Of a DNA stretch of 64,000 nt, positions 1 to 64,000 are shown one piece after another. The translations under genes and the position numbers were made by a program. Below the pieces are notes generated by a model, which saw only the letters and a program-made list of their open reading frames with translations, was not told the DNA's origin and ran no database searches. Source of the DNA: an uncultured SAR116 cluster alpha proteobacterium (GTDB lineage Bacteria; Pseudomonadota; Alphaproteobacteria; Puniceispirillales; Marisalimonadaceae); assembly GCA_902558885.1 (NCBI GenBank), contig CACEFQ010000002.1:1-64000 (forward strand), given 5' to 3'. Each line of letters begins with the position of its first letter. The stretch's first letter is position 1.

Positions 1-102
1 TAGAAATATTTTTTAAACAACTTGATTTATCTAATTATGTAGTTAATGATTTAATATTGGTTTAAATTTACATTCTTTAAAATTTTATATGGAGGAATAT
101 TA

Positions 103-1137
103 ATGAACAAAATGATTGGCGTACTAGCTACTACATTAATAAGCGCTGGGTTATCATTTTCAGCATTAGCTGATAAGGTTACTCTAAAATTTCACACTAT
201 GGTCCCAATGCCAGCTAATTCAAATGCTAAATTTGTTAAACCATGGGCAGACAAGGTAAAAAAAGAAAGTAATGGAGAAATTATTACTGAAATGTACCCT
301 TCAATGCAACTTGGAGGTAAACCACCACAACTAGTTGATCAAGCTCGTGAAGGTGTTGTGGATATTGTTTGGACAGTAGCAGGTTATACTCCTGGAAGAT
401 TTCCAAGATTATCAGTTTTTGAATTACCTTTCATGCCAACAAGCGCGAAAATAACTGCTCAAGCTGTTCAAGAATTTGTTGAAACTGCTGGAGCAGAAGA
501 TCTTAAAGATTATAAAATTCTTGCAGTTCATGTTCATGCTCCGGGGATGATACATACAAAGAAAACATTAATTAAATCAGTAAGTGACTTTAAAGGTCTT
601 AAGCTAAGAGGTCCAACACGTTCAGCAACTAGTCTATTAAAAAAATTAGGAGCTACACCTGTAGGAATGCCAATACCAAAAGTTGCACCTTCCTTGTCAA
701 AAGGAGTAATTACAGGGATGGTTGTTCCTTGGGAAATCATGCCATCTTTCAAACTTCAAGAATTAACTAAATCGCATACCAATGTTGCAGGAAATAGAGG
801 GCTTTATACAACACCATTTCTTTTTGTAATGAACAAAGCAAAATACGATTCATTATCACCAGCCCATAAAAAAGTTATAGATAATAATTCTGGCATGTCA
901 TTAGCTAGACAAGCAGGTGTATTATGGGATGATTTTGAAGGACCTGCCCGTGCATTAGCAGTTAAAGCTGGGGGTAAATTTCACACTATAACCGGAGCAC
1001 CTTTAGCTGAGATAAAAAAAGCTGCAGATCAAGTCATTCAAGATTGGATTAAAGACGCTAACAGTAAAGGTCTTGATGGACAAAAACTTTACGATACTGC
1101 AAAGTCTTTAATTTCAAAATATGAAAAAATGATGTAA
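103..1137 (+). CDS. dctP: TRAP transporter solute-binding protein, DctP family
   Basis: Periplasmic binding protein of a tripartite ATP-independent periplasmic (TRAP) transporter; it captures a substrate, usually an organic acid, and delivers it to the membrane pair encoded next. The 344-residue protein has a clear signal peptide (residues 1-23, ending SALA). It carries the DctP-fold segment LKLRGPTRS around residue 169, where the family's carboxylate-binding arginine sits. A GGAGG ribosome site at 92-96 supports the ATG. It is followed by dctQ and dctM on the same strand. The ligand cannot be read from sequence. A strong hairpin lies between this gene and the membrane part of dctQ, which may favour excess binding protein. 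Confidence 0.93.
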   Translation: MNKMIGVLATTLISAGLSFSALADKVTLKFHTMVPMPANSNAKFVKPWADKVKKESNGEIITEMYPSMQLGGKPPQLVDQAREGVVDIVWTVAGYTPGRFPRLSVFELPFMPTSAKITAQAVQEFVETAGAEDLKDYKILAVHVHAPGMIHTKKTLIKSVSDFKGLKLRGPTRSATSLLKKLGATPVGMPIPKVAPSLSKGVITGMVVPWEIMPSFKLQELTKSHTNVAGNRGLYTTPFLFVMNKAKYDSLSPAHKKVIDNNSGMSLARQAGVLWDDFEGPARALAVKAGGKFHTITGAPLAEIKKAADQVIQDWIKDANSKGLDGQKLYDTAKSLISKYEKMM

Positions 1138-1148
1138 TTTTCCTAAAT

Positions 1149-1679
1149 ATGAGTTTTTGGAAAAAAATCTTTACGTTTAAAATACGTCCAAATAATAAAT
1201 TTGGACGTATTTTACATTTGATCTCTAGATATTTTGCAATCTTTGGTGGCTTTACACTTTTAACAGCTGCTTTAATTAGTATTTTTTCTATTTTTGGAAG
1301 AGTAGTCTTTTCATCCCCTATTCTAGGTGATTTTGAATTAGTTGAAATAGCTTGTGCGGTTGCAATTGGATCTTTTTTACCATTATGCTATCTTAAAGAG
1401 GGTAATGTTATAGTGGATTTCATAACAGCTAAATTATCAAAAAATAAAATTAATTTTCTAGATTCTTTCAGTTCCCTTATATTTGGGTTGGTCGCTATGT
1501 TCTTTAGCTCTCGTATGATTTTAGGAGCAAAAGATATGTACATTTATCAAGAAGAAACTATGCTCCTAGCATTTCCAATTTGGGTACCTTTTATCCCAGT
1601 TATCGCCTCTTTCTTTCTTCTTACCATTTGCTGTTTTTATACCTTCATAATTAAAATTAACCTCATTATAGGAAAATAA
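1149..1679 (+). CDS. dctQ: TRAP transporter small permease, DctQ family
   Basis: Small membrane subunit of the TRAP transporter, four predicted membrane helices, partnering with the large permease that follows. Family-like features are the segment FGRVVFSSPILGDFELVE after helix 1 and a further helix pair near the C-terminus. The ATG at 1149 has no clear ribosome site and gives about 23 hydrophilic residues before the first helix. A 16-bp perfect inverted repeat (1178-1214) lies inside that extension. A TTG at 1218, just after the repeat, is an alternative start giving 153 residues. The family assignment is firm; the start is uncertain. Confidence 0.85.
   Translation: MSFWKKIFTFKIRPNNKFGRILHLISRYFAIFGGFTLLTAALISIFSIFGRVVFSSPILGDFELVEIACAVAIGSFLPLCYLKEGNVIVDFITAKLSKNKINFLDSFSSLIFGLVAMFFSSRMILGAKDMYIYQEETMLLAFPIWVPFIPVIASFFLLTICCFYTFIIKINLIIGK
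1178..1214 (+). promoter_or_regulatory. Perfect stem-loop at the dctP/dctQ junction
   Basis: Inverted repeat with 16-bp perfect arms (1178-1193 and 1199-1214) and a 5-nt loop (AATAA). It lies 40 nt after the dctP stop, in the first codons of dctQ if the ATG at 1149 is used. There is no long T-tract after it, so it is more likely an mRNA-stability or translation-modulating hairpin than a full terminator. Two other binding-protein genes in this window have comparable hairpins in the same position. Confidence 0.75.
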
Positions 1680-1683
1680 TTTT

Positions 1684-3000
1684 ATGGATAAATTTACGCT
1701 TGGCATAATTGCTTTTCCTATATTATTTTCTTTGCTGGCACTTAGAATGCCAATTGGTTTGGCTATGCTAATAGTTGGTTGTTCAGGTACTATTATAATA
1801 GCTGGATGGCTTCCAATTTTATCTCAAGTTAAAACTAGTGCGTGGCATTTGTTTTCTAATTATTCTTTATCTGTCATTCCACTGTTTTTATTAATGGGAA
1901 ATTTTGCTGGTAAAGCTGGTATGAGCGAGGCACTTTTTAAATTTACTGGGGCTTGTCTTGGCCACAGAAAGGGTGGAGTTGCAATGGCAGCAATTGGTGC
2001 TTGTGCAGGATTTGGAGCTATTTGTGGATCATCACTGGCAACCGCAGCAACTATGGGTAAAGTTGCACTCCCTGAACTAAGACGATTAGGGTATTCTGGA
2101 GCTCTAAGCACAGGAACTCTCGCTGCTGGTGGAACTTTAGGGATATTAATTCCACCATCTGTAATACTTATTATCTACTCAATTTTAACAGAACAAAATA
2201 TTGCTAAAATGTTTTTAGCTGCTTTCATTCCTGGTATTCTAGCTGCTTTGGGATACATACTTGCAATCGCTTTATATGTTAGATTTGTAAAGGACTCTGG
2301 ACCCACTAAAGATAGAGTTGGCTGGAAAGAAAGATTATCTTTATTTAAGAATATATGGCAGATAATTCTAATTTTTTTAGTGATGATTGGAGGTATTTAT
2401 TTAGGTTGGTTTACTCCTACAGAGGGTGGTGCTATTGGTGCAGGTGGGGCTGGTCTGATTGCAATTTCTAGTAAAAATTTTAAGTTTAAAGACTTGGTTG
2501 ACGTAATTGAGAGCACTGCAATTACCTCTGCTATGATATTCTTAGTGCTTTTAGGCGCAGAATTTTTTAACTCATTTATAGCATTAACACAACTTCCAAA
2601 CCAATTAGGCGAAATTGCATTAGAAAACAATCTTTCACCTTATCTGATTGTTGCATGTATTCTTGTATTGTATCTGTTCTTAGGCTGTTTGATGGATAGC
2701 TTAGCAATGATTTTACTAACAATACCAGTTTTTTTTCCCTTGATAATGACATTGGATTTTGGAATGTCTACTGAAGAAACAGCAATATGGTTTGGGATAT
2801 TAACTCTTATTGTAGTAGAAGTTGGGTTAATTACACCTCCAGTTGGATTAAATGTTTTTATTATTAATAAAATGGCTGGAAATGTTAGCATTGCTGAAAC
2901 TTTTAAGGGGGTTTTACCATTTTTGCTTAGTGATATTTTAAGAGTTATACTATTATTTTCATTTCCAGGAATTACATTATTCTTATTAAAAGTATTTTAA
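1684..3000 (+). CDS. dctM: TRAP transporter large permease, DctM family
   Basis: Large membrane subunit (438 residues, about 12 helices) of the TRAP system, catalysing ion-driven uptake with DctQ. Typical motifs are GSSLATAATMGKVALPELRRLGYS near residues 115-140, a repeat-type ILIPPSVILIIYSI segment, GWFTPTEGGAIGA in the middle, and VGLITPPVGLNVFIIN near the C-terminus. It starts 4 nt after the dctQ stop, so it is certainly co-transcribed. The length is normal for the family. Confidence 0.95.
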   Translation: MDKFTLGIIAFPILFSLLALRMPIGLAMLIVGCSGTIIIAGWLPILSQVKTSAWHLFSNYSLSVIPLFLLMGNFAGKAGMSEALFKFTGACLGHRKGGVAMAAIGACAGFGAICGSSLATAATMGKVALPELRRLGYSGALSTGTLAAGGTLGILIPPSVILIIYSILTEQNIAKMFLAAFIPGILAALGYILAIALYVRFVKDSGPTKDRVGWKERLSLFKNIWQIILIFLVMIGGIYLGWFTPTEGGAIGAGGAGLIAISSKNFKFKDLVDVIESTAITSAMIFLVLLGAEFFNSFIALTQLPNQLGEIALENNLSPYLIVACILVLYLFLGCLMDSLAMILLTIPVFFPLIMTLDFGMSTEETAIWFGILTLIVVEVGLITPPVGLNVFIINKMAGNVSIAETFKGVLPFLLSDILRVILLFSFPGITLFLLKVF

Positions 3001-3001
3001 G

Positions 3002-3238
3002 ATGAATGAGGATAACAAAAAATATTTATGGAAGTTAATCCAACTAACTGGGAATAGTTTGATTAACAAATTACCTAATCACCCAAATCATCCTCATGGG
3101 AGAAACCCCTATGCCCACGTGGCATTAAAGGTAAAAAATAATTTTGGAAAAAGTTATAAAGACCTACCTGATGATAAAGTAAATGAAGTCATCGCGTATT
3201 TAAATTTCGTAAAAAATACAGAGGGTAAAAAGAAATAA
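3002..3238 (+). CDS. Small hypothetical protein at the end of the TRAP operon
   Basis: A 78-residue soluble protein whose ATG follows the dctM stop by one base, so it is probably translated from the TRAP transcript. It is rich in Lys and Asn, with a central HPNHPHGRNPYAHVALKVKN stretch and a C-terminal segment (LPDDKVNEVIAYLNFVK) likely to be helical. No signal peptide or membrane helix is visible. I do not recognise a family. Tight coupling to dctM argues it is real and perhaps linked to use of the imported compound; the opposite-strand neighbour downstream is an Ldh2-type oxidoreductase. Confidence 0.65.
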   Translation: MNEDNKKYLWKLIQLTGNSLINKLPNHPNHPHGRNPYAHVALKVKNNFGKSYKDLPDDKVNEVIAYLNFVKNTEGKKK

Positions 3239-3241
3239 ACT

Positions 3242-4252
3242 TTATAGATAAGATCTAACCTTTAATAATAATTCCTCATTTATAGAACGATAATTATCAC
3301 TTGATCTATTTTTATACCTTCTTGAACCTGGAAGTCTTACTCCATCAATAGATGTTAATTTTTGAAAGAAATTCGCACAGTGCTCATCCCAATTCGGACT
3401 AGCTATAATTTGAGGATCAAAGGCCATTATAAATTCCCCACCACTTGGAGGACCTCCATCGTTATTATCATTTTCCTGAGCTTCATAAGAAAAAACATCT
3501 CCAATCAATCCTGCAGCAAACAACTCAACCATCAAAGAAATAGCAGAACCTTTATAGCCTCCAAAAGGCAATAACACCCCTTTTAAAATTTCTTTAGGAT
3601 CATTTGTTGGTTCTCCATTTTCATCAAGTCCCACACCATCAGGTAATAGGTGCCCATCCCTTGCAGCTATCATTACTTCACCTTTTGCCATAGTTGCAGT
3701 CGCCATATCAAAAACTACTGGATCTTGACCATTTCTAGGCCAAGCCATTGAAATAGGATTAGTACCAAAAAATGCTTTTTTTGCTCCAGCTGGCGCTACA
3801 GAGGGTTTGAATGCTGTGCACGCAAAACCTACCAAGTTTTGTTTTGCTAAATACTCAGTTTCTGGCCACAAAGCTGCAAAATGATAACAACCATTTATGC
3901 TTAATACAGACACACCATTTGTCTTTGCTGCATCTGCAAGTATAGGCAATGAAAATTCATGAGCTGTTGAAGCAAAACCATTATCAGCATCACATTTTAA
4001 GATAACAGGTGTTTTTTTTTCTATCTTTGGTAAAGCATTACCATTTACTTTTCCAGATTTCAAAGAAGCGACATAACCTGGAACTCTAAAAAGACCATGA
4101 GAACCTGAGCCATCTTCTTCTGCTTTTGTAATAGTATTGGCTAAAGCACTAGCATTATCTTCATTACAACCTTGCTTTAAAAATACTTCATAAACTAAAT
4201 CTTTAATTTCTTTTAAGGTAATTTTTATAATTTTTCTATTTGCTCTGTCCAT
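3242..4252 (-). CDS. Ldh2/malate-lactate dehydrogenase family oxidoreductase
   Basis: NAD(P)H-dependent oxidoreductase of the Ldh2 family, which includes malate, ureidoglycolate and delta1-piperideine/pyrroline-2-carboxylate reductases. The 336 residues show family landmarks: DGSGSHGLFRVPGY (about 50-63), a catalytic-region histidine in NGCYHFAALWPETE, FFGTNPISMAWPR, and LPFGGYKGSAISLMVELFAAGL. It lies between two TRAP operons, convergent with the first and divergent from the second, so its substrate may be one of their cargoes (inference). It could act on 2-keto or cyclic imino acids; the exact substrate cannot be told from sequence. Confidence 0.85.
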   Translation of the reverse strand: MDRANRKIIKITLKEIKDLVYEVFLKQGCNEDNASALANTITKAEEDGSGSHGLFRVPGYVASLKSGKVNGNALPKIEKKTPVILKCDADNGFASTAHEFSLPILADAAKTNGVSVLSINGCYHFAALWPETEYLAKQNLVGFACTAFKPSVAPAGAKKAFFGTNPISMAWPRNGQDPVVFDMATATMAKGEVMIAARDGHLLPDGVGLDENGEPTNDPKEILKGVLLPFGGYKGSAISLMVELFAAGLIGDVFSYEAQENDNNDGGPPSGGEFIMAFDPQIIASPNWDEHCANFFQKLTSIDGVRLPGSRRYKNRSSDNYRSINEELLLKVRSYL

Positions 4253-4406
4253 TATAATCCCAATAACTTAAATATTTATATCATTTATATTGTATAATAA
4301 TATTTACTTATATTAAAATTTTTTAATTTGTTAATCATTAAGATTTGACTAAAGCTAATTTATAAGTTTATCTAAACTTTTAATTTTAATACTTAGGGGA
4401 AAATAT

Positions 4407-5432
4407 ATGAAAAATTTAAAAAGAATGGTTACCGTTTTCCTAATGGTTCTTATGTCAAATTTTATGGCAAACCTTGTTCTTGCAAGCGTTGATGGTCCAA
4501 GTGTTTTTTGGAAGTATAGTCTATGGGGAAAAAGACGTGCATTTACTGAAGGTGCCGAAACATTATCTAAAAGACTTGCTGAGGAAACTGGTGGTAAATT
4601 TCAACTGAAAATCTTCTATGGGGGTCAGTTGGCTAAATCTAGAGAAAATTGGGATGGTTTAAAAGCTAACTCTTTCGAAATGGCTACAGTTTGTAATTTC
4701 TATCATCCAAAGAAAAATCCAGCCTTGATGGTTTTAACTCTCCCATTTTTACCTCTCGGGGATAGCTTTGATAGAGATGCTAAAGTTAGACAAGCAGTAT
4801 ACGATCATCCTATCTTACAAAAGGAGGCATCTAAATTTAATGGTATATATTTTATGACTTCTAACTTACCTCAATATGAGTTTATGGGGAAAGGAAAACC
4901 ACCATTAAAACTTTCTGATTTCCAAGGAATGAGAGTAAGAGCTGGTGGTGGTGTTGGAACAGCAATGGTAAGATTAGGAGCTACAAAAATGTCAGTTCCT
5001 GCACCTGAGACTTATACACTAATTGCTAGAGGCGCAGTTGATGCTGTTTCATTTCCATTCACTTATGCTCATGCGGCTTATAAAATTCCTGAGGTAGCTG
5101 ATTGGTACACAGCCAACTTATCGCCTGGAACTTCAGATTGTCCATATGTTATGAATTTGCAAGCATATAACAAGCTTCCAAAACAATATCAAAATTTATT
5201 GAACAGTCTTAGAGGAGAGGCTTTAGAATCATTAAAAGCTGCTTATAAAAAAGCTGATGATAAAAATTTACCTGTTTGGAAAAAGAAATTCAAAGAGATA
5301 AGATATGATAAAAAAACTCTTGATGAATTTAAAGCAAAAGTAGGTAAACCAATACAGGATGAGTGGGTAGCTGCTAACAAGGATCAATTTGATTCTCAAG
5401 CAGTGTTAGACGTCATTCTAAATTATAAATAA
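4407..5432 (+). CDS. dctP: TRAP transporter solute-binding protein, DctP family
   Basis: Second periplasmic binding protein of a TRAP system, 341 residues. It has a signal peptide (about residues 1-26, NLVLA cleavage site) and DctP-family segments: the ligand-arginine region GMRVRAGGGVG and the following Y-x-A-RGAVDAVSFPF. It is preceded by AGGGGA at 4394-4399 as ribosome site. It differs strongly from the protein at the left end of the window, so the two transporters probably take different ligands. It is followed by a 28-nt palindrome and then by dctQ and dctM. The substrate is unknown; the sox genes just downstream on the other strand hint at nitrogenous osmolytes but prove nothing. Confidence 0.92.
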   Translation: MKNLKRMVTVFLMVLMSNFMANLVLASVDGPSVFWKYSLWGKRRAFTEGAETLSKRLAEETGGKFQLKIFYGGQLAKSRENWDGLKANSFEMATVCNFYHPKKNPALMVLTLPFLPLGDSFDRDAKVRQAVYDHPILQKEASKFNGIYFMTSNLPQYEFMGKGKPPLKLSDFQGMRVRAGGGVGTAMVRLGATKMSVPAPETYTLIARGAVDAVSFPFTYAHAAYKIPEVADWYTANLSPGTSDCPYVMNLQAYNKLPKQYQNLLNSLRGEALESLKAAYKKADDKNLPVWKKKFKEIRYDKKTLDEFKAKVGKPIQDEWVAANKDQFDSQAVLDVILNYK

Positions 5433-5441
5433 TATTTAGTA

Positions 5442-5469
5442 ACATGTGTGCGTTTAAACGCACACATGT
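5442..5469. promoter_or_regulatory. 28-nt perfect palindrome between binding protein and permease genes
   Basis: Perfect palindrome with 14-nt arms (5442-5455 and 5456-5469), starting 9 nt after the dctP stop. It is GC-richer than its surroundings and is followed only by ACTTTTATAGG, a weak T-run. It could act as a partial terminator, as a 3-prime end stabiliser of the dctP message, or as a binding site for a dimeric regulator. It sits immediately before the SD-like AGG and the TTG start of dctQ, so folding of the mRNA could also lower permease translation. Confidence 0.8.
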
Positions 5470-5487
5470 ACTTTTATAGGTTTAAAA

Positions 5488-6054
5488 TTGTTAGATTATT
5501 TCAATAAAAAGCTAAGTTTAATAGAAGACTTTCTAGTTTTATTTGTTGGTATTTCAATTTTTATTGTAATGATTCTAACTTCAATACAAATTATATCGAG
5601 GGTAGTAGGTTATCCTTGGCCTGCTTTTTTAGAGTTATCAGAATTAGCCATCTCAATTTTTGCTTTTTTAGGTGTTGCATTCGCTCAAAGAATGGATGCC
5701 CATATTCGTATGGAACTTCTTGTGGCAAATTTAAAAGGAAGGATTAAATGGATAGTAGAATTTTTAGCAACATTTTGTGCGTTTATAGTTATTGGTATTC
5801 TAATTTACTATAGTAGTTTATTTGCCATTGATGCTTTTGTTATCGGTGATAGCACTATGGACTACCTATTTCCGACATGGCCTGCTAAAATTTTAGTTCC
5901 AATTGGTTTTACAATTTGGTTTTTTAGACTTTTCCTAGAACTTGTTGGTTATTTAAGATTGACGATTAATATCGACAGCCAACCTATGTATGTCCCAATT
6001 ATTAAAACAGCTGAAGAACTAGCTAACGAAGAAATTAAATCAATAAGGGAATAA
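5488..6054 (+). CDS. dctQ: TRAP transporter small permease, DctQ family
   Basis: Small TRAP membrane subunit, 188 residues with four predicted helices. Family-like segments include IQIISRVVGYPWPAFLELSELA after the first helix and FAQRMDAHIRMELL. The start is a TTG at 5488, preceded by AGG at 5478-5480; the next in-frame ATG would remove most of the first helix. Its stop is one base from the dctM start. The C-terminal tail (residues about 165-188) is charged and longer than usual. Confidence 0.88.
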   Translation: MLDYFNKKLSLIEDFLVLFVGISIFIVMILTSIQIISRVVGYPWPAFLELSELAISIFAFLGVAFAQRMDAHIRMELLVANLKGRIKWIVEFLATFCAFIVIGILIYYSSLFAIDAFVIGDSTMDYLFPTWPAKILVPIGFTIWFFRLFLELVGYLRLTINIDSQPMYVPIIKTAEELANEEIKSIRE

Positions 6055-6055
6055 T

Positions 6056-7465
6056 ATGATTTTTGAGAAGTTACTTCAGGGACAACCTGAAGGAATATTT
6101 GGAATTGGTTATAATGACCCTTCGACTGTTGGAATAATTTGTACAATAATTTTACTAATCTTAGTTTTCTGCGGTGTAAGAGTTGTAATTGCGGCAAGTA
6201 TTGCAGGCATGATTGGACTAGTTGAATTAATAGGTATCGGCCCAGCATTAGGTAATATTGGAGCAATACCATATTCAAAATCAGTTACTTTTGTACTTGG
6301 ATTATTACCAATATTTATCTTAATTGGTTTTTTAGCTTACCAAGCGGGTATAACAAGACAGTTATTTGAAGCTGCAAAAGCCTGGGTAGGCTTTGTTCCA
6401 GGTGGTCTTGCAGTTGCAACTGTTTTTGCTACAGCAGGATTTGCAGCTGTTTCAGGAGCTTCCACAGCTACCGCTGCTGTTTTTTCTCGAATAGCAATAC
6501 CTGAAATGCTAAAGGAAGGTTATGATAAAAAACTTGCTGCTGGTGTTGTTGCTGCAGGTGGAACTCTAGCTTCATTAATTCCTCCATCAGCCATTTTAAT
6601 TATTTACGCAATAATTGTTGAAGAATCTGTTGGTGCATTATTATTAGCTGGTTTTTTACCAGGTGTGTTTTCTGCAATTATTTATGCATTGATTATAATT
6701 ATATGGGCAAAAAAGAATCCCAAATTAGGCCCACCATCAAGAAGATACTCTCTTAATGAAAAATTAAGAACGTTACCAGGAATAATTCCTATTGCTGTAG
6801 TAATCTCAGTTATAATTAGTGCCATATATGCTGGTTGGGCAACCCCAACTGAAGCAGGCTCTTTAGGTGCTTTTGTCGTCTTACTAATGGCTATTTATAA
6901 TAAAGTAAAAGTTTCAGCACTTAAAGCAGCTTTGATTGAAACAGCCAAATTAGTTGCAATGATTTTTTCTATAATATGGGGAGTTTTAATATTTGTAAGA
7001 TTTTTAGGATTTTCTGGACTTCCTGAGGATTTTGCTAATTGGATAATTTCATTGCCATTAGATCCATATGTGACGCTTTTATTAATACTTCTAGGATATG
7101 TTATTCTAGGAATGTTCATTGATGCAATAGGACTATTGCTGCTTACTCTTCCAGTTGTTTATCCCGCTGTGATGTTATTGAATGGTGGTCCAGATGTTAC
7201 GGCATCAGAAAGCGCATTTGGGATGACTTTCAATCAAGTGAGTGTGTGGTTTGGAATAATTGTTGTTAAAATGGCTGAAGTCTGCCTAATAACACCACCT
7301 ATCGGTTTAAACTGCTTTGTTGTTGCGGGTGTAAGAAAAGATATACCGGTAACAGATGTTTTTAAAGGTGTAACATTATTTTTTATTGCAGATATTTTAA
7401 CAATTTTAGGTCTTGTGTTGTTTCCACAAGTCATAACCTGGCTTCCAGATCTAATGATGTCATAA
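6056..7465 (+). CDS. dctM: TRAP transporter large permease, DctM family
   Basis: Large TRAP permease of 469 residues, about 12-13 helices. Motifs: VSGASTATAAVFSRIAIPEM, LASLIPPSAILIIYAI, YAGWATPTEAGSLGA and CLITPPIGLNCFVVAG. The N-terminus has about 20 extra hydrophilic residues before the first helix compared with the other DctM here. It ends 6 nt before the convergent soxG, with no terminator between. With the preceding dctP and dctQ it makes a complete TRAP system. Confidence 0.94.
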   Translation: MIFEKLLQGQPEGIFGIGYNDPSTVGIICTIILLILVFCGVRVVIAASIAGMIGLVELIGIGPALGNIGAIPYSKSVTFVLGLLPIFILIGFLAYQAGITRQLFEAAKAWVGFVPGGLAVATVFATAGFAAVSGASTATAAVFSRIAIPEMLKEGYDKKLAAGVVAAGGTLASLIPPSAILIIYAIIVEESVGALLLAGFLPGVFSAIIYALIIIIWAKKNPKLGPPSRRYSLNEKLRTLPGIIPIAVVISVIISAIYAGWATPTEAGSLGAFVVLLMAIYNKVKVSALKAALIETAKLVAMIFSIIWGVLIFVRFLGFSGLPEDFANWIISLPLDPYVTLLLILLGYVILGMFIDAIGLLLLTLPVVYPAVMLLNGGPDVTASESAFGMTFNQVSVWFGIIVVKMAEVCLITPPIGLNCFVVAGVRKDIPVTDVFKGVTLFFIADILTILGLVLFPQVITWLPDLMMS

Positions 7466-7470
7466 CAATT

Positions 7471-8049
7471 TTATTCAATTAATTTTATTAAATTCAATAA
7501 TCTTGATTTCATACTTTCAGAAAATGAAGTGGGACAAATTATAGTATAATTTTCAAATTGATTGTGACAAAGAACAAAACAATTTATTTTATTAATTGAA
7601 GTTCTTATTACTTGTTTTTTTACAAAAGATACTAAATCAATAGTCAATAACTTCTCAATTAATAATTTAGTGTCTTTACCAATTAAATTAAAACGAACCC
7701 ATCCACCAGTTTGATCCGTAGTTGAGAATATATTTTGAATGTTTTTATCAAAGTTTTTCCTCTTGAATTGTTCTAATACAAAATAACTATTTGCACGAAC
7801 CCAAAATACTAATAAATTCTTGTTCATCTCAAAATTAGAAATTGAAGGCGGCATAAATGAAAAAAAATTTTTAAATTTTAAATTAAAATTTTTAATCTGA
7901 TGGGTATTGTAATTTATAGAGTAAAGATTTTTTGTATTATCAATTGTTAATTTTAAGTTTTTTATTTCAACTAAATTTTCATCTGAATAAATAGTAGGTA
8001 TTAATATTTCCTTTTTATCCACGCAATCTATCTCCATTTTCATCAACAA
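7471..8049 (-). CDS. soxG: Sarcosine oxidase gamma subunit
   Basis: Smallest folded partner of the alpha subunit in heterotetrameric sarcosine oxidase, 192 residues. It is recognisable by the segment TDQTGGWVRFNLIGKDTKLLIEKL (residues about 110-135), equivalent to the family's conserved TDQS-GW region, and by its position as last gene of soxBDAG. The N-terminal half is poorly conserved and very Asn/Lys-rich. Its start overlaps the soxA end by 35 nt, so translation is probably coupled. Gamma subunits diverge quickly, so the call rests partly on context. Confidence 0.85.
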   Translation of the reverse strand: MLMKMEIDCVDKKEILIPTIYSDENLVEIKNLKLTIDNTKNLYSINYNTHQIKNFNLKFKNFFSFMPPSISNFEMNKNLLVFWVRANSYFVLEQFKRKNFDKNIQNIFSTTDQTGGWVRFNLIGKDTKLLIEKLLTIDLVSFVKKQVIRTSINKINCFVLCHNQFENYTIICPTSFSESMKSRLLNLIKLIE

Positions 8050-10957
8050 ATATTGGATTACAGATTTCTGCTGTAGTTTCTTTTTTTAAAATAGGATTAC
8101 TTACCTTAATTTTTTCTCCAAAACGTTCAGTTCCATTTTTTAAAAAAGCAAGTGCAATATAGCTTTTTAAAGTTGGTGAATAACAAGAAGATGTAACATA
8201 ACCTATATCATTTTCAGGTTTTCTATTGTCATTTTCATTAAATAAATGAGATCCAGAGGTCAATTGAGTTTTAGGGTCTATAGGCTTCAAACCAATTAGC
8301 CTTAATCCATCAGGAAGACGTAAACCTTCTCTTTTTGATAAAATCATACCTATACTCTCTTTTTTTGTAGAAACCATTTTATCCATATTAAGATTTAATG
8401 CTGAAATGGTGCCATTTAGTTCTGCTCCAGCGGCATGTCCCTTTTCTATTCTCATAACTCCAAGGGCTTCAGTTCCATAAGGAATAATTTTTTCATTTTT
8501 TCCTACTTCCATAAGATAAGATACTAAAGAAGATGCGTATTGAGTTGGAATAGATAATTCATAAGCTAATTCACCTGAAAATGAAATTCTAAACAATCGT
8601 GCTTTAATACCACTACAAATAGTTAATTCTTTGCAAGCCATGAAAGGGAAATTCTCATTGGAAATGTCGAACTCTGAATCTACAATTTTAGAGATAATTT
8701 TTCTAGAATTTGGACCAGCAATTGCAATTTGGGCCCAAGCATCAGTTGTTGATATTAAATGTACATCCATTTCAGGCCAAAGGCATTGATGACAAAATTC
8801 TAAATGTCTATAAACACTTTCAGCATTAATTGTTGTTGTAGTCATAATGAAATGATCTTCACTCATTCTCGCCGTTGTGCCGTCATCCATAACTAGTCCA
8901 TCTTCTCTAAGCATCAATCCATATCTAACTTTTCCAATAGGTAACTTTGCAAATCCATTGGAGTAAATTTTATTTATAAAATCTTGAGCATCTCTTCCTT
9001 GTATATCTATTTTACCTAAGGTAGAAACATCACAAAAACCCACTGAATTTCTAACTGAATTCACCTCTCTATCTACAGTTTCTCTCCAATTTTTTTCATT
9101 TTTTTGGGAGTACCATTCAGCTCTTAGCCAAAGTCCACTTTCAGTAAAACTAGCTCCATTAGCTTCAGCCCAATTATGAGTTGGTGTTAATCTTATAGGT
9201 TTGTAATTTTTATATGTAGCCGAACCAACAATTGCATCTAATGAAACTGGAACATAAGGAGGTCTAAATATAGTTGTTCCTACTTCTGGTATTAATTTAT
9301 TAGACAAATGAGCCAGAATAGCCAAACCTGTTACATTTGCAGTTTTACCTTGATCCGTTCCCATTCCTAAAGTGGTATATCTTTTCAAGTGCTCTACTGA
9401 TCTGAAGTTTTCATTATATGCTATTTCAATATCATTTACAGTTACGTCATTTTGTAAATCAACCCATTTTCTTTTTTTGCCTGACTCAACAAACCAAAAA
9501 GGATCTATGTTGAAAGTATCTTTTTCAATCATTGGAATAACAAATTTTTTTGGTTTGATTTTTAATTCACTTAGGATTTGAACAATTTTAATTTCAGAGT
9601 CACAAAAACACTCGTTCAAAGTAAATTTTCCATTAGCTGATCCTGCAGTTTCCAAATGTGTTGAAATATTATTTTTACCAGGTGTAAATGCCAAAATTTT
9701 ATTATTCCATTCAGGTTTTACTCCTGTATGACAACTAATATGAATATTTGGATTCCATCCTCCGGAAACTCCAAGAAAATCACATTCTACATTTATTATT
9801 TTTCCTTCAGAATTGATAATGTCTACACTTTTGAGTTTTAAATTTCCATGGGCATTAATAACCTGAGAACTAGTATAGACATTTATTTTAGGATTAACAT
9901 TTTTAGGATTATCCCTTGTATCAACTATTCCAATACAATTAATTTCATTATCAATAAGATTCATGGCTGTTGAGTATGCATCATCATTATTAGTAAATAA
10001 TAAAACCTTCTTAAAACTCTTAACACCCCATCTATTTACAAAACTTCTGATAGAATTTGACAACATAATCCCGGGTAAATCATTGTTTTGAAAAGGTATT
10101 AATCTTTCTGTAGAGCCTGAACATAGAAGTGTTTTTTTAGTAGTTATTTTCCAAAAAATTTGATCAATTTTCTTATATTTATTTTTTTCAACTGCACCAA
10201 AAATACCATGATCAAACATACCAATAATTTCTGTTTTTTTCATTAACTTAACGTTTGTTAGCTTATTCAACTCTTTTATAATAAATTTTACCCAATCCTG
10301 TGCCGGCATATCAGAAATGGTAAATGTTTCACTATTTAAAGAGCCACCAAAAATAAAATCCTCTTCAACTAATATTACTCTAGCACCTGATAGACCAGCA
10401 ATATATGCAGAAACAAGTCCAGATGGACCAGATCCAATAATTAAGACATCACAATGTAAAAATCCTTTTTCAGAATTTCTACTCGAATTACTTAAAGATA
10501 AAGATCCTAATCCTGCAGCTTTTCGTATTAAAGGTTCGTAAATTTTTTCCCAAAAAGATGAAGGCCACATAAATGTCTTATAATAAAAACCAGCTGTAAT
10601 AAAATTTGATAATTTATTGTTGATAGACATTAAATCATATTTTACAGATGGCCAACAGTTTTGACTTTTAGCTCTCAGACCCTCATATAATTCAACAGTT
10701 GTAATTTTAGTATTTGGCTCATTGTAATGGTCATTTATAACCTCAACTAGACCATTCGGCTCTTCAGAACCATGTGAAATAATACCCCTAGGTCTATGAT
10801 ATTTAAAAGATCTGCCAATTAATTTTACATTATTAGCTAATAGGGCCGACCCTAAAGTATCACCTTTAAATCCTATATATTTTTTGTCATTAAATATAAA
10901 ATTTATTTCTTTTTTTGTATCAATAAGCGAAGATTTAATTCTATTTATTTTGTTCAT
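8015..10957 (-). CDS. soxA: Sarcosine oxidase alpha subunit
   Basis: Alpha chain of heterotetrameric sarcosine oxidase, which with the beta chain demethylates sarcosine to glycine and passes the one-carbon unit to tetrahydrofolate. The 980-residue length is typical. The N-terminal domain (about 15-110) has GRSFKYHRPRGIISHGSEEPN. A dinucleotide-binding domain begins around residue 170 (DVLIIGSGPSGLVSAYIAG), followed by LCSGSTERLIPFQNNDLPGI. The C-terminal 380 residues are a GcvT-like folate-binding domain (GLWLRAEWYS, VGFCDVSTLGKIDIQG). Its start overlaps soxD by 17 nt and its end overlaps soxG by 35 nt. Confidence 0.96.
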   Translation of the reverse strand: MNKINRIKSSLIDTKKEINFIFNDKKYIGFKGDTLGSALLANNVKLIGRSFKYHRPRGIISHGSEEPNGLVEVINDHYNEPNTKITTVELYEGLRAKSQNCWPSVKYDLMSINNKLSNFITAGFYYKTFMWPSSFWEKIYEPLIRKAAGLGSLSLSNSSRNSEKGFLHCDVLIIGSGPSGLVSAYIAGLSGARVILVEEDFIFGGSLNSETFTISDMPAQDWVKFIIKELNKLTNVKLMKKTEIIGMFDHGIFGAVEKNKYKKIDQIFWKITTKKTLLCSGSTERLIPFQNNDLPGIMLSNSIRSFVNRWGVKSFKKVLLFTNNDDAYSTAMNLIDNEINCIGIVDTRDNPKNVNPKINVYTSSQVINAHGNLKLKSVDIINSEGKIINVECDFLGVSGGWNPNIHISCHTGVKPEWNNKILAFTPGKNNISTHLETAGSANGKFTLNECFCDSEIKIVQILSELKIKPKKFVIPMIEKDTFNIDPFWFVESGKKRKWVDLQNDVTVNDIEIAYNENFRSVEHLKRYTTLGMGTDQGKTANVTGLAILAHLSNKLIPEVGTTIFRPPYVPVSLDAIVGSATYKNYKPIRLTPTHNWAEANGASFTESGLWLRAEWYSQKNEKNWRETVDREVNSVRNSVGFCDVSTLGKIDIQGRDAQDFINKIYSNGFAKLPIGKVRYGLMLREDGLVMDDGTTARMSEDHFIMTTTTINAESVYRHLEFCHQCLWPEMDVHLISTTDAWAQIAIAGPNSRKIISKIVDSEFDISNENFPFMACKELTICSGIKARLFRISFSGELAYELSIPTQYASSLVSYLMEVGKNEKIIPYGTEALGVMRIEKGHAAGAELNGTISALNLNMDKMVSTKKESIGMILSKREGLRLPDGLRLIGLKPIDPKTQLTSGSHLFNENDNRKPENDIGYVTSSCYSPTLKSYIALAFLKNGTERFGEKIKVSNPILKKETTAEICNPIFVDENGDRLRG

Positions 10958-11240
10958 ATTGTTTGTCTAGACCTTTGACAACTTCAGTTGCAAGTTCAAC
11001 TTTTATTATTTCATGATTTTTGGTGTTCCTTGTAACAACAAGCCAACTCCTGTCACCTTGTTGGTGAAACCATAATTCTTTATGTATACCTGCTATATTT
11101 TTTCTTAAATACAAGTATTTATAAAATTTATCTTCAGCATTTTTATCATCCCATTTAGGTCTTTTTAATAGAGATGCGTCACCATAATAGATAAATTCAT
11201 TTAAATCCCTTGGGCCTAATAATGGATGATTAATAATCAT
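10941..11240 (-). CDS. soxD: Sarcosine oxidase delta subunit, lacking usual zinc cysteines
   Basis: Delta subunit of 99 residues, between soxB and soxA. The family skeleton is clear: GPRDLNEFIYYGDA, KRPKW, and HKELWFHQQGDRSWLVVTRNT. Characterised SoxD proteins bind zinc through two N-terminal cysteines (CPxCGPRD), a histidine and a later cysteine. Here the N-terminal motif reads NHPLLGPRD and the later cysteine is Asp (QGDRSW); only the histidine remains, plus a possible replacement His5. The zinc site is therefore probably lost or altered. The neighbours are intact and there is no frameshift, so the subunit should still be made. Confidence 0.9.
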   Translation of the reverse strand: MIINHPLLGPRDLNEFIYYGDASLLKRPKWDDKNAEDKFYKYLYLRKNIAGIHKELWFHQQGDRSWLVVTRNTKNHEIIKVELATEVVKGLDKQYEQNK

Positions 11241-11251
11241 ATTATTCTACT

Positions 11252-12502
11252 TTAATGTAAATTTGGTTGAGCGCCTTGACCTTTTTCGTCAATCATATAC
11301 CCATTTTTAAATCTATCTAATTTAAAATTTTCAGATAATGAATGTGAATAATTTTTGGCAATTAGATGAGCGAAACACCATCCTGATGCAGGTGTTGCTT
11401 TAAATCCTCCATAACACCATCCTGCATTCATATATAATCCTTTAATATGTGTTTTATCTATTATTGGAGAGCCATCCATAGACATATCCATAATACCACC
11501 CCACATCCTGAGTAGCCTTGCCTTACTGATTGTTGGCATTAAAGCCAATCCACTCTCACAAACATCTTCTAAGGTATCTAAATTCCCTCTTTGAGCATAT
11601 GAATTATACCCATCAATATCTCCACCAAAAACTAATCCACCTTTATCTGATTGCGAAATATAAAAATGACCTGCTCCAAAGGTAATAACTCCTGGGATAA
11701 TTGGTTTTATACTCTCACTAACAAAAGCTTGTAACACATGACTTTCAATAGGTAGTGTCATATCTGCTTTAGATAACAATAAACTTGTTGATCCAGCAAC
11801 GGCACACCCAACCTTGTTTGCTTTTATGAACCCTTTATTTGTTTCAACACCTAAGCAAGCTCCAGATTTAAATTTAAAGTTATTCACTTCACAATTTTGA
11901 ATAATATCAACACCTAGTTTATCTGCAGCGTGAGCATACCCCCAAGCAACTGCATCATGTCGAACAGTCCCACCTCTTTTTTGATACAAACCTCCTTTAA
12001 TTGGAAATCTTGAATTTTCATAATCTAAAAATGGATAAATGGATTTAATTTTATTAACATCATATAGCTCTGCATCAGCTCCATTAATTATCATTGAATT
12101 ACCACGTCTAATAAATGAGTCTTTTTGCGCGTCGGAGTGAAAAATATTTAAAACACCCCTTTGACTGACCATTGCGTTATAATTAATTTGTTTTTCAAGA
12201 CTTTCCCATAGCCTCAGTGAAAACTCATAAAAAGCTTCGTTTTCATTTAACAAGTAATTGGATCGAATTATTGTTGTATTTCGTCCAACATTACCACCGC
12301 CAATCCAATTTTTTTCAAGAACTGCAATGTTTTTAATATTAAATTCTTTCGCTAAATAAAAAGCAGTTGCAAGACCATGGCCACCACCGCCAATGATTAT
12401 AACATCATATTTTTTTTTAATATTTGGATTCCGCCAGGTTTTTTTCCATCCCTTATTACCCCTAAGGCCTTCTCTAATGATTTTAAAAATATTGTAAGAC
12501 AT
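11252..12502 (-). CDS. soxB: Sarcosine oxidase beta subunit
   Basis: Catalytic flavoprotein subunit that oxidises sarcosine, 416 residues. The FAD-binding Rossmann motif is IIGGGGHGLATAFYLAKE (about 35-52). GNVGRNTTIIRSNYLL follows. GGTVRHDAVAWGYAHAAD (about 177-194) contains the histidine that in characterised enzymes carries covalent FMN. The C-terminal WGGIMDMSMDGSPIIDKT and GWCYGGFKATPASGW are typical. It is the first gene of soxBDAG, divergent from the Liv-type ABC operon, which might import related substrates (inference). Length and motifs are complete. Confidence 0.96.
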   Translation of the reverse strand: MSYNIFKIIREGLRGNKGWKKTWRNPNIKKKYDVIIIGGGGHGLATAFYLAKEFNIKNIAVLEKNWIGGGNVGRNTTIIRSNYLLNENEAFYEFSLRLWESLEKQINYNAMVSQRGVLNIFHSDAQKDSFIRRGNSMIINGADAELYDVNKIKSIYPFLDYENSRFPIKGGLYQKRGGTVRHDAVAWGYAHAADKLGVDIIQNCEVNNFKFKSGACLGVETNKGFIKANKVGCAVAGSTSLLLSKADMTLPIESHVLQAFVSESIKPIIPGVITFGAGHFYISQSDKGGLVFGGDIDGYNSYAQRGNLDTLEDVCESGLALMPTISKARLLRMWGGIMDMSMDGSPIIDKTHIKGLYMNAGWCYGGFKATPASGWCFAHLIAKNYSHSLSENFKLDRFKNGYMIDEKGQGAQPNLH

Positions 12503-12666
12503 TTAACAAAGTTTGTATTTTTTTTAATTAATAATAAAGTACTAGAGGTGTTTTTACTAAACAATACATTTTTTACAAACTGATAAAAAATTTGATTCGC
12601 TTAATTATATAATTTCTTTATATATTAAACTTCATTTATAAATTTTTGTATAAGGGGGAAACATAC

Positions 12667-13845
12667 ATGAAAAAAACTTTAATTTCATTTATGCTATCTA
12701 CATTCTTAATTTTTCCAGCATTTGCAGATAATGTAAAAATTGGAATTATTTTAGGATTTACAGGTCCTATCGAATCTTTAGCACCTGTGATGGCTAAAAG
12801 CGCAGAAATGGCTATTGATGAAGTAAACAAATCAGGAAACTTTAGTGCTGGAAAAATAGACAGCGTAAGAGGTGACTCTACTTGTGTTGATGCCGCTGCC
12901 GCTCAAGCAGCAGCAGAAAGATTAATTACTGCAGATAAAGTAAATGCTATAATGGGTGCTGACTGCTCTGGTGTTACTACTGCCGTTTTAAAAAACGTGG
13001 CAATGCCGAATGGTATTGTTATGATATCTCCTTCAGCTACATCGCCAGCATTATCTACTGAGCCTGACAACGGTTTGTTTTTTAGAACAGCCCCATCAGA
13101 TGCCAGACAAGGTGAAGTTATAGCTGATTTGTTGATGGAAAAAGGTTTTAAAACAGCAGCTTTATCTCATACAAATAATGATTATGGAAAAGGTTTAGCT
13201 GCAAGTATTGAAAAGAACTTCACTTCGAGAGGTGGTAAAATTACAATAACTGCATCTCACGAAGATGGTAAAGCCGATTATAGTGCAGAAGTTGCAGCTT
13301 TAGCTCAAGCAGGTGGGGATATTTTGATAGTTGCAGGATATCTTGATCAAGGAGGCAAGGGCATAATTCAAGCTTCTCTGGATGCAGATGCATTTAATAA
13401 ATTTTTCTTACCAGACGGTATGATTGGTGATGCTCTTCCCAAAGCTATTGGTCCTGATCTAAACGGATCAATTGGATCTGTTCCTGGAACTGATAGTCCA
13501 GGTGCCGCAAAATATTCAGAACTAGCAAAAGCAGCAGGTTTTGAGGCAGGACCTTACGGACCAGAATCTTATGATGCTGCAGCTTTAATTATGCTTGCGA
13601 TGGAAAAATCAAAATCTACTAAAAGTAGTGTTTTTAAAGCGAGTGTTATGGATGTAGCTAATGCTCCAGGAGAAAAGATTTTTCCTGGGGAGCTCGGAAA
13701 AGCTCTTCAATTAATAAAAGCTGGAAAAGATATAGACTATGTTGGAGCTACAGCTCTTGAACTAGTTGGTTCTGGTGAATCATCTGGAAGTTTTGCTGAA
13801 ATTTTAATTGATAACCAAAAAACTAATAAAGTTGGTTATAGATAA
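12667..13845 (+). CDS. ABC transporter substrate-binding protein, Liv (branched-chain amino acid) type
   Basis: Periplasmic binding protein of a hydrophobic/branched-chain amino-acid ABC importer family, about 392 residues. I use the ATG at 12667, seven codons inside the longest frame, because it has GGGGGA at 12654-12659 and gives a clean signal peptide (residues 1-20, ending FPAFA). Mature features are KIGIILGFTGPIESLAP and IMGADCSGVTTAVLKNVAMPNGIVMISPSATSPAL, as in Leu/Ile/Val-binding folds. The ligand is uncertain: family members also bind amides, urea or betaines, and the neighbouring sox operon makes methylated amines worth testing. A perfect hairpin separates it from the ATPase genes. 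Confidence 0.9.
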   Translation: MKKTLISFMLSTFLIFPAFADNVKIGIILGFTGPIESLAPVMAKSAEMAIDEVNKSGNFSAGKIDSVRGDSTCVDAAAAQAAAERLITADKVNAIMGADCSGVTTAVLKNVAMPNGIVMISPSATSPALSTEPDNGLFFRTAPSDARQGEVIADLLMEKGFKTAALSHTNNDYGKGLAASIEKNFTSRGGKITITASHEDGKADYSAEVAALAQAGGDILIVAGYLDQGGKGIIQASLDADAFNKFFLPDGMIGDALPKAIGPDLNGSIGSVPGTDSPGAAKYSELAKAAGFEAGPYGPESYDAAALIMLAMEKSKSTKSSVFKASVMDVANAPGEKIFPGELGKALQLIKAGKDIDYVGATALELVGSGESSGSFAEILIDNQKTNKVGYR

Positions 13846-13853
13846 AATTAGAT

Positions 13854-13880
13854 AAGGCTTAAGAATTTATCTTAAGCCTT
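13854..13880. promoter_or_regulatory. Stem-loop between the Liv binding-protein gene and the ATPase genes
   Basis: Perfect 11-bp inverted repeat (13854-13864 and 13870-13880) with a 5-nt loop (ATTTA), 8 nt after the stop of the binding-protein gene and 15 nt before the ATG of the first ATPase. It is followed by TCTATATATTT, a weak U-tract. It probably works as an attenuator or mRNA stabiliser, allowing more binding protein than membrane complex. It matches the placement of the hairpins in both TRAP operons. Confidence 0.75.
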
Positions 13881-13895
13881 TCTATATATTTCCAT

Positions 13896-14651
13896 ATGAT
13901 TTGTATAAAAAATCTTTACAAAAGTTTTGGTGGCTTAAGAGCCATAAATAACGTTTCTCTAGAAATTGAAAAATCTTCAATAACTGCCCTTATTGGACCT
14001 AATGGTGCTGGGAAAACCACTTTATTTAATATAATCAATGGCTCTATTAAACCTGATTCTGGAATTGTAGAACTTAATGAAATCGACATTACTGGTTATG
14101 AACCTCATCAACTATTTAATCTGGGTATTTTAAGAACTTTTCAAATTTCACATGAGTTTTCTTCTTTAACGGTTAAAGACAACTTAATGATGGTACCTTC
14201 TAATCAAACTGGCGAATCAATACTACAAACTTGGTTCTCACCCAAAAAAATCAAGTTAGAAGAACAAAGTATTGCTAAAAAAGCAGACGAAGTAATGGAT
14301 TTTCTCCAGTTAAAACACTTAGCTAATGAGTATGCAGGAAATCTTTCAGGAGGACAAAAAAAATTATTAGAGTTAGGAAGAACAATGATGGTTGATCCTA
14401 AGATTGTTCTTCTTGATGAAGTTGGAGCTGGTGTTAATAGAACTCTATTAAATACAATTGGTGATGCAATTTTACGTTTAAACAAAGAATTTGATTATAC
14501 ATTTTGTATGATAGAACATGATATTGAATTTATTAGTAAATTATGTGACCCGGTCATTGTCATGGCAGAAGGATCAATTCTAATGATAGACGAAATATCA
14601 AAAGTTAAAGAAAACGATAAAGTTATAGAAGTATATTTGGGTAAAAATTAA
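13896..14651 (+). CDS. livG: Liv-type ABC transporter ATP-binding protein (LivG)
   Basis: Cytoplasmic ATPase, 251 residues. Walker A is GPNGAGKTT (about residue 34-42), the ABC signature LSGGQKKLLELGR (about 150-162), and Walker B IVLLDEVGAGV; the proline usual after the catalytic Glu is Val here. The switch histidine is in MIEHDIEF. The LivG-type long insertion after the Q-loop is present. It starts 50 nt after the binding-protein stop, beyond the stem-loop, and is followed 6 nt later by livF. Confidence 0.92.
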   Translation: MICIKNLYKSFGGLRAINNVSLEIEKSSITALIGPNGAGKTTLFNIINGSIKPDSGIVELNEIDITGYEPHQLFNLGILRTFQISHEFSSLTVKDNLMMVPSNQTGESILQTWFSPKKIKLEEQSIAKKADEVMDFLQLKHLANEYAGNLSGGQKKLLELGRTMMVDPKIVLLDEVGAGVNRTLLNTIGDAILRLNKEFDYTFCMIEHDIEFISKLCDPVIVMAEGSILMIDEISKVKENDKVIEVYLGKN

Positions 14652-14657
14652 TAGACT

Positions 14658-15362
14658 ATGTATTTATTGTCAGGAGAAAAAATAACATGCGGATACGGTG
14701 CTGTTGACATCGTAATCAATTGTAATATTGGAGTTTACAAAGGCAAAATATCATCTGTAGTTGGACCCAACGGAGCTGGAAAATCAACTGCTATGAAAGC
14801 ATTATTTGGCCTTCTTCCAATTAAAAATGGAAAAGTTGTTTTTGATGGAGAAGATATTACAAATTTACCACCTCAACAAAGAGTTTTAAAGGGAATGGGT
14901 TTTGTACCACAAACTAATAATATTTTTCCCTCTTTAACTGTACAAGAAAACTTAGAAATGGGGGCTTTCATAGATCAAAATAATATAAATGAAATGTTAG
15001 AATATGTTTATGATTTATTTCCCATCCTAAAAGATAAAAAAAATCAGGATGCAGGAGAATTGTCTGGAGGACAAAGACAACAAGTAGCGGTTGGACGAGC
15101 TTTAATGACAAAACCAAAACTTTTGATGTTGGATGAACCCTCTGCTGGTGTTTCTCCAATAATAATGGATGGATTATTTACTAAAATAAAAGAAATAGCA
15201 AATCAAGGAACTGCAGTATTAATGGTTGAACAAAACGCAAAACAAGCATTAAAAATCTCTGATTTAGGTTTTGTTTTAAGTCAAGGTAAAAATCTTTTTA
15301 CAGACAGTGGGAATTCTCTTTTAGCAAATAAAGAAGTACGTCAGGCTTTTTTAGGAGGTTAA
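14658..15362 (+). CDS. livF: Liv-type ABC transporter ATP-binding protein (LivF)
   Basis: Second ATPase of the importer, 234 residues, normal for LivF. Walker A GPNGAGKST (about 35-43), LivF-type GMGFVPQTNNIFPSLTVQENLEMG, signature LSGGQRQQVAVGRALM, Walker B LLMLDEPSAGVSP and switch HisLoop-region MVEQNAKQAL (LivF proteins characteristically have EQN in place of the usual His). It lies between livG and livH with gaps of 6 nt each. Confidence 0.93.
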   Translation: MYLLSGEKITCGYGAVDIVINCNIGVYKGKISSVVGPNGAGKSTAMKALFGLLPIKNGKVVFDGEDITNLPPQQRVLKGMGFVPQTNNIFPSLTVQENLEMGAFIDQNNINEMLEYVYDLFPILKDKKNQDAGELSGGQRQQVAVGRALMTKPKLLMLDEPSAGVSPIIMDGLFTKIKEIANQGTAVLMVEQNAKQALKISDLGFVLSQGKNLFTDSGNSLLANKEVRQAFLGG

Positions 15363-15368
15363 ATATTT

Positions 15369-16379
15369 ATGGATTTTCTAAATGGTATTACTTTAATTAC
15401 GAATTATATTATTATTCCTGGCCTCACTTATGGAAGTCAATTAGCGCTTGGCGCGCTTGGCATCACTATTATTTATAGCGTTTTAAGATTTTCAAATTTT
15501 GCCCATGGTGAGTTTATGTCTTTCGGAGCTATGAGTTCAATTCTTTTGAGTTGGTTATTTATAAGCCTCGGGTTTACCTTACATCCACTTCCAACAGCTA
15601 TAATAGTTTTACCAATAGCTATAATGTTAACTATTTCTTATTGTATCATTATAGATAAATTTATTTTTAAATTTTACCGAAAACAAAATTCCAAAAGTGT
15701 AATTAACTTAATAGTGTCTATAGGAGTAATGTTTTTTACAGGGGGGTTAATCAGATTTATAGTTGGACCTGGAGATAGAAATTTCTTTGACGGAGAAAGA
15801 TTTATTTTAAAGGCTAGAGCCTTTAAAAATATAACAGGCCTTAATGAGGGCCTGACCCTTAAAACCACACAAGGTATAACTATTATATTAAGTATTCTTC
15901 TAGTTATTTTATTATTTTGGTTTTTAAATAAAACTAAAACAGGTAAATCAATGCGAGCTTATTCCGACAATAAAGAACTAGCATTGTTATCGGGTATAAA
16001 TCCTGAAAAAGTTGTTTTAATAACTTGGATAATAACTGGTACATTGGCCTGTGTTGCTGGAACTCTATATGGATTAGATAAAAGTTACAAACCATTTACA
16101 TATCTTCATTTAGTGTTACCAATTTTTTCTGCTGCCATTGTAGGCGGTGTGGGAAACCCCGTTGGTGCAATTATAGGAGGATTTGTTATAGCTTTTTCAG
16201 AATTAATAATAACATTTGCTTATAAAAAAATATTTTTTTACTTCCTTCCAAGTAATTTTGTTCCCGAAGGATTATTACAAATTCTCTCAACCGATTACAA
16301 AATAGCTATATCTTTTTTGATATTAGTTTTAGTGCTACTAATTAAACCAACTGGAATCTACAAAGGTAAAATTATTTAA
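15369..16379 (+). CDS. livH: Liv-type ABC transporter permease (LivH)
   Basis: Inner-membrane permease, 336 residues, about eight helices. Family motifs: ALGALGITIIYSVLRFSNFAHGEFMSFGA near the N-terminus and the EAA-like loop with SGINPEKVVLITWIITGTLACVAGTLYGLD. An extended loop (about 270-310, with KKIFFYFLPSNFVPEGLLQ) precedes the last helix. It is followed by livM after 10 nt. Branched-chain specificity is the family default and has not been demonstrated. Confidence 0.92.
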   Translation: MDFLNGITLITNYIIIPGLTYGSQLALGALGITIIYSVLRFSNFAHGEFMSFGAMSSILLSWLFISLGFTLHPLPTAIIVLPIAIMLTISYCIIIDKFIFKFYRKQNSKSVINLIVSIGVMFFTGGLIRFIVGPGDRNFFDGERFILKARAFKNITGLNEGLTLKTTQGITIILSILLVILLFWFLNKTKTGKSMRAYSDNKELALLSGINPEKVVLITWIITGTLACVAGTLYGLDKSYKPFTYLHLVLPIFSAAIVGGVGNPVGAIIGGFVIAFSELIITFAYKKIFFYFLPSNFVPEGLLQILSTDYKIAISFLILVLVLLIKPTGIYKGKII

Positions 16380-16389
16380 AGATATAAAA

Positions 16390-17703
16390 ATGGCTAATGC
16401 TTCACGAATAAAAATTCTTTATATTTTAATGACTTTAACATTACTTTTTGTTGGGTTTTTCCAAAGTTGGAATGTGGCACTAACAATATTTAATTTATGT
16501 TTGATTTCATCGATAATGACACTCGGCATAAATATTCAATGGGGTAATGCAGGCATTGTTAACTTTGGTGTAATGGGTTTTGCTGCATTAGGCGGGCTGG
16601 CAAATATTATTATATCTATGCCACCTACCCAAAATGCTTGGAAAGTAGGTGGTGAAATTATAATAATTGGATTACTGATATTTACTCTATCTATCATTTT
16701 TTCAATTATATTTTTTAAAAAAAGTAATTTAAATAACAAAATTAAATACTTAATTTCATTTGCCTTTATAATTTCTGGTTATTTCATTATGCGTCTTTTA
16801 GTTGATGCCCCTATTGAAAAAATAGAAGCTATAGAACCTGCGAAAACAGGTTATTTAGGAGGATTTAATTTACCAGTTTTATTATCTTGGCCTGTTGGAG
16901 GTTTATTAGCAGCTTTTTCAGCTTTTATAATTGGAAAAATTTCTCTTGGCTTAAGATCCGATTATTTAGCTATTGCAACTCTAGGCATCTCAGAGATTAT
17001 TATTTATTTCTTAAAGAATGAAGATTGGTTATCTAGAGGAGTTAAAAACGTTAACGGCCTTCCAAGACCTGTCCCTTACGAAATTGAGCTTCAATCAAAA
17101 GAATGGGTTTTAAAAGTATCAGATTATCTAGACACTCCTATTACTGAACTTTCATCAATTATAGTAAAATTATCTTACTCAATATTATTTTGTACAGTCT
17201 TATTGATTGTTTTATTTTTACTTGAAATAGCAGTTAAATCACCTTGGGGTCGAATGATGAGAGCAATAAGAGACAATGAAGTTTCTGCAAATGCAATGGG
17301 TAAAAACATTAAGCAAAGACACTTACAAGTCTTTATTATTGGATCTGCAATCGTTGGACTTGCTGGAGCAATGTTGACTACACTTGATGGTCAATTTACT
17401 CCTGTATCATATCAACCTCTTAGATATACTTTTTTAATTTGGATAATGGTTATAGTTGGTGGATCAGGCAACAATTTTGGTTCAATAATTGGTGGCTTTT
17501 TAATTTGGTTTTTTTGGGTGCAGTCTGAACCACTCGGTTTGTGGTTTATATCCCAAATTACTACTCACATATCTGATGCAAATATAATCAAGAGTCACTT
17601 ATTAGAAAATGCTGCTCATATAAGGCTAATGTTCATGGGTATGATTTTATTGATTACATTAAGGTTTGCCCCTAAAGGTCTAATACCAGAGGTAAAACGT
17701 TAA
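16390..17703 (+). CDS. livM: Liv-type ABC transporter permease (LivM)
   Basis: Second permease, 437 residues, somewhat long for LivM because of an insert with extra helices and a loop around residues 100-175. Family motifs: GNAGIVNFGVMGFAALGG, LRSDYLAIATLGISEII, SPWGRMMRAIRDNEVSANAMGKN and IVGGSGNNFGSIIGGFLIW. It completes the five-gene importer begun at 12667 and is followed 3 nt later by an M23 peptidase gene. Confidence 0.92.
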   Translation: MANASRIKILYILMTLTLLFVGFFQSWNVALTIFNLCLISSIMTLGINIQWGNAGIVNFGVMGFAALGGLANIIISMPPTQNAWKVGGEIIIIGLLIFTLSIIFSIIFFKKSNLNNKIKYLISFAFIISGYFIMRLLVDAPIEKIEAIEPAKTGYLGGFNLPVLLSWPVGGLLAAFSAFIIGKISLGLRSDYLAIATLGISEIIIYFLKNEDWLSRGVKNVNGLPRPVPYEIELQSKEWVLKVSDYLDTPITELSSIIVKLSYSILFCTVLLIVLFLLEIAVKSPWGRMMRAIRDNEVSANAMGKNIKQRHLQVFIIGSAIVGLAGAMLTTLDGQFTPVSYQPLRYTFLIWIMVIVGGSGNNFGSIIGGFLIWFFWVQSEPLGLWFISQITTHISDANIIKSHLLENAAHIRLMFMGMILLITLRFAPKGLIPEVKR

Positions 17704-17705
17704 TT

Positions 17706-18581
17706 ATGTCCAAAATTAACAGTATTCCCAATTTGATTGAAGAAATGAATTTCAACTATATTAAATTAATATTGATTTTTTTATTACTGAAAACATTCCC
17801 ATGCTTTGCAACAAATAATTTAATTATAAATATTAATGATACAAAAGTTATACTTGAAGGTGATTTTGTTCAAGGTGGTCTAGTAAAAGGTAAGAGCAAC
17901 AAAGATTTAAATGTAAAATTTAAAGAAAAAGTTTTAAGAAAAACTTCCAATGGAAGTTTTGTGATAGGTTTTGGAAGAGATCATCCTAAAGAAGCTAATT
18001 TATATTTTTTTGTAAATCAAAATTGGGTTTTGAAAAAATTAAATATAAAACAAAGAAAATATAAAACCCAAGTTATCAATGGCCTTGAAAAAAAAATGGT
18101 AACCCCACCCAAATCTTTTTGGGACAGAATTAAAAAAGAAAATAAAGTAATTAAAGAAGTTAGAAGTTTAGATAGTAATGTAGATTTTATATTTCAAAAG
18201 TTTGATTGGCCTATTAAAGGTATAATTTCTGGAGTTTTTGGAAGTCAAAGAATACTTAATGGAAAACCGAAACGTCCACATTATGGTGTTGACATAGCTG
18301 CTCCAGAGGGAACTGATATACTTGCTCCCACAGAAGCTATAGTCAGAATGGCAGAAAAAGACTTATATTATACAGGTGGAACTGTCATGTTAGATCATGG
18401 ACACGGGGTAACTTCAGTATATTCTCATTTGTCTTCTATAAATGTAAAAGTTGGCGACCAAATAAATAAAGATCAAAAAATTGGTGAAGTTGGATCAACT
18501 GGAAGATCGACAGGGCCTCACTTAGATTGGAGAATCAATTGGTTTTCTGAACGCTTAGATCCAGCACTATTTATAAAATAA
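17706..18581 (+). CDS. M23 (LytM-like) metallopeptidase, exported
   Basis: Peptidoglycan hydrolase or hydrolase-like protein with a C-terminal M23 domain. Zinc-ligand motifs are all present: HYGVD (H-x3-D, about residue 198), HGHGVTSVYSHLSS and GPHLDWRI. A hydrophobic export signal lies near the N-terminus. The ATG at 17706 directly follows livM; an internal ATG at 17745 would give a cleaner signal peptide (MNFNYIKLILIF...FPCFA), so the start is uncertain. There is no coiled coil of the EnvC type. It may supply the cell-division M23 role that is missing from the usual place between gpmI and ctpA. Confidence 0.87.
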   Translation: MSKINSIPNLIEEMNFNYIKLILIFLLLKTFPCFATNNLIININDTKVILEGDFVQGGLVKGKSNKDLNVKFKEKVLRKTSNGSFVIGFGRDHPKEANLYFFVNQNWVLKKLNIKQRKYKTQVINGLEKKMVTPPKSFWDRIKKENKVIKEVRSLDSNVDFIFQKFDWPIKGIISGVFGSQRILNGKPKRPHYGVDIAAPEGTDILAPTEAIVRMAEKDLYYTGGTVMLDHGHGVTSVYSHLSSINVKVGDQINKDQKIGEVGSTGRSTGPHLDWRINWFSERLDPALFIK

Positions 18582-18632
18582 TAAATAAATAGAAAATTGT
18601 TTAATAGAATGTAATTTACATCATCTTAAAAC

Positions 18633-18660
18633 TTGACAGATTACAGTATCAAGCTATATT
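18633..18660 (+). promoter_or_regulatory. Sigma-70-type promoter upstream of rplU
   Basis: Consensus -35 TTGACA at 18633-18638, a 16-nt spacer, and -10 TATATT at 18655-18660. Transcription would start near 18667, giving a leader of about 75 nt before rplU. It is one of the two best promoter matches seen in the window, in keeping with the high demand for ribosomal proteins L21 and L27. Confidence 0.65.
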
Positions 18661-18677
18661 CCCAAGACAATTTAGAC

Positions 18678-18712
18678 ATGATTATTTTAATAATATTTAT
18701 ATAAATAATCAT
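18678..18712 (+). promoter_or_regulatory. Hairpin in the rplU leader
   Basis: Perfect 10-bp inverted repeat (18678-18687 and 18703-18712) with a 15-nt loop, all A/T-rich, within the predicted untranslated leader of rplU. It ends 28 nt before the start codon. Ribosomal-protein leaders often carry autoregulatory structures, but I cannot match this one to a known family. Confidence 0.35.
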
Positions 18713-18740
18713 TATATTAACTAATTATCGGATTATAAAA

Positions 18741-19283
18741 ATGTATGCAGTATTTAAAACCGGTGGAAAACAATATCGTGTTCAAAAGGAAGATATTGTT
18801 TTAGTTGAAAAACTTAACGCTAACGATGGTGATCAGCTGGTGCTCAGTGATGTATTAATGGTGGGTGACGGTAAAAAAGTAACACTGGGGACTCCTCTTG
18901 TTAATGATGCTGCAGTAATGGCACAAGTTATTAGACAGACTCGTGGTCCAAAAATAACCATAATATATAAGCGAAGAAGAAAGAATAGTAGAAGAAAACA
19001 AGGTCATAAACAAGATTTAACACTTCTTAAAATAATTGATATAGCTGAAACTGGTGGATCTAAGTTGTCTCCAAAAAAAGCTGCCGCTAAAACAACTGAA
19101 AAAAAGACTAAAGTTGAGAGTAAACCAAAAACCGAATCTAAGTCAAAAGCAGTTGAAGAAAAAGTTAAAAAAGACGTTAAAACCAAGCCAACTGCAAGCA
19201 AAAATGCTGAAACAAATACAAAATTAGCTTCTAAAAAAACTGAAACAAAAGCTAAAACAAAGAAAACAACTACTAAAAAATAG
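18741..19283 (+). CDS. rplU: 50S ribosomal protein L21 with long basic tail
   Basis: Ribosomal protein L21. Residues 1-103 are the standard domain, beginning MYAVFKTGGKQYRV and including KRRRKNSRRKQGHKQDLTLLKI. Residues about 104-180 form a low-complexity tail of Lys, Thr, Ala, Glu and Ser, ending in a run of Lys and Thr. Standard L21 is about 100-105 residues; basic extensions occur in some alphaproteobacteria. It is preceded by a strong promoter and a leader hairpin and is followed 14 nt later by rpmA. Confidence 0.96.
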   Translation: MYAVFKTGGKQYRVQKEDIVLVEKLNANDGDQLVLSDVLMVGDGKKVTLGTPLVNDAAVMAQVIRQTRGPKITIIYKRRRKNSRRKQGHKQDLTLLKIIDIAETGGSKLSPKKAAAKTTEKKTKVESKPKTESKSKAVEEKVKKDVKTKPTASKNAETNTKLASKKTETKAKTKKTTTKK

Positions 19284-19297
19284 TAAAGGATTAACAA

Positions 19298-19567
19298 ATG
19301 GCACATAAAAAAGCAGGCGGTAGTTCTAGAAATGGTAGAGACTCAGCTGGAAGAAGATTAGGTGTTAAAAAATTTGGCAGCGAAGCTGTCGTTGCTGGCA
19401 ACATTATAATTAGACAACGTGGTACAAAATATCACCCAGGATCAAACGTTGGAATGGGTAAAGATCATACAATTTTTTCACTTATAGATGGTCATGTTAA
19501 GTTTAAAGAACATAAAGGGAAAAAAATGTTTGTTTCTGTAGAACCAATGAAACAAGCAGCTGAATAA
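19298..19567 (+). CDS. rpmA: 50S ribosomal protein L27
   Basis: Ribosomal protein L27, 89 residues, complete. The sequence starts [19 protein letters not shown], which needs no N-terminal processing, and includes [25 protein letters not shown]. It has a clear ribosome site (AAAGGA, 19284-19289) and forms the usual rplU-rpmA pair. An intrinsic terminator follows. Confidence 0.98.
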
Positions 19568-19591
19568 TCAAACTCTTATTATTTGAACCCT

Positions 19592-19623
19592 GGAATAGCT
19601 TTATTAGCTATTCCTTTTTTTTT
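19592..19623 (+). terminator. Intrinsic terminator after rpmA
   Basis: 9-bp stem GGAATAGCT/AGCTATTCC (19592-19600 and 19606-19614) with a TTATT loop, followed by nine T residues (19615-19623). It is positioned 25 nt after the rpmA stop, ending the rplU-rpmA transcript and separating it from obgE. Confidence 0.92.
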
Positions 19624-19664
19624 AAACTCTTTTCATCTAGAATACTATATATTAGGGTTTTGTA

Positions 19665-20708
19665 ATGAAGTTTTTAGATCAAGCTAAAATCTATATAGCT
19701 AGTGGGCATGGTGGACCTGGATCTATTTCTTTTAGAAGAGAAGCACATGTTCCTTTTGGTGGACCAGATGGTGGTAATGGGGGCCGAGGGGGGGATGTAA
19801 TTGCTTTATGTTCCGATGGTCTTAATACACTAATAGATTTTCGTTATCAACAACATTTCAAAGCCAGACCTGGAGAGGGTGGCAAAGGAAGAGATAGAAG
19901 TGGAATAAGTGGCAAAGATATTATTCTTAGGCTGCCCATTGGTACTCAGATATTAGATGAAACAAATAATTTTATATTGGCTGATATGACAGAAATTGGG
20001 CAAAAAATTGTTTTAGCTAAGGGAGGTATAGGAGGTAAAGGTAACGCTTTTTTTAAAACTTCAGTAAATCAAGCGCCAAGAAAAGCACAGCCTGGAGGTC
20101 CATTAGAAGAAAAATGGATTTGGCTTCGACTAAAATTAATAGCAGATATTGGCTTAATTGGACTACCAAATGCAGGTAAAAGCACTTTACTTTCTAGAAT
20201 CACAGCAGCCAAACCTAAAATAGCCGACTACCCCTTTACAACACTTCATCCAAATCTTGGAGTAGTAAACCAAGATAATACGGAATTTGTAATAGCGGAT
20301 ATTCCTGGATTAATAGAGGGTGCTCATGAAGGATCTGGCTTAGGTCATAAATTTTTAGGTCATGTTGAACGTTGCCAAGGATTATTGCATCTAATAGACG
20401 TTACTTCTAAAGATATTAAAAAAGATTACCTTACTATTATTCATGAAATTGAAGCATATGATAGAAATTTGTCGAAGAAAAAACAAATCTTAGTTTTAAC
20501 AAAATGCGATGCTGTTGAAGATAAAAAAATTAAGTCTGCGAAAGAAATTTTAAAAAAACTCAATGTAGATAATGTTATTAATATTTCTTCAGTTTCAGGA
20601 GAAAATATTACTTACCTAATTAGAGAATTACAAAACTTTATAGTAAAGATGAAAAATAAAGAAAATAGTAAAGATCAAAGAAAAAATATTATATCTTGGA
20701 CTCCATAA
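19665..20708 (+). CDS. obgE: GTPase Obg
   Basis: Ribosome-assembly GTPase, 347 residues. The glycine-rich N-terminal Obg domain (residues 1-160) is complete, for example GGPDGGNGGRGGDV. The G domain follows, with GLPNAGKST (G1), the DYPFTTLHPNLG switch I region, DIPGLIEGAHEG (G3) and TKCD (G4). No C-terminal OCT domain is present, as usual for this group. It lies in the conserved alphaproteobacterial order obgE-proB-proA. Confidence 0.97.
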   Translation: MKFLDQAKIYIASGHGGPGSISFRREAHVPFGGPDGGNGGRGGDVIALCSDGLNTLIDFRYQQHFKARPGEGGKGRDRSGISGKDIILRLPIGTQILDETNNFILADMTEIGQKIVLAKGGIGGKGNAFFKTSVNQAPRKAQPGGPLEEKWIWLRLKLIADIGLIGLPNAGKSTLLSRITAAKPKIADYPFTTLHPNLGVVNQDNTEFVIADIPGLIEGAHEGSGLGHKFLGHVERCQGLLHLIDVTSKDIKKDYLTIIHEIEAYDRNLSKKKQILVLTKCDAVEDKKIKSAKEILKKLNVDNVINISSVSGENITYLIRELQNFIVKMKNKENSKDQRKNIISWTP

Positions 20709-20711
20709 AGA

Positions 20712-21848
20712 ATGACAAAAATGAAAAAAGAAAATTTAATAAAAGACTCAAAAAGAATTGTAATAAAAATAGGCTCCTCACTTTTGATAGACAAAAATGA
20801 GGGTAATCTTAAAAGTGAGTGGTTAAGGTCTTTAGCTCAAGAAATAAATCAACTTATTAAACAAAAAAAAGAAATTATAATCGTTTCCTCAGGGTCTATT
20901 GCACTTGGTCAAAAACAATTGAAACTAACAGGTAATTTGTCTTTAGATGAAAAACAAGCCGCTGCTGCAACAGGTCAAGTAAGCCTAGCTCATGCTTGGA
21001 AAGAGATTATGGAAAAATTTGATCTCAATATAGCACAAATTTTACTTGCACCTGACGATACGGAAACAAGAAGAAAACATCTAAATGCAAGAGCAACGTT
21101 ATTAAAACTTATTGAGTTACAAGTTATTCCTGTAATTAATGAAAACGACACAGTCTCTACTGAAGAAATTAGATTTGGAGACAATGATAGACTGGCAGCA
21201 AGAGTTGCACAAATGTGTAGTGCAGATTTACTTATATTACTGTCTGATATAAATGGTCTTTATTCTTCTGATCCTAATAAGAATAAGGGCACAGTCTTTA
21301 TAGAAGAAATTCCTGAAATTACCGATGAAATTGAAAGAATGGCAGGTCCACCAATCACAAGCATATCATCTGGGGGTATGGTTACCAAAATTGCTGCTGC
21401 TAAAATAGCTACTAAAGCAGGTTGTCATATGATCATTTGCAATGGACATTTTAATGGTCCTTTATCAAAGTTAGAAGTTTGTGGAACGCAATTTAGTTGG
21501 TTTAGTGCAATCGAAAAACCATTGAACTCAAGAAAACAATGGATTTCTGGTGCATTACAAGTTAAAGGGAAAATAACTATAGATAAGGGTGCGGTCGAGG
21601 CTATGAAAAAAGGTTTTTCTATGCTGTCTGCTGGTATAGTTAGTACAGAAGGCAATTATGAAAAAGGTGATTTGATACAAATAGTAGATGAACAACAAAA
21701 CTTTGTAGGAAAAGGCTTAATACACTTTAATAATTCTGAAGTAGATTTAATTAAAGGGTCAAAAAGTAATGATATTGAATCTATCTTAGGCTACAGAGGT
21801 AAGGACGAAGTAGTCCACAGAGATGATCTAGTACTGGAAAAAACATGA
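20712..21848 (+). CDS. proB: Glutamate 5-kinase
   Basis: First enzyme of proline synthesis, phosphorylating L-glutamate. The 378 residues comprise an amino-acid-kinase domain (RIVIKIGSSLL, VSSGSIALG, NENDTVSTEEIRFGDNDRLAARVA, GGMVTKIAAAKIA) and a C-terminal PUA domain (about 285-378). It starts 3 nt after obgE, and its stop overlaps the proA start by 4 nt (ATGA), implying coupled translation. Confidence 0.97.
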   Translation: MTKMKKENLIKDSKRIVIKIGSSLLIDKNEGNLKSEWLRSLAQEINQLIKQKKEIIIVSSGSIALGQKQLKLTGNLSLDEKQAAAATGQVSLAHAWKEIMEKFDLNIAQILLAPDDTETRRKHLNARATLLKLIELQVIPVINENDTVSTEEIRFGDNDRLAARVAQMCSADLLILLSDINGLYSSDPNKNKGTVFIEEIPEITDEIERMAGPPITSISSGGMVTKIAAAKIATKAGCHMIICNGHFNGPLSKLEVCGTQFSWFSAIEKPLNSRKQWISGALQVKGKITIDKGAVEAMKKGFSMLSAGIVSTEGNYEKGDLIQIVDEQQNFVGKGLIHFNNSEVDLIKGSKSNDIESILGYRGKDEVVHRDDLVLEKT

Positions 21849-23110
21849 GTGACAACAACATTTTTGAATATATAAAAAATATAAATAAAAAATCCAAAGA
21901 AGCTTTTAATGTCATCTCTAGAAGTAGTTCAAAAGATAGAAATTTAGCAATATTAAATACATCTAAAATTATAAAACAAGAACAAGAAGAGATCCTCAAA
22001 GCAAACAAAATTGATATTGAAAATGCTAAAAGAAAACAACTTAACAATGCTCTTCTTGATAGGCTTTTGCTAGATACTAAAAGAATTGATAATATTGTGG
22101 AGGGCTTAAAGCAAATTTCAGAAATGAATGATCCAATTGGCATTGAGTTATCAAAATGGACACAACCAAATGGTTTAAATATTTCAAGAATTTCAGTTCC
22201 ATTGGGTATAGTTGGTATTATTTACGAATCGAGACCTAATGTAACTATAGATGCTGGTAGCCTATGCATTAAATCTGGTAACACAGCAATACTTAGGGGT
22301 GGATCTGACTCTATAAATTCTTCTAAAATATTAGCTAAATGTATGCAAAAAGGGTTAGAAAGTGCAAATTTACCCATTAACACTGTACAATTAGTTGAAA
22401 ATACTAATAGAGATGCTGTTTCAGCAATGCTTGCTTCAACTGGAGAAATTGACATAATTATACCTCGTGGAGGGAAATCCCTTGTTAAAAAAATTCAAGA
22501 TGAAGCACGAGTTCCAGTCTTCGCGCACCTGGAGGGAATATGCCACATATACGTAGACAAAGATGCAGATATAAACAAAGCAATAAAAATAATTGTAAAC
22601 TCAAAAATGAGAAGAACAGGGATATGTGGTGCCTTAGAAACATTACTTATAGATAGACATATCTCTAAAAAAGCTGTGCCAATCATAGTTGAAAAATTAG
22701 TTGAATCAGGATGTCATATTAGAGGGGATATTGAGACTAAAGAAATTGTAGATGAAATTGAATTAGCATCAGAAAAAGATTGGCATACTGAATATCTTGA
22801 CGCTATTTTATCAATAAAATTAGTTGATGGAGTATCAGGAGCTATAGACCACATTAGTAAATATTCATCAAATCATACAGAATCTATAATCACTGAAAAT
22901 ATCAGTGTAGCTCAGACTTTTCTAACTAATGTTGATAGCGCAATTGTTATGCATAACACTTCAACTCAATTTGCGGATGGAGGAGAGTTTGGAATGGGTG
23001 CAGAAATAGGAATATCTACTGGTAGAATACATGCAAGAGGTCCAGTAGGAGCTGCTCAATTAACTAGTTTTAAATATATTGTTAGAGGCAATGACCAAAT
23101 ACGTGGATAA
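21845..23110 (+). CDS. proA: Gamma-glutamyl phosphate reductase
   Basis: Second enzyme of proline synthesis, NADPH-dependent reduction of glutamyl phosphate. The 421-residue length is normal. Features are GIVGIIYESRPNVTIDAG, RGGSDSINSS, the catalytic cysteine in RRTGICGALETLL, and the C-terminal FADGGEFGMGAEIGISTGRIHARGPVG region. It overlaps proB by 4 nt, and its 3-prime end overlaps the start of nadD. Confidence 0.97.
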   Translation: MSDNNIFEYIKNINKKSKEAFNVISRSSSKDRNLAILNTSKIIKQEQEEILKANKIDIENAKRKQLNNALLDRLLLDTKRIDNIVEGLKQISEMNDPIGIELSKWTQPNGLNISRISVPLGIVGIIYESRPNVTIDAGSLCIKSGNTAILRGGSDSINSSKILAKCMQKGLESANLPINTVQLVENTNRDAVSAMLASTGEIDIIIPRGGKSLVKKIQDEARVPVFAHLEGICHIYVDKDADINKAIKIIVNSKMRRTGICGALETLLIDRHISKKAVPIIVEKLVESGCHIRGDIETKEIVDEIELASEKDWHTEYLDAILSIKLVDGVSGAIDHISKYSSNHTESIITENISVAQTFLTNVDSAIVMHNTSTQFADGGEFGMGAEIGISTGRIHARGPVGAAQLTSFKYIVRGNDQIRG

Positions 23111-23738
23111 AGATCTGAAAGTCAATTTTAAAAATAGTATTCCAATATGTTATTCTTACTCTAGAAACAGAAAAATCGGTATTTTAGGAGGTTCTTTTAA
23201 TCCAGCACATGTTGGCCATATTCACATTACTAATACTGCTCTTATAAATCTTGGACTGGATGAAATTTGGTGGCTAGTTGCCCCTCAAAATAGATTAAAA
23301 TCTAGTTTAGATATGGAGAATTTTGACAAAAGACTGAGTTATGCTAGGTTATTAACAAAAAATATTTCTTATATAAAAGTCTTAGACCTTGAACAAAAAA
23401 ATCAGCTATATGCCACATACAAAACGGTTAATTTTTTAAATCAGAGAACCAGAAAGGTAAAATTTATCTGGCTAATGGGAAGTGATATTTTATACAATTT
23501 TAATAAATGGCTTTATCCAAATTTAATAGCTCAGAATATTCATATTGCTGTTGTTTCTAGGCCAGGCTATTTAAATTCTTTTTTAAACACATCAAGAGTT
23601 CCAAATCTTGGGAAGAAACTTAAAATAATCAAAAGTAGAATTATATTTCATAAAAAAAAACCAGTCTGGGTTTTTTTAAAGAATAAATTATTATCTATCT
23701 CGTCATCAGAGATAAGAAAAACTAAAACTTACACTTAA
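23091..23738 (+). CDS. nadD: Nicotinate-nucleotide adenylyltransferase
   Basis: Adenylyltransferase of NAD synthesis, converting nicotinate mononucleotide to deamido-NAD. The nucleotidyl-transferase motif GILGGSFNPAHVGHIHI sits about 30 residues from the start, and the second ATP motif SISSSEIR is near the C-terminus. I take the ATG at 23091, preceded by AGAGG, rather than the upstream TTG at 23079. The gene begins inside the end of proA (20-nt overlap). The first 25-30 residues before the motif are an extension. Confidence 0.93.
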   Translation: MTKYVDKDLKVNFKNSIPICYSYSRNRKIGILGGSFNPAHVGHIHITNTALINLGLDEIWWLVAPQNRLKSSLDMENFDKRLSYARLLTKNISYIKVLDLEQKNQLYATYKTVNFLNQRTRKVKFIWLMGSDILYNFNKWLYPNLIAQNIHIAVVSRPGYLNSFLNTSRVPNLGKKLKIIKSRIIFHKKKPVWVFLKNKLLSISSSEIRKTKTYT

Positions 23739-23750
23739 TGGGATTATGTA

Positions 23751-24125
23751 ATGAAAAAAACAAAAAGTTTATCTTCTAAAGAATTGTTAAAATTTACATT
23801 AAAATCATTAGAAAATGATAAAGGAACAGACATTGTTAGTATTGATCTAATTGGAAGAAGTAGCATTGCAGATTATATGATAGTTGTAAGTGGGAATACT
23901 GCCAGACAAGTAACTGCTATGGCAAATAATCTAATAAAAAAATATAAAGAAATTAGCCTTCGCTTATCGTCACCAGAAGGTATGTCAAATGGAGATTGGG
24001 TTTTAATTGATGCTAATGATATTTTAGTTCATATTTTTCGACCTGAAGTAAGAGAATTTTATAGCTTAGAAAAAATGTGGAAAAAAAAACAAGATAACAT
24101 ACCAAGTGACGCTGTTAAAAAATAA
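23751..24125 (+). CDS. rsfS: Ribosome silencing factor RsfS
   Basis: Ribosome silencing factor, 124 residues, which binds L14 and blocks subunit joining when nutrients fall. Family motifs: DKGTDIVSIDL, SSIADYMIVVSGNTARQVTAMA, EGMSNGDWVLIDANDILVHIF and REFYSLEKMW. It lies between nadD and rlmH as in most proteobacteria, 12 nt after nadD. Confidence 0.96.
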   Translation: MKKTKSLSSKELLKFTLKSLENDKGTDIVSIDLIGRSSIADYMIVVSGNTARQVTAMANNLIKKYKEISLRLSSPEGMSNGDWVLIDANDILVHIFRPEVREFYSLEKMWKKKQDNIPSDAVKK

Positions 24126-24126
24126 A

Positions 24127-24576
24127 ATGAAATATAGAATTTCAACAATTGGTAAAATTAAAAGTAATGATGAAGACTTGATTACTAGAAAATATCTTAA
24201 AAGAATTAAAAATATTGAATTAAAACAATATGAAGTTAAAACAAAAAATAAAGAAAAACAATTAGACAAAGAAGCTGATAAGTTAATTAATACAACACCT
24301 ATAAACGGTAAATTGATCTTACTAGATGAAGAAGGTGAGAATTTATCTAGTTCAGATCTAGCAAAATTAATATTAAATTGGAGCAATAATAATGTAACAA
24401 GTGTGAATTTTGCAATTGGTGGTGCATTTGGAAATGGAGTGAAAATAAAAAAAACAGCAGATAAAATTATTGCTTTTGGTAAACTTACTTGGCCACATCA
24501 AATGGTTAAAATGATGATTGCTGAACAAATTTACAGAATAGAAACTATTATTCAAGGTCATCCTTACCATAAATAA
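24127..24576 (+). CDS. rlmH: 23S rRNA (pseudouridine1915-N3)-methyltransferase RlmH
   Basis: SPOUT methyltransferase of 149 residues acting on helix 69 of 23S rRNA. I place the start at the ATG at 24127 (MKYRISTIGKIK), one base after the rsfS stop, rather than 21 nt upstream inside rsfS. Motifs: LILLDEEGENLSS, NFAIGGAFGNGVKIKK (the SAM-binding knot) and LTWPHQMVKMMIAEQIYRIETIIQGHPYHK at the C-terminus. Confidence 0.96.
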   Translation: MKYRISTIGKIKSNDEDLITRKYLKRIKNIELKQYEVKTKNKEKQLDKEADKLINTTPINGKLILLDEEGENLSSSDLAKLILNWSNNNVTSVNFAIGGAFGNGVKIKKTADKIIAFGKLTWPHQMVKMMIAEQIYRIETIIQGHPYHK

Positions 24577-24599
24577 AATTTTCTTAATGGATTTAATTG

Positions 24600-26132
24600 A
24601 TGGAAAACAAACAAAAAAAACCAATCGTTTTATGTATAATGGACGGCTGGGGAATTAATGAAAATACTGCAAATAATTCTGTAGTGTTAGCAAAAACTCC
24701 AAATGTAGATTTTTTAACTAAAACATTTCCATATTCAACCCTAGATGCTTCTGGTGAAGATGTTGGGCTGCCCATAGGTCAAGTAGGAAACTCTGAGGTT
24801 GGACATATGAACCTTGGTTCTGGAAGAGTGGTACTACAAACTTTACCAAAGATAAACAAAGCTTTTGACAATAATGAAATAGAAAAAAATAACAATTTTC
24901 AGAATTTTATGTCAGATCATAATAAAAATAAGACTGTCCATCTGCTCGGTTTGTGTAGTGATGGAGGAGTACATTCTCATTCAAGTCACATTATTGAAAT
25001 GTCAAAACTTTTAAAAAAAAATAATTGTAAAACTTTGATACACATTTTTTCAGATGGGCGAGATTGTTCTCCAAAACAAATAGGCCAGGATATTAAAAAA
25101 TTTGAAATGTCCCTCCCAAAAAATATAAAGATAGCCTCACTTGTAGGTAGATACTACTCAATGGATAGAGATAATAGATGGGAGAGAGTAAAAAAGGCTT
25201 TTGATCTTATTGTATACGGAAAATATGACAGAAAGTTTTCTAATGCATCAGAAGGAATACAAGAAGCTTATAAAAATAATGAAACTGACGAATTTATTTC
25301 ACCAACTCTGATTGGAAATTATAAAGGATTTGAAGAAGGTGATAGCTTAATTATGATAAACTTTCGGGCAGACCGAGTTAGAGAGTTATTAACAGCATTA
25401 CTAGATCCTACATTTAGACAATTTGAAAAAGATTTTAATACTCCAATTTTAACAAATAATCTTGGAATGACAGAGTATTCAAAAGAATTATCAAAATTTA
25501 TGAATTCTATTTTTGTAAAAGAAAATATTAAGGACACACTTGGGGAGGTCATTTCAAAAGCTAATTTAAAACAATTAAGACTAGCTGAAACAGAAAAATA
25601 TCCTCATGTTACTTTCTTTTTTAATGGAGGAGAGGAAACGGTTTACCCTGGTGAAACTAGGGTAATGATACCATCACCAAAAATATCTACATATGATTTA
25701 CAACCTGAAATGTCAGCAAAGAAAGTTGAGACTAAATTAATATCTTCCATAAAAAATAAAACTTATGATCTAATTATAATTAATTTTGCAAATCCTGATA
25801 TGGTTGGACATACAGGTGATTTAAAAGCAGCAATTAAAGCAGTGGAAACTGTTGATACAGCAATTGGAAATATAAAAGATACAATAATTAAATATGATGG
25901 CCTCATGTTATTAACCGCAGACCATGGAAACTGTGAAGTTATGTTCGATGAAATGGCCAATTTACCACATACTTCACATACATGTAATAAAGTTCCTTTG
26001 ATACTTATTTCTAAAAATATGAATTATAAGTTAAGAGATGGAAGATTAGCAGATATTGCTCCAACAATTTTAGAACTTATTTCTATCAAATCACCTGAAA
26101 ACATGAGTGGTAAATCACTTTTAGTAAAATAA
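24600..26132 (+). CDS. gpmI: 2,3-bisphosphoglycerate-independent phosphoglycerate mutase
   Basis: Cofactor-independent phosphoglycerate mutase of glycolysis and gluconeogenesis, 510 residues. The catalytic serine lies in GQVGNSEVGHMNLGSGR, and metal ligands include those in LLTADHGNCEVM and the N-terminal CIMDGWG. GRYYSMDRDNRWER is also typical. I use the ATG at 24600; a TTG sits one codon upstream. In many alphaproteobacteria an EnvC-like gene follows; here ctpA is next. Confidence 0.96.
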   Translation: MENKQKKPIVLCIMDGWGINENTANNSVVLAKTPNVDFLTKTFPYSTLDASGEDVGLPIGQVGNSEVGHMNLGSGRVVLQTLPKINKAFDNNEIEKNNNFQNFMSDHNKNKTVHLLGLCSDGGVHSHSSHIIEMSKLLKKNNCKTLIHIFSDGRDCSPKQIGQDIKKFEMSLPKNIKIASLVGRYYSMDRDNRWERVKKAFDLIVYGKYDRKFSNASEGIQEAYKNNETDEFISPTLIGNYKGFEEGDSLIMINFRADRVRELLTALLDPTFRQFEKDFNTPILTNNLGMTEYSKELSKFMNSIFVKENIKDTLGEVISKANLKQLRLAETEKYPHVTFFFNGGEETVYPGETRVMIPSPKISTYDLQPEMSAKKVETKLISSIKNKTYDLIIINFANPDMVGHTGDLKAAIKAVETVDTAIGNIKDTIIKYDGLMLLTADHGNCEVMFDEMANLPHTSHTCNKVPLILISKNMNYKLRDGRLADIAPTILELISIKSPENMSGKSLLVK

Positions 26133-26222
26133 AAGTTATAATTAGATTTTTCTGTAGTTGCTGTACTAAATATATTCTATATTATTATAGTACGTTCTCA
26201 ACTTGAATTAAGGCCTACTCAA

Positions 26223-27599
26223 ATGATTAAAAAAATCTCTATTTATAATATAAATTATAATATTAATGTTTTTTTAGCATTTTTTTTGATTTTTAATATA
26301 TGTTTGATTGAGCAAAATCTTGCTAGAGCTGAAAATCGTCAAGAAACCTACAAACAGCTAAATCTTTTTGGTGATGTTTTTCAAAGAGTACAGGAACAAT
26401 ACGTAGAAGAAGTTACTGACAAAAAACTTATTGAATCTGCAATTTCAGGGATGCTTCAATCTCTTGATCCTCACTCCTCTTATTTAAGTCCAGAATCATA
26501 TAAAGATATGCAGGTAAAGACCAAAGGAAAATTTGGTGGTTTAGGTATTGAAATAACTATGGAAGATGGTGTGGTAAAAGTTGTTTCACCGATAGATGAC
26601 ACTCCTGCAGCTAACGCAGGTATGAAGTCGGGCGATTTAATTATTGGCATAAATGGAGAGTCAATTAGAGGGCTTTCAATAAATGACGCTGTATCTCAAC
26701 TTCGAGGGCCTGTTGGAAGTAAGGTTGTCATTACTGTTGTTCGTGATAAAAAAGATCCTTTTGAAATTGAAATAATTAGAGACGTTATAAAAATAAGATC
26801 TGTTAGACACAACATTATTAAAAATATAGGTTATGTACGTTTAACTACCTTTTCGGATACAACGACTTCTGGTCTAGAAAAATCCGTAGATGAAATAAAA
26901 AAAGAACTTGGAGAAAAGTTTCAAGGACTAATACTCGATTTAAGGAATAATCCAGGAGGTCTTTTAAACCAATCAATTTCAGTTACTGACTCTTTCTTAA
27001 ACCAGGGAGAAATAGTATCAACCCAAGGCAGAAAAGATAATGATACTTCAAGAATTTTTGCAAAAAAAGGTGATATAATTAACGGCAAACCCATGATAGT
27101 TCTTATCAATAGTGGATCAGCATCTGCTAGCGAAATTGTAGCAGGAGCACTCAAAGATCATTCAAGAGCAATAATAGTTGGTACTCGTAGTTTTGGTAAA
27201 GGATCAGTTCAATCTATAATTCCTTTAGCAGGTAATGGTGCAATGAGACTTACAACTGCAAGATATTACACACCAAGTGGTATATCAATACAAGCCAAAG
27301 GTATCGAACCAGATATTATTGTAGAAGCTGGTATAACTGAATTGACTAAAAAAACACAAGAAAATAGAAGAGAAGAAAATTTAAGAGGAGCCTTGGACAA
27401 AAAAGAAACAGATAAAAAAGATAGTGCTAATAAGCCAGAATTAACTTCAGCTGAAAAACTTATGCAAGATAATCAAATATCTAGAGCAGTTGACCTTATA
27501 AGAGGTATTAATTTATTTAGTAATAAAAAGAAAACAACTTCTACCGCCAAAATTATAAAAAAATCTTTACATAATAAAGTTAGTAGTTTTAGCAATTGA
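26223..27599 (+). CDS. ctpA: S41 carboxyl-terminal processing peptidase
   Basis: Exported C-terminal processing protease, 458 residues. It has an N-terminal hydrophobic signal (about 15-40), a PDZ domain (about 100-180, GLGIEITMEDGVVKVVSPIDDTPAANAGMKSGD) and an S41 catalytic core. The nucleophile Ser is in NSGSASASEIVAGALKDH and the Lys in GTRSFGKGSVQS. The last 80 residues are charged and low in complexity. A 4-nt TTGA overlap links it to rppH. Confidence 0.95.
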   Translation: MIKKISIYNINYNINVFLAFFLIFNICLIEQNLARAENRQETYKQLNLFGDVFQRVQEQYVEEVTDKKLIESAISGMLQSLDPHSSYLSPESYKDMQVKTKGKFGGLGIEITMEDGVVKVVSPIDDTPAANAGMKSGDLIIGINGESIRGLSINDAVSQLRGPVGSKVVITVVRDKKDPFEIEIIRDVIKIRSVRHNIIKNIGYVRLTTFSDTTTSGLEKSVDEIKKELGEKFQGLILDLRNNPGGLLNQSISVTDSFLNQGEIVSTQGRKDNDTSRIFAKKGDIINGKPMIVLINSGSASASEIVAGALKDHSRAIIVGTRSFGKGSVQSIIPLAGNGAMRLTTARYYTPSGISIQAKGIEPDIIVEAGITELTKKTQENRREENLRGALDKKETDKKDSANKPELTSAEKLMQDNQISRAVDLIRGINLFSNKKKTTSTAKIIKKSLHNKVSSFSN

Positions 27600-28111
27600 G
27601 TATAATTAAAAATAATATTCCTCTTTTAGAAAGACCTTATCGTTCTTGTGTTGGGTTAATGGTTTTTAATAAAGATGGAAACGTATTTTGTGGACAAAGA
27701 CTTGATAACAAAGCTGAAGCATGGCAATTACCCCAAGGAGGTATTGACAAAGGAGAACTGCCTGTAGAGGCTGGATATAGAGAATTAAAAGAAGAGACCA
27801 GTATAACTAATATTGAGTTTATAAGTGAATATCCAGAATGGTTGAATTATGATATTCCTTTGCCATTAGCAGATAATCTTTGGGAAGGAAAGTATAGAGG
27901 ACAAACTCAAAGGTGGCTCTTATTTCATTTTATGGGTAAGGATAAAGAAATAGATATCAATACTAACCATCCTGAATTTAAAAACTGGAGTTGGATTGAT
28001 CCAGAATTATTACCTGAAAAAGCAATTTCATTTAAGAAAGATGTTTATAAAAAAATTAATGAAATATTCATCCCAATAATCAATAACTTTAACGCGTCAA
28101 ACTTTAATTAA
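27596..28111 (+). CDS. rppH: RNA pyrophosphohydrolase, Nudix family
   Basis: RppH removes pyrophosphate from 5-prime triphosphorylated mRNA and so triggers decay. The 171 residues contain the Nudix box GGIDKGELPVEAGYRELKEETSI (about 48-70) and typical N-terminal YRSCVGLMVFNKDGNVF and C-terminal FKNWSWIDPE segments. It starts at a TTG that overlaps the ctpA stop (TTGA), a coupled arrangement; no ATG exists near the expected start. Confidence 0.94.
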   Translation: MSIIKNNIPLLERPYRSCVGLMVFNKDGNVFCGQRLDNKAEAWQLPQGGIDKGELPVEAGYRELKEETSITNIEFISEYPEWLNYDIPLPLADNLWEGKYRGQTQRWLLFHFMGKDKEIDINTNHPEFKNWSWIDPELLPEKAISFKKDVYKKINEIFIPIINNFNASNFN

Positions 28112-28116
28112 TTATT

Positions 28117-29406
28117 ATGAAAAAAGAGATCAACTCAAATAACGAAAAGCTTGTTAATAAAGTTTTAAAAATACTAACAAAATTTAAAGACGATCCTAAA
28201 AAATTTGAAAATATATTTACTGAGCTTTTTGAAAAAGATTTTGAAGTGCAGCTGAATGAAATAAGTGAGCTTGAAAATGGTTTATTAAAGGGTTTAATAA
28301 TATCTGTAAAAGATTTATTTGATGTTAATGGGTATCATACTAGAGGAGGAACTAAGTTTTTAGAACCCGATATTTCTCTAAGTGATGCAAAATGTATCTC
28401 TAATATAAGAAAAGCTGGCGGCTTACTTATTGGACATACTAATATGACTGAACTTGCCTACTCAGGTTTAGGAATTAATCCTCATTATGGAACTCCAGAC
28501 AACCCTTTATATCCTGGTGCTGTGCCAGGTGGATCAACATCTGGTGGAGCTGTGTCAGTTGCTTTAGATTTGTCTGACATTGCTATAGGAACTGATACTG
28601 GAGGTTCAACGAGGATACCAGCTGCTTTCACAGGAATTACAGGCTTTAAACCTACACAAGATAGTATTTCAAGAGATGGTGTCCTTACCCTCTCCTATAG
28701 CCTAGATAGTGTTGGATTAATGGCGAAAAACGTTCAACTCTGTAAACTTGGCTACCATGCCATGAGAAAAAAAATAAATACTAAACAAGAAAAATTACAA
28801 AACAAAGATCCAAAATTAATAATTCCTTCTAATTTTGGATTTGAAGATATAGATAATGAAATTAAAGTTGCTTTTGACTTAGCTAAGAAAAAAATTTCTG
28901 AAAGTGGATACGAAGTCATTGAAATGAATGTGCCAGTTTTAGATTTATACAAAAAAGTGCCAATATGGCAATTCGCGTCAGTAGAGTGTGCAACAGAATA
29001 TTTTTATTTATATGATCAAAAAAAACATTTAATTGATCCAAATGTATTAAGGCGAATAAAACGAGCAAATGAAGTTATGGCTGTTGAATATAATTTATTA
29101 CAAAAAATTAGAGCAGATTCAATAGAAGAGTTTAACAAATTTTTAAAAAATAATTTTTTAATTATGCCAACTGTGACAATAAAACCACCTTTAGTAGAAA
29201 AATGTAAAGATAGTGAATTCTATGATGAAGCAAATTTAATATCGTTAAGAAACACAACTTTGGCTAACTATATGAATGGTTGTAGTATTTCTATACCTTA
29301 TTTTGAAAATAGAAAGCCTATTGGGATCATGTTAAACGCTACGACTAATCAAGATGATTATCTTTTGAGTATAAGCTCTGATATAGAAAAAGTGTTACGG
29401 AAATAA
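28117..29406 (+). CDS. Amidase signature family hydrolase
   Basis: Amidase of 429 residues with the Ser-cisSer-Lys catalytic apparatus: Lys65 in SVKDLF, the serine pair at 140-142 in PGGSTSGGA, and the nucleophile Ser164 in TDTGGSTRIPA. The substrate is unknown; the family includes aryl, fatty-acid and indoleacetamide amidases and GatA. It is not GatA, since gatC/gatB are absent nearby. It follows rppH by 5 nt and ends 1 base before the convergent atpC. Confidence 0.88.
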   Translation: MKKEINSNNEKLVNKVLKILTKFKDDPKKFENIFTELFEKDFEVQLNEISELENGLLKGLIISVKDLFDVNGYHTRGGTKFLEPDISLSDAKCISNIRKAGGLLIGHTNMTELAYSGLGINPHYGTPDNPLYPGAVPGGSTSGGAVSVALDLSDIAIGTDTGGSTRIPAAFTGITGFKPTQDSISRDGVLTLSYSLDSVGLMAKNVQLCKLGYHAMRKKINTKQEKLQNKDPKLIIPSNFGFEDIDNEIKVAFDLAKKKISESGYEVIEMNVPVLDLYKKVPIWQFASVECATEYFYLYDQKKHLIDPNVLRRIKRANEVMAVEYNLLQKIRADSIEEFNKFLKNNFLIMPTVTIKPPLVEKCKDSEFYDEANLISLRNTTLANYMNGCSISIPYFENRKPIGIMLNATTNQDDYLLSISSDIEKVLRK

Positions 29407-29407
29407 A

Positions 29408-29806
29408 TTAACCTATTTCATCTAAAACTGCCTTAATGAAAGACGAATTTTTAATTGCAAGTTCTGCAATATTTTGATCGTTATGATTTTCTTGGGACTG
29501 AAAAGCTAGAAGTTTTTCTTGAAGAACTTGTTTATTTGCTTTATCAATCTTTTCGGCTCTTTCTGCTAATATTGTAACTGTTGTTTCATTTATTTCAGCT
29601 ATTCCACCATCTATCATTATCTGCGATGAAACTTTATTATCATTAAAAATATCAACCAAACCTCTATCCAGAGTGGATATAATTTTAGAATGTCTTGGAA
29701 GGGCACCAATTTGTCCATCTGATCCCGGGACAACAACCATTTCCACAGGTTCAGATACAATTATAGCTGAAGGTGTTACTACCTCTAAATTAGTTGTATC
29801 TGCCAT
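29408..29806 (-). CDS. atpC: F1F0 ATP synthase epsilon subunit
   Basis: Epsilon subunit of F1, 132 residues, joining gamma in the central stalk and modulating ATPase activity. The beta-sandwich domain is seen in VVPGSDGQIGALPRHSKIISTL and MIDGGIAEINETTVTILAERAE, followed by two short C-terminal helices. It is the last gene of atpHAGDC. Confidence 0.95.
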   Translation of the reverse strand: MADTTNLEVVTPSAIIVSEPVEMVVVPGSDGQIGALPRHSKIISTLDRGLVDIFNDNKVSSQIMIDGGIAEINETTVTILAERAEKIDKANKQVLQEKLLAFQSQENHNDQNIAELAIKNSSFIKAVLDEIG

Positions 29807-29835
29807 TCATACCTCATCTCAAAACGTTCAAAAAT

Positions 29836-31287
<1,452 letters not shown>

Positions 31288-31292
31288 TTATA

Positions 31293-32165
31293 TTATAAGG
31301 CTTCTGCACCTGATATAATTTCAATTAATTCTTTGGTAATAACAGCTTGTCTTGTTCTATTATATTGTAGAGTTAAATTATCAATCATCTCCCCAGCATT
31401 CCTAGTAGCATTATCCATTGCAGTCATTCTAGCAGCTAGTTCACTTGCTGTACTTTCAATTTGAGAACTATATAATTGTGTAGCTAAATTGCGAGGTAAT
31501 AGATCATTCAATATTTCTTCTTCACTTGGTTCAAATTCATATATTGAACTAGAGTTGTTTTCATCAGTCTCATCTTTTTTAACTTCTACAGGGATAAGAG
31601 ATTTATAAGTAACTTCTTGAGTAATTGCAGAAATAAATTTATTAAATATTACTCTGCATACACCAAATTCATTATTTTCAAACAAATCAATTATTTTTTT
31701 TGCTAAAACTTCGGCATCTGTATAATTAGGTTTTGCTGAATTTCCATCTATTTTTTCAACAAACAAGTCACCAAATTCTCTATTGAGTGCATCAGCAGAT
31801 TTTTTTCCTACCATTAGTAACTTAACATTAATACCATCGTCTTTTAGTTTTTTAATTTCAGATCTAACTGTTCTTGTAATTGATCCATTAAAACCACCGC
31901 ATAATCCTCTATCTGCAGAAAAAACAACTAATAAATGAGTTTTAATTTCTTCTTTGCCACTTAGTAGATCTATAGAGCTTCCAATTGCTTTAGAAGAAAT
32001 TTTGGATACAACACTGTCCATAAGAGAAGTGTATGGTCTTGAGGCTAATGCTTGTTCTTGAGCTTTACGTAGTTTAGCAGCAGCAACCATTTTCATTGCT
32101 GATGTAATTTTTTGTGTAGACTTTACTGAACCAATTCTATTTTTAAGATCTTTTAAAGAAGGCAT
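31293..32165 (-). CDS. atpG: F1F0 ATP synthase gamma subunit
   Basis: Central stalk gamma subunit, 290 residues, with the two long coiled helices at the ends: MPSLKDLKNRIGSVKSTQKITSAMKMVAAAKLR at the N-terminus and MTAMDNATRNAGEMIDNLTLQYNRTRQAVITKELIEIISGAEAL at the C-terminus, given here as landmarks in parts. The middle Rossmann-like region includes FSADRGLCGGFN. Fourth-from-last position order atpA-atpG-atpD is standard. Confidence 0.97.
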   Translation of the reverse strand: MPSLKDLKNRIGSVKSTQKITSAMKMVAAAKLRKAQEQALASRPYTSLMDSVVSKISSKAIGSSIDLLSGKEEIKTHLLVVFSADRGLCGGFNGSITRTVRSEIKKLKDDGINVKLLMVGKKSADALNREFGDLFVEKIDGNSAKPNYTDAEVLAKKIIDLFENNEFGVCRVIFNKFISAITQEVTYKSLIPVEVKKDETDENNSSSIYEFEPSEEEILNDLLPRNLATQLYSSQIESTASELAARMTAMDNATRNAGEMIDNLTLQYNRTRQAVITKELIEIISGAEAL

Positions 32166-32193
32166 TAACCTAATCCTTACTTATTCAAATTAT

Positions 32194-33729
32194 CTAAGCA
32201 AAATTCTTTACTATTTCATCTAGTGTGTCTTTAAGAGCTTTTTCAGTATCATCTGAAATAGACTTATCTTTTCTTATTGATTCTAGAATATTAGAGCCGT
32301 TCGCATTTAGTTTTTGGATAAGTGACTGTTCAAACTCACCAATTTTTTGTGTTGGGATTTGATCTAAATATCCTTTCACTCCAGCAAAAATAACAGCTAC
32401 CTGTTCTTCAACATCCATTGGAGAATATTGAGGTTGTTTAAGTAATTCAGTTAACCTTTCTCCTCTTGATAAAAGTTGTCTCGTTGACGCATCCATATCA
32501 GATGCAAATTGTGCGAAAGCAGCCATTTCTCGATATTGTGCTAAGTCTAACTTAATTGTCCCAGCCACTTGTTTCATCGCTTTAATTTGAGCAGCTGATC
32601 CAACCCTTGAAACAGATAAACCGACGTTAACAGCTGGCCTAATACCTTTATAAAAGAGTTCTGTTTCTAAAAAAATTTGACCATCTGTAATTGAAATAAC
32701 ATTAGTTGGAATAAATGCGGAAACGTCACCACCTTGTGTTTCAATTATTGGAAGGGCTGTTAGAGATCCAGATCCATTTTCTCCATTTAATTTTGCGGCT
32801 CTTTCAAGTAAGCGGGAATGTAAATAAAACACATCACCAGGATAAGCTTCTCTTCCTGGCGGCCTCCTTAGAAGAAGAGACATTTGTCTGTAGGCAACTG
32901 CTTGTTTTGATAAATCATCATAGACAACAACCGCGTGCATTCCATTATCTCTAAAAAACTCTCCCATAGCAGCTGCAGAATAAGGTGCAAGAAATTGCAT
33001 AGGAGCTGGATCAGATGCCGTAGCTGCTACGATAATAGAATACTCTAACGCTCCTCTTTCCTCTAAAGTTTTAACAATTTGCGCTACTGTCGATCTTTTT
33101 TGACCCACTGCCACATAAATACAGAACAACTTCTTTGTATCATCTTTACCAGCTTTATCATTAGTACTCTTTTGATTTAAAAAAGTATCTATTGCAATAG
33201 CTGTTTTACCTGTTTGTCTGTCTCCAATAATAAGCTCTCTCTGCCCTCTTCCCACAGGAATAAGAGAATCGATTGCCTTTAAACCAGTTTGCATAGGTTC
33301 GCTTACTGATTCTCTTGGCATAATACCCGGTGCTTTAGTTTCAACCCTTGATCTTTTAACGTTTTTAAGAGCACCTTTCCCATCTATAGGATTGCCAAGT
33401 GCATCAACAACTCTTCCTAAGAGTCCTTTACCTATTGGCACGTCAACAATTGAACCTGTTCTTTTGACAACGTCACCTTCTTTAATTGTTTTATCGCTGC
33501 CGAATATAACTACGCCTACATTATCTCTTTCTAGGTTTAAAGCCATGCCAGCAATACCACCAGGAAACTCAACCATTTCACCAGCTTGAATCTGATCAAG
33601 CCCGTAAACACGTGCAATTCCATCACCTACTGATAAAACCTTACCAACTTCTGTAACTTCAGCGTCAGCGCCAAAATTTTCAATCTGATCTTTTAATATT
33701 GTTGATATTTCTGCTGCACGGATATCCAT
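32194..33729 (-). CDS. atpA: F1F0 ATP synthase alpha subunit
   Basis: Non-catalytic nucleotide-binding alpha subunit, 511 residues. P-loop [15 protein letters not shown] (about 169-183), N-terminal [11 protein letters not shown], and the region [50 protein letters not shown], cited only as a landmark between about 260 and 310. Its start overlaps the last base of atpH, so translation is likely coupled. Confidence 0.99.
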
Positions 33730-34280
33730 TAGTTTGTACCTCTCATAGCTATTTCAAGTCTACTTAATTTAGTTTTTAATGAGTTATCTATCATTTTGGA
33801 ACCTATTTTAACAATAAGGCCTCCAATCAAACTTTCATCAACGTTTGTTGATAATATTATTTTTTTAATACCTGTTGCTTCAGATATTGCTTCTACAACT
33901 TTTTTTTGTTGATCATGGTCAAGTGTAAAAGAGGATGTTACTTCAGCTTTAACTTCACCATTAATTCTAGATACTTCTGATAAAAAGTCATCTATTACTT
34001 CGTTGATTAATATTAATCTTCCATTATTCACCAAAGTTCCAAAAAATTTGGTGGTTAATTTTTGAGCTTTAGCTTTATTTAAAATTTTAAGTATTGAATT
34101 TTGTTTATCAGATTTAGATATAGCTGGTGACTTGATTAAATTAGACATAGAATCACTCTCTTCAAGTAACTTTTTGAGGCTCATAAAGTCATCAACTATT
34201 TTTGTTAAAATTTTTTTTTCTTCAGCTAATTCATATATAGCTTTAGCATATCTACCTGACAAACCAGATGAAACGCTCAT
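33729..34280 (-). CDS. atpH: F1F0 ATP synthase delta subunit
   Basis: Delta subunit, 183 residues, linking F1 to the peripheral stalk. Landmarks are [18 protein letters not shown] at the start, [19 protein letters not shown] in the middle and [25 protein letters not shown] near the end. First gene of the F1 operon; AAGGGA provides a ribosome site. The F0 genes (atpB, E, F) are not in the window, consistent with the split operon of alphaproteobacteria. Confidence 0.96.
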
Positions 34281-34375
34281 CTTAATACTTCCCTTTTAAG
34301 TAAATAAAATAATATGGATTGCTACCACAGCATTCATATCATTGCAAGTAACAAGGTCATCAAATTGAATTAATT

Positions 34376-36610
34376 TTACATAAAAGAAAATGGGTCAATA
34401 TCTATAGTTAATTTAATATGGTTTGGTGTATTGATTTTTCTTGTCCAATTCAGAATTACATCTTGAATATTCACATTTTTATCAGATTTTATTAAAAATC
34501 TTCTTCTAAATCTCCCTCTCAAAAAATATATTGGTGCAGGGGCAGGCCCAAAAATCTTAACATTTCTAAAAAATGGGGCTAATTTCAACAATTCTGACGA
34601 AAAAGTTTCTAATTTTCTTTCTAATCTCGATGACAATATTATAGATGCCAACCTCCCATAAGGGGGCATATTAGCGTGTTGTCTTGACATTAACTCTTTG
34701 TAAAAAAAATCATTTCGATTATTTTTGGCAATAGCATTAATAATTGGATTTTTACTATCATAAGTCTGAATTAGAACAACCCCTTTATCTTCTTCTTTTT
34801 TTGAATGTCTACCTGATCTTCCTGATACCTGTTGTAAAACCTGAAAAGTTCTCTCTGATGCTCTTAAATCCCCGCCAGATAATCCAACATCACTGTCAAT
34901 AATACCAACCAATTTTAAATTTGGAAAATCGTGGCCTTTAGCAATCATTTGTGTTCCTATAACAATATCAACTTTGTTATTTTTTATTTTTTCAACAGTT
35001 TGATTAAGTATTTTATGATTATTCATAGTATCACTCGATAAAACCATTAATCTGGCCTCGGGAAAAGTTTCTTTAATTTCTTCTTCGATACGCTCAACTC
35101 CAGGGCCACAAGCTTTAATTTGACCTTCAACACCACATTTCTTACAAACATTATCAAATGCTCTTGAATATCCACAATGGTGACAAACTAATATATTTTT
35201 AGATCTGTGCTCAACTAACCAGGTATCGCAATTAACACACTTAATTTTATCTCCACATGAATTGCAAATTGATAAGGGCGCATAACCCCTTCTGTTTAAA
35301 AATAATAAACTTTGTTCTTTATTATTTAGTTTACTCTCTATTTCACCTACAAGTGAGGGAGATAGCCATTTTCCTTTACCTGGTGGGTGGGCAGTTAAAT
35401 CAATTAATTTAATGTCAGGTAAAGTTGCACCCGTTGCTCTTTTTGGCAAAGTTAAATGAATATATTTACCACTTTTTGTATTGTAAAATGTTTCTAATGA
35501 TGGTGTTGCAGAAGCTAAAACTATTGGAGCTGAAGATCTTGAAGACCTGTAGATAGCCATATCTCTAGCATTATACCTTACATTTTCTTCTTGTTTAAAA
35601 GCTTGCTCATGTTCTTCATCAACGATAATTAAACCTAAATTTGAAATAGGAATCATTAGCGCTGATCTTGCTCCTACAATAACTCCAGCTGTGCCGTTTA
35701 ATGCAGACAACCAAATTTTTTTCTTTTTTTTCTTTGTTATTTCAGAATTCCAAACTAATGGAGCAAAAGAGAATTTTTGAACAAACCTTTTTTCCCAATC
35801 TGGTGTTAAAACTATTTCTGGGAGTAAAATTAATGCTTGCTTGCCTTGGTCTAAACATGTCCTAACTGTTTCGAAGTAAGTTTCAGTTTTACCAGAACCT
35901 GGGACCCCATCAAGCAAAAAACAATCCGATTTTGTATTAGTAATTGAATCATTGATTCTGTCTACTGCAAATTTTTGTTCTAAATTTAAAAAGTCATAAT
36001 TTTTTTTATTTTCTTTAGAGTTTTTTAAAAAATGATAATCTAAATTCAGTGTTTTGTAGACTTTCTTTTCTTGTATCAGGTTTTTTTTGGCCATATCTTT
36101 CAAAATTGCTTTTGAAACGCCTATTTGTTTGATTATATCATCTTGTGATTTTCCTATATCTAAATTTAATAGAAAATCTAAAACTAACTTACGTTTGTTG
36201 GTAATTTTAATTTCTTCAATTTTGTTTATTTCATTTTCACTTAGAAAACTACTTTTATAAACTTTTTCGTAATCTGGAGAAGTAATAGCTTCTATTGGAG
36301 ATAATATCATTTTCAAAACCAGACCTTTAGAAACACAATACCAACTTGACAAAAAATTCATTAATTCAATTGAAGGTTTTGGTATTGGTTCAAGATCATA
36401 AACTTGAAGAACTGTTTTCAATTTTGTTTCAGGCATGGTTTTAGTACCATCACCAATGATTATACCTACTATTTTTCTTTTTCCAAAAGGAACTAAAACG
36501 ATTTGACCAATACTTAAATTGGTATTTTTATCTTCTAAAACGTAGTCAAATGGTTCGTTGAAAGGTCCACTAACTAAGACAGACACTTCTTTTGAGTTTA
36601 CATTTTTCAT
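34376..36610 (-). CDS. priA: Primosomal replication helicase PriA
   Basis: Restart helicase, 744 residues. N-terminal DNA-binding domain, then helicase motifs: Walker A GVPGSGKTETYF, DEEH box VDEEHEQAFKQEENVRYNARD, SATPS, and VIGTQMIAKGHDFPNLKLVGI. Zinc clusters are formed by CNSCGDKIKCVNC and CHHCGYSR...CKKCG, all present. Located just upstream of atpH, as in many alphaproteobacteria, with a 95-nt gap. Confidence 0.96.
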   Translation of the reverse strand: MKNVNSKEVSVLVSGPFNEPFDYVLEDKNTNLSIGQIVLVPFGKRKIVGIIIGDGTKTMPETKLKTVLQVYDLEPIPKPSIELMNFLSSWYCVSKGLVLKMILSPIEAITSPDYEKVYKSSFLSENEINKIEEIKITNKRKLVLDFLLNLDIGKSQDDIIKQIGVSKAILKDMAKKNLIQEKKVYKTLNLDYHFLKNSKENKKNYDFLNLEQKFAVDRINDSITNTKSDCFLLDGVPGSGKTETYFETVRTCLDQGKQALILLPEIVLTPDWEKRFVQKFSFAPLVWNSEITKKKKKKIWLSALNGTAGVIVGARSALMIPISNLGLIIVDEEHEQAFKQEENVRYNARDMAIYRSSRSSAPIVLASATPSLETFYNTKSGKYIHLTLPKRATGATLPDIKLIDLTAHPPGKGKWLSPSLVGEIESKLNNKEQSLLFLNRRGYAPLSICNSCGDKIKCVNCDTWLVEHRSKNILVCHHCGYSRAFDNVCKKCGVEGQIKACGPGVERIEEEIKETFPEARLMVLSSDTMNNHKILNQTVEKIKNNKVDIVIGTQMIAKGHDFPNLKLVGIIDSDVGLSGGDLRASERTFQVLQQVSGRSGRHSKKEEDKGVVLIQTYDSKNPIINAIAKNNRNDFFYKELMSRQHANMPPYGRLASIILSSRLERKLETFSSELLKLAPFFRNVKIFGPAPAPIYFLRGRFRRRFLIKSDKNVNIQDVILNWTRKINTPNHIKLTIDIDPFSFM

Positions 36611-36725
36611 TTATTATCTTTATGAAATAAGTTTAAAGCTAAATATAGTTATAATTTTTAAATAGTGTATTATAAATCATAATTAATTAAATGTTTAAAC
36701 TTCAAAAAAGTTAAAAGGATAAGAA

Positions 36726-37379
36726 ATGCAATTATTTATAGACACTGCTGAAATTGAGGAAATTAAATCGTTAAATATTACTGGGTTAATTGATGGTGTT
36801 ACTACTAACCCGTCTTTAATAGCTAAATCTGGAAGAAATATAATTAGTACTATTAAAGAAATTTGTAATGAAGTGTCAGGACCAGTGAGTGCAGAAGTCA
36901 CCGCAACAGATTTTGATAATATGATACTAGAAGGTAAAAAACTTTCTTCAATAGCTCAAAATGTTGCAATTAAAGTTCCTTTAACATTTGACGGTTTAAG
37001 AGCATGCAAAGCATTTTCTGACGATGGTATTATGGTTAATGTCACCTTATGTTTTAGTGGGGCTCAAGCCCTATTAGCTGCAAAAGCAGGCGCAACTTTT
37101 ATATCTCCTTTTATAGGAAGATTAGATGACATTGGTGCTGATGGCATGAATTTAATCTCTGAAATTACTGAGATCTACGACATTCATGGGTTTGATACTA
37201 AAGTTCTTGCTGCCTCAATAAGAAGTGTTCAAGACATTGTAGATTCTGCTAAATTAGGTGCAGATGTTGCTACGGTACCACCAAAATTTTTAAAATCTAT
37301 GTATAACCATCCTCTAACTGATAAAGGTTTATCGGATTTTTTATCCGATTGGAAAAAAACAGGACAATCAATTTTGTAA
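36726..37379 (+). CDS. fsa: Fructose-6-phosphate aldolase / transaldolase-like protein
   Basis: Small class I aldolase of the TalC/FSA type, 217 residues. Signature segments are [27 protein letters not shown], the Schiff-base lysine in [13 protein letters not shown] (about residue 85) and [16 protein letters not shown]. Members either cleave fructose 6-phosphate or act as transaldolase; sequence alone does not decide. A strong AAAGGA ribosome site precedes it. Its last codons contain a 7-bp hairpin (37331-37349). Confidence 0.93.
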
Positions 37380-37384
37380 TATAT

Positions 37385-38302
37385 GTGGATGAATTGAACA
37401 AAAATAGTATTTCTAAAAATAAAAATAATACCATTTTGTCCTGGATAAAATATCTAGAAACAATTCGTGGTTATGGGGAACATACTTTAGACGCATACAA
37501 AAGAGACGTGTTAGAATTTTCAAATTTTTGTACTGACAAAAATTATGAATTCTTATCACCAGATAAATATATTTTTAGAGAATTCTTGTCAGTTTTATCT
37601 GAAAGACAATTATCTAGGCCAACAGTCGCTAGAAAAGTATCAAGTTTAAAAAATTTTTACAAATTCCTTATAAGAGATAAAATTATTTCTTCACTCGATA
37701 TGTCTATCTTTAAAAGCCCAAAACTTAAAAGATCATTTCCTAAGTCCATCGAGTCAAATCTAGTTGCACAGGCTCTAGAAACAATTATGAATAATGAATC
37801 TGACCACTGGATTAATCTCCGTGACAGGGCAGTTTTACTTCTATTGTATGGCTCAGGTTTAAGAATAAGTGAGGCGTTATCCTTAAAAAGAAAAGATGCA
37901 CCCAATGGGGAGTGGTTAAGAGTAAAAGGTAAAGGTAACAAATATCGAGATGTGCCTCTTTTACCAATTATTTGTGAGGGAGTTAAGGAATATATAGATC
38001 ACTGTCCATTTGATACTAATGGTGATGAACCACTTTTTGTGGGTAAAAGAGGTGGAGAATTATCTCCAAGAATTATTCAAAGAAGAGTAGAAAATCTGAG
38101 GTATGAATTGGGCTTACCATCTCATACTACTCCTCATGCTTTACGGCATGCATTCGCCACTCATCTATTATCTGGTGGAGCAGATTTAAGGGCTATACAG
38201 CAATTACTAGGCCACTCCAGCCTTTCAACCACTCAAAGATATACAGATGTGAACGAAGCAGAACTTTTGAGATTACATAAAGCGATACATCCACGCTCAT
38301 AA
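37385..38302 (+). CDS. xerC: Tyrosine recombinase XerC
   Basis: Site-specific recombinase resolving chromosome dimers at dif. The N-terminal SAM-like domain (SWIKYLETIRGYGEHTLDAYKRD) precedes the catalytic domain with all active-site residues: Arg in GSGLRISEALSL, Lys in VKGKGNKYRDVP, HALRHAFATHLL, LLGHSSL and the nucleophile Tyr in TTQRYTDV. XerC rather than XerD is inferred from its position by fsa and priA. The open frame extends to a TTG at 37349 inside fsa; I prefer the GTG at 37385, 5 nt after the fsa stop, without strong evidence. Confidence 0.9.
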   Translation: MDELNKNSISKNKNNTILSWIKYLETIRGYGEHTLDAYKRDVLEFSNFCTDKNYEFLSPDKYIFREFLSVLSERQLSRPTVARKVSSLKNFYKFLIRDKIISSLDMSIFKSPKLKRSFPKSIESNLVAQALETIMNNESDHWINLRDRAVLLLLYGSGLRISEALSLKRKDAPNGEWLRVKGKGNKYRDVPLLPIICEGVKEYIDHCPFDTNGDEPLFVGKRGGELSPRIIQRRVENLRYELGLPSHTTPHALRHAFATHLLSGGADLRAIQQLLGHSSLSTTQRYTDVNEAELLRLHKAIHPRS

Positions 38303-38334
38303 AAAAAGGCGATTTAATAAATTTAAATCGCCTT
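38301..38334 (-). terminator. Intrinsic terminator of katG
   Basis: 12-bp perfect stem (38306-38317 and 38323-38334) with a 5-nt loop. On the minus strand it is followed by seven T residues (the A-run 38301-38307 on the plus strand), which fits termination of katG, whose stop is 25 nt upstream. In the xerC direction there is no T-tract, so xerC termination there would be inefficient. The tract overlaps the xerC stop codon. Confidence 0.88.
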
Positions 38335-38358
38335 ATTAAAAAATTATTATCTATCTAA

Positions 38359-40564
<2,206 letters not shown>

Positions 40565-40568
40565 GTAG

Positions 40569-40585
40569 TTTAGAACGATTTTAAA
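40569..40585. promoter_or_regulatory. Irr box (iron control element) upstream of katG
   Basis: The 17-nt TTTAGAACGATTTTAAA matches the published ICE consensus for Irr binding, TTTRGAAYNRTTCYAAA, at 16 of 17 positions on either strand. It lies 4 bp upstream of the katG -35 and 9 bp beyond the irr stop codon. Irr bound here could activate or occlude the katG promoter; the position just upstream of -35 fits either. No second site was seen. Confidence 0.65.
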
Positions 40586-40594
40586 GTAAAAAAA

Positions 40595-40993
40595 TCAGAT
40601 TTGCTTCTTAATTTTTATTAATACCTCAACACCGTTATTAAGATAACCTTGAGGAATTTTTGGAAGCTTGCGTAAGTTAACTTCATCATTTTCAATATCA
40701 ATTAATTCACCTGTTTCTTCGTCTAAAAAATGATGGTGCTGATTTATGTTCGTATCAAAAATAGCGGTGTCTTTGGAAGATTCAACCTGTTTAATAAGAC
40801 CACAATTTCTAAAATTTTTAAGACAATTATAAATAGTAGCTATTGACATTGAATTACCCGAAGCATTTATTTCATTTTGAAGATTTTCAGCAGTAAAGTG
40901 TCTGTTAACTCCGTCTAAAAGGATGTCAGCTATTATCATCCTTTGTTTAGTAGGTCTTAAACCGGCTTTCCTTAATTTTTCTTTATTGTTCAT
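40595..40993 (-). CDS. irr: Iron response regulator Irr, Fur family
   Basis: Fur-superfamily transcription factor of 132 residues. It resembles alphaproteobacterial Irr rather than Fur or PerR: LRKAGLRPTKQRMIIADIL at the N-terminus, SIATIYNCLKNFRNCGLIK recognition helix, then FDTNINQHHHFLDEETGELIDI (the HHH heme/metal motif at 86-88) and LPKIPQGY. It lacks the Cys-rich metal sites of Zur/PerR and has no N-terminal heme-regulatory CP motif. In known species Irr is active under low iron and is inactivated by heme and peroxide. It sits directly upstream of katG, with an ICE site between. No ribosome site is evident. Confidence 0.88.
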   Translation of the reverse strand: MNNKEKLRKAGLRPTKQRMIIADILLDGVNRHFTAENLQNEINASGNSMSIATIYNCLKNFRNCGLIKQVESSKDTAIFDTNINQHHHFLDEETGELIDIENDEVNLRKLPKIPQGYLNNGVEVLIKIKKQI

Positions 40994-41136
40994 GAGATAA
41001 TTATTACACTAATCGATAGTAATTCTCAATGATCAATTATTTTACAGTTAGTATGAATATTACTTTATCGTTTTCTTTCTTTACGAAGACAAAATAAAAT
41101 GAGATCTTCTACGAGTAAGGATTTTAGGGAGGATAA

Positions 41137-42564
41137 ATGACAAGACCTTGTGATCTTGATGCTGTTGAAGCAAGAAAGTTAATAGGAAATAAAAAACTTT
41201 CTCCAGTAGAATTAACAAAAAGTTGTATTGAGCAAATAGATAAATTAAATGCTGATGTAAATGCGGTTGTAGCAATAGACATTGCAGATGTTCTTAAACA
41301 GGCAAAAAAAGCTGAAGATGATGTAATGTCTGGATCAGAATTAGGTTTACTGCATGGTTTACCCGTTGGCATAAAAGATTTAAATATTGTTAAAAATCTT
41401 CGTTCAACATCTGGTTCCAAAATTTATGAAAATAGAATTCCTGATAATGACGATACCGTAGTTGAAGATATAAGAAATGAAGGAGCCATAATCTTTTGTA
41501 AAACAAATACACCAGAGTTTGGTGCAGGAGGAAATACAAAAAACAAAGTCTATGGTGCAACATCTAATCCATTTGATTTAACTAAAACTCCTGCTGGTTC
41601 TTCTGGTGGAAGCGCAGCTGCACTCGCCTGTAATATGATGCCACTCGCTAATGGCAGTGATTATGGTGGAAGTCTTAGAACACCAGCAGGATTTTGCGGT
41701 GTCAACGGATTTAGACCTTCTCCTGGACTCGTACCCGCAACAGAAGCTTCTGTTGGTTTAAATCCTTTTGCTGTTCAAGGTCCTATGGGAAGAAACGTAG
41801 CTGATACCTACTTACTTTTACAAGCACAGGTTAATTTGAATAGAATGGATCCTTTTTCAAGTTTTGATAGCATTTCAATGCCACAGGAATTGATTGGGGC
41901 AGACTTATCAAATATAAAAATGGCGTACTCACCAGATCTTGGATGTGCTCCTGTAAGCAATGAGATTAAATCAACTTTTCTAAATAAGGTAAGTACTTTC
42001 AAAAGTAATTTTGAAAAATCAGACCAAGCTGAACCAGATTTTTTAGATGTGCACAATTGCTTTGAAGTTATAAGGGGTTTTAATTATGTAGCATCACACA
42101 AAGAAAGGTTTGATAATTCAAAAGATCTGTTGGGACCAAATGTAATTGATAATGTTGAGAGAGGATTAAAGTACTCTCTTTCAGATGTGTCATGGGCTCA
42201 TGTAATGCAAACAAAAATTTACAGAAACTTTCGCAATTTTTTTAATGAATATGATGTTCTGATCTGTCCAGCTGCATCTGTTTCTCCATATCCACACGAA
42301 CAATTATTTGTGAATGAAATTAATGGAGAAAAAATGCCAACTTATATGAGGTGGTTATCACTTAGCTATGCAACAACAATGGCCATACCTTGTGTTTGGG
42401 CATTACCATGTGGATTAGATCATAAAAAAATGCCCTTTGGTATTCAATTAATTGCTCCAGCAGGAAGGGACATAGAATTGTCTGAGATTGCAAAGAGCTT
42501 AGAATCAATTTTAATTACAAACGACGCTACGAAAAGGCCTGTTCCGCACATAGTTAAATTTTAA
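41137..42564 (+). CDS. Amidase signature family hydrolase
   Basis: Amidase of 475 residues. Catalytic Lys80 in PVGIKDLN, the serine pair 155-156 in TPAGSSGGSAAA, and the nucleophile Ser179 in GSDYGGSLRTPA. C-terminal PYPHEQLFVNEINGEKMPTYMRW and MPFGIQLIAPAGRD resemble aryl or GatA-like amidases, but no gatB or gatC is near. Strong AGGGAGGA ribosome site. It is divergent from irr and followed 9 nt later by an MBL-fold hydrolase, probably as an operon. Substrate unknown. Confidence 0.88.
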   Translation: MTRPCDLDAVEARKLIGNKKLSPVELTKSCIEQIDKLNADVNAVVAIDIADVLKQAKKAEDDVMSGSELGLLHGLPVGIKDLNIVKNLRSTSGSKIYENRIPDNDDTVVEDIRNEGAIIFCKTNTPEFGAGGNTKNKVYGATSNPFDLTKTPAGSSGGSAAALACNMMPLANGSDYGGSLRTPAGFCGVNGFRPSPGLVPATEASVGLNPFAVQGPMGRNVADTYLLLQAQVNLNRMDPFSSFDSISMPQELIGADLSNIKMAYSPDLGCAPVSNEIKSTFLNKVSTFKSNFEKSDQAEPDFLDVHNCFEVIRGFNYVASHKERFDNSKDLLGPNVIDNVERGLKYSLSDVSWAHVMQTKIYRNFRNFFNEYDVLICPAASVSPYPHEQLFVNEINGEKMPTYMRWLSLSYATTMAIPCVWALPCGLDHKKMPFGIQLIAPAGRDIELSEIAKSLESILITNDATKRPVPHIVKF

Positions 42565-42573
42565 AGGTTTTAG

Positions 42574-43467
42574 ATGATTGAAAAAAAATTAAATAATGAT
42601 TTGAAAATTGAAGGTTTTTTTGATGAAGAAACATCTACTATAAGCTATGTTGTTTATGATATTAAATCAAAAAAATGCGCTATAATTGATAGTGTTTTAG
42701 ATTTTGATTTTTCTTCAGGTACCATAGATTACCACAATGCAGATAAAATTATTTCTTATGTTAAAAAAGAAAAATTAGATGTTGAATGGCTCATTGAAAC
42801 CCATGTCCATGCTGATCACCTATCAGCATCTCCTTATATTCAGAAAAAAATAGGTGGAAAGATTGGTATCTCTGAAAAAATTTCAGAAGTACAAGATGTT
42901 TTTGGTAAAACATTTAATGCCGGAACAGAGTTTCAGAGAGATGGCAGTCAGTTTGATAAACTATTTAAAGATAATGATGAATACAAACTTGGAAAAATTA
43001 ATTGCAAAGTAATTAACACTCCAGGCCATACACCGGCATGTAATGCTCATGTAATTGGAAATTCAATTTTTGTGGGAGATACCTTATTTATGCCAGACCT
43101 AGGGAGTGCAAGAGCTGATTTTCCTGGTGGGGATGCTCGTCAACTTTACAGATCGATTCAAAAAATATTGAGCTATTCTGACAACACTTTAATTTTTGTT
43201 TGCCATGATTATCCACCTACATCAAGAAATGTTGAGTGGTCCACTACAGTGGGTGAGCAGAAAAAAAATAACATTCATGTAAATACTTCAATTAGCGAAG
43301 ATGAGTTTGTTGAGATAAGAGAAGCAAGAGATAAAACTCTAAATTTTCCAAAACTCATTATACCATCAATACAAGTAAATATGAGAGCTGGTAATTTGCC
43401 ACCAGCAGAAGATAATGGAGATGTTTACATCAAAGTTCCAATAAACAGCATGAAGAATTTAGTCTAA
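42574..43467 (+). CDS. MBL-fold hydrolase, persulfide-dioxygenase/Blh-like
   Basis: Metallo-beta-lactamase-fold protein of 297 residues, closest by motif to ETHE1/Blh-type persulfide dioxygenases, which oxidise glutathione persulfide to sulfite. The metal motif THVHADHLSASPYIQ replaces the classic HxHxDH; GHTPACNAHVIG, GDTLFMPDLGSARADFPGGDARQLYRS and FVCHDYPP supply further ligands. The C-terminal IPSIQVNMRAGNLPPAE segment is characteristic of Blh-type proteins. No rhodanese domain follows. It is co-oriented with the amidase upstream and overlaps the convergent aminotransferase by 9 nt. Confidence 0.82.
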   Translation: MIEKKLNNDLKIEGFFDEETSTISYVVYDIKSKKCAIIDSVLDFDFSSGTIDYHNADKIISYVKKEKLDVEWLIETHVHADHLSASPYIQKKIGGKIGISEKISEVQDVFGKTFNAGTEFQRDGSQFDKLFKDNDEYKLGKINCKVINTPGHTPACNAHVIGNSIFVGDTLFMPDLGSARADFPGGDARQLYRSIQKILSYSDNTLIFVCHDYPPTSRNVEWSTTVGEQKKNNIHVNTSISEDEFVEIREARDKTLNFPKLIIPSIQVNMRAGNLPPAEDNGDVYIKVPINSMKNLV

Positions 43468-44772
43468 TTCTTTTAAAACAGATTGAACAATCTCAAAAAT
43501 TTTGTCTATATCATGATTTTCTGCAATTAGTGGTGGTGAAAATGCAAGGGTATCACCTGTAACTCTCAACATTAAACCTTTGTGCCAAGCTTTTTTCATA
43601 GCTTCATATCCTCTTGCACCAACAGCACCAGGTCTCGGAGCTATTTCTATTGCAGCTACTAAACCCAAGTTTCTTATATCAATTACATTTTTATCATTTT
43701 TTAATTGATGGACAATATTTTCTAGGTATTTAGCAGTTTTTCCAGCTTTGTTGAATAAATCTTCATCTCTATAAATGTCTAGAGCAGCAAGGCCAGCGGC
43801 AGATGCAATAGGATGACCTGAGTAAGTATATCCATGAAAAAGTTCTATAGGCATATCTGCTTCATCCATCATAGTGTCGTATATTTTCTTTGATACAACA
43901 GCAGCTCCCATAGGAATAATTCCATTAGTAATAGCTTTTGCACATGAAATAATATCAGGCGTAACTCCAAAATATTCAGAAGCTGTTGCTTTTCCAAGTC
44001 GACCAAAACCGGTAATAACTTCGTCAAAAATTAATAAAATATCGTGTTTATCACAAATCTCTCTTAATCTCTTTAAATAATTTTTTGGTGGAGGCAGGAC
44101 CCCGGTAGAGCCGGCCACTGGTTCAACTATTACAGAAGCAATGTTTGAAGCATCATGAAGAGCAATAATATCTTCTAGAGTGTCTGCTAAATAGTCTCCA
44201 TCTTCAGGGGAACCTTTAGAAAATTTATTTTTATCCGGAAGATACGTATGGGAAATATGATCTACACCAGTTAGTAATGTTCCAAAATATTGTCTATTTC
44301 TTGGCATGCCACCTACTGATATTCCTCCGAACCCAACACCATGATATCCTCTTTCACGACCAATTAATCTTGTCTTTGTACCTTTCCCCCTCACTCTATG
44401 ATAAGCTAGAGCAATTTTAAGAGTACTATCAACTGCTTCAGAACCAGAGTTAGTAAAAAACACATGGTCAAGGCCTTTAGGGAACAAGTCAGCAACACGA
44501 CTGGCAAGTTCAAAAGACTTTGGATGTCCATATTGAAAACTTGGAGCAAAGTCCAAAGTTGCCGCCTGCTCTGAAATTGCCGAAGTTATTTCTGGTCTAT
44601 TATGCCCAGCGTTTACACACCATAAGCCAGCAGCACTATCTAATATATCCTGTCCAGTTTCACTTTTGTAATACATACCGTCTGCAGCAACGACCATTCG
44701 GGGATCTTTTTTAAAATCCCTATTTGCAGTAAAAGGCATCCAATATGATTCTAAATCATTTAATCTTTTCAT
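43459..44772 (-). CDS. Class III aminotransferase, omega-amino acid:pyruvate type
   Basis: PLP-dependent aminotransferase of 437 residues. The N-terminal YWMPFTANRDFKKDPRMVV and GLWCVNAGHNRPEI are characteristic of beta-alanine/omega-amino acid:pyruvate aminotransferases. PLP site: Asp250 in LIFDEVITGFGR and Lys279 in CAKAITNGIIPMGA. Strong GGGGA ribosome site. Likely to transaminate beta-alanine, GABA or an amine with pyruvate as acceptor. Its 3-prime end overlaps the MBL gene. Confidence 0.9.
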   Translation of the reverse strand: MKRLNDLESYWMPFTANRDFKKDPRMVVAADGMYYKSETGQDILDSAAGLWCVNAGHNRPEITSAISEQAATLDFAPSFQYGHPKSFELASRVADLFPKGLDHVFFTNSGSEAVDSTLKIALAYHRVRGKGTKTRLIGRERGYHGVGFGGISVGGMPRNRQYFGTLLTGVDHISHTYLPDKNKFSKGSPEDGDYLADTLEDIIALHDASNIASVIVEPVAGSTGVLPPPKNYLKRLREICDKHDILLIFDEVITGFGRLGKATASEYFGVTPDIISCAKAITNGIIPMGAAVVSKKIYDTMMDEADMPIELFHGYTYSGHPIASAAGLAALDIYRDEDLFNKAGKTAKYLENIVHQLKNDKNVIDIRNLGLVAAIEIAPRPGAVGARGYEAMKKAWHKGLMLRVTGDTLAFSPPLIAENHDIDKIFEIVQSVLKELD

Positions 44773-44865
44773 CTTTAATCCCCAAAAGCTAAATTATGCA
44801 AAATTTGCTTATATAATATTAGTCTGACAACTTGTTCCAAGAAGGTCAAGTTAATGATCTATATC

Positions 44866-45993
44866 CTATAAAAATTGATCGTTAGCATTTCCTAGCTTTG
44901 GAACAACATCAGTAACTTTTTCTTTTCTAAATTGCTTGTCTATAGGAATTGGTAGTGCAGGAATTTCTTCTCCTAAGTCATTAACAATTTTGTTAGAAAA
45001 AATCTCTCTTACTTTGAAATGATGATCATTAACAGCCTCTTCAATTGATTTTACAATTGAACAACAACAATCAGCTTTATTAAAAACTTTAGACCAATAA
45101 TTTTTATCATTCAAAGCAATTATTTTTCTAATTTCTGTAATAACCATTTGTTGATTATTCTGAATATTTATAAATTTGTTCGGTAATTCTATAGCCTTAC
45201 AAAACTTATTCCAAAATCTATCCTCTAGTGGTGCTGCAGCAACATATCCACCATCACTAGTTTTGTAGATATTGTATCTTGGAGATCCACCAGATAAAAC
45301 TCCATCACTATTACCTGGCCATTTATTTTTAGAAAATCCAGAACCTAAACCCCAAAACATAAAAGGAAAAAGATTATCGGACATAGAAATATCAATGTAA
45401 GAACCTTCATTATTTAAATCTCTTTTTCTTAATGCTAACAAGATATTAATTACAGCTGGATATGATCCACCAGCTATATCAGCTATAAGTGCTGGTGGTA
45501 CCACAGTATTTTCGCTATTACCCATACTTACGCTTAACAAGCCTGTGTTACCAATATAGTTTAGATCATGACCTGCAACCATACTTTTAGGACCATCTTG
45601 ACCATACCCAGTTATAGAAACATAAATTATATTCTTATTAATTTTCTTTATATTTTCATAATCTAATCCAAGTCTTTTCATTACACCCGGTCTGAATTGT
45701 TCAATTATAATGTCAGCTTCTTTAAGAATGGGTTTCAAGATTTTTAAATCACTAGGATCTTTTAAATCCAAAGACAGACTCTTTTTACCTCTATTAAGTA
45801 GTGAAAAAGAGGCACTTTGATCACCCCATTTGGGATCAGACAACCTAATCTCATCACCTACATCAGGTTTTTCTATTTTTATTACCTCTGCACCTGTTTC
45901 TACTAAAAACAAACTAGCAAGTGGTCCAGGCAAAAGAGTTGAAAAGTCTATTACTTTTATGCCCTCTAAGGATCCTTTTAATGATTCACTCAT
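44866..45993 (-). CDS. CaiB/BaiF family CoA-transferase or acyl-CoA racemase
   Basis: Family III CoA-transferase-fold protein of 375 residues. Landmarks are KVIDFSTLLPGPLASLFLVETGAEVIKIEKP at the N-terminus (quoted in part), ADIIIEQFRPGVMKRLGLDY, GYGQDGPKSMVAGHDLNYIG and the catalytic aspartate in LIADIAGGSYPAV. The AGHDLNY segment resembles alpha-methylacyl-CoA racemases, so racemase activity is as likely as CoA transfer. It is 16 nt downstream of the FAH-family gene, in one operon. Confidence 0.87.
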   Translation of the reverse strand: MSESLKGSLEGIKVIDFSTLLPGPLASLFLVETGAEVIKIEKPDVGDEIRLSDPKWGDQSASFSLLNRGKKSLSLDLKDPSDLKILKPILKEADIIIEQFRPGVMKRLGLDYENIKKINKNIIYVSITGYGQDGPKSMVAGHDLNYIGNTGLLSVSMGNSENTVVPPALIADIAGGSYPAVINILLALRKRDLNNEGSYIDISMSDNLFPFMFWGLGSGFSKNKWPGNSDGVLSGGSPRYNIYKTSDGGYVAAAPLEDRFWNKFCKAIELPNKFINIQNNQQMVITEIRKIIALNDKNYWSKVFNKADCCCSIVKSIEEAVNDHHFKVREIFSNKIVNDLGEEIPALPIPIDKQFRKEKVTDVVPKLGNANDQFL

Positions 45994-46009
45994 AATAAAT
46001 TCCTTAATT

Positions 46010-47143
46010 TTACAAAAGGCCTCTTTGACTTAAATTTTTAATCATAGATGCGATGCCAAAATCCCATTGTGGACAAGCTGTGGACAAATTCACAAAATTA
46101 ATAAGTTCTCCTAAATGAGGCTCTGAAATAGTTACCTTATCTCCGATTTTGTGGGTAAAGCCTTCACCCTTAACATCTCTATCCTCAGTTGGAGCAAATA
46201 ATGTTCCCAAAAATAACATAAAACCGTCTGGATATTGGTGGTGTCTTCCAATAGTTTGATTTACTAAATCTTCTGGATCTCTACTTATTTCAGACATAGA
46301 ACTTGATCCATTTAAAATATACCCTTCTTCGCCCTCAACTTTTAAAGTTATGTGAGCTGATTTCATATCATCTATTGAATAGGTTTCATCAAAAATTCTT
46401 ATAAAGGGACCAATTGAACATGAAGCATTATTGTCTTTAGCCTTGCCCAAAAGAAGGGCCGAACGCCCCTCAACATCTCTTAAATTTACATCATTACCAA
46501 GAGTGGCACCTTTGATTATTCCTTTGCTATTAACTGCTAAAACAATTTCTGGCTCGGGATTGTTCCAATTTGAAATAGGATTTAGACCAACTTCTGCACC
46601 ATAGCCAACTGCTGATAAAGTTTGAGCCTTAGTGAAAACTTCAGCATCTTTTCCTATTCCAACTTCTAAGTATTGTGACCATAAACCTTCTTTAATAAGT
46701 GCACTTTTAACTTCAAGAGCTTTTTCAGACCCAGGAATGATGTTTTGCAGACTATCACCAATCAATCCACCAATGTGATTTCTTAGACTCTCAGCTTTCT
46801 TTGGATCACCTGCTGCTCTTTCTTCAATTACTCTCTCAACCATTGATTTAGCAAATGTAACACCGCATGCTTTAATTGCTTGAAAATCACATGGAGCAAG
46901 CAGGTAATATTCTGATTCTTTCCTAAGACTTGATACAAATAATTCTTCAAGTGAAGGTAATTTTATCCCTTGAACGTTACTTAAATAATTTTTTATATCT
47001 TCTAATTCGAGCAAATCTCTTACAGTAGGAATCTCTTTTGATGTTATGTCATACACATCCCCATCTTTTATTTTAATTAAACATGGGCCATCTTTTGAAT
47101 TGTCCCATATTCTTCCAATAAAACATCCCTTTGAATAATTCAT
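46010..47143 (-). CDS. Fumarylacetoacetate hydrolase family protein
   Basis: FAH-fold enzyme of 377 residues. The metal-binding region EPEIVLAVNSKG and LGNDVNLRDVEGRSALLL is intact, and SCSIGPFIRIFDET and TIGRHHQYPDGFMLFLGTLFAPTEDRD are conserved in the long FAH subfamily that includes sugar-acid (2-keto-3-deoxy) dehydratases and hydrolases. The substrate is probably a 2-keto or 2,4-diketo acid. It leads a two-gene minus-strand operon with the CaiB-like gene and has an AGGGAGA ribosome site. Confidence 0.85.
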   Translation of the reverse strand: MNYSKGCFIGRIWDNSKDGPCLIKIKDGDVYDITSKEIPTVRDLLELEDIKNYLSNVQGIKLPSLEELFVSSLRKESEYYLLAPCDFQAIKACGVTFAKSMVERVIEERAAGDPKKAESLRNHIGGLIGDSLQNIIPGSEKALEVKSALIKEGLWSQYLEVGIGKDAEVFTKAQTLSAVGYGAEVGLNPISNWNNPEPEIVLAVNSKGIIKGATLGNDVNLRDVEGRSALLLGKAKDNNASCSIGPFIRIFDETYSIDDMKSAHITLKVEGEEGYILNGSSSMSEISRDPEDLVNQTIGRHHQYPDGFMLFLGTLFAPTEDRDVKGEGFTHKIGDKVTISEPHLGELINFVNLSTACPQWDFGIASMIKNLSQRGLL

Positions 47144-47245
47144 TCAATTCTCCCTAAAAACTCATGTTGATAATATAAATGAAAATTTGAATATTTAAAT
47201 TTAATTATATAATGTTTAATTTTATTTACTTTATGAGGTGTTGTA

Positions 47246-47623
47246 ATGAGTGCTTTTTTTGAATTGAGAATTTATCAAATTGCTCCTGGAAAAATGAATG
47301 AATGGGTTTCATTTATGGAGAAAACTATAATGCCCTTTCAGGTTGAAAAAGGCATGGTTATACATGGTAGTTTTGTTATGGATAGCTCTGATCAATTTGC
47401 TTTGGAAAATGGTGAACGTGTAATGAATTCTGAAACAAAGGGTAATACCTATGTTTGGATAAGAAGGTTTGAAAATCAGGAAGAAAAAGTTAGACTTTAT
47501 AAAGCAGTTTATGAAAGTAAGGAATGGATTGAAAACATAGCCCCAACTGTTGCTAAATATGTAGATAGAAACTCTATTTTAGTACATAACCTGAGTTCAA
47601 CTCCTCTTTCTGTAATGAAGTAA
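47246..47623 (+). CDS. NIPSNAP family protein
   Basis: Small ferredoxin-like-fold protein of 125 residues, starting FFELRIYQIAPGKMNEWVSFMEKTIMPFQ and containing NTYVWIRRFENQEEKVRLYKAVYES, typical of NIPSNAP/dimeric alpha-beta barrel proteins. Catalytic function is unknown in most family members. GAGGTG ribosome site. It leads a plus-strand run with the GST and HIBADH-like genes (gaps 12 and 32 nt), divergent from the FAH gene. Confidence 0.87.
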   Translation: MSAFFELRIYQIAPGKMNEWVSFMEKTIMPFQVEKGMVIHGSFVMDSSDQFALENGERVMNSETKGNTYVWIRRFENQEEKVRLYKAVYESKEWIENIAPTVAKYVDRNSILVHNLSSTPLSVMK

Positions 47624-47635
47624 AGAGGATAAGTT

Positions 47636-48253
47636 TTGATACAATTATATGGAAGAAGAAACTCTATAAATGTGCAAAAGGTTTCATGGGCTCTTTGTGA
47701 ATTAAATCTTGAATTTAAATGGCATGACGAGCATGGAAAGTTTGGAAAAGTTGACGTAGAAAATTATGAAAAAATAAATCCTCAACTTATCGTCCCAACT
47801 TTAGATCATAAAGGATCTATAATTAAGCAATCAAACGCTATTGTGAGATACTTATATAGAAAATATACAGACGTCTATGAAATTTCTAAAGATGAAGATA
47901 TTGCAATTGCTGAGTCATGGATGGAATTTCAAACAACTGATTTACAATTAAACATGACACCAATATTTTGGGGATTAGTAAGAAATCCACCAGAGGATCG
48001 TGATCAAGAACTGATTGATAAAAATATTATTTTATTAAATAAAAAATTTGAAATTTTTGATAAATTTTTAGAAGAACGTGATTATATTTTAAATAATAAA
48101 TTTGGTATGTCAGATATTATAATGGGGGCTGCTTCATATAGATATCTTTCTTTGCCAATTGAACGTCCTAATCTTTCAAACTTAAAAGCTTGGTTCGAAA
48201 CAATCAGTAGCCGTGATTGTTTTAAAAAAAATATTCATGGTACTTTTTCCTAG
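47636..48253 (+). CDS. Glutathione S-transferase family protein
   Basis: GST-like protein of 205 residues. N-terminal thioredoxin-like domain: LYGRRNSINVQKVSWALCELNLEFKW, with a Ser (S10) at the glutathione-activating position, cis-Pro in LIVPTLDH and the glutathione-binding KQSNAIVRYL. The C-terminal helical domain ends FGMSDIIMGAASYRYLSL. It starts at a TTG with AGAGGA seven bases upstream. Probably acts in the same route as its two neighbours. Confidence 0.88.
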   Translation: MIQLYGRRNSINVQKVSWALCELNLEFKWHDEHGKFGKVDVENYEKINPQLIVPTLDHKGSIIKQSNAIVRYLYRKYTDVYEISKDEDIAIAESWMEFQTTDLQLNMTPIFWGLVRNPPEDRDQELIDKNIILLNKKFEIFDKFLEERDYILNNKFGMSDIIMGAASYRYLSLPIERPNLSNLKAWFETISSRDCFKKNIHGTFS

Positions 48254-48285
48254 ATTGGTGAATATAATCTTCTGGAGAATTTTTA

Positions 48286-49173
48286 ATGGATAAAATTGGG
48301 TTTATTGGCCTAGGTAATATGGGAAGGCCGTTGGCTGATAGGTTAATTAAAAATTATCAGCTTTATGCTTTTGATTTGAATAAAAATAATCTTCAATATT
48401 TCACTAATAAAGGTGCTGTAGCTTGTTCATCACCTTCTGAGGTAGCATCTAATGTAAAATATATATTTTTATGTTTACCTACGAGTAAAATAGTAGAGGC
48501 AGTTGTTAATGGAGATAATGGATTAACTGTTTCTGCCAAAAGAGGTGCTTATATAATTGATATGACTACCGGGGAACCAGAAATTACGAGAAAAATATCT
48601 AACTCACTTGAAGAAAAAGAAATCAATTTTATAGATGCTCCTGTAAGTGGAGGCCCAAAAGGAGCTCATCAAGGAAATATAGCCGTAATGGTAGGCGGGA
48701 CAGAAAGTCAATTCGCAGAAATAAAACCAATCATGGATGATATAAGTTCAAATATTTTTTATGCTGGGAAAATTGGTTCTGGACACTCAATTAAAGCTGG
48801 CAACAACTTACTTAATTTGATTTGTAGGATGGCAACTTTTGAAATCATCTCACTACTTGTTAAGGATGGTGTAGATCCTAAAAAAGCAGTTGAAATTATT
48901 CAAAAAAGCTCTGGTAGAAACTATGCTACTGAAATTACCCTGCCTGATAATATTCTTTCTGGTAAAATGATACAGGGTTTTAGTGCAGGCTTAATGAAAA
49001 AAGATGCTGGAGTAGCAACTAAAATAGCTAATCTAAATCAAGTTGAAATTCCTCTGGGTAAGTTATCTCAAGAGCTTCTACAAAACACTATCGATGAATT
49101 TGGCGAAGACGCAGATATGAGCAATGTTGCTCTTACCTTTGAAAAATTATCTGGTGCTAAAATTAGACCTTAG
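48286..49173 (+). CDS. 3-hydroxyisobutyrate dehydrogenase family oxidoreductase
   Basis: Beta-hydroxyacid dehydrogenase of 295 residues. N-terminal Rossmann motif GFIGLGNMGRPLADRL, substrate-binding DAPVSGGPKGAHQGNIAVMVGG, catalytic lysine in GSGHSIKAGNNLLN (about residue 170) and C-terminal KKDAGVATKIAN. Candidate substrates are 3-hydroxyisobutyrate, tartronate semialdehyde or related hydroxy acids. TGGAGA ribosome site. Last gene of the NIPSNAP-GST run. Confidence 0.9.
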   Translation: MDKIGFIGLGNMGRPLADRLIKNYQLYAFDLNKNNLQYFTNKGAVACSSPSEVASNVKYIFLCLPTSKIVEAVVNGDNGLTVSAKRGAYIIDMTTGEPEITRKISNSLEEKEINFIDAPVSGGPKGAHQGNIAVMVGGTESQFAEIKPIMDDISSNIFYAGKIGSGHSIKAGNNLLNLICRMATFEIISLLVKDGVDPKKAVEIIQKSSGRNYATEITLPDNILSGKMIQGFSAGLMKKDAGVATKIANLNQVEIPLGKLSQELLQNTIDEFGEDADMSNVALTFEKLSGAKIRP

Positions 49174-49185
49174 TATTTATAATTC

Positions 49186-50949
49186 TTAAGAGATAATTCC
49201 ATTCTGGATTGCTTTTATTTGTAAAGCTAAGAACTTCGAAAAAATTCTACACTGAGCTAAACTTCCTGCATGAAACCAAAGACCTGGCTGTTTGGTTTGC
49301 ATCCACATATTTCTTAACTCTTGCCTTTCGTCATCAAATCCCCAAATTGGACCAATTTTGTCAACAACTGATTTACCAAATAATTCTTCTACAACATATT
49401 CTTGACCTTTATATCCAGTAGCGGTGACCATCATATCTATATTGAATTTTTCTCCAGATTTTGTTTCAATTCCAGATGATATAAATTTTTCAATATCTGA
49501 AAACTGTATAACTTTAATCTTACCTTCTGCGATTAAGTCTGATGCTCCAACATTGAAATAATAACCACCACCCCTCGTTAAATATTTGAACTGCCACCCA
49601 GAATTTTCTTCTCCAAACTCTAACTTAAAACCAACTTTTTTAAGTTTATCTAAAAGAGGTTTATCGATTTTTTTTGTTTTTTCTGTAAATAATTGATGTG
49701 TCTTTTTTAGCACTTGTAGAGGCGTTGAAATAGTAATTAAATCACAATCTTCAGTATTTGGACCTTCACTATATAATTGGTAAGGTAACTGTGCGCTAGG
49801 TTCGACATTGATTACCATAGATGGCGATCGCTGTACTATTTTTACGTTTGCACCATGGACATAAAGATCTTGTGCGACATCATGTGCGCTTGTTCCAGTT
49901 CCATATACTAAAACATTTTTTCTGTTGTATTTTTTACCATTATCATAATCTGCTGAATGAATAACATTACCTTTATAATCACTTATACCAGGTATTTTAA
50001 TACGATTTGGAACTGAGCTTACACCAACAGCCATCACTATATGCTGTGGCTTCATGATCTTAATAGTGCCATCAGATAATTTGAGTTTTACTTTCCAGTG
50101 CTTTTTATTTTCGTCATATTCCGCCCCAATAAATTTTGTATTAGTCCATGCATTTAATTCCATACTTTCAACATAATACTCAAACCACCCTGCCAACTTA
50201 TCTTTCGGAATATATGTTGGCCAAGTAGAAGGAAAAGGCATATATGGTAAATGATTGACATGTGTCTGATTATGCAATTTTAAAGAATGATATCTATTTC
50301 TCCAGTTATCTCCTATTCTTTCATTTTTATCTACAATAAGTGTATCTATATTTTGTTGTTTGAGCCTTGCTGCAATTGAAAGACCAGCCTGGCCACTTCC
50401 AACAACAATCACTTCTGGTTCCCTATTTTTATAAAGCCTATCTTCATTTCTTTTATCTAACCAATTAGGTCCTTCTAGTATATTTTGATATTGTTCATTG
50501 TTTTTTTTGTCAGCAGAACTTAGATCACTTAAGGCAGTCAAGAAACTCCACGCTTTAAAATAACCCTTTCTTTCTTGATCTTCAAATAAACGAACTACTC
50601 CCTCACAATTTCCAAACTTTGTTTTGAATCTTAAAATAACTTCAATAACATTTTTTCCAGCTCTTATGACTTCTCTAGGAAGTGTTCTTTGCTGGTCAAT
50701 TTCGAAACTCTTGGCAGAAACTTCAATTATTTTGTTGTAAAGATTTTCGATTACTTTCGATTTTCCCGACACAGTTTGTATCTTCCATGTAAGGGCTAAA
50801 ATGTCTCTCCAATGACTATCTTGAAAAAACAGATTGGAAAGAATTTTTATAGATTCATGCTTGTTTTTTTTCTGTGAAACAGCTTCATTAAAACTATGAA
50901 GCCAGTTATCGGCTTCACTTCTAATATTAATTATTTGGTTGTCTAACAA
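49186..50949 (-). CDS. Flavin-containing monooxygenase with N-terminal NTF2-like domain
   Basis: FAD/NAD(P)H monooxygenase of about 587 residues. The N-terminal 150 residues resemble an NTF2/SnoaL-like domain (SHWRDILALTWKIQTVSG). The catalytic part has FAD motif VVGSGQAGLSIAARL (about 190), DKNERIGDNWRNRYHSLKLH, the FMO-type YKGNVIHSADY and the NADPH motif VYGTGTSAHDVAQDL. YUCCA- and fungal-type enzymes share this layout. No ATG is near the start; the TTG at 50949 is preceded by GGGA six bases away and preferred to the TTG at 50964. Substrate unknown. Confidence 0.86.
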   Translation of the reverse strand: MLDNQIINIRSEADNWLHSFNEAVSQKKNKHESIKILSNLFFQDSHWRDILALTWKIQTVSGKSKVIENLYNKIIEVSAKSFEIDQQRTLPREVIRAGKNVIEVILRFKTKFGNCEGVVRLFEDQERKGYFKAWSFLTALSDLSSADKKNNEQYQNILEGPNWLDKRNEDRLYKNREPEVIVVGSGQAGLSIAARLKQQNIDTLIVDKNERIGDNWRNRYHSLKLHNQTHVNHLPYMPFPSTWPTYIPKDKLAGWFEYYVESMELNAWTNTKFIGAEYDENKKHWKVKLKLSDGTIKIMKPQHIVMAVGVSSVPNRIKIPGISDYKGNVIHSADYDNGKKYNRKNVLVYGTGTSAHDVAQDLYVHGANVKIVQRSPSMVINVEPSAQLPYQLYSEGPNTEDCDLITISTPLQVLKKTHQLFTEKTKKIDKPLLDKLKKVGFKLEFGEENSGWQFKYLTRGGGYYFNVGASDLIAEGKIKVIQFSDIEKFISSGIETKSGEKFNIDMMVTATGYKGQEYVVEELFGKSVVDKIGPIWGFDDERQELRNMWMQTKQPGLWFHAGSLAQCRIFSKFLALQIKAIQNGIIS

Positions 50950-51061
50950 AATAATTCCCAACAAAAACTGATTTTATTCTTGTTAGAATATCAAACAAAA
51001 GTTTGTAATAATAGAAATTTTTAATAAGATATTTAACTTAATGGTTTTTGAAGGATGAAGT

Positions 51062-51835
51062 ATGGATAGATTAGAAAAAATTGCACAATTTATGTTAGAT
51101 CAACATAATTCAAAACAAAACTATGAAAACTTACCAGAAACATTAATGCCTGAAAATTTCGAAGAGGCCTATGAAATACAACAAATATTTCAAAAAAATT
51201 CTGGTAGAGGTAAATTGGGAGGTTTTAAAATTGCTCTTGCTTCTAAAGTTCAACAAGAGCTTTGTGGGATAGACCATCCTATTGCTGGTGGTATTTTTGC
51301 AAATGAAATCAATTCAAGTCCTTCAACCTTTGAATTAGAAAACTTTCATGGATTAGGGTTGGAATTCGAAATAGCTGTAACATTATCAGATGATTTGAAA
51401 CCTGAAATGGGACCATTTAATAAAAATAATATTAGAAAATTTATAAAATCACTGTCACCAGCTTTTGAATTAATTATAGATCGAAATGCAGATTATTCTA
51501 ATATAAATCCACTATCAATGATAACAGATAATGCTTGGTGTGCTGGTATAGTTATGGGCAAAGAACTTCCAAATTGGGAAAAATTAAACCTAGATATTAT
51601 TAGATCACAATTACTTTGGAATGATGAAATTCCCCAAGATGCAATGATAAAGGACGCTAACCCGCTTGAGTCGTTATCTTGGGTTTCGAACCTATTAACT
51701 TCGTTGGGAAAAACTATCCCAAAAGATAGTGTTATAATTACTGGAAGCGTGATTAAAACTCGTGCTCCTAATAAAGGTGATCACATTATATATAAAATTG
51801 AGGATCTCTCAGAAGTAGAGATTAAGATAATTTAA
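51062..51835 (+). CDS. 2-keto-4-pentenoate hydratase-like protein, FAH fold
   Basis: MhpD-like protein of 257 residues, related to enzymes that hydrate 2-hydroxy-dienoates in meta-cleavage pathways. Visible landmarks: EAYEIQQIFQ, GRGKLGGFKIALAS, the acidic FHGLGLEFEIAVTL pair and AFELIIDRNADYSN. The end GSVIKTRAPNKGD corresponds to the usual GSLTG...GD segment but is diverged. AAGGATGA ribosome site. It is divergent from the monooxygenase and convergent with a TauE gene (4-nt overlap). Confidence 0.82.
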   Translation: MDRLEKIAQFMLDQHNSKQNYENLPETLMPENFEEAYEIQQIFQKNSGRGKLGGFKIALASKVQQELCGIDHPIAGGIFANEINSSPSTFELENFHGLGLEFEIAVTLSDDLKPEMGPFNKNNIRKFIKSLSPAFELIIDRNADYSNINPLSMITDNAWCAGIVMGKELPNWEKLNLDIIRSQLLWNDEIPQDAMIKDANPLESLSWVSNLLTSLGKTIPKDSVIITGSVIKTRAPNKGDHIIYKIEDLSEVEIKII

Positions 51836-52605
51836 TTTAAAATATTATACTCAAACAATGATCGTATGATCATGTTTATAGCTGATATACTAAAAAAAAT
51901 GAGCAACAAATTTTTAAATGTTTTAGCATTTACTTTATTTCTAAGCTTTTCTCCTATTTGAAACCCTATTACAGCAACCACTGACCCAAGAGCTCCATAA
52001 ATAAACATATTAGGCTGAAAAACACCTGTTGCTATATATCCAATTGATACAGGTATACACCCAATGGTAATTAAAAAACCACTAACATCAACAAATTGTT
52101 TAGGTTTTACATTTTTCATTAATAAATACATAGTTACTGGAACTGCCCATATTGACGCTGCACCTCCAACTAAACCACCTAAGGCCCCAAGACCACCTTG
52201 CCAAAAATTGTCATGATTAGGTTTCATTTTAAAATTAAAACCAAAAACTTGGAGACAAACAAATAAAAGAACTGCAACCGCAAAAATGAGACGAACTACA
52301 TCGTCTCCAATTTGATTTGCATAAAAAGAAGTAATTAAGATACAAACTACTAACGACGTAGCGAAATATTTATAGTTTTTCACTAATTCTCTGGGATTAT
52401 CTGCCTTACTCAACTGCCACATGTTTGCAACGGTCATTGGTATTAAATTAAGTCCTAATGCCATTAATGGTGAGACAAAAAAAGTCATAATTGTAATTGC
52501 TGTTGTTGGAAGACCAATGCCAATTACCCCTTTAACAACACCTGCAACAAAAAAAGCAAAGCTTACTATTAGGGCAACTTCGTTTGAGTTAGTTGATATA
52601 TCCAA
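51832..52605 (-). CDS. Sulfite exporter TauE/SafE family membrane protein
   Basis: Membrane protein of 257 residues with about eight helices and the family repeats GVVKGVIGIGLPTTAI and GGLGALGGLVGGAASIWAVPVTMYLL. Members export sulfite, sulfoacetate or other organic acids, or are uncharacterised. It starts at a TTG preceded by AAGGT seven bases upstream; the frame closes immediately upstream. A role with the persulfide-dioxygenase-like gene about 9 kb away, which would make sulfite, is conceivable but not supported by linkage. Confidence 0.88.
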   Translation of the reverse strand: MDISTNSNEVALIVSFAFFVAGVVKGVIGIGLPTTAITIMTFFVSPLMALGLNLIPMTVANMWQLSKADNPRELVKNYKYFATSLVVCILITSFYANQIGDDVVRLIFAVAVLLFVCLQVFGFNFKMKPNHDNFWQGGLGALGGLVGGAASIWAVPVTMYLLMKNVKPKQFVDVSGFLITIGCIPVSIGYIATGVFQPNMFIYGALGSVVAVIGFQIGEKLRNKVNAKTFKNLLLIFFSISAINMIIRSLFEYNILN

Positions 52606-52690
52606 TGATTAAACCTTGAAGAATGTCATTTTATAAAATTTTTAATATCATGTATTTCAAAATTAATTTAGTCATTTCTTTGTAAAAAAA

Positions 52691-53536
52691 TCAGTTCAGC
52701 CTTAAAATTATTACACCAAAAAATAAACCTAATATTAATAAACTTTTAGTTATATTTATCTTCTCTTTTAAGAAAATTAATCCCAATAAAACAGCAAATA
52801 GGATAGATGTTTCTCTCAAAGATGAGACCACAGCAATAGGTAAATATAAACATGCCCAAACAACTATACCATAAGCCACATAAGATGCCGTGCCACCTAT
52901 AAAAAAATACATTTTCCCAAAAAGAATTATTCTTTTCAAAATTTCTTTTTCTTTCCAACGCGCAAAAACATAAAAGATAAATCCATTGATTATAGTCGTT
53001 ACACTATAAAATCCTACAGGATTTTGTGTAACTCTTGCACCGTATCCATCTACAAGAGAATAGCTAGCAATAAAAAACCCTGTAATAATAGCCAAAACAA
53101 AGCCTTTAACCTCAGATTGTTTAAGTAGAAATTGTTTTAACCCATAAATTATCAAAGAAAATGAAATCAAAAAAATAGCAAAGATTTCTTGTTTTGAAAT
53201 TTCTTCATAAAAAAACAAAAAACTTACTATTAATATAATTAATGGAGACAAACCTCTTGCTATAGGATAAATCTCTGACAATTCTCCATATCTATATGCA
53301 TTTAGAAGGAAAACTTGATAAAAAAAATGTAATAAAGAGCTAGCTAATATGAATTTCAAACCATCTATGTTAGGCAATCCAAAAAATAAAATACCAATTA
53401 TAGCAAATGGAATATGACCTAGAACCACTGAAGTCATACTTAAGAATTTATCTTCAGATCCCTTTAAAACAAAATTCCAAGTAGCGTGTAGAAAAGCAGC
53501 AAATAAAACCGCAAAAATGATGAAAGTTTCTATAAT
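52691..53536 (-). CDS. EamA/DMT-type transporter, probable ATT start
   Basis: Drug/metabolite transporter superfamily protein with about ten helices. The first ATG (53437) would give 248 residues, but the same open frame continues upstream and encodes AVLFAAFLHATWNFVLKG, which matches the family's conserved first helix and H-x-x-W-N motif. Between the in-frame stop and that region there is no ATG, GTG or TTG. An ATT at 53536, six bases after AAAGG, gives 281 residues, the usual size. Conserved second-half EamA segment SLRETSILFAVLLGLIFLKEK. Substrate unknown. Confidence 0.8.
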   Translation of the reverse strand: MIETFIIFAVLFAAFLHATWNFVLKGSEDKFLSMTSVVLGHIPFAIIGILFFGLPNIDGLKFILASSLLHFFYQVFLLNAYRYGELSEIYPIARGLSPLIILIVSFLFFYEEISKQEIFAIFLISFSLIIYGLKQFLLKQSEVKGFVLAIITGFFIASYSLVDGYGARVTQNPVGFYSVTTIINGFIFYVFARWKEKEILKRIILFGKMYFFIGGTASYVAYGIVVWACLYLPIAVVSSLRETSILFAVLLGLIFLKEKINITKSLLILGLFFGVIILRLN

Positions 53537-53747
53537 AAAATACCTTTACTCTATAAGATTAGTTTAACAAATCTATTCTAATTACAGAAGCAAAGAGTTA
53601 TTTTTATAAAAATAGAATATGAAAGCTAAAAGTTTTGAGTTTCATTTAGTAAAATCTAACTTAATCTCATCAATTCAAACCAGATGAATTCTCAAAACTT
53701 TGTCTTTGTAAATAATGATTATTTCAAATTTATTACATTAAAAATAT
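53537..53747. other. Longest intergenic gap, contains a dispersed inverted repeat
   Basis: 211 bases between the ThDP-enzyme gene and the DMT gene, both on the minus strand. It holds an 11-bp inverted repeat (53629-53639 and 53691-53701) enclosing a 51-nt spacer that can itself form a short TCATC/GATGA stem. No tRNA, known riboswitch or convincing ORF was seen. It may carry the DMT promoter and the 3-prime end of the upstream transcript. Confidence 0.4.
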
Positions 53748-55295
53748 TTAAATCAAAACTTCAATTAGAAATGGACCTTTTTCTTTAAGTCCATGTTTAA
53801 AATATTTTACTAAATCTTCAATATTATCAACTTTAACAGCGTCAACTCCCATGCCCTTTGATATAGAGACCCAATCTAATGCTGGATCTTTTAAAGACAA
53901 CATTTCCATTGCTGATTTTCCTGGGTTATCAACACCTACATTTGTTAATTCTCCTTGAAGGATCTTGTAACTTTGGTTTGCAAAAATTAATATAACTATA
54001 TCTAAATTTTCTCTTGCCATAGTCCATAAAGATTGGACAGTATACATAGCGCTTCCATCACCTTCTAAAGAAATAACTTTTTGATCAGGAGATGATATTG
54101 CCGCACCAATCGCTACAGGCATACCAAATCCTATAGACCCTCCACAATTATTTAACCATGTATGTGGGTGTGATCCTGAGGTTTGATAAAAGAATTCTCT
54201 TCCAGTAGTTACAGATTCATCAACTATGATAGCATTTTCTGGGATTAAAGCACCTAATACCATTCCCAATGACATTGGGTTAATTGGACCTTTAGGAATA
54301 TCCGGCATATCAAATTTTGAAATAGTACTTGGAGTGTTATTTGATATTCCAATCTTATCTGATAACTCTTCAATAACTGTAGTTATATCATCTGATATAG
54401 AAGCTAATTCAAAGAATTTAGTAGTATCTTGTGTTAAAACTCCAGGCTTATTTGGATATGCAAAAAAAGCGACTGGTCGTCTAGCTCCTATTATTATAAT
54501 GGTGTCAAAGTCTTTAAGAACTTCAACTGCTTTATCAACGACGTACGGTATTCTTACTGAATTTATTCTTCCCGCACCTTTATCTAAACGAGCATTAAAC
54601 CAATCAGTTTTAATTGGACAGCCTATTTTGTCCGCTATTTTTGCCAATTTAATAAGGTTGTTTTCTTCTAAAGCCTCACCGCCAACAAGAATTAGAGGAT
54701 TCTTTGCATCTTGAAGTAATAAAATTGCTTCGTCTATTATTTTAGAAGAAACTATCTTAGATTTCATATTTAACTCAATCGACTCAATTTTATTGCCTTC
54801 ATTCCATGCGGTATCACCAGGTAAGATTAAAGTTGCAATTTTCCCAGGTTTTACATTTGCATGTCTAATAGCTTCAGCACCATCCTTCGCAATATCTTTT
54901 GAAGATTTACTTGTTTTTACCCAATGGGAAACTGGCCTTGCTATGCCTTCAATATCAGAAGTTAAAGGAGCATTTAATTTTATATGATCAAGAGCGTGCT
55001 CGCCTACTATATTAACAATTCCTGAGTTAGCTTTTTTTGCATTATGCAGGTTTGCAAGGCCATTTGCTAATCCAGGACCTAAATGTAGTAAAGTTGAAGC
55101 TGGCGACCTTCTCATTCTAAAGTAACCGTCAGCAGCACCAGTAGCACATCCCTCAAAAAGACATAAAACGCTTCGCATATTTTGATATTTATCTAAAGCT
55201 GCAACAAAATGCATTTCTGATGTTCCAGGATTAGTAAAACAGACATCAACATTACCTTCTAATAAAGTACCAACTAAACTTTCTGCTCCGTTCAC
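53748..55295 (-). CDS. Thiamine-diphosphate enzyme, acetolactate synthase large-subunit-like
   Basis: ThDP-dependent decarboxylase/ligase of about 515 residues. N-terminal PYR domain with the activating glutamate in CLFEGCATGAADGYFRM, and C-terminal PP domain with the ThDP motif LEGDGSAMYTVQSLWTMA...IFANQSYKIL. Central domain VGGEALEENN. No regulatory small subunit is nearby, so it is probably a 2-keto-acid decarboxylase or lyase (benzoylformate/acetolactate type) rather than ilvB. I use the GTG at 55295, five bases after GGAGG, over the TTG at 55307. Confidence 0.87.
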   Translation of the reverse strand: MNGAESLVGTLLEGNVDVCFTNPGTSEMHFVAALDKYQNMRSVLCLFEGCATGAADGYFRMRRSPASTLLHLGPGLANGLANLHNAKKANSGIVNIVGEHALDHIKLNAPLTSDIEGIARPVSHWVKTSKSSKDIAKDGAEAIRHANVKPGKIATLILPGDTAWNEGNKIESIELNMKSKIVSSKIIDEAILLLQDAKNPLILVGGEALEENNLIKLAKIADKIGCPIKTDWFNARLDKGAGRINSVRIPYVVDKAVEVLKDFDTIIIIGARRPVAFFAYPNKPGVLTQDTTKFFELASISDDITTVIEELSDKIGISNNTPSTISKFDMPDIPKGPINPMSLGMVLGALIPENAIIVDESVTTGREFFYQTSGSHPHTWLNNCGGSIGFGMPVAIGAAISSPDQKVISLEGDGSAMYTVQSLWTMARENLDIVILIFANQSYKILQGELTNVGVDNPGKSAMEMLSLKDPALDWVSISKGMGVDAVKVDNIEDLVKYFKHGLKEKGPFLIEVLI

Positions 55296-55398
55296 AAGAC
55301 CCTCCAATCTTACTTTTAATTAACATATCAAATTAAAAATCTAATTGGTAATAATTTAATTTTATGTAAAACTTTACAGAAATTATTATGAGAATTTT

Positions 55399-55773
55399 AT
55401 GTTTAAATCTTTAATCGATGACAATGAAAAACGAAGCCAACTTTCTATTATGGCTCAATATCTAAACACAAGTTTTATGATTAGTACCAAAGAGAACGAG
55501 TATTTAGTAAATATTGAAAAAGGCGTTGTAAAAAATGTAGAAGAAGGACCTTTTGTAATGCCAAGCTATGTCTTTAAATTAACTGCGCCTAAGAACGAGT
55601 GGATAAAATTTTTACAACATACTCCTGAACCGGGGTCTCATGATATTATTGCAATGCTTCGAAGAAAAGTTTTGAAATTTGAAGGAGATCTCCATCCTTT
55701 AATGTCTCACTTACTATACTTTAAATTACTTCTAGCTTCTCTAAGACCAGTGGAGAGTAAAAATGAAAATTGA
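55399..55773 (+). CDS. SCP2 sterol-carrier-like domain protein
   Basis: Small 124-residue protein resembling SCP2-type lipid-binding domains: NTSFMISTKENEYLVNIEKG, FKLTAPKNEWIKFL and GSHDIIAMLRRKVLKFEGDLHPLM (quoted in part). The EGDLHPLM tail motif is shared with bacterial SCP2-domain proteins encoded near hydrolases. It may bind a hydrophobic substrate or acyl group. Its end overlaps the alpha/beta hydrolase by 11 nt, indicating translational coupling. Confidence 0.75.
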   Translation: MFKSLIDDNEKRSQLSIMAQYLNTSFMISTKENEYLVNIEKGVVKNVEEGPFVMPSYVFKLTAPKNEWIKFLQHTPEPGSHDIIAMLRRKVLKFEGDLHPLMSHLLYFKLLLASLRPVESKNEN

Positions 55774-56602
55774 AAAAGAACCTATTTCTGGTCAATATGG
55801 AAAATTTAAAATTGATGGTATTGACTATAGGATATATTGGGAAGAAGCCGGTCAGGGAATTCCTTTAGTTTGCCTACATACTGCGGGATCTGATGGAAGA
55901 CAATATAGAGCTCTTTTGAATGATAAAAAAATATTAGAAAAGTTTAGGGTTATTGTATTTGATATGCCATGGCATGGAAAATCTTCGCCACCCGAAAATG
56001 CTAAAGTTGGAAATTACAAACTATCAACTGACTTTTATATTTCTCAAATTATGAGCTTTATAAATGGTTTGGAATTAGTAAAGCCAGTTATAATGGGCTG
56101 TTCTATAGGCGGAAGAATTATTCTTCATTTAGCAATAAATTTTCCAGATAAATTTAGAGCATTAATTGGACTTCAAAGTGCTGGTCATCTGGATCCTTAT
56201 TACGATATCAGTTGGTTACATAGACAAGATGTACATGGAGGAGAAGTTTGCGGAGGGATTGCATATGGCTTAATGGCACCAACAAGTCCTGAAAGTGATA
56301 AGTTTGAAACGATGTGGCATTATATGCAAGGTGGACCTGGAATTTTTAAGGGAGATTTATTTTTTTATAAGTTCGACGGAAATATTGGCAATGAAATTAA
56401 AAAAATTGATATTTCAAAATGTCCAATTTATTTATTAACTGGGGAATATGATTACTCAGCAACGCCAGAGGAAACAAAATCTCTAGCTGACACTATTGGT
56501 ATCGAAATGATCAAAATGAAAAATGTAGGCCATTTTCCAATGAGTGAAAATCCAAAAGAATTTTTAAAATACCTTCATCCAGTCTTAAATAAAATTAGTT
56601 AA
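55763..56602 (+). CDS. Alpha/beta hydrolase
   Basis: Alpha/beta-hydrolase-fold protein of 279 residues. Oxyanion region LHTAGSDGRQYRALL, nucleophile serine in MGCSIGGRI (GxSxG), acid in LTGEYDYSATPEE and catalytic histidine in KNVGHFPMSENP. Possible activities are ester, lactone or C-C bond hydrolysis. Coupled to the SCP2-like gene and convergent, with no spacer, with an SDR gene. Confidence 0.88.
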   Translation: MKIEKEPISGQYGKFKIDGIDYRIYWEEAGQGIPLVCLHTAGSDGRQYRALLNDKKILEKFRVIVFDMPWHGKSSPPENAKVGNYKLSTDFYISQIMSFINGLELVKPVIMGCSIGGRIILHLAINFPDKFRALIGLQSAGHLDPYYDISWLHRQDVHGGEVCGGIAYGLMAPTSPESDKFETMWHYMQGGPGIFKGDLFFYKFDGNIGNEIKKIDISKCPIYLLTGEYDYSATPEETKSLADTIGIEMIKMKNVGHFPMSENPKEFLKYLHPVLNKIS

Positions 56603-57364
56603 CTACCAGTCTTTTCCTGCTGTCCATCCTCCATCTACGATTAAATTTGTCCCAGTACAAAAACTTGCTTCGTCACTTGCAAGATATAAAACTGCACTAG
56701 AAATTTCATTAGGTTCTCCCCAACGTTTCATGGCGTGCAAGTTCCTAACTTTTTGAGAAGCTTCTTCATCTTGAAAATATCTTTCTGTTAATGGAGTTCT
56801 AATAACACCTGGTCCAATAGCATTTACTCTAATTTCATACTTTGCTAGATCTACAGCTAATTGCTTAGTTATTCCAGCAGTAGCATGTTTGGAGGCAGTA
56901 TAAGCGCACCTATTAGGCGCAGAAGTTACGCTTAAAGTCGAAGAAGTAATTACAATATTACCCTTTATTTTTTTTTCGATGCAGTGCTTTGCAAATGTTT
57001 GTGCAGTTATAAAAACCCCAGTAACATTTATATCAATAACCTTTCTCCATTCTTCAATAGACAATTCTAACGGAGACACAATCTCCCTTATTCCGGCATT
57101 ACAAAATGCAATATCTAAGCTTCCAAAATGTTCATATGCATTTTTCATATTTTCAATAGTCTCATTTTGATTTGTCACATCTAATTTAAATGGCTCGGCG
57201 TTACCACCAGCAGATTTTATTTCTTTAGCTACTCTACTTGCCATATCAAAATCTAAATCTGAAACAGCTACATTAGCACCCTCTTTAGCAAAACTAAGTC
57301 CAGTTTGACGACCAATCCCACCTGCAGCTCCAGTAATAAAAACAGTTTTGTTTGTAAATCTCAT
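56603..57364 (-). CDS. Short-chain dehydrogenase/reductase (SDR family)
   Basis: Classical SDR of 253 residues. Cofactor motif TGAAGGIGRQTG, the NNAG-like CNAGIRE, catalytic Ser in ITSSTLSVTS, and YTASK. Asp in VSDLDFD at the end of strand 2 suggests NAD(H) preference. C-terminal LYLASDEASFCTGTNLIVDGGW. GGGGGA ribosome site. Stop codons of this gene and the convergent hydrolase are adjacent. Substrate unknown. Confidence 0.9.
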   Translation of the reverse strand: MRFTNKTVFITGAAGGIGRQTGLSFAKEGANVAVSDLDFDMASRVAKEIKSAGGNAEPFKLDVTNQNETIENMKNAYEHFGSLDIAFCNAGIREIVSPLELSIEEWRKVIDINVTGVFITAQTFAKHCIEKKIKGNIVITSSTLSVTSAPNRCAYTASKHATAGITKQLAVDLAKYEIRVNAIGPGVIRTPLTERYFQDEEASQKVRNLHAMKRWGEPNEISSAVLYLASDEASFCTGTNLIVDGGWTAGKDW

Positions 57365-57441
57365 TGAAAATTCCCCCTGTTAATGCAAAGTTTATTTGAA
57401 TTAACCTTTTTGACAACATTAATCTTTATTGGAGTAATCGA

Positions 57442-57828
57442 TTGGACATAGAACATTTAGTATTTGAAAATGGACCTAAAAGAGTTGGCCCCTTTAGTCA
57501 TGCTGTTAAAGCTGGTGAATTTATTTTTATTACTGGACAAATGCCAACATTGCCAGAAAATCCTGACGTACTAGTGAGTAATGATGTTGAAAAACAAACA
57601 CATCAAGTTATGAAAAATCTAATTAGTGTTTTAGATAATTGTGGCTCTTCACTCGAGAGAGTAACTTTCGTAAGAGTGTATCTAGTTAACTTCCAAGACT
57701 TCGACAAAGTCAATAAAATTTATAAATCCTATTTCAATGAAGACAAACTTCCTGCTAGAACATGTATTGGTGTAACTGGACTTGCTGTAGGTGCTTCAGT
57801 TGAGATTGATCTAGTTGCAAAAGTTTAA
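57442..57828 (+). CDS. RidA family enamine/imine deaminase
   Basis: Rid/YjgF family protein of 128 residues. Landmarks are GPFSHAVKAGEFIFITGQ, VEKQTHQVMKNLISVLDNCGSSLERV and the active-site arginine in PARTCIGVTGLAVGASVEIDLVA. RidA hydrolyses reactive enamines released by PLP enzymes. The start is a TTG with GGAG seven bases upstream. It leads a plus-strand operon with AzlC- and AzlD-like genes. Confidence 0.9.
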   Translation: MDIEHLVFENGPKRVGPFSHAVKAGEFIFITGQMPTLPENPDVLVSNDVEKQTHQVMKNLISVLDNCGSSLERVTFVRVYLVNFQDFDKVNKIYKSYFNEDKLPARTCIGVTGLAVGASVEIDLVAKV

Positions 57829-57845
57829 ATAAGAAAAATTTGTCT

Positions 57846-58565
57846 ATGAAAAGAAAATATAGCCCTTTTAAAAAAGGTATTTTTACTGGCTTTGGTTTCC
57901 CTGGCATAGGAATGAGCTCAGCAATGTTTGGATATGGTGTTTTTGCTGCTGAAGCTGGACTAGATCTATATCTATGTTTAGGTTCAGTTTTAATTTTATG
58001 GAGCATGCCTGGTATGGTTATTTTTGTGTCTCTTTTTTCAATAGGCACACCAATCTTCTTGCTATTTACTACTGTTTTATTGGCTAACATGAGACAATTT
58101 TTTTTGGTCTTATCTGGCCTTACATTAATGAATATTCACAAACATAAATTATCTTTTATTACAAAATTATTTTGGGCTCACCTCATTAGTCCCACTGGTT
58201 GGGCTGAATTAACCAAAGTAAAAAATGAAATAGACGAAAAAGATTTATTTAAATTTTTTCAGGGTCTTAGTTTGGCATTGGTAATATTTAATTCAACTAC
58301 AACAATTATTGGTTACAAATTATATGATTTTTTACCTAATGATATTGTTTCTATTCCCGTATTTATAATGCCATTATATTTAACCATCTTAATGCTAAGA
58401 GCTATTGAAATTTATTACAGATTAGCAGTTGTTACTGGAGGGATTATCGGGCCCCTTTTATTTCCATATATTGGTGATTGGAGTTTGATTGTTGCGGGAT
58501 TAGTTGGCGGTTCTGTTGGCTTGATGGTCAGTTATCTTTTGAATAAGGATAAAATTAATGTATGA
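57846..58565 (+). CDS. azlC: AzlC family branched-chain amino acid exporter, large subunit
   Basis: Membrane protein of about 239 residues resembling AzlC: small-residue-rich first helix region FTGFGFPGIGMSSAMFGYGVFAAEAG and LLANMRQFFLVLSGLTLM, corresponding to the family's LVNLRH-like segment. I start at the ATG at 57846; a TTG lies two codons upstream. The pairing with an AzlD-like gene 8 nt into its end supports the call. AzlCD exports branched-chain amino acids in Bacillus; here the substrate is inferred. Confidence 0.75.
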   Translation: MKRKYSPFKKGIFTGFGFPGIGMSSAMFGYGVFAAEAGLDLYLCLGSVLILWSMPGMVIFVSLFSIGTPIFLLFTTVLLANMRQFFLVLSGLTLMNIHKHKLSFITKLFWAHLISPTGWAELTKVKNEIDEKDLFKFFQGLSLALVIFNSTTTIIGYKLYDFLPNDIVSIPVFIMPLYLTILMLRAIEIYYRLAVVTGGIIGPLLFPYIGDWSLIVAGLVGGSVGLMVSYLLNKDKINV

Positions 58566-58905
58566 GAATTCAATAATTATACCTGAAATAATGCCTTGGA
58601 TAATGCTTTTAGTCGCTAGTTCAGGTATTTTTGTTTGGAGATTTTTAGGAGTAGTTTTATCTAGTAAAATCCAAAAAGATAGTTTTTTTGCAAAATGGAT
58701 CAATGCTATTGCATTTGCTATGACGACAGCTTTAATGACTAGAATTATAATTTTCCCAACAGGAGCGTTGGCCGAAACTGAGTTGATTGAAAGAATAGTA
58801 CCTTTTTTAATTGGTATAATTATATTTTTATTTTTCCCAAGGAAACCAATTTTTGGACTAGCAATAGGAGTGCTTTTCTTTAGCTTTGGAATATTTTTAT
58901 CTTAG
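58558..58905 (+). CDS. azlD: AzlD family exporter small subunit
   Basis: Membrane protein of 115 residues with about four helices, resembling AzlD: WRFLGVVLSSKIQKDSFFAKWINAIAFAMTTALMTRIIIFP, given as a landmark across residues 27-67. It overlaps azlC by 8 nt and ends 5 nt before the convergent acyl-CoA dehydrogenase. It forms the usual two-component exporter with AzlC. Confidence 0.72.
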   Translation: MYENSIIIPEIMPWIMLLVASSGIFVWRFLGVVLSSKIQKDSFFAKWINAIAFAMTTALMTRIIIFPTGALAETELIERIVPFLIGIIIFLFFPRKPIFGLAIGVLFFSFGIFLS

Positions 58906-58910
58906 ATATT

Positions 58911-60083
58911 TTAATCTTCTGACACAAGTTGCTTAGCTATTATCAATTTCTGCAGCTCATTTGTTCCCTCACCAATAGCCAACAAAGGAGCATCCCTATA
59001 ATATCTCTCAATGTTATACTCCGGTGAATACCCAAATCCACCGTGAATCCTCATCGCTTCTGTAGAGTTAAACAATGCTGTTTCAGTAGCAAAAAGCTTT
59101 GCCATTCCAGCTTGTAAATCTGATCTATTACCAGAATCATATGCCTTTGCAGCTTGTTCAGTTAATAACCTAGAGGCTTCAAGTTTCGTTGCCATCTCAG
59201 CTAATTTAATTTGAATTGCTTGGTGTTCACTAATTGGTTTTCCAAATGTCTTCCTTATTTTTGAATATTCTATTGAATCTTCGAGAGAGGCCCTAGCCAC
59301 ACCAACACCACGTGCAGCTACATTAATTCTTCCCAATTCAAGACCCGCCAGAATTTGTTTTAGCCCTTTGCCTTCTATTTCACCAATCAAATTAGAAGTT
59401 GGAACTTTTACATTTTCAAGCTGAACTTCTCCTGTATCAATTCCCCTATAACCTAATTTTTTGAGTTTTCTTGATACAAATCCATCTTTCTTTTCAACAA
59501 GAATTAAACTCATGCCTTTGTGCGCTGGTTGAATTTCAGTATTCGTTTTTACTAAAACAGCTAAAATAGTTCCTTGAACTGAGTTTGTAATCCATGTTTT
59601 TGTACCATCAATAATATATTCATTCCCAACTTTTTTTGCTTTGGTTTTTATCGATTGAAGATCAGTACCACAATCTGGTTCCGTAAGTGCGATACCACCT
59701 CTTATCTCTCCAGTTGCAAACTTAGGAAGATAATATCTTTTCATCTCTTCAGTGCCAAATCTTTCTACAGAAGCACACATTATAAGATGAGAGTTAAAGA
59801 TACCAGAAACTGACATCCACACGGCTGACACATTTTCTACAATTTTTGAGTAAGTAACTGCTGACAAACCTAAACCACCATACTCAGGAGAAATTGTAGC
59901 ACCAAAGAGACCTAAATCTGCCATTTTATCAGCTATATCTTGTGGATATTTATCTTGTGACTCAAATTCTTTTACATAAGGCTTTACATCTTTTTCTAAG
60001 AATTTATTTACAGATTCTATTATTAAATTATCTTCAGAGTCTGATTTTTCATTTTCGACTTCAATTATTTTATGTTCATTCAT
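58911..60083 (-). CDS. Acyl-CoA dehydrogenase
   Basis: FAD-dependent acyl-CoA dehydrogenase of 390 residues. GGIALTEPDCGTDLQSIKTKA and YIIDGTKTWITNSVQGT form the flavin region. R-x(n)-FGKPISEHQAIQIKLAEM and HGGFGYSPEYNIERYYRDA follow, and the catalytic Glu is in AIGEGTNELQ. The pattern resembles glutaryl/short-branched-chain enzymes. TAGGAG ribosome site. It lies 21 nt downstream of the MmgE/PrpD gene, in one operon. Confidence 0.92.
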   Translation of the reverse strand: MNEHKIIEVENEKSDSEDNLIIESVNKFLEKDVKPYVKEFESQDKYPQDIADKMADLGLFGATISPEYGGLGLSAVTYSKIVENVSAVWMSVSGIFNSHLIMCASVERFGTEEMKRYYLPKFATGEIRGGIALTEPDCGTDLQSIKTKAKKVGNEYIIDGTKTWITNSVQGTILAVLVKTNTEIQPAHKGMSLILVEKKDGFVSRKLKKLGYRGIDTGEVQLENVKVPTSNLIGEIEGKGLKQILAGLELGRINVAARGVGVARASLEDSIEYSKIRKTFGKPISEHQAIQIKLAEMATKLEASRLLTEQAAKAYDSGNRSDLQAGMAKLFATETALFNSTEAMRIHGGFGYSPEYNIERYYRDAPLLAIGEGTNELQKLIIAKQLVSED

Positions 60084-60104
60084 TAATATCTCCTAAATTA
60101 ATGA

Positions 60105-61487
60105 TTATAGATCTATCTGACTATACTCAAATATTGAATTGACATTATTTGCTTGATCAATTTTAAGCATCAAATCTGTCAACTGGTTAACTCTTTCATT
60201 TGATAAATATGGTTCTGTTAAACCTTTAAACTTTGATATAAATTCTTCGTCTTTCATAAAGTTTTCTGGTTCTCCTTTTGGAATCTTTACAAACTTTTCA
60301 TAAGTCTTTCCTTTTACCACCATTTTTACCTTTGCACTCATAAATTCTGGACAGCACTTCTCAGCATCTTTATCCGGATTTACTCTTATTTTGTTACATA
60401 ATGCGAGTGTTTCATTATTGTTTAAATGATCTTTATAATCGTCCCACTTTAATCCACCACTTTTGGCCGCAACGGCTGCACAAAAAGGCATTGAAAATTG
60501 CCCATCAACAATACTTTTTGGATTTTGTTTATCCTCTAAAGGATATCCAATAATGTTCAGTGCTGTTTCGGACAGACCAATATCAATATCATCCAAATCA
60601 TCAATAGAGAAATCCAATTCTTTTTTTAGATCTATTATCCCATCAATTGCTGCATGACTATATCTGCAAGATGGATAAGGTTTTACTCCTAAGTTTAGTG
60701 TTTCAAATTTGCTACCTAAACCATCCAATGCTTTTTTTGTGTTTCCTCCTGAAGCGTATGCATGTAAATAACCCCACTGACCCTCGAATGCTTGAGTAGG
60801 ACCTTTAAACCCTTCCGCAGCCATTGTCGCACAATTTAGACCATTCTGTGCTGCTTGTCCTACATGAGATCTTTTTGTCCAAGCACCATCTGTTAAAAAT
60901 TGCATAGATCCAGCTGATTGACTTAGGGCTATTCCAAATGCAGAAACAAACTGATCTTTGGTCAAGCCCATAAGATAGCCAGCTGAAGCTACGGCACCAA
61001 ACACACCACATGTAGCAGTTGGATGAAATCCTTTTTTATAATGTGCTGACGAGCCTCCAGCTAATCCAAGTCTTATTTGTATTTCATAGCCAGCCACACA
61101 TGCTGTAATTAACTCTTGTCCTGATGATTTATTCATTTGTGCTGCAGCCAAAGCAGCGGAAAGTATTGGGGCACTGGAATGTAAAGAGGCTTCTGCATGA
61201 GTGTCATCAAAGTCAAGAGAATGAGCTAGTGTTCCATTTAGAAGAGCGGCTGCACTTGGAGAGTAGCTATTTTTATCTGAGAATACTTGGCAACTTCCAT
61301 TACTCATTTCTAATCTATCGATTGCTGCTACTAAACTAGCAGTTGATTCTGCATCATGTCTTGCTCGAATTATTATTCCAACAGTATCAAGAATTAACAA
61401 TTTTGTTCTTTTTATAACGTCTGGAGATAAATTTTCGTATCTAATTTCGGCACAAAATTCAGCGAACTTTTCGGTCATATTTTCCAT
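60105..61487 (-). CDS. MmgE/PrpD family protein
   Basis: Helical MmgE/PrpD-family protein of 460 residues, related to 2-methylcitrate dehydratase and cis-aconitate decarboxylase. Landmarks: LLILDTVGIIIRARHD, LNGTLAHSLDFDDTHAEASLHSSAPI, HPTATCGVFGAVASAGYLMGL and KPYPSCRYSHAAIDGIIDL. No prpB or prpC is nearby, so a methylcitrate role is unsupported. It leads an operon with the acyl-CoA dehydrogenase and is divergent from an amidase. Confidence 0.9.
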   Translation of the reverse strand: MENMTEKFAEFCAEIRYENLSPDVIKRTKLLILDTVGIIIRARHDAESTASLVAAIDRLEMSNGSCQVFSDKNSYSPSAAALLNGTLAHSLDFDDTHAEASLHSSAPILSAALAAAQMNKSSGQELITACVAGYEIQIRLGLAGGSSAHYKKGFHPTATCGVFGAVASAGYLMGLTKDQFVSAFGIALSQSAGSMQFLTDGAWTKRSHVGQAAQNGLNCATMAAEGFKGPTQAFEGQWGYLHAYASGGNTKKALDGLGSKFETLNLGVKPYPSCRYSHAAIDGIIDLKKELDFSIDDLDDIDIGLSETALNIIGYPLEDKQNPKSIVDGQFSMPFCAAVAAKSGGLKWDDYKDHLNNNETLALCNKIRVNPDKDAEKCCPEFMSAKVKMVVKGKTYEKFVKIPKGEPENFMKDEEFISKFKGLTEPYLSNERVNQLTDLMLKIDQANNVNSIFEYSQIDL

Positions 61488-61593
61488 TTATTACTCCCCA
61501 AAATATATTGAAAAGGTTAAACTAAAATTTAATTTTACAAAACTAAAAAATAATCATTAAGATATCATTATTAAAATCATATGAGAAAACACC

Positions 61594-62868
61594 ATGACAA
61601 ATCCTTTTGAATTAACTGCAACTGATGCAATTAAACTGATTGGGAAGAGTAAGTTATCAAGGTATGAATGGGTACAAAGTTGCTTCGAAAGAATTCGTAA
61701 AAAAGAAGATCTTGTAAAAGCTTGGGTATACTTGGATGAAGATAGAGCTCTAGAAAAAGCTAAGCAGCTTGATAATGCAAATAATAAATCACTGCTTGGA
61801 ATTCCATTCGGAATTAAAGATATAATTGATGCAAGCAATATACCCACTAGATTTGGAACTAGTTTTTATCAAAATAATGTTCCTATGAGAGACGCTGCTT
61901 CGGTAGCTGTTGCAAAACAATCAGGATGTATTTTTATTGGCAAAACTGTATCTACTGAATTAGGACATAGAGCTCCTGGACTAACAACAAACCCACATAA
62001 TAAAGATTTTACACCTGGCGGCTCAAGTTCTGGGTCAGCTGCCGCTGTAGCATCTATGATGGCACCAGTTTGTTTTGGCACTCAAACAACTGGGTCGGTA
62101 ATAAGACCTGCCGCTTACTGTGGGGTTATTGGATATAAACCATCTTATGGTGATTTTGACAAATCAGGCATTTTACCAAATTCTCCATCAATTGACACTT
62201 TAGGATTGATGTCTAGGTCAGTAGAAGATATTGCACTTTTTCGATCAATCCTTCTCGAAGAAGAATTAGTCTCAATAAAAAAAATGGATTTAAGCAAAAT
62301 TAAAATTGGATTTGTTAGAACACCACACTGGGACAAAACTGACGATTCTACAAAAGAATCTTTTGAGTATTTTCTTAGCTCGCTCCGTTCAGATAAATTA
62401 AATGTAATTGATTTAGAAATTGATAAACTTATTTCAAAATCTGATGCACTTCATTTAGATGTAAGTGGATATGAATTTAAAAGATCAATATCTCATGAAA
62501 GATTTAATTATTATGACCAATTAAGTGATCAATTGAGAAATGGTAGGCTTAATGACGGATATCAAATAACTAATAAAAATTATCAGTTAGCTCTAAAAGA
62601 CTTGTCAATTTTAAAACATAAAATTGACGCTGTATTTGACGGAACTGATTTAATAATTACACCTAGTGCACCTGGCGAAGCATTAAAAGGATTAGAGTAC
62701 ACAGGTTCACCAATATTTAATACAACGTGGTCTCTAAATGGAAATCCATGTATAACCTTACCCTTATTTAAGGGAAAACAGGGTTTACCAATTGGCTGCC
62801 AACTGGTTGCCAGATTTGGAAATGACGATCAACTTCTAAATTATGCAAAAACCTTGTTAGAACTTTAA
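61594..62868 (+). CDS. Amidase signature family hydrolase
   Basis: Third amidase in the window, 424 residues. Lys75 in PFGIKDIID, the serine pair at 144-145 in PGGSSSGSAAA and the nucleophile Ser168 in TQTTGSVIRPAAYCG complete the catalytic set. C-terminal GLPIGCQLVARFG is typical. The TTGSVIRPA nucleophile segment resembles allophanate-hydrolase-like or aryl amidases. Its stop overlaps the convergent TRAP permease by 4 nt. Substrate unknown. Confidence 0.88.
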   Translation: MTNPFELTATDAIKLIGKSKLSRYEWVQSCFERIRKKEDLVKAWVYLDEDRALEKAKQLDNANNKSLLGIPFGIKDIIDASNIPTRFGTSFYQNNVPMRDAASVAVAKQSGCIFIGKTVSTELGHRAPGLTTNPHNKDFTPGGSSSGSAAAVASMMAPVCFGTQTTGSVIRPAAYCGVIGYKPSYGDFDKSGILPNSPSIDTLGLMSRSVEDIALFRSILLEEELVSIKKMDLSKIKIGFVRTPHWDKTDDSTKESFEYFLSSLRSDKLNVIDLEIDKLISKSDALHLDVSGYEFKRSISHERFNYYDQLSDQLRNGRLNDGYQITNKNYQLALKDLSILKHKIDAVFDGTDLIITPSAPGEALKGLEYTGSPIFNTTWSLNGNPCITLPLFKGKQGLPIGCQLVARFGNDDQLLNYAKTLLEL

Positions 62869-64000
62869 TTAAAATGAGAAACTACTAATAGTTCTGGAAG
62901 TGTGAGTGCTAAAGCTGGGAATAGAAGTACTATAATTAATACAACTGTATCAGATATACAGAAAGGAAATGATCCCTTAATAACTGTGGTAACCGGCAAA
63001 CCAGTTACTCCACTAACAGCAAATAAGTTTAAACCAACAGGTGGGATAACACTTCCTATTTCTATACATAGTGCTGTTAAAATTCCTAAATGAATAGGAT
63101 CCACGCCAAGTGCCAACGCAACAGGAAAATATATAGGAACTGTTAGAACTAGTATTGCAACACCAGTTAAGAACATTGATAAGAATAATAAAGATCCCAT
63201 TAATGCAAAGAGAAAACCAATTCTACTTAAACCTAATTCACCTGCCCACTCTGCTATCATTTGAGGCCAACCCATATTGGCTAAATAAAATTGGAAGATA
63301 CCCACACAACCTAATAAGAAAAACACAACTGCTGTAAGGTTCATTGTCCTAATCGTTGTAGGCATGAGTTCTTTTGAAAAAGTTTTCCTTTTGAAAATTA
63401 ATCCATAAAATAGTGCATAACTAGCAGCTGCAGCACCAGCTTCGGTTGGGGTAAATAAACCACCATATAATCCACCAAGAATAATTACTGGCATAAGCAA
63501 AGCTGGTAATGCTTCTTTAAATGAAAGCCAAACTTCACATAAATCAAATTCACCTCTAGGTAACTTAATAAATAAAGATACACTAACAATAATTACTGCG
63601 TCACTCATTGCCAGCATTAGTCCAGGAATAACACCAGCAAAGAAAAGGTCCACAATAGACATTTCGGTGATCACACCAAATAATATTAATGTGATACTAG
63701 GTGGTATTAAAAGTGCTATTCCTCCTGCCGATGCTATTACACCAGCCGCCATCCACTTAGGATAACCTCTTTTTACAAGTTCTGGATATGCTATGACACT
63801 CATTGCTGCAGCCATTGCTGTAGACGAACCAGAAATAGCACCAAATAGAACTGCAGATAATAGAGTTGCATAGGCAAAACCGCCAGGCACCCAACCAACT
63901 AATGCGTCAGCAAACTTAAATAAACTGGCTACCAAACCAGTTTTTTCCATTAAAAATCCAGCAAAAATAAAAAATGGTATTGCTACTAAGGTATATTTTG
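62865..64000 (-). CDS. dctM: TRAP transporter large permease, DctM family (partial, runs off the window)
   Basis: Third DctM-type permease; the gene begins beyond the right edge. The first ATG in the window (63950) is internal: the frame stays open to 64000 and encodes LVAIPFFIFAGFLMEKTG, the typical DctM helix. Landmarks: ISGSSTAMAAAMSVIAYPELVKRGYP, ALLIPPSITLILFGVI, YGGLFTPTEAGAAAASYALFYG and VIPPVGLNLFAVSG. At least 378 residues are visible. dctQ and dctP probably lie to the right. Confidence 0.93.
   Translation of the reverse strand, partial: KYTLVAIPFFIFAGFLMEKTGLVASLFKFADALVGWVPGGFAYATLLSAVLFGAISGSSTAMAAAMSVIAYPELVKRGYPKWMAAGVIASAGGIALLIPPSITLILFGVITEMSIVDLFFAGVIPGLMLAMSDAVIIVSVSLFIKLPRGEFDLCEVWLSFKEALPALLMPVIILGGLYGGLFTPTEAGAAAASYALFYGLIFKRKTFSKELMPTTIRTMNLTAVVFFLLGCVGIFQFYLANMGWPQMIAEWAGELGLSRIGFLFALMGSLLFLSMFLTGVAILVLTVPIYFPVALALGVDPIHLGILTALCIEIGSVIPPVGLNLFAVSGVTGLPVTTVIKGSFPFCISDTVVLIIVLLFPALALTLPELLVVSHFN

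Follow-up and report, generated by a model that had tools for sequence, protein, structure and literature searches.

A DMT-family transporter gene of the marine SAR116 cluster with a probable AUU start codon, and further candidate AUU/AUA starts in its genus

The window analyzed here is the whole 64,000 nt stretch at the beginning of contig CACEFQ010000002.1, from the assembly GCA_902558885.1 of an uncultured SAR116 cluster alphaproteobacterium. On its minus strand lies a transporter gene that has no in-frame ATG, GTG or TTG (collectively NTG) from the in-frame stop codon upstream of it down to the ATG at 53437. The minus strand around 53536 reads TAA AGG TAT TTT ATT ATA GAA ACT TTC, and the relevant features are the following:

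52691..53536, minus strand: DMT/EamA-family transporter gene, 281 codons plus stop when counted from the ATT, frame open
53534..53536, minus strand: ATT, the most likely start codon (codon 0), from the codon comparison within the genus and genus g3
53531..53533, minus strand: ATA, the alternative start (codon +3), aligned with ATG/TTG of other homologues
53543..53547, minus strand: AAAGG, Shine-Dalgarno-like, with a spacing of 6 nt to the ATT and 9 nt to the ATA
53548-53546, minus strand: in-frame upstream stop TAA, 12 bases before the ATT
53435..53437, minus strand: ATG, first canonical in-frame codon (residue 34)
53542..53598, minus strand: predicted leader hairpin pairing the AAAGG, from the consensus fold of five close relatives

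The original prediction had placed the start at the ATT, six bases after AAAGG and within a stretch lacking canonical starts; our rereading of the minus strand gave the same coordinates, with AAAGG at 53547-53543. The encoded protein contains an EamA domain (61.8 bits against a Pfam cut-off of 28.2), and its AlphaFold model (mean pLDDT 92.8), for which LicB (7paf_A) was the best fold match in the PDB with a TM score of 0.78, predicts the all-helical membrane fold of the DMT superfamily. The nearest named subfamily was NCBIfam TIGR03340 (phn_DUF6); the window protein has the fold and the EamA domain in common with these EamA/DMT transporters, but scored 122.2 bits against a cut-off of 288.15 and is therefore not filed in phn_DUF6. 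The model puts helix 1 at residues 2-25 and helix 2 at residues 30-52, in agreement with the earlier observation that the first helix and the HATWN motif lie upstream of the only ATG; both would be gone from a protein starting at ATG 53437. A terminator-like hairpin at 53771-53794 on the minus strand overlaps the 3' terminus of the acetolactate-synthase-like gene that lies upstream; shuffled sequences would give 0.0 such matches. A second match of this kind lies inside the transporter gene at 53496-53512.

The lack of NTG codons is by itself not remarkable, as 451 of 1489 internal windows of 33 codons taken from frames of contig C2 were also free of them; such stretches are common in an AT-rich genome, and the case therefore rests on conservation. 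Among 14 intact orthologues from the genus, 13, 6 and 29 of the 32 columns upstream of the ATG varied at codon positions 1, 2 and 3, respectively, and pN/pS for codons 1 to 32 was 0.18, while just upstream of the ATT the corresponding numbers were 12, 10 and 12 of 12 triplets. The 32 codons upstream of ATG 53437 thus evolve as coding sequence according to their substitution pattern, and this conservation extends to the proposed start but not beyond it. Of the 20 columns that are invariant among 16 aligned homologues, with identities down to 22%, 6 also fell upstream of the ATG. The possibility that translation begins at ATG 53437 and yields a shorter protein, with the upstream stretch untranslated, has in its favor that this is the sole canonical in-frame start of the window gene, that the methionine is kept in the relatives shown, and that 11 of the 14 intact orthologues have a TTG at codon 10-15. 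The third-position variation, the low pN/pS, the invariant columns and helix 1 all speak against it, as does the ATG found at codon +3 in distant homologues (see below), and we rejected this start as extremely improbable. An upstream NTG start was likewise rejected, since the frame of the window gene is closed by the stop 12 bases before the ATT; an in-frame NTG ahead of any stop was found in none of the 14 intact loci.

We then surveyed the assemblies of 40 genomes of the genus, many of them incomplete, of which 22 gave some match to the transporter and 18 a clear copy, and compared the start region in 19 loci from 18 genomes. Codon 0 was ATT in 17 loci, ATC in one and GAA in one, and codon +3 was ATA in 17, ATC in one and ACA in one; in none of the 19 did an NTG occur from the upstream in-frame stop to codon 10, the kind of canonical orthologous start that would have contradicted the original prediction. 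An AGG precedes the start in all 14 intact orthologues listed. Many of the orthologues are close relatives, also within subclades, and these counts are therefore not independent; the third base of codon 0 is unexceptionally conserved, being equaled by 3 of the 11 invariant isoleucine columns of the same gene.

The same comparison bears on whether the missing start is a sequencing error or belongs to a decaying gene whose start was simply lost. The window's genome is an incomplete assembly (76% complete), and four copies in the genus (L041, L042, L044 and L018 in genomes G028, G034, G019 and G002) are frame-broken, each at a different place, which together with a clear copy in just 18 of 40 genomes indicates that the transporter is dispensable. 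The ATT, however, recurs in the assemblies of other genomes, among them named public records, so that a base error was rejected, and the 14 intact orthologues gave a pN/pS of 0.18 for one of the two parts tested and 0.26 for the other. We consider error or decay very unlikely.

Outside the genus the picture differed between close and distant relatives. In genus g3 of the same family both loci (L032 and L033) read ATC ACT at codons 0 and +3, the g4 locus (L034) reads GTA ATG, and the g2 locus (L035), which carries an in-frame TAA at +6, may be a broken copy or have its start at another site. Among nine loci from other families of the order, codon +3 was ATG in six and TTG in three, and L045-L063 (Desulfobacteraceae, Dehalococcoidia, Pandoraea and others) share the ATG at +3, which sits one codon further downstream in L064 and L065. 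The ancestral start was therefore apparently a canonical one at +3 that is gone from both the window's genus (g1) and g3. This raises the alternative that translation really begins at the ATA at 53533, which would derive directly from the ancestral start by an ATG-to-ATA change, and that the preceding ATT is incidental. The ATA column matches the ATG or TTG of the other families and more distant bacteria, ATA is present at +3 in 17 of the 19 genus loci at a spacing of 9 nt from AAAGG, the infC, clpB and tlyA genes of the genus read ATA, and in L023, a second copy in G039 with GAA at codon 0, only the ATA at +3 is usable. Against it, L015 has ACA at +3, both g3 loci have ACT and L005 has ATC, while at codon 0 each of the four reads ATT or ATC; L015, L032 and L033 must therefore start at codon 0. 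An ATT or ATC stands at codon 0 in 18 of the 19 genus loci and in both g3 loci, L023 and L035 being the exceptions. AUU 53536 is hence favored over the adjacent AUA, which we regard as less likely and, as the true start, improbable. The original prediction accordingly stands with regard to a non-canonical start, which is strongly supported, but had left the adjoining ATA, also a possible start, unmentioned. Overall, we assign a probability of about 80% to the reading that this is a genuine translated DMT (EamA) transporter gene with a non-canonical start, ATT or possibly the adjacent ATA.

We further explored the initiation region by comparison with 159 reference genes of genome G005. Predicted Shine-Dalgarno pairing with the 16S tail had a median of -4.2 kcal/mol for the transporter loci, -3.8 for the reference genes and -8.7 for infC. 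The initiation region of the window gene had an unpaired probability of only 0.17, compared with reference quartiles of 0.39, 0.48 and 0.58; the median over 14 transporter loci was 0.27, and 8 of the 159 reference genes were as closed. When the leader of the window gene was shuffled, 5 of 100 shuffles were as closed, and the corresponding numbers were 2 to 14 of 100 in six of seven orthologues tested; L007 was not closed (unpaired probability 0.46, 43 of 100 shuffles as closed). In the five close relatives no pair of the predicted hairpin had changed on both sides, so that covariation was not observed, and the leader has diverged about as much as four-fold degenerate sites, with no extra conservation. 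A regulatory leader is therefore merely suggested. A search of the leader for known RNA elements gave no Rfam match up to E=1, and a scan for sigma-70 promoters returned a single plus-strand site, where shuffled sequences gave 2.3.

Two scans addressed other genes of the genus. The looser one covered 198 genes with homologues on contig C2 of the window's genome and flagged those in which comparison with any of three relatives showed a frame conserved over at least 6 codons ahead of the first NTG; it returned 60, of which 14 and then 16 were read codon by codon, and beyond the transporter only clpB stood out among those read. The stricter scan took 395 G005 genes for which sampled stretches of G033, G000 (the window's genome) and G034 contained homologues, and required that in both partners the frame be conserved for 8 or more codons ahead of the first NTG, a rule that is blind to non-canonical starts with an NTG a few codons downstream. 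It gave 24 candidates, all of which were read by codon, and four of them look real as judged by codon comparison: the window transporter, clpB, a second EamA-like transporter (here EamA2) and tlyA. Of the remainder, one was a frame over tRNA-fMet fragments and the others had an ordinary NTG start with conserved flanks. The three additional genes are located in the window's genome as follows:

G000:C2:145568-148135 (L151), minus strand: clpB, with a putative ATA/ATT start in the genus
G000:C6:67011-67742 (L288): tlyA, with a putative ATA start in the genus
G000:C25:2404-3261 (L330): EamA2, the second EamA-like transporter, with a putative ATT start in most genus loci

Among the 27 genus loci of clpB that were readable at the start, the other 3 of 30 being partial, the putative start codon was ATA 25 times and ATT twice, and the protein had its best match to TIGR03346 at 1132 bits, below the cut-off of 1232. 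An in-frame NTG upstream before any stop occurred in 1 of 26 clpB loci (L154). Outside the genus, 21 of 22 clpB loci (21 genomes) offer an N-terminal NTG, a TTG in g5 and an ATG in most, so that the clpB state looks derived in the window's genus; the remaining locus, L345, has no NTG in the part read and looks truncated. EamA2 had ATT in 27, ATA in 2 and ATC in 1 of 30 genus loci at its putative start, matched TIGR00950 at 70 bits (cut-off 230, and thus below it) and had an upstream in-frame NTG before any stop in 8 of the 30. For tlyA the putative start was ATA in all 30 loci and the protein passed TIGR00478 (222 bits, cut-off 186), but an NTG at codon 9 in 29 of the 30 makes it the weakest of the four; we kept it because the TIGR00478 match begins, with profile position 1, at residue 5, upstream of codon 9. 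Upstream in-frame NTG codons before any stop were present in 4 of the 30 tlyA loci (L285, L286, L299 and L307). Constraint on the third base of the start codon was clear for tlyA (none of 9 invariant isoleucine columns as conserved) and infC (0 of 10) and weak for the transporter (3 of 11), EamA2 (1 of 10) and clpB (7 of 33). The median unpaired probabilities of the initiation regions were 0.35 for EamA2, 0.43 for clpB, 0.46 for tlyA and 0.47 for infC, all but EamA2 being near the reference median of 0.48.

The gene for initiation factor IF3 itself was examined in the same way:

G000:C9:13155-13655 (L031, start at 1468): infC of the window's genome, ATA after a strong GGAG Shine-Dalgarno

Its start was ATA in 27 of 27 genus loci, which supports, and does not define, a class under IF3 control. 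A GGAG-type Shine-Dalgarno precedes infC in nearly all genus loci (L066 is without it at its contig position), and in 4 of these 27 loci an additional in-frame TTG lies ten codons before the start. In 27 infC loci of other genera and families we found ATA after GGA or GGAG, the start in some g2, g4 and g5 loci being one of two ATT/ATA codons; by eye, none of these 27 had a canonical codon at the start position, although L183 carries an ATG in frame nine codons before it and a downstream NTG occurs in several outside loci. The IF3 protein keeps the LRFRGRE motif, and the arginines 112 and 116 of the best-matching PDB IF3 chain are lysines here. The tRNA-fMet of the window's genome (L104:14903-14979, minus strand) carries a CAT anticodon and, in the anticodon stem, an A-U pair where E. 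coli tRNA-fMet has G-C, three G-C pairs being usual there. An identical gene was found in G005, G038, G043, G044 and G061; in the last three of these clpB offers ATG or TTG, and we therefore rejected an unusual initiator tRNA as the sole cause. No complete tRNA-fMet copy was found in G034 and some others of the 30 genomes searched. In the region G000:C2:121504-138979 (L104 and its neighbors) a single complete tRNA-fMet is accompanied by a run of several partial 3' copies, a pattern that repeated insertion of islands at this tRNA would leave, and similar clusters occur in other genomes of the genus.

In the proposed mechanism, the canonical start would have been lost in the SAR116 genus and in g3, and initiation would occur at AUU 53536 (or AUA 53533) behind an ordinary AAAGG Shine-Dalgarno in a partly closed leader. 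The initiator tRNA would decode AUU, with which, as with AUA, fMet-tRNA pairs imperfectly, and IF3 would reject most such complexes, so that one would expect a low output that increases, like that of infC, when IF3 is less active. Our best reading is thus poor initiation, from which we infer low expression and IF3 sensitivity. The earlier suggestion that translation is kept low or sensitive to IF3 is plausible, because infC of this lineage reads ATA, the initiation region is predicted to be closed, and precedents are described in PMC5472188 and PMC13009471.

These precedents are more numerous than the original prediction had it: infC is indeed a known bacterial gene with an ATT start, but pcnB, sigR (with GTC), cvfC1 and ccpN also belong on the list. 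The infC gene starts with ATT in E. coli and ATC in Streptomyces (PMC5472188) and with AUA in S. aureus (PMC13009471), pcnB of E. coli has an AUU start (a work cited in PMC13009471), and cvfC1, ccpN and citZ of S. aureus start with AUU, AUA and AUA, respectively (PMC13009471). The starts of cvfC1 and ccpN are conserved and backed by ribosome profiling and reporters, extended Shine-Dalgarno motifs accompany S. aureus infC, cvfC1 and ccpN, and in poor medium reporters with the non-canonical starts yielded about 10% of the AUG output, while in rich medium the ccpN start reached as much as 30% (PMC13009471). The Streptomyces sigR gene has a GTC start repressed by IF3, infC fidelity mutants are reported to increase the use of non-canonical starts 3- to 15-fold, and few bacterial non-canonical starts have been characterized experimentally (PMC5472188). 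An ancestral reconstruction counted a single AUG-to-AUU switch among 61,358 ancestral AUG starts (PMC5622118).

The SAR116 transporter resembles infC in having a start other than AUG, GUG or UUG that follows a Shine-Dalgarno and is conserved in orthologues, but the Shine-Dalgarno of infC is strong and its autoregulatory logic known, whereas the transporter has no known link to translation. It would resemble pcnB as an AUU-started, translationally limited gene outside the initiation factors, the evidence for pcnB being experimental and that for the transporter coming from sequence. With cvfC1 and ccpN it shares a conserved non-canonical start, but their Shine-Dalgarno motifs are extended and those of the SAR116 genes, except infC, are ordinary. 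The likeness to sigR would lie in a non-canonical start used as a low-expression, IF3-controlled switch; sigR differs in its GTC codon and in being a regulatory gene with experimental proof. On the comparisons made here, the transporter, clpB, EamA2 and tlyA can be regarded as new members of the known kind of gene with a conserved AUU/AUA start, and as unusually well conserved ones.

Whether the transporter start has a selected regulatory role is about an even question, and a weak start that is simply tolerated is about as likely as low, IF3-sensitive expression. A non-canonical start without regulation, in which relaxed selection in an AT-rich lineage tolerates AUU or AUA and initiation is merely weak, falls only slightly short of even odds: the Shine-Dalgarno strength of these genes is ordinary, unlike that of infC, they share no obvious pathway, and the start shifts look opportunistic. 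On the other side, ATA is kept in 30 of 30 tlyA and 24 of 26 clpB loci, compared with ATG in 135 of 159 reference genes. The wider idea that the genus maintains a standing set of AUU/AUA starts, kept after canonical starts were replaced, as an IF3-discriminated regulon tracking the IF3:ribosome ratio is tentative and on balance doubtful; its members would be the two EamA-type transporters, the disaggregase gene clpB, the rRNA methyltransferase gene tlyA and infC (4 of the 395 genes scanned, infC not counted). If the set is indeed under IF3 control, it would offer a natural test of the use of IF3 discrimination outside infC.

Among open-access PMC texts, titles and abstract openings searched with the phrasings used, we found no publication on these genes or on SAR116 starts. 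One marine genus has, besides infC, four genes with putative AUU/AUA starts, conserved in up to 30 species-level genomes per gene. Gene callers restricted to NTG would probably truncate or lose such genes, and the window transporter would lose a helix.

Changes of start codon within single genomes may also occur. A relaxed scan flagged 17 of 479 pairs (18 rows), and of five frames read, three look like possible single-genome switches: frames 419 and 345 of G005:C1 and frame 12 of G005:C3, with ATG in one relative and ATA or ATT in the other.
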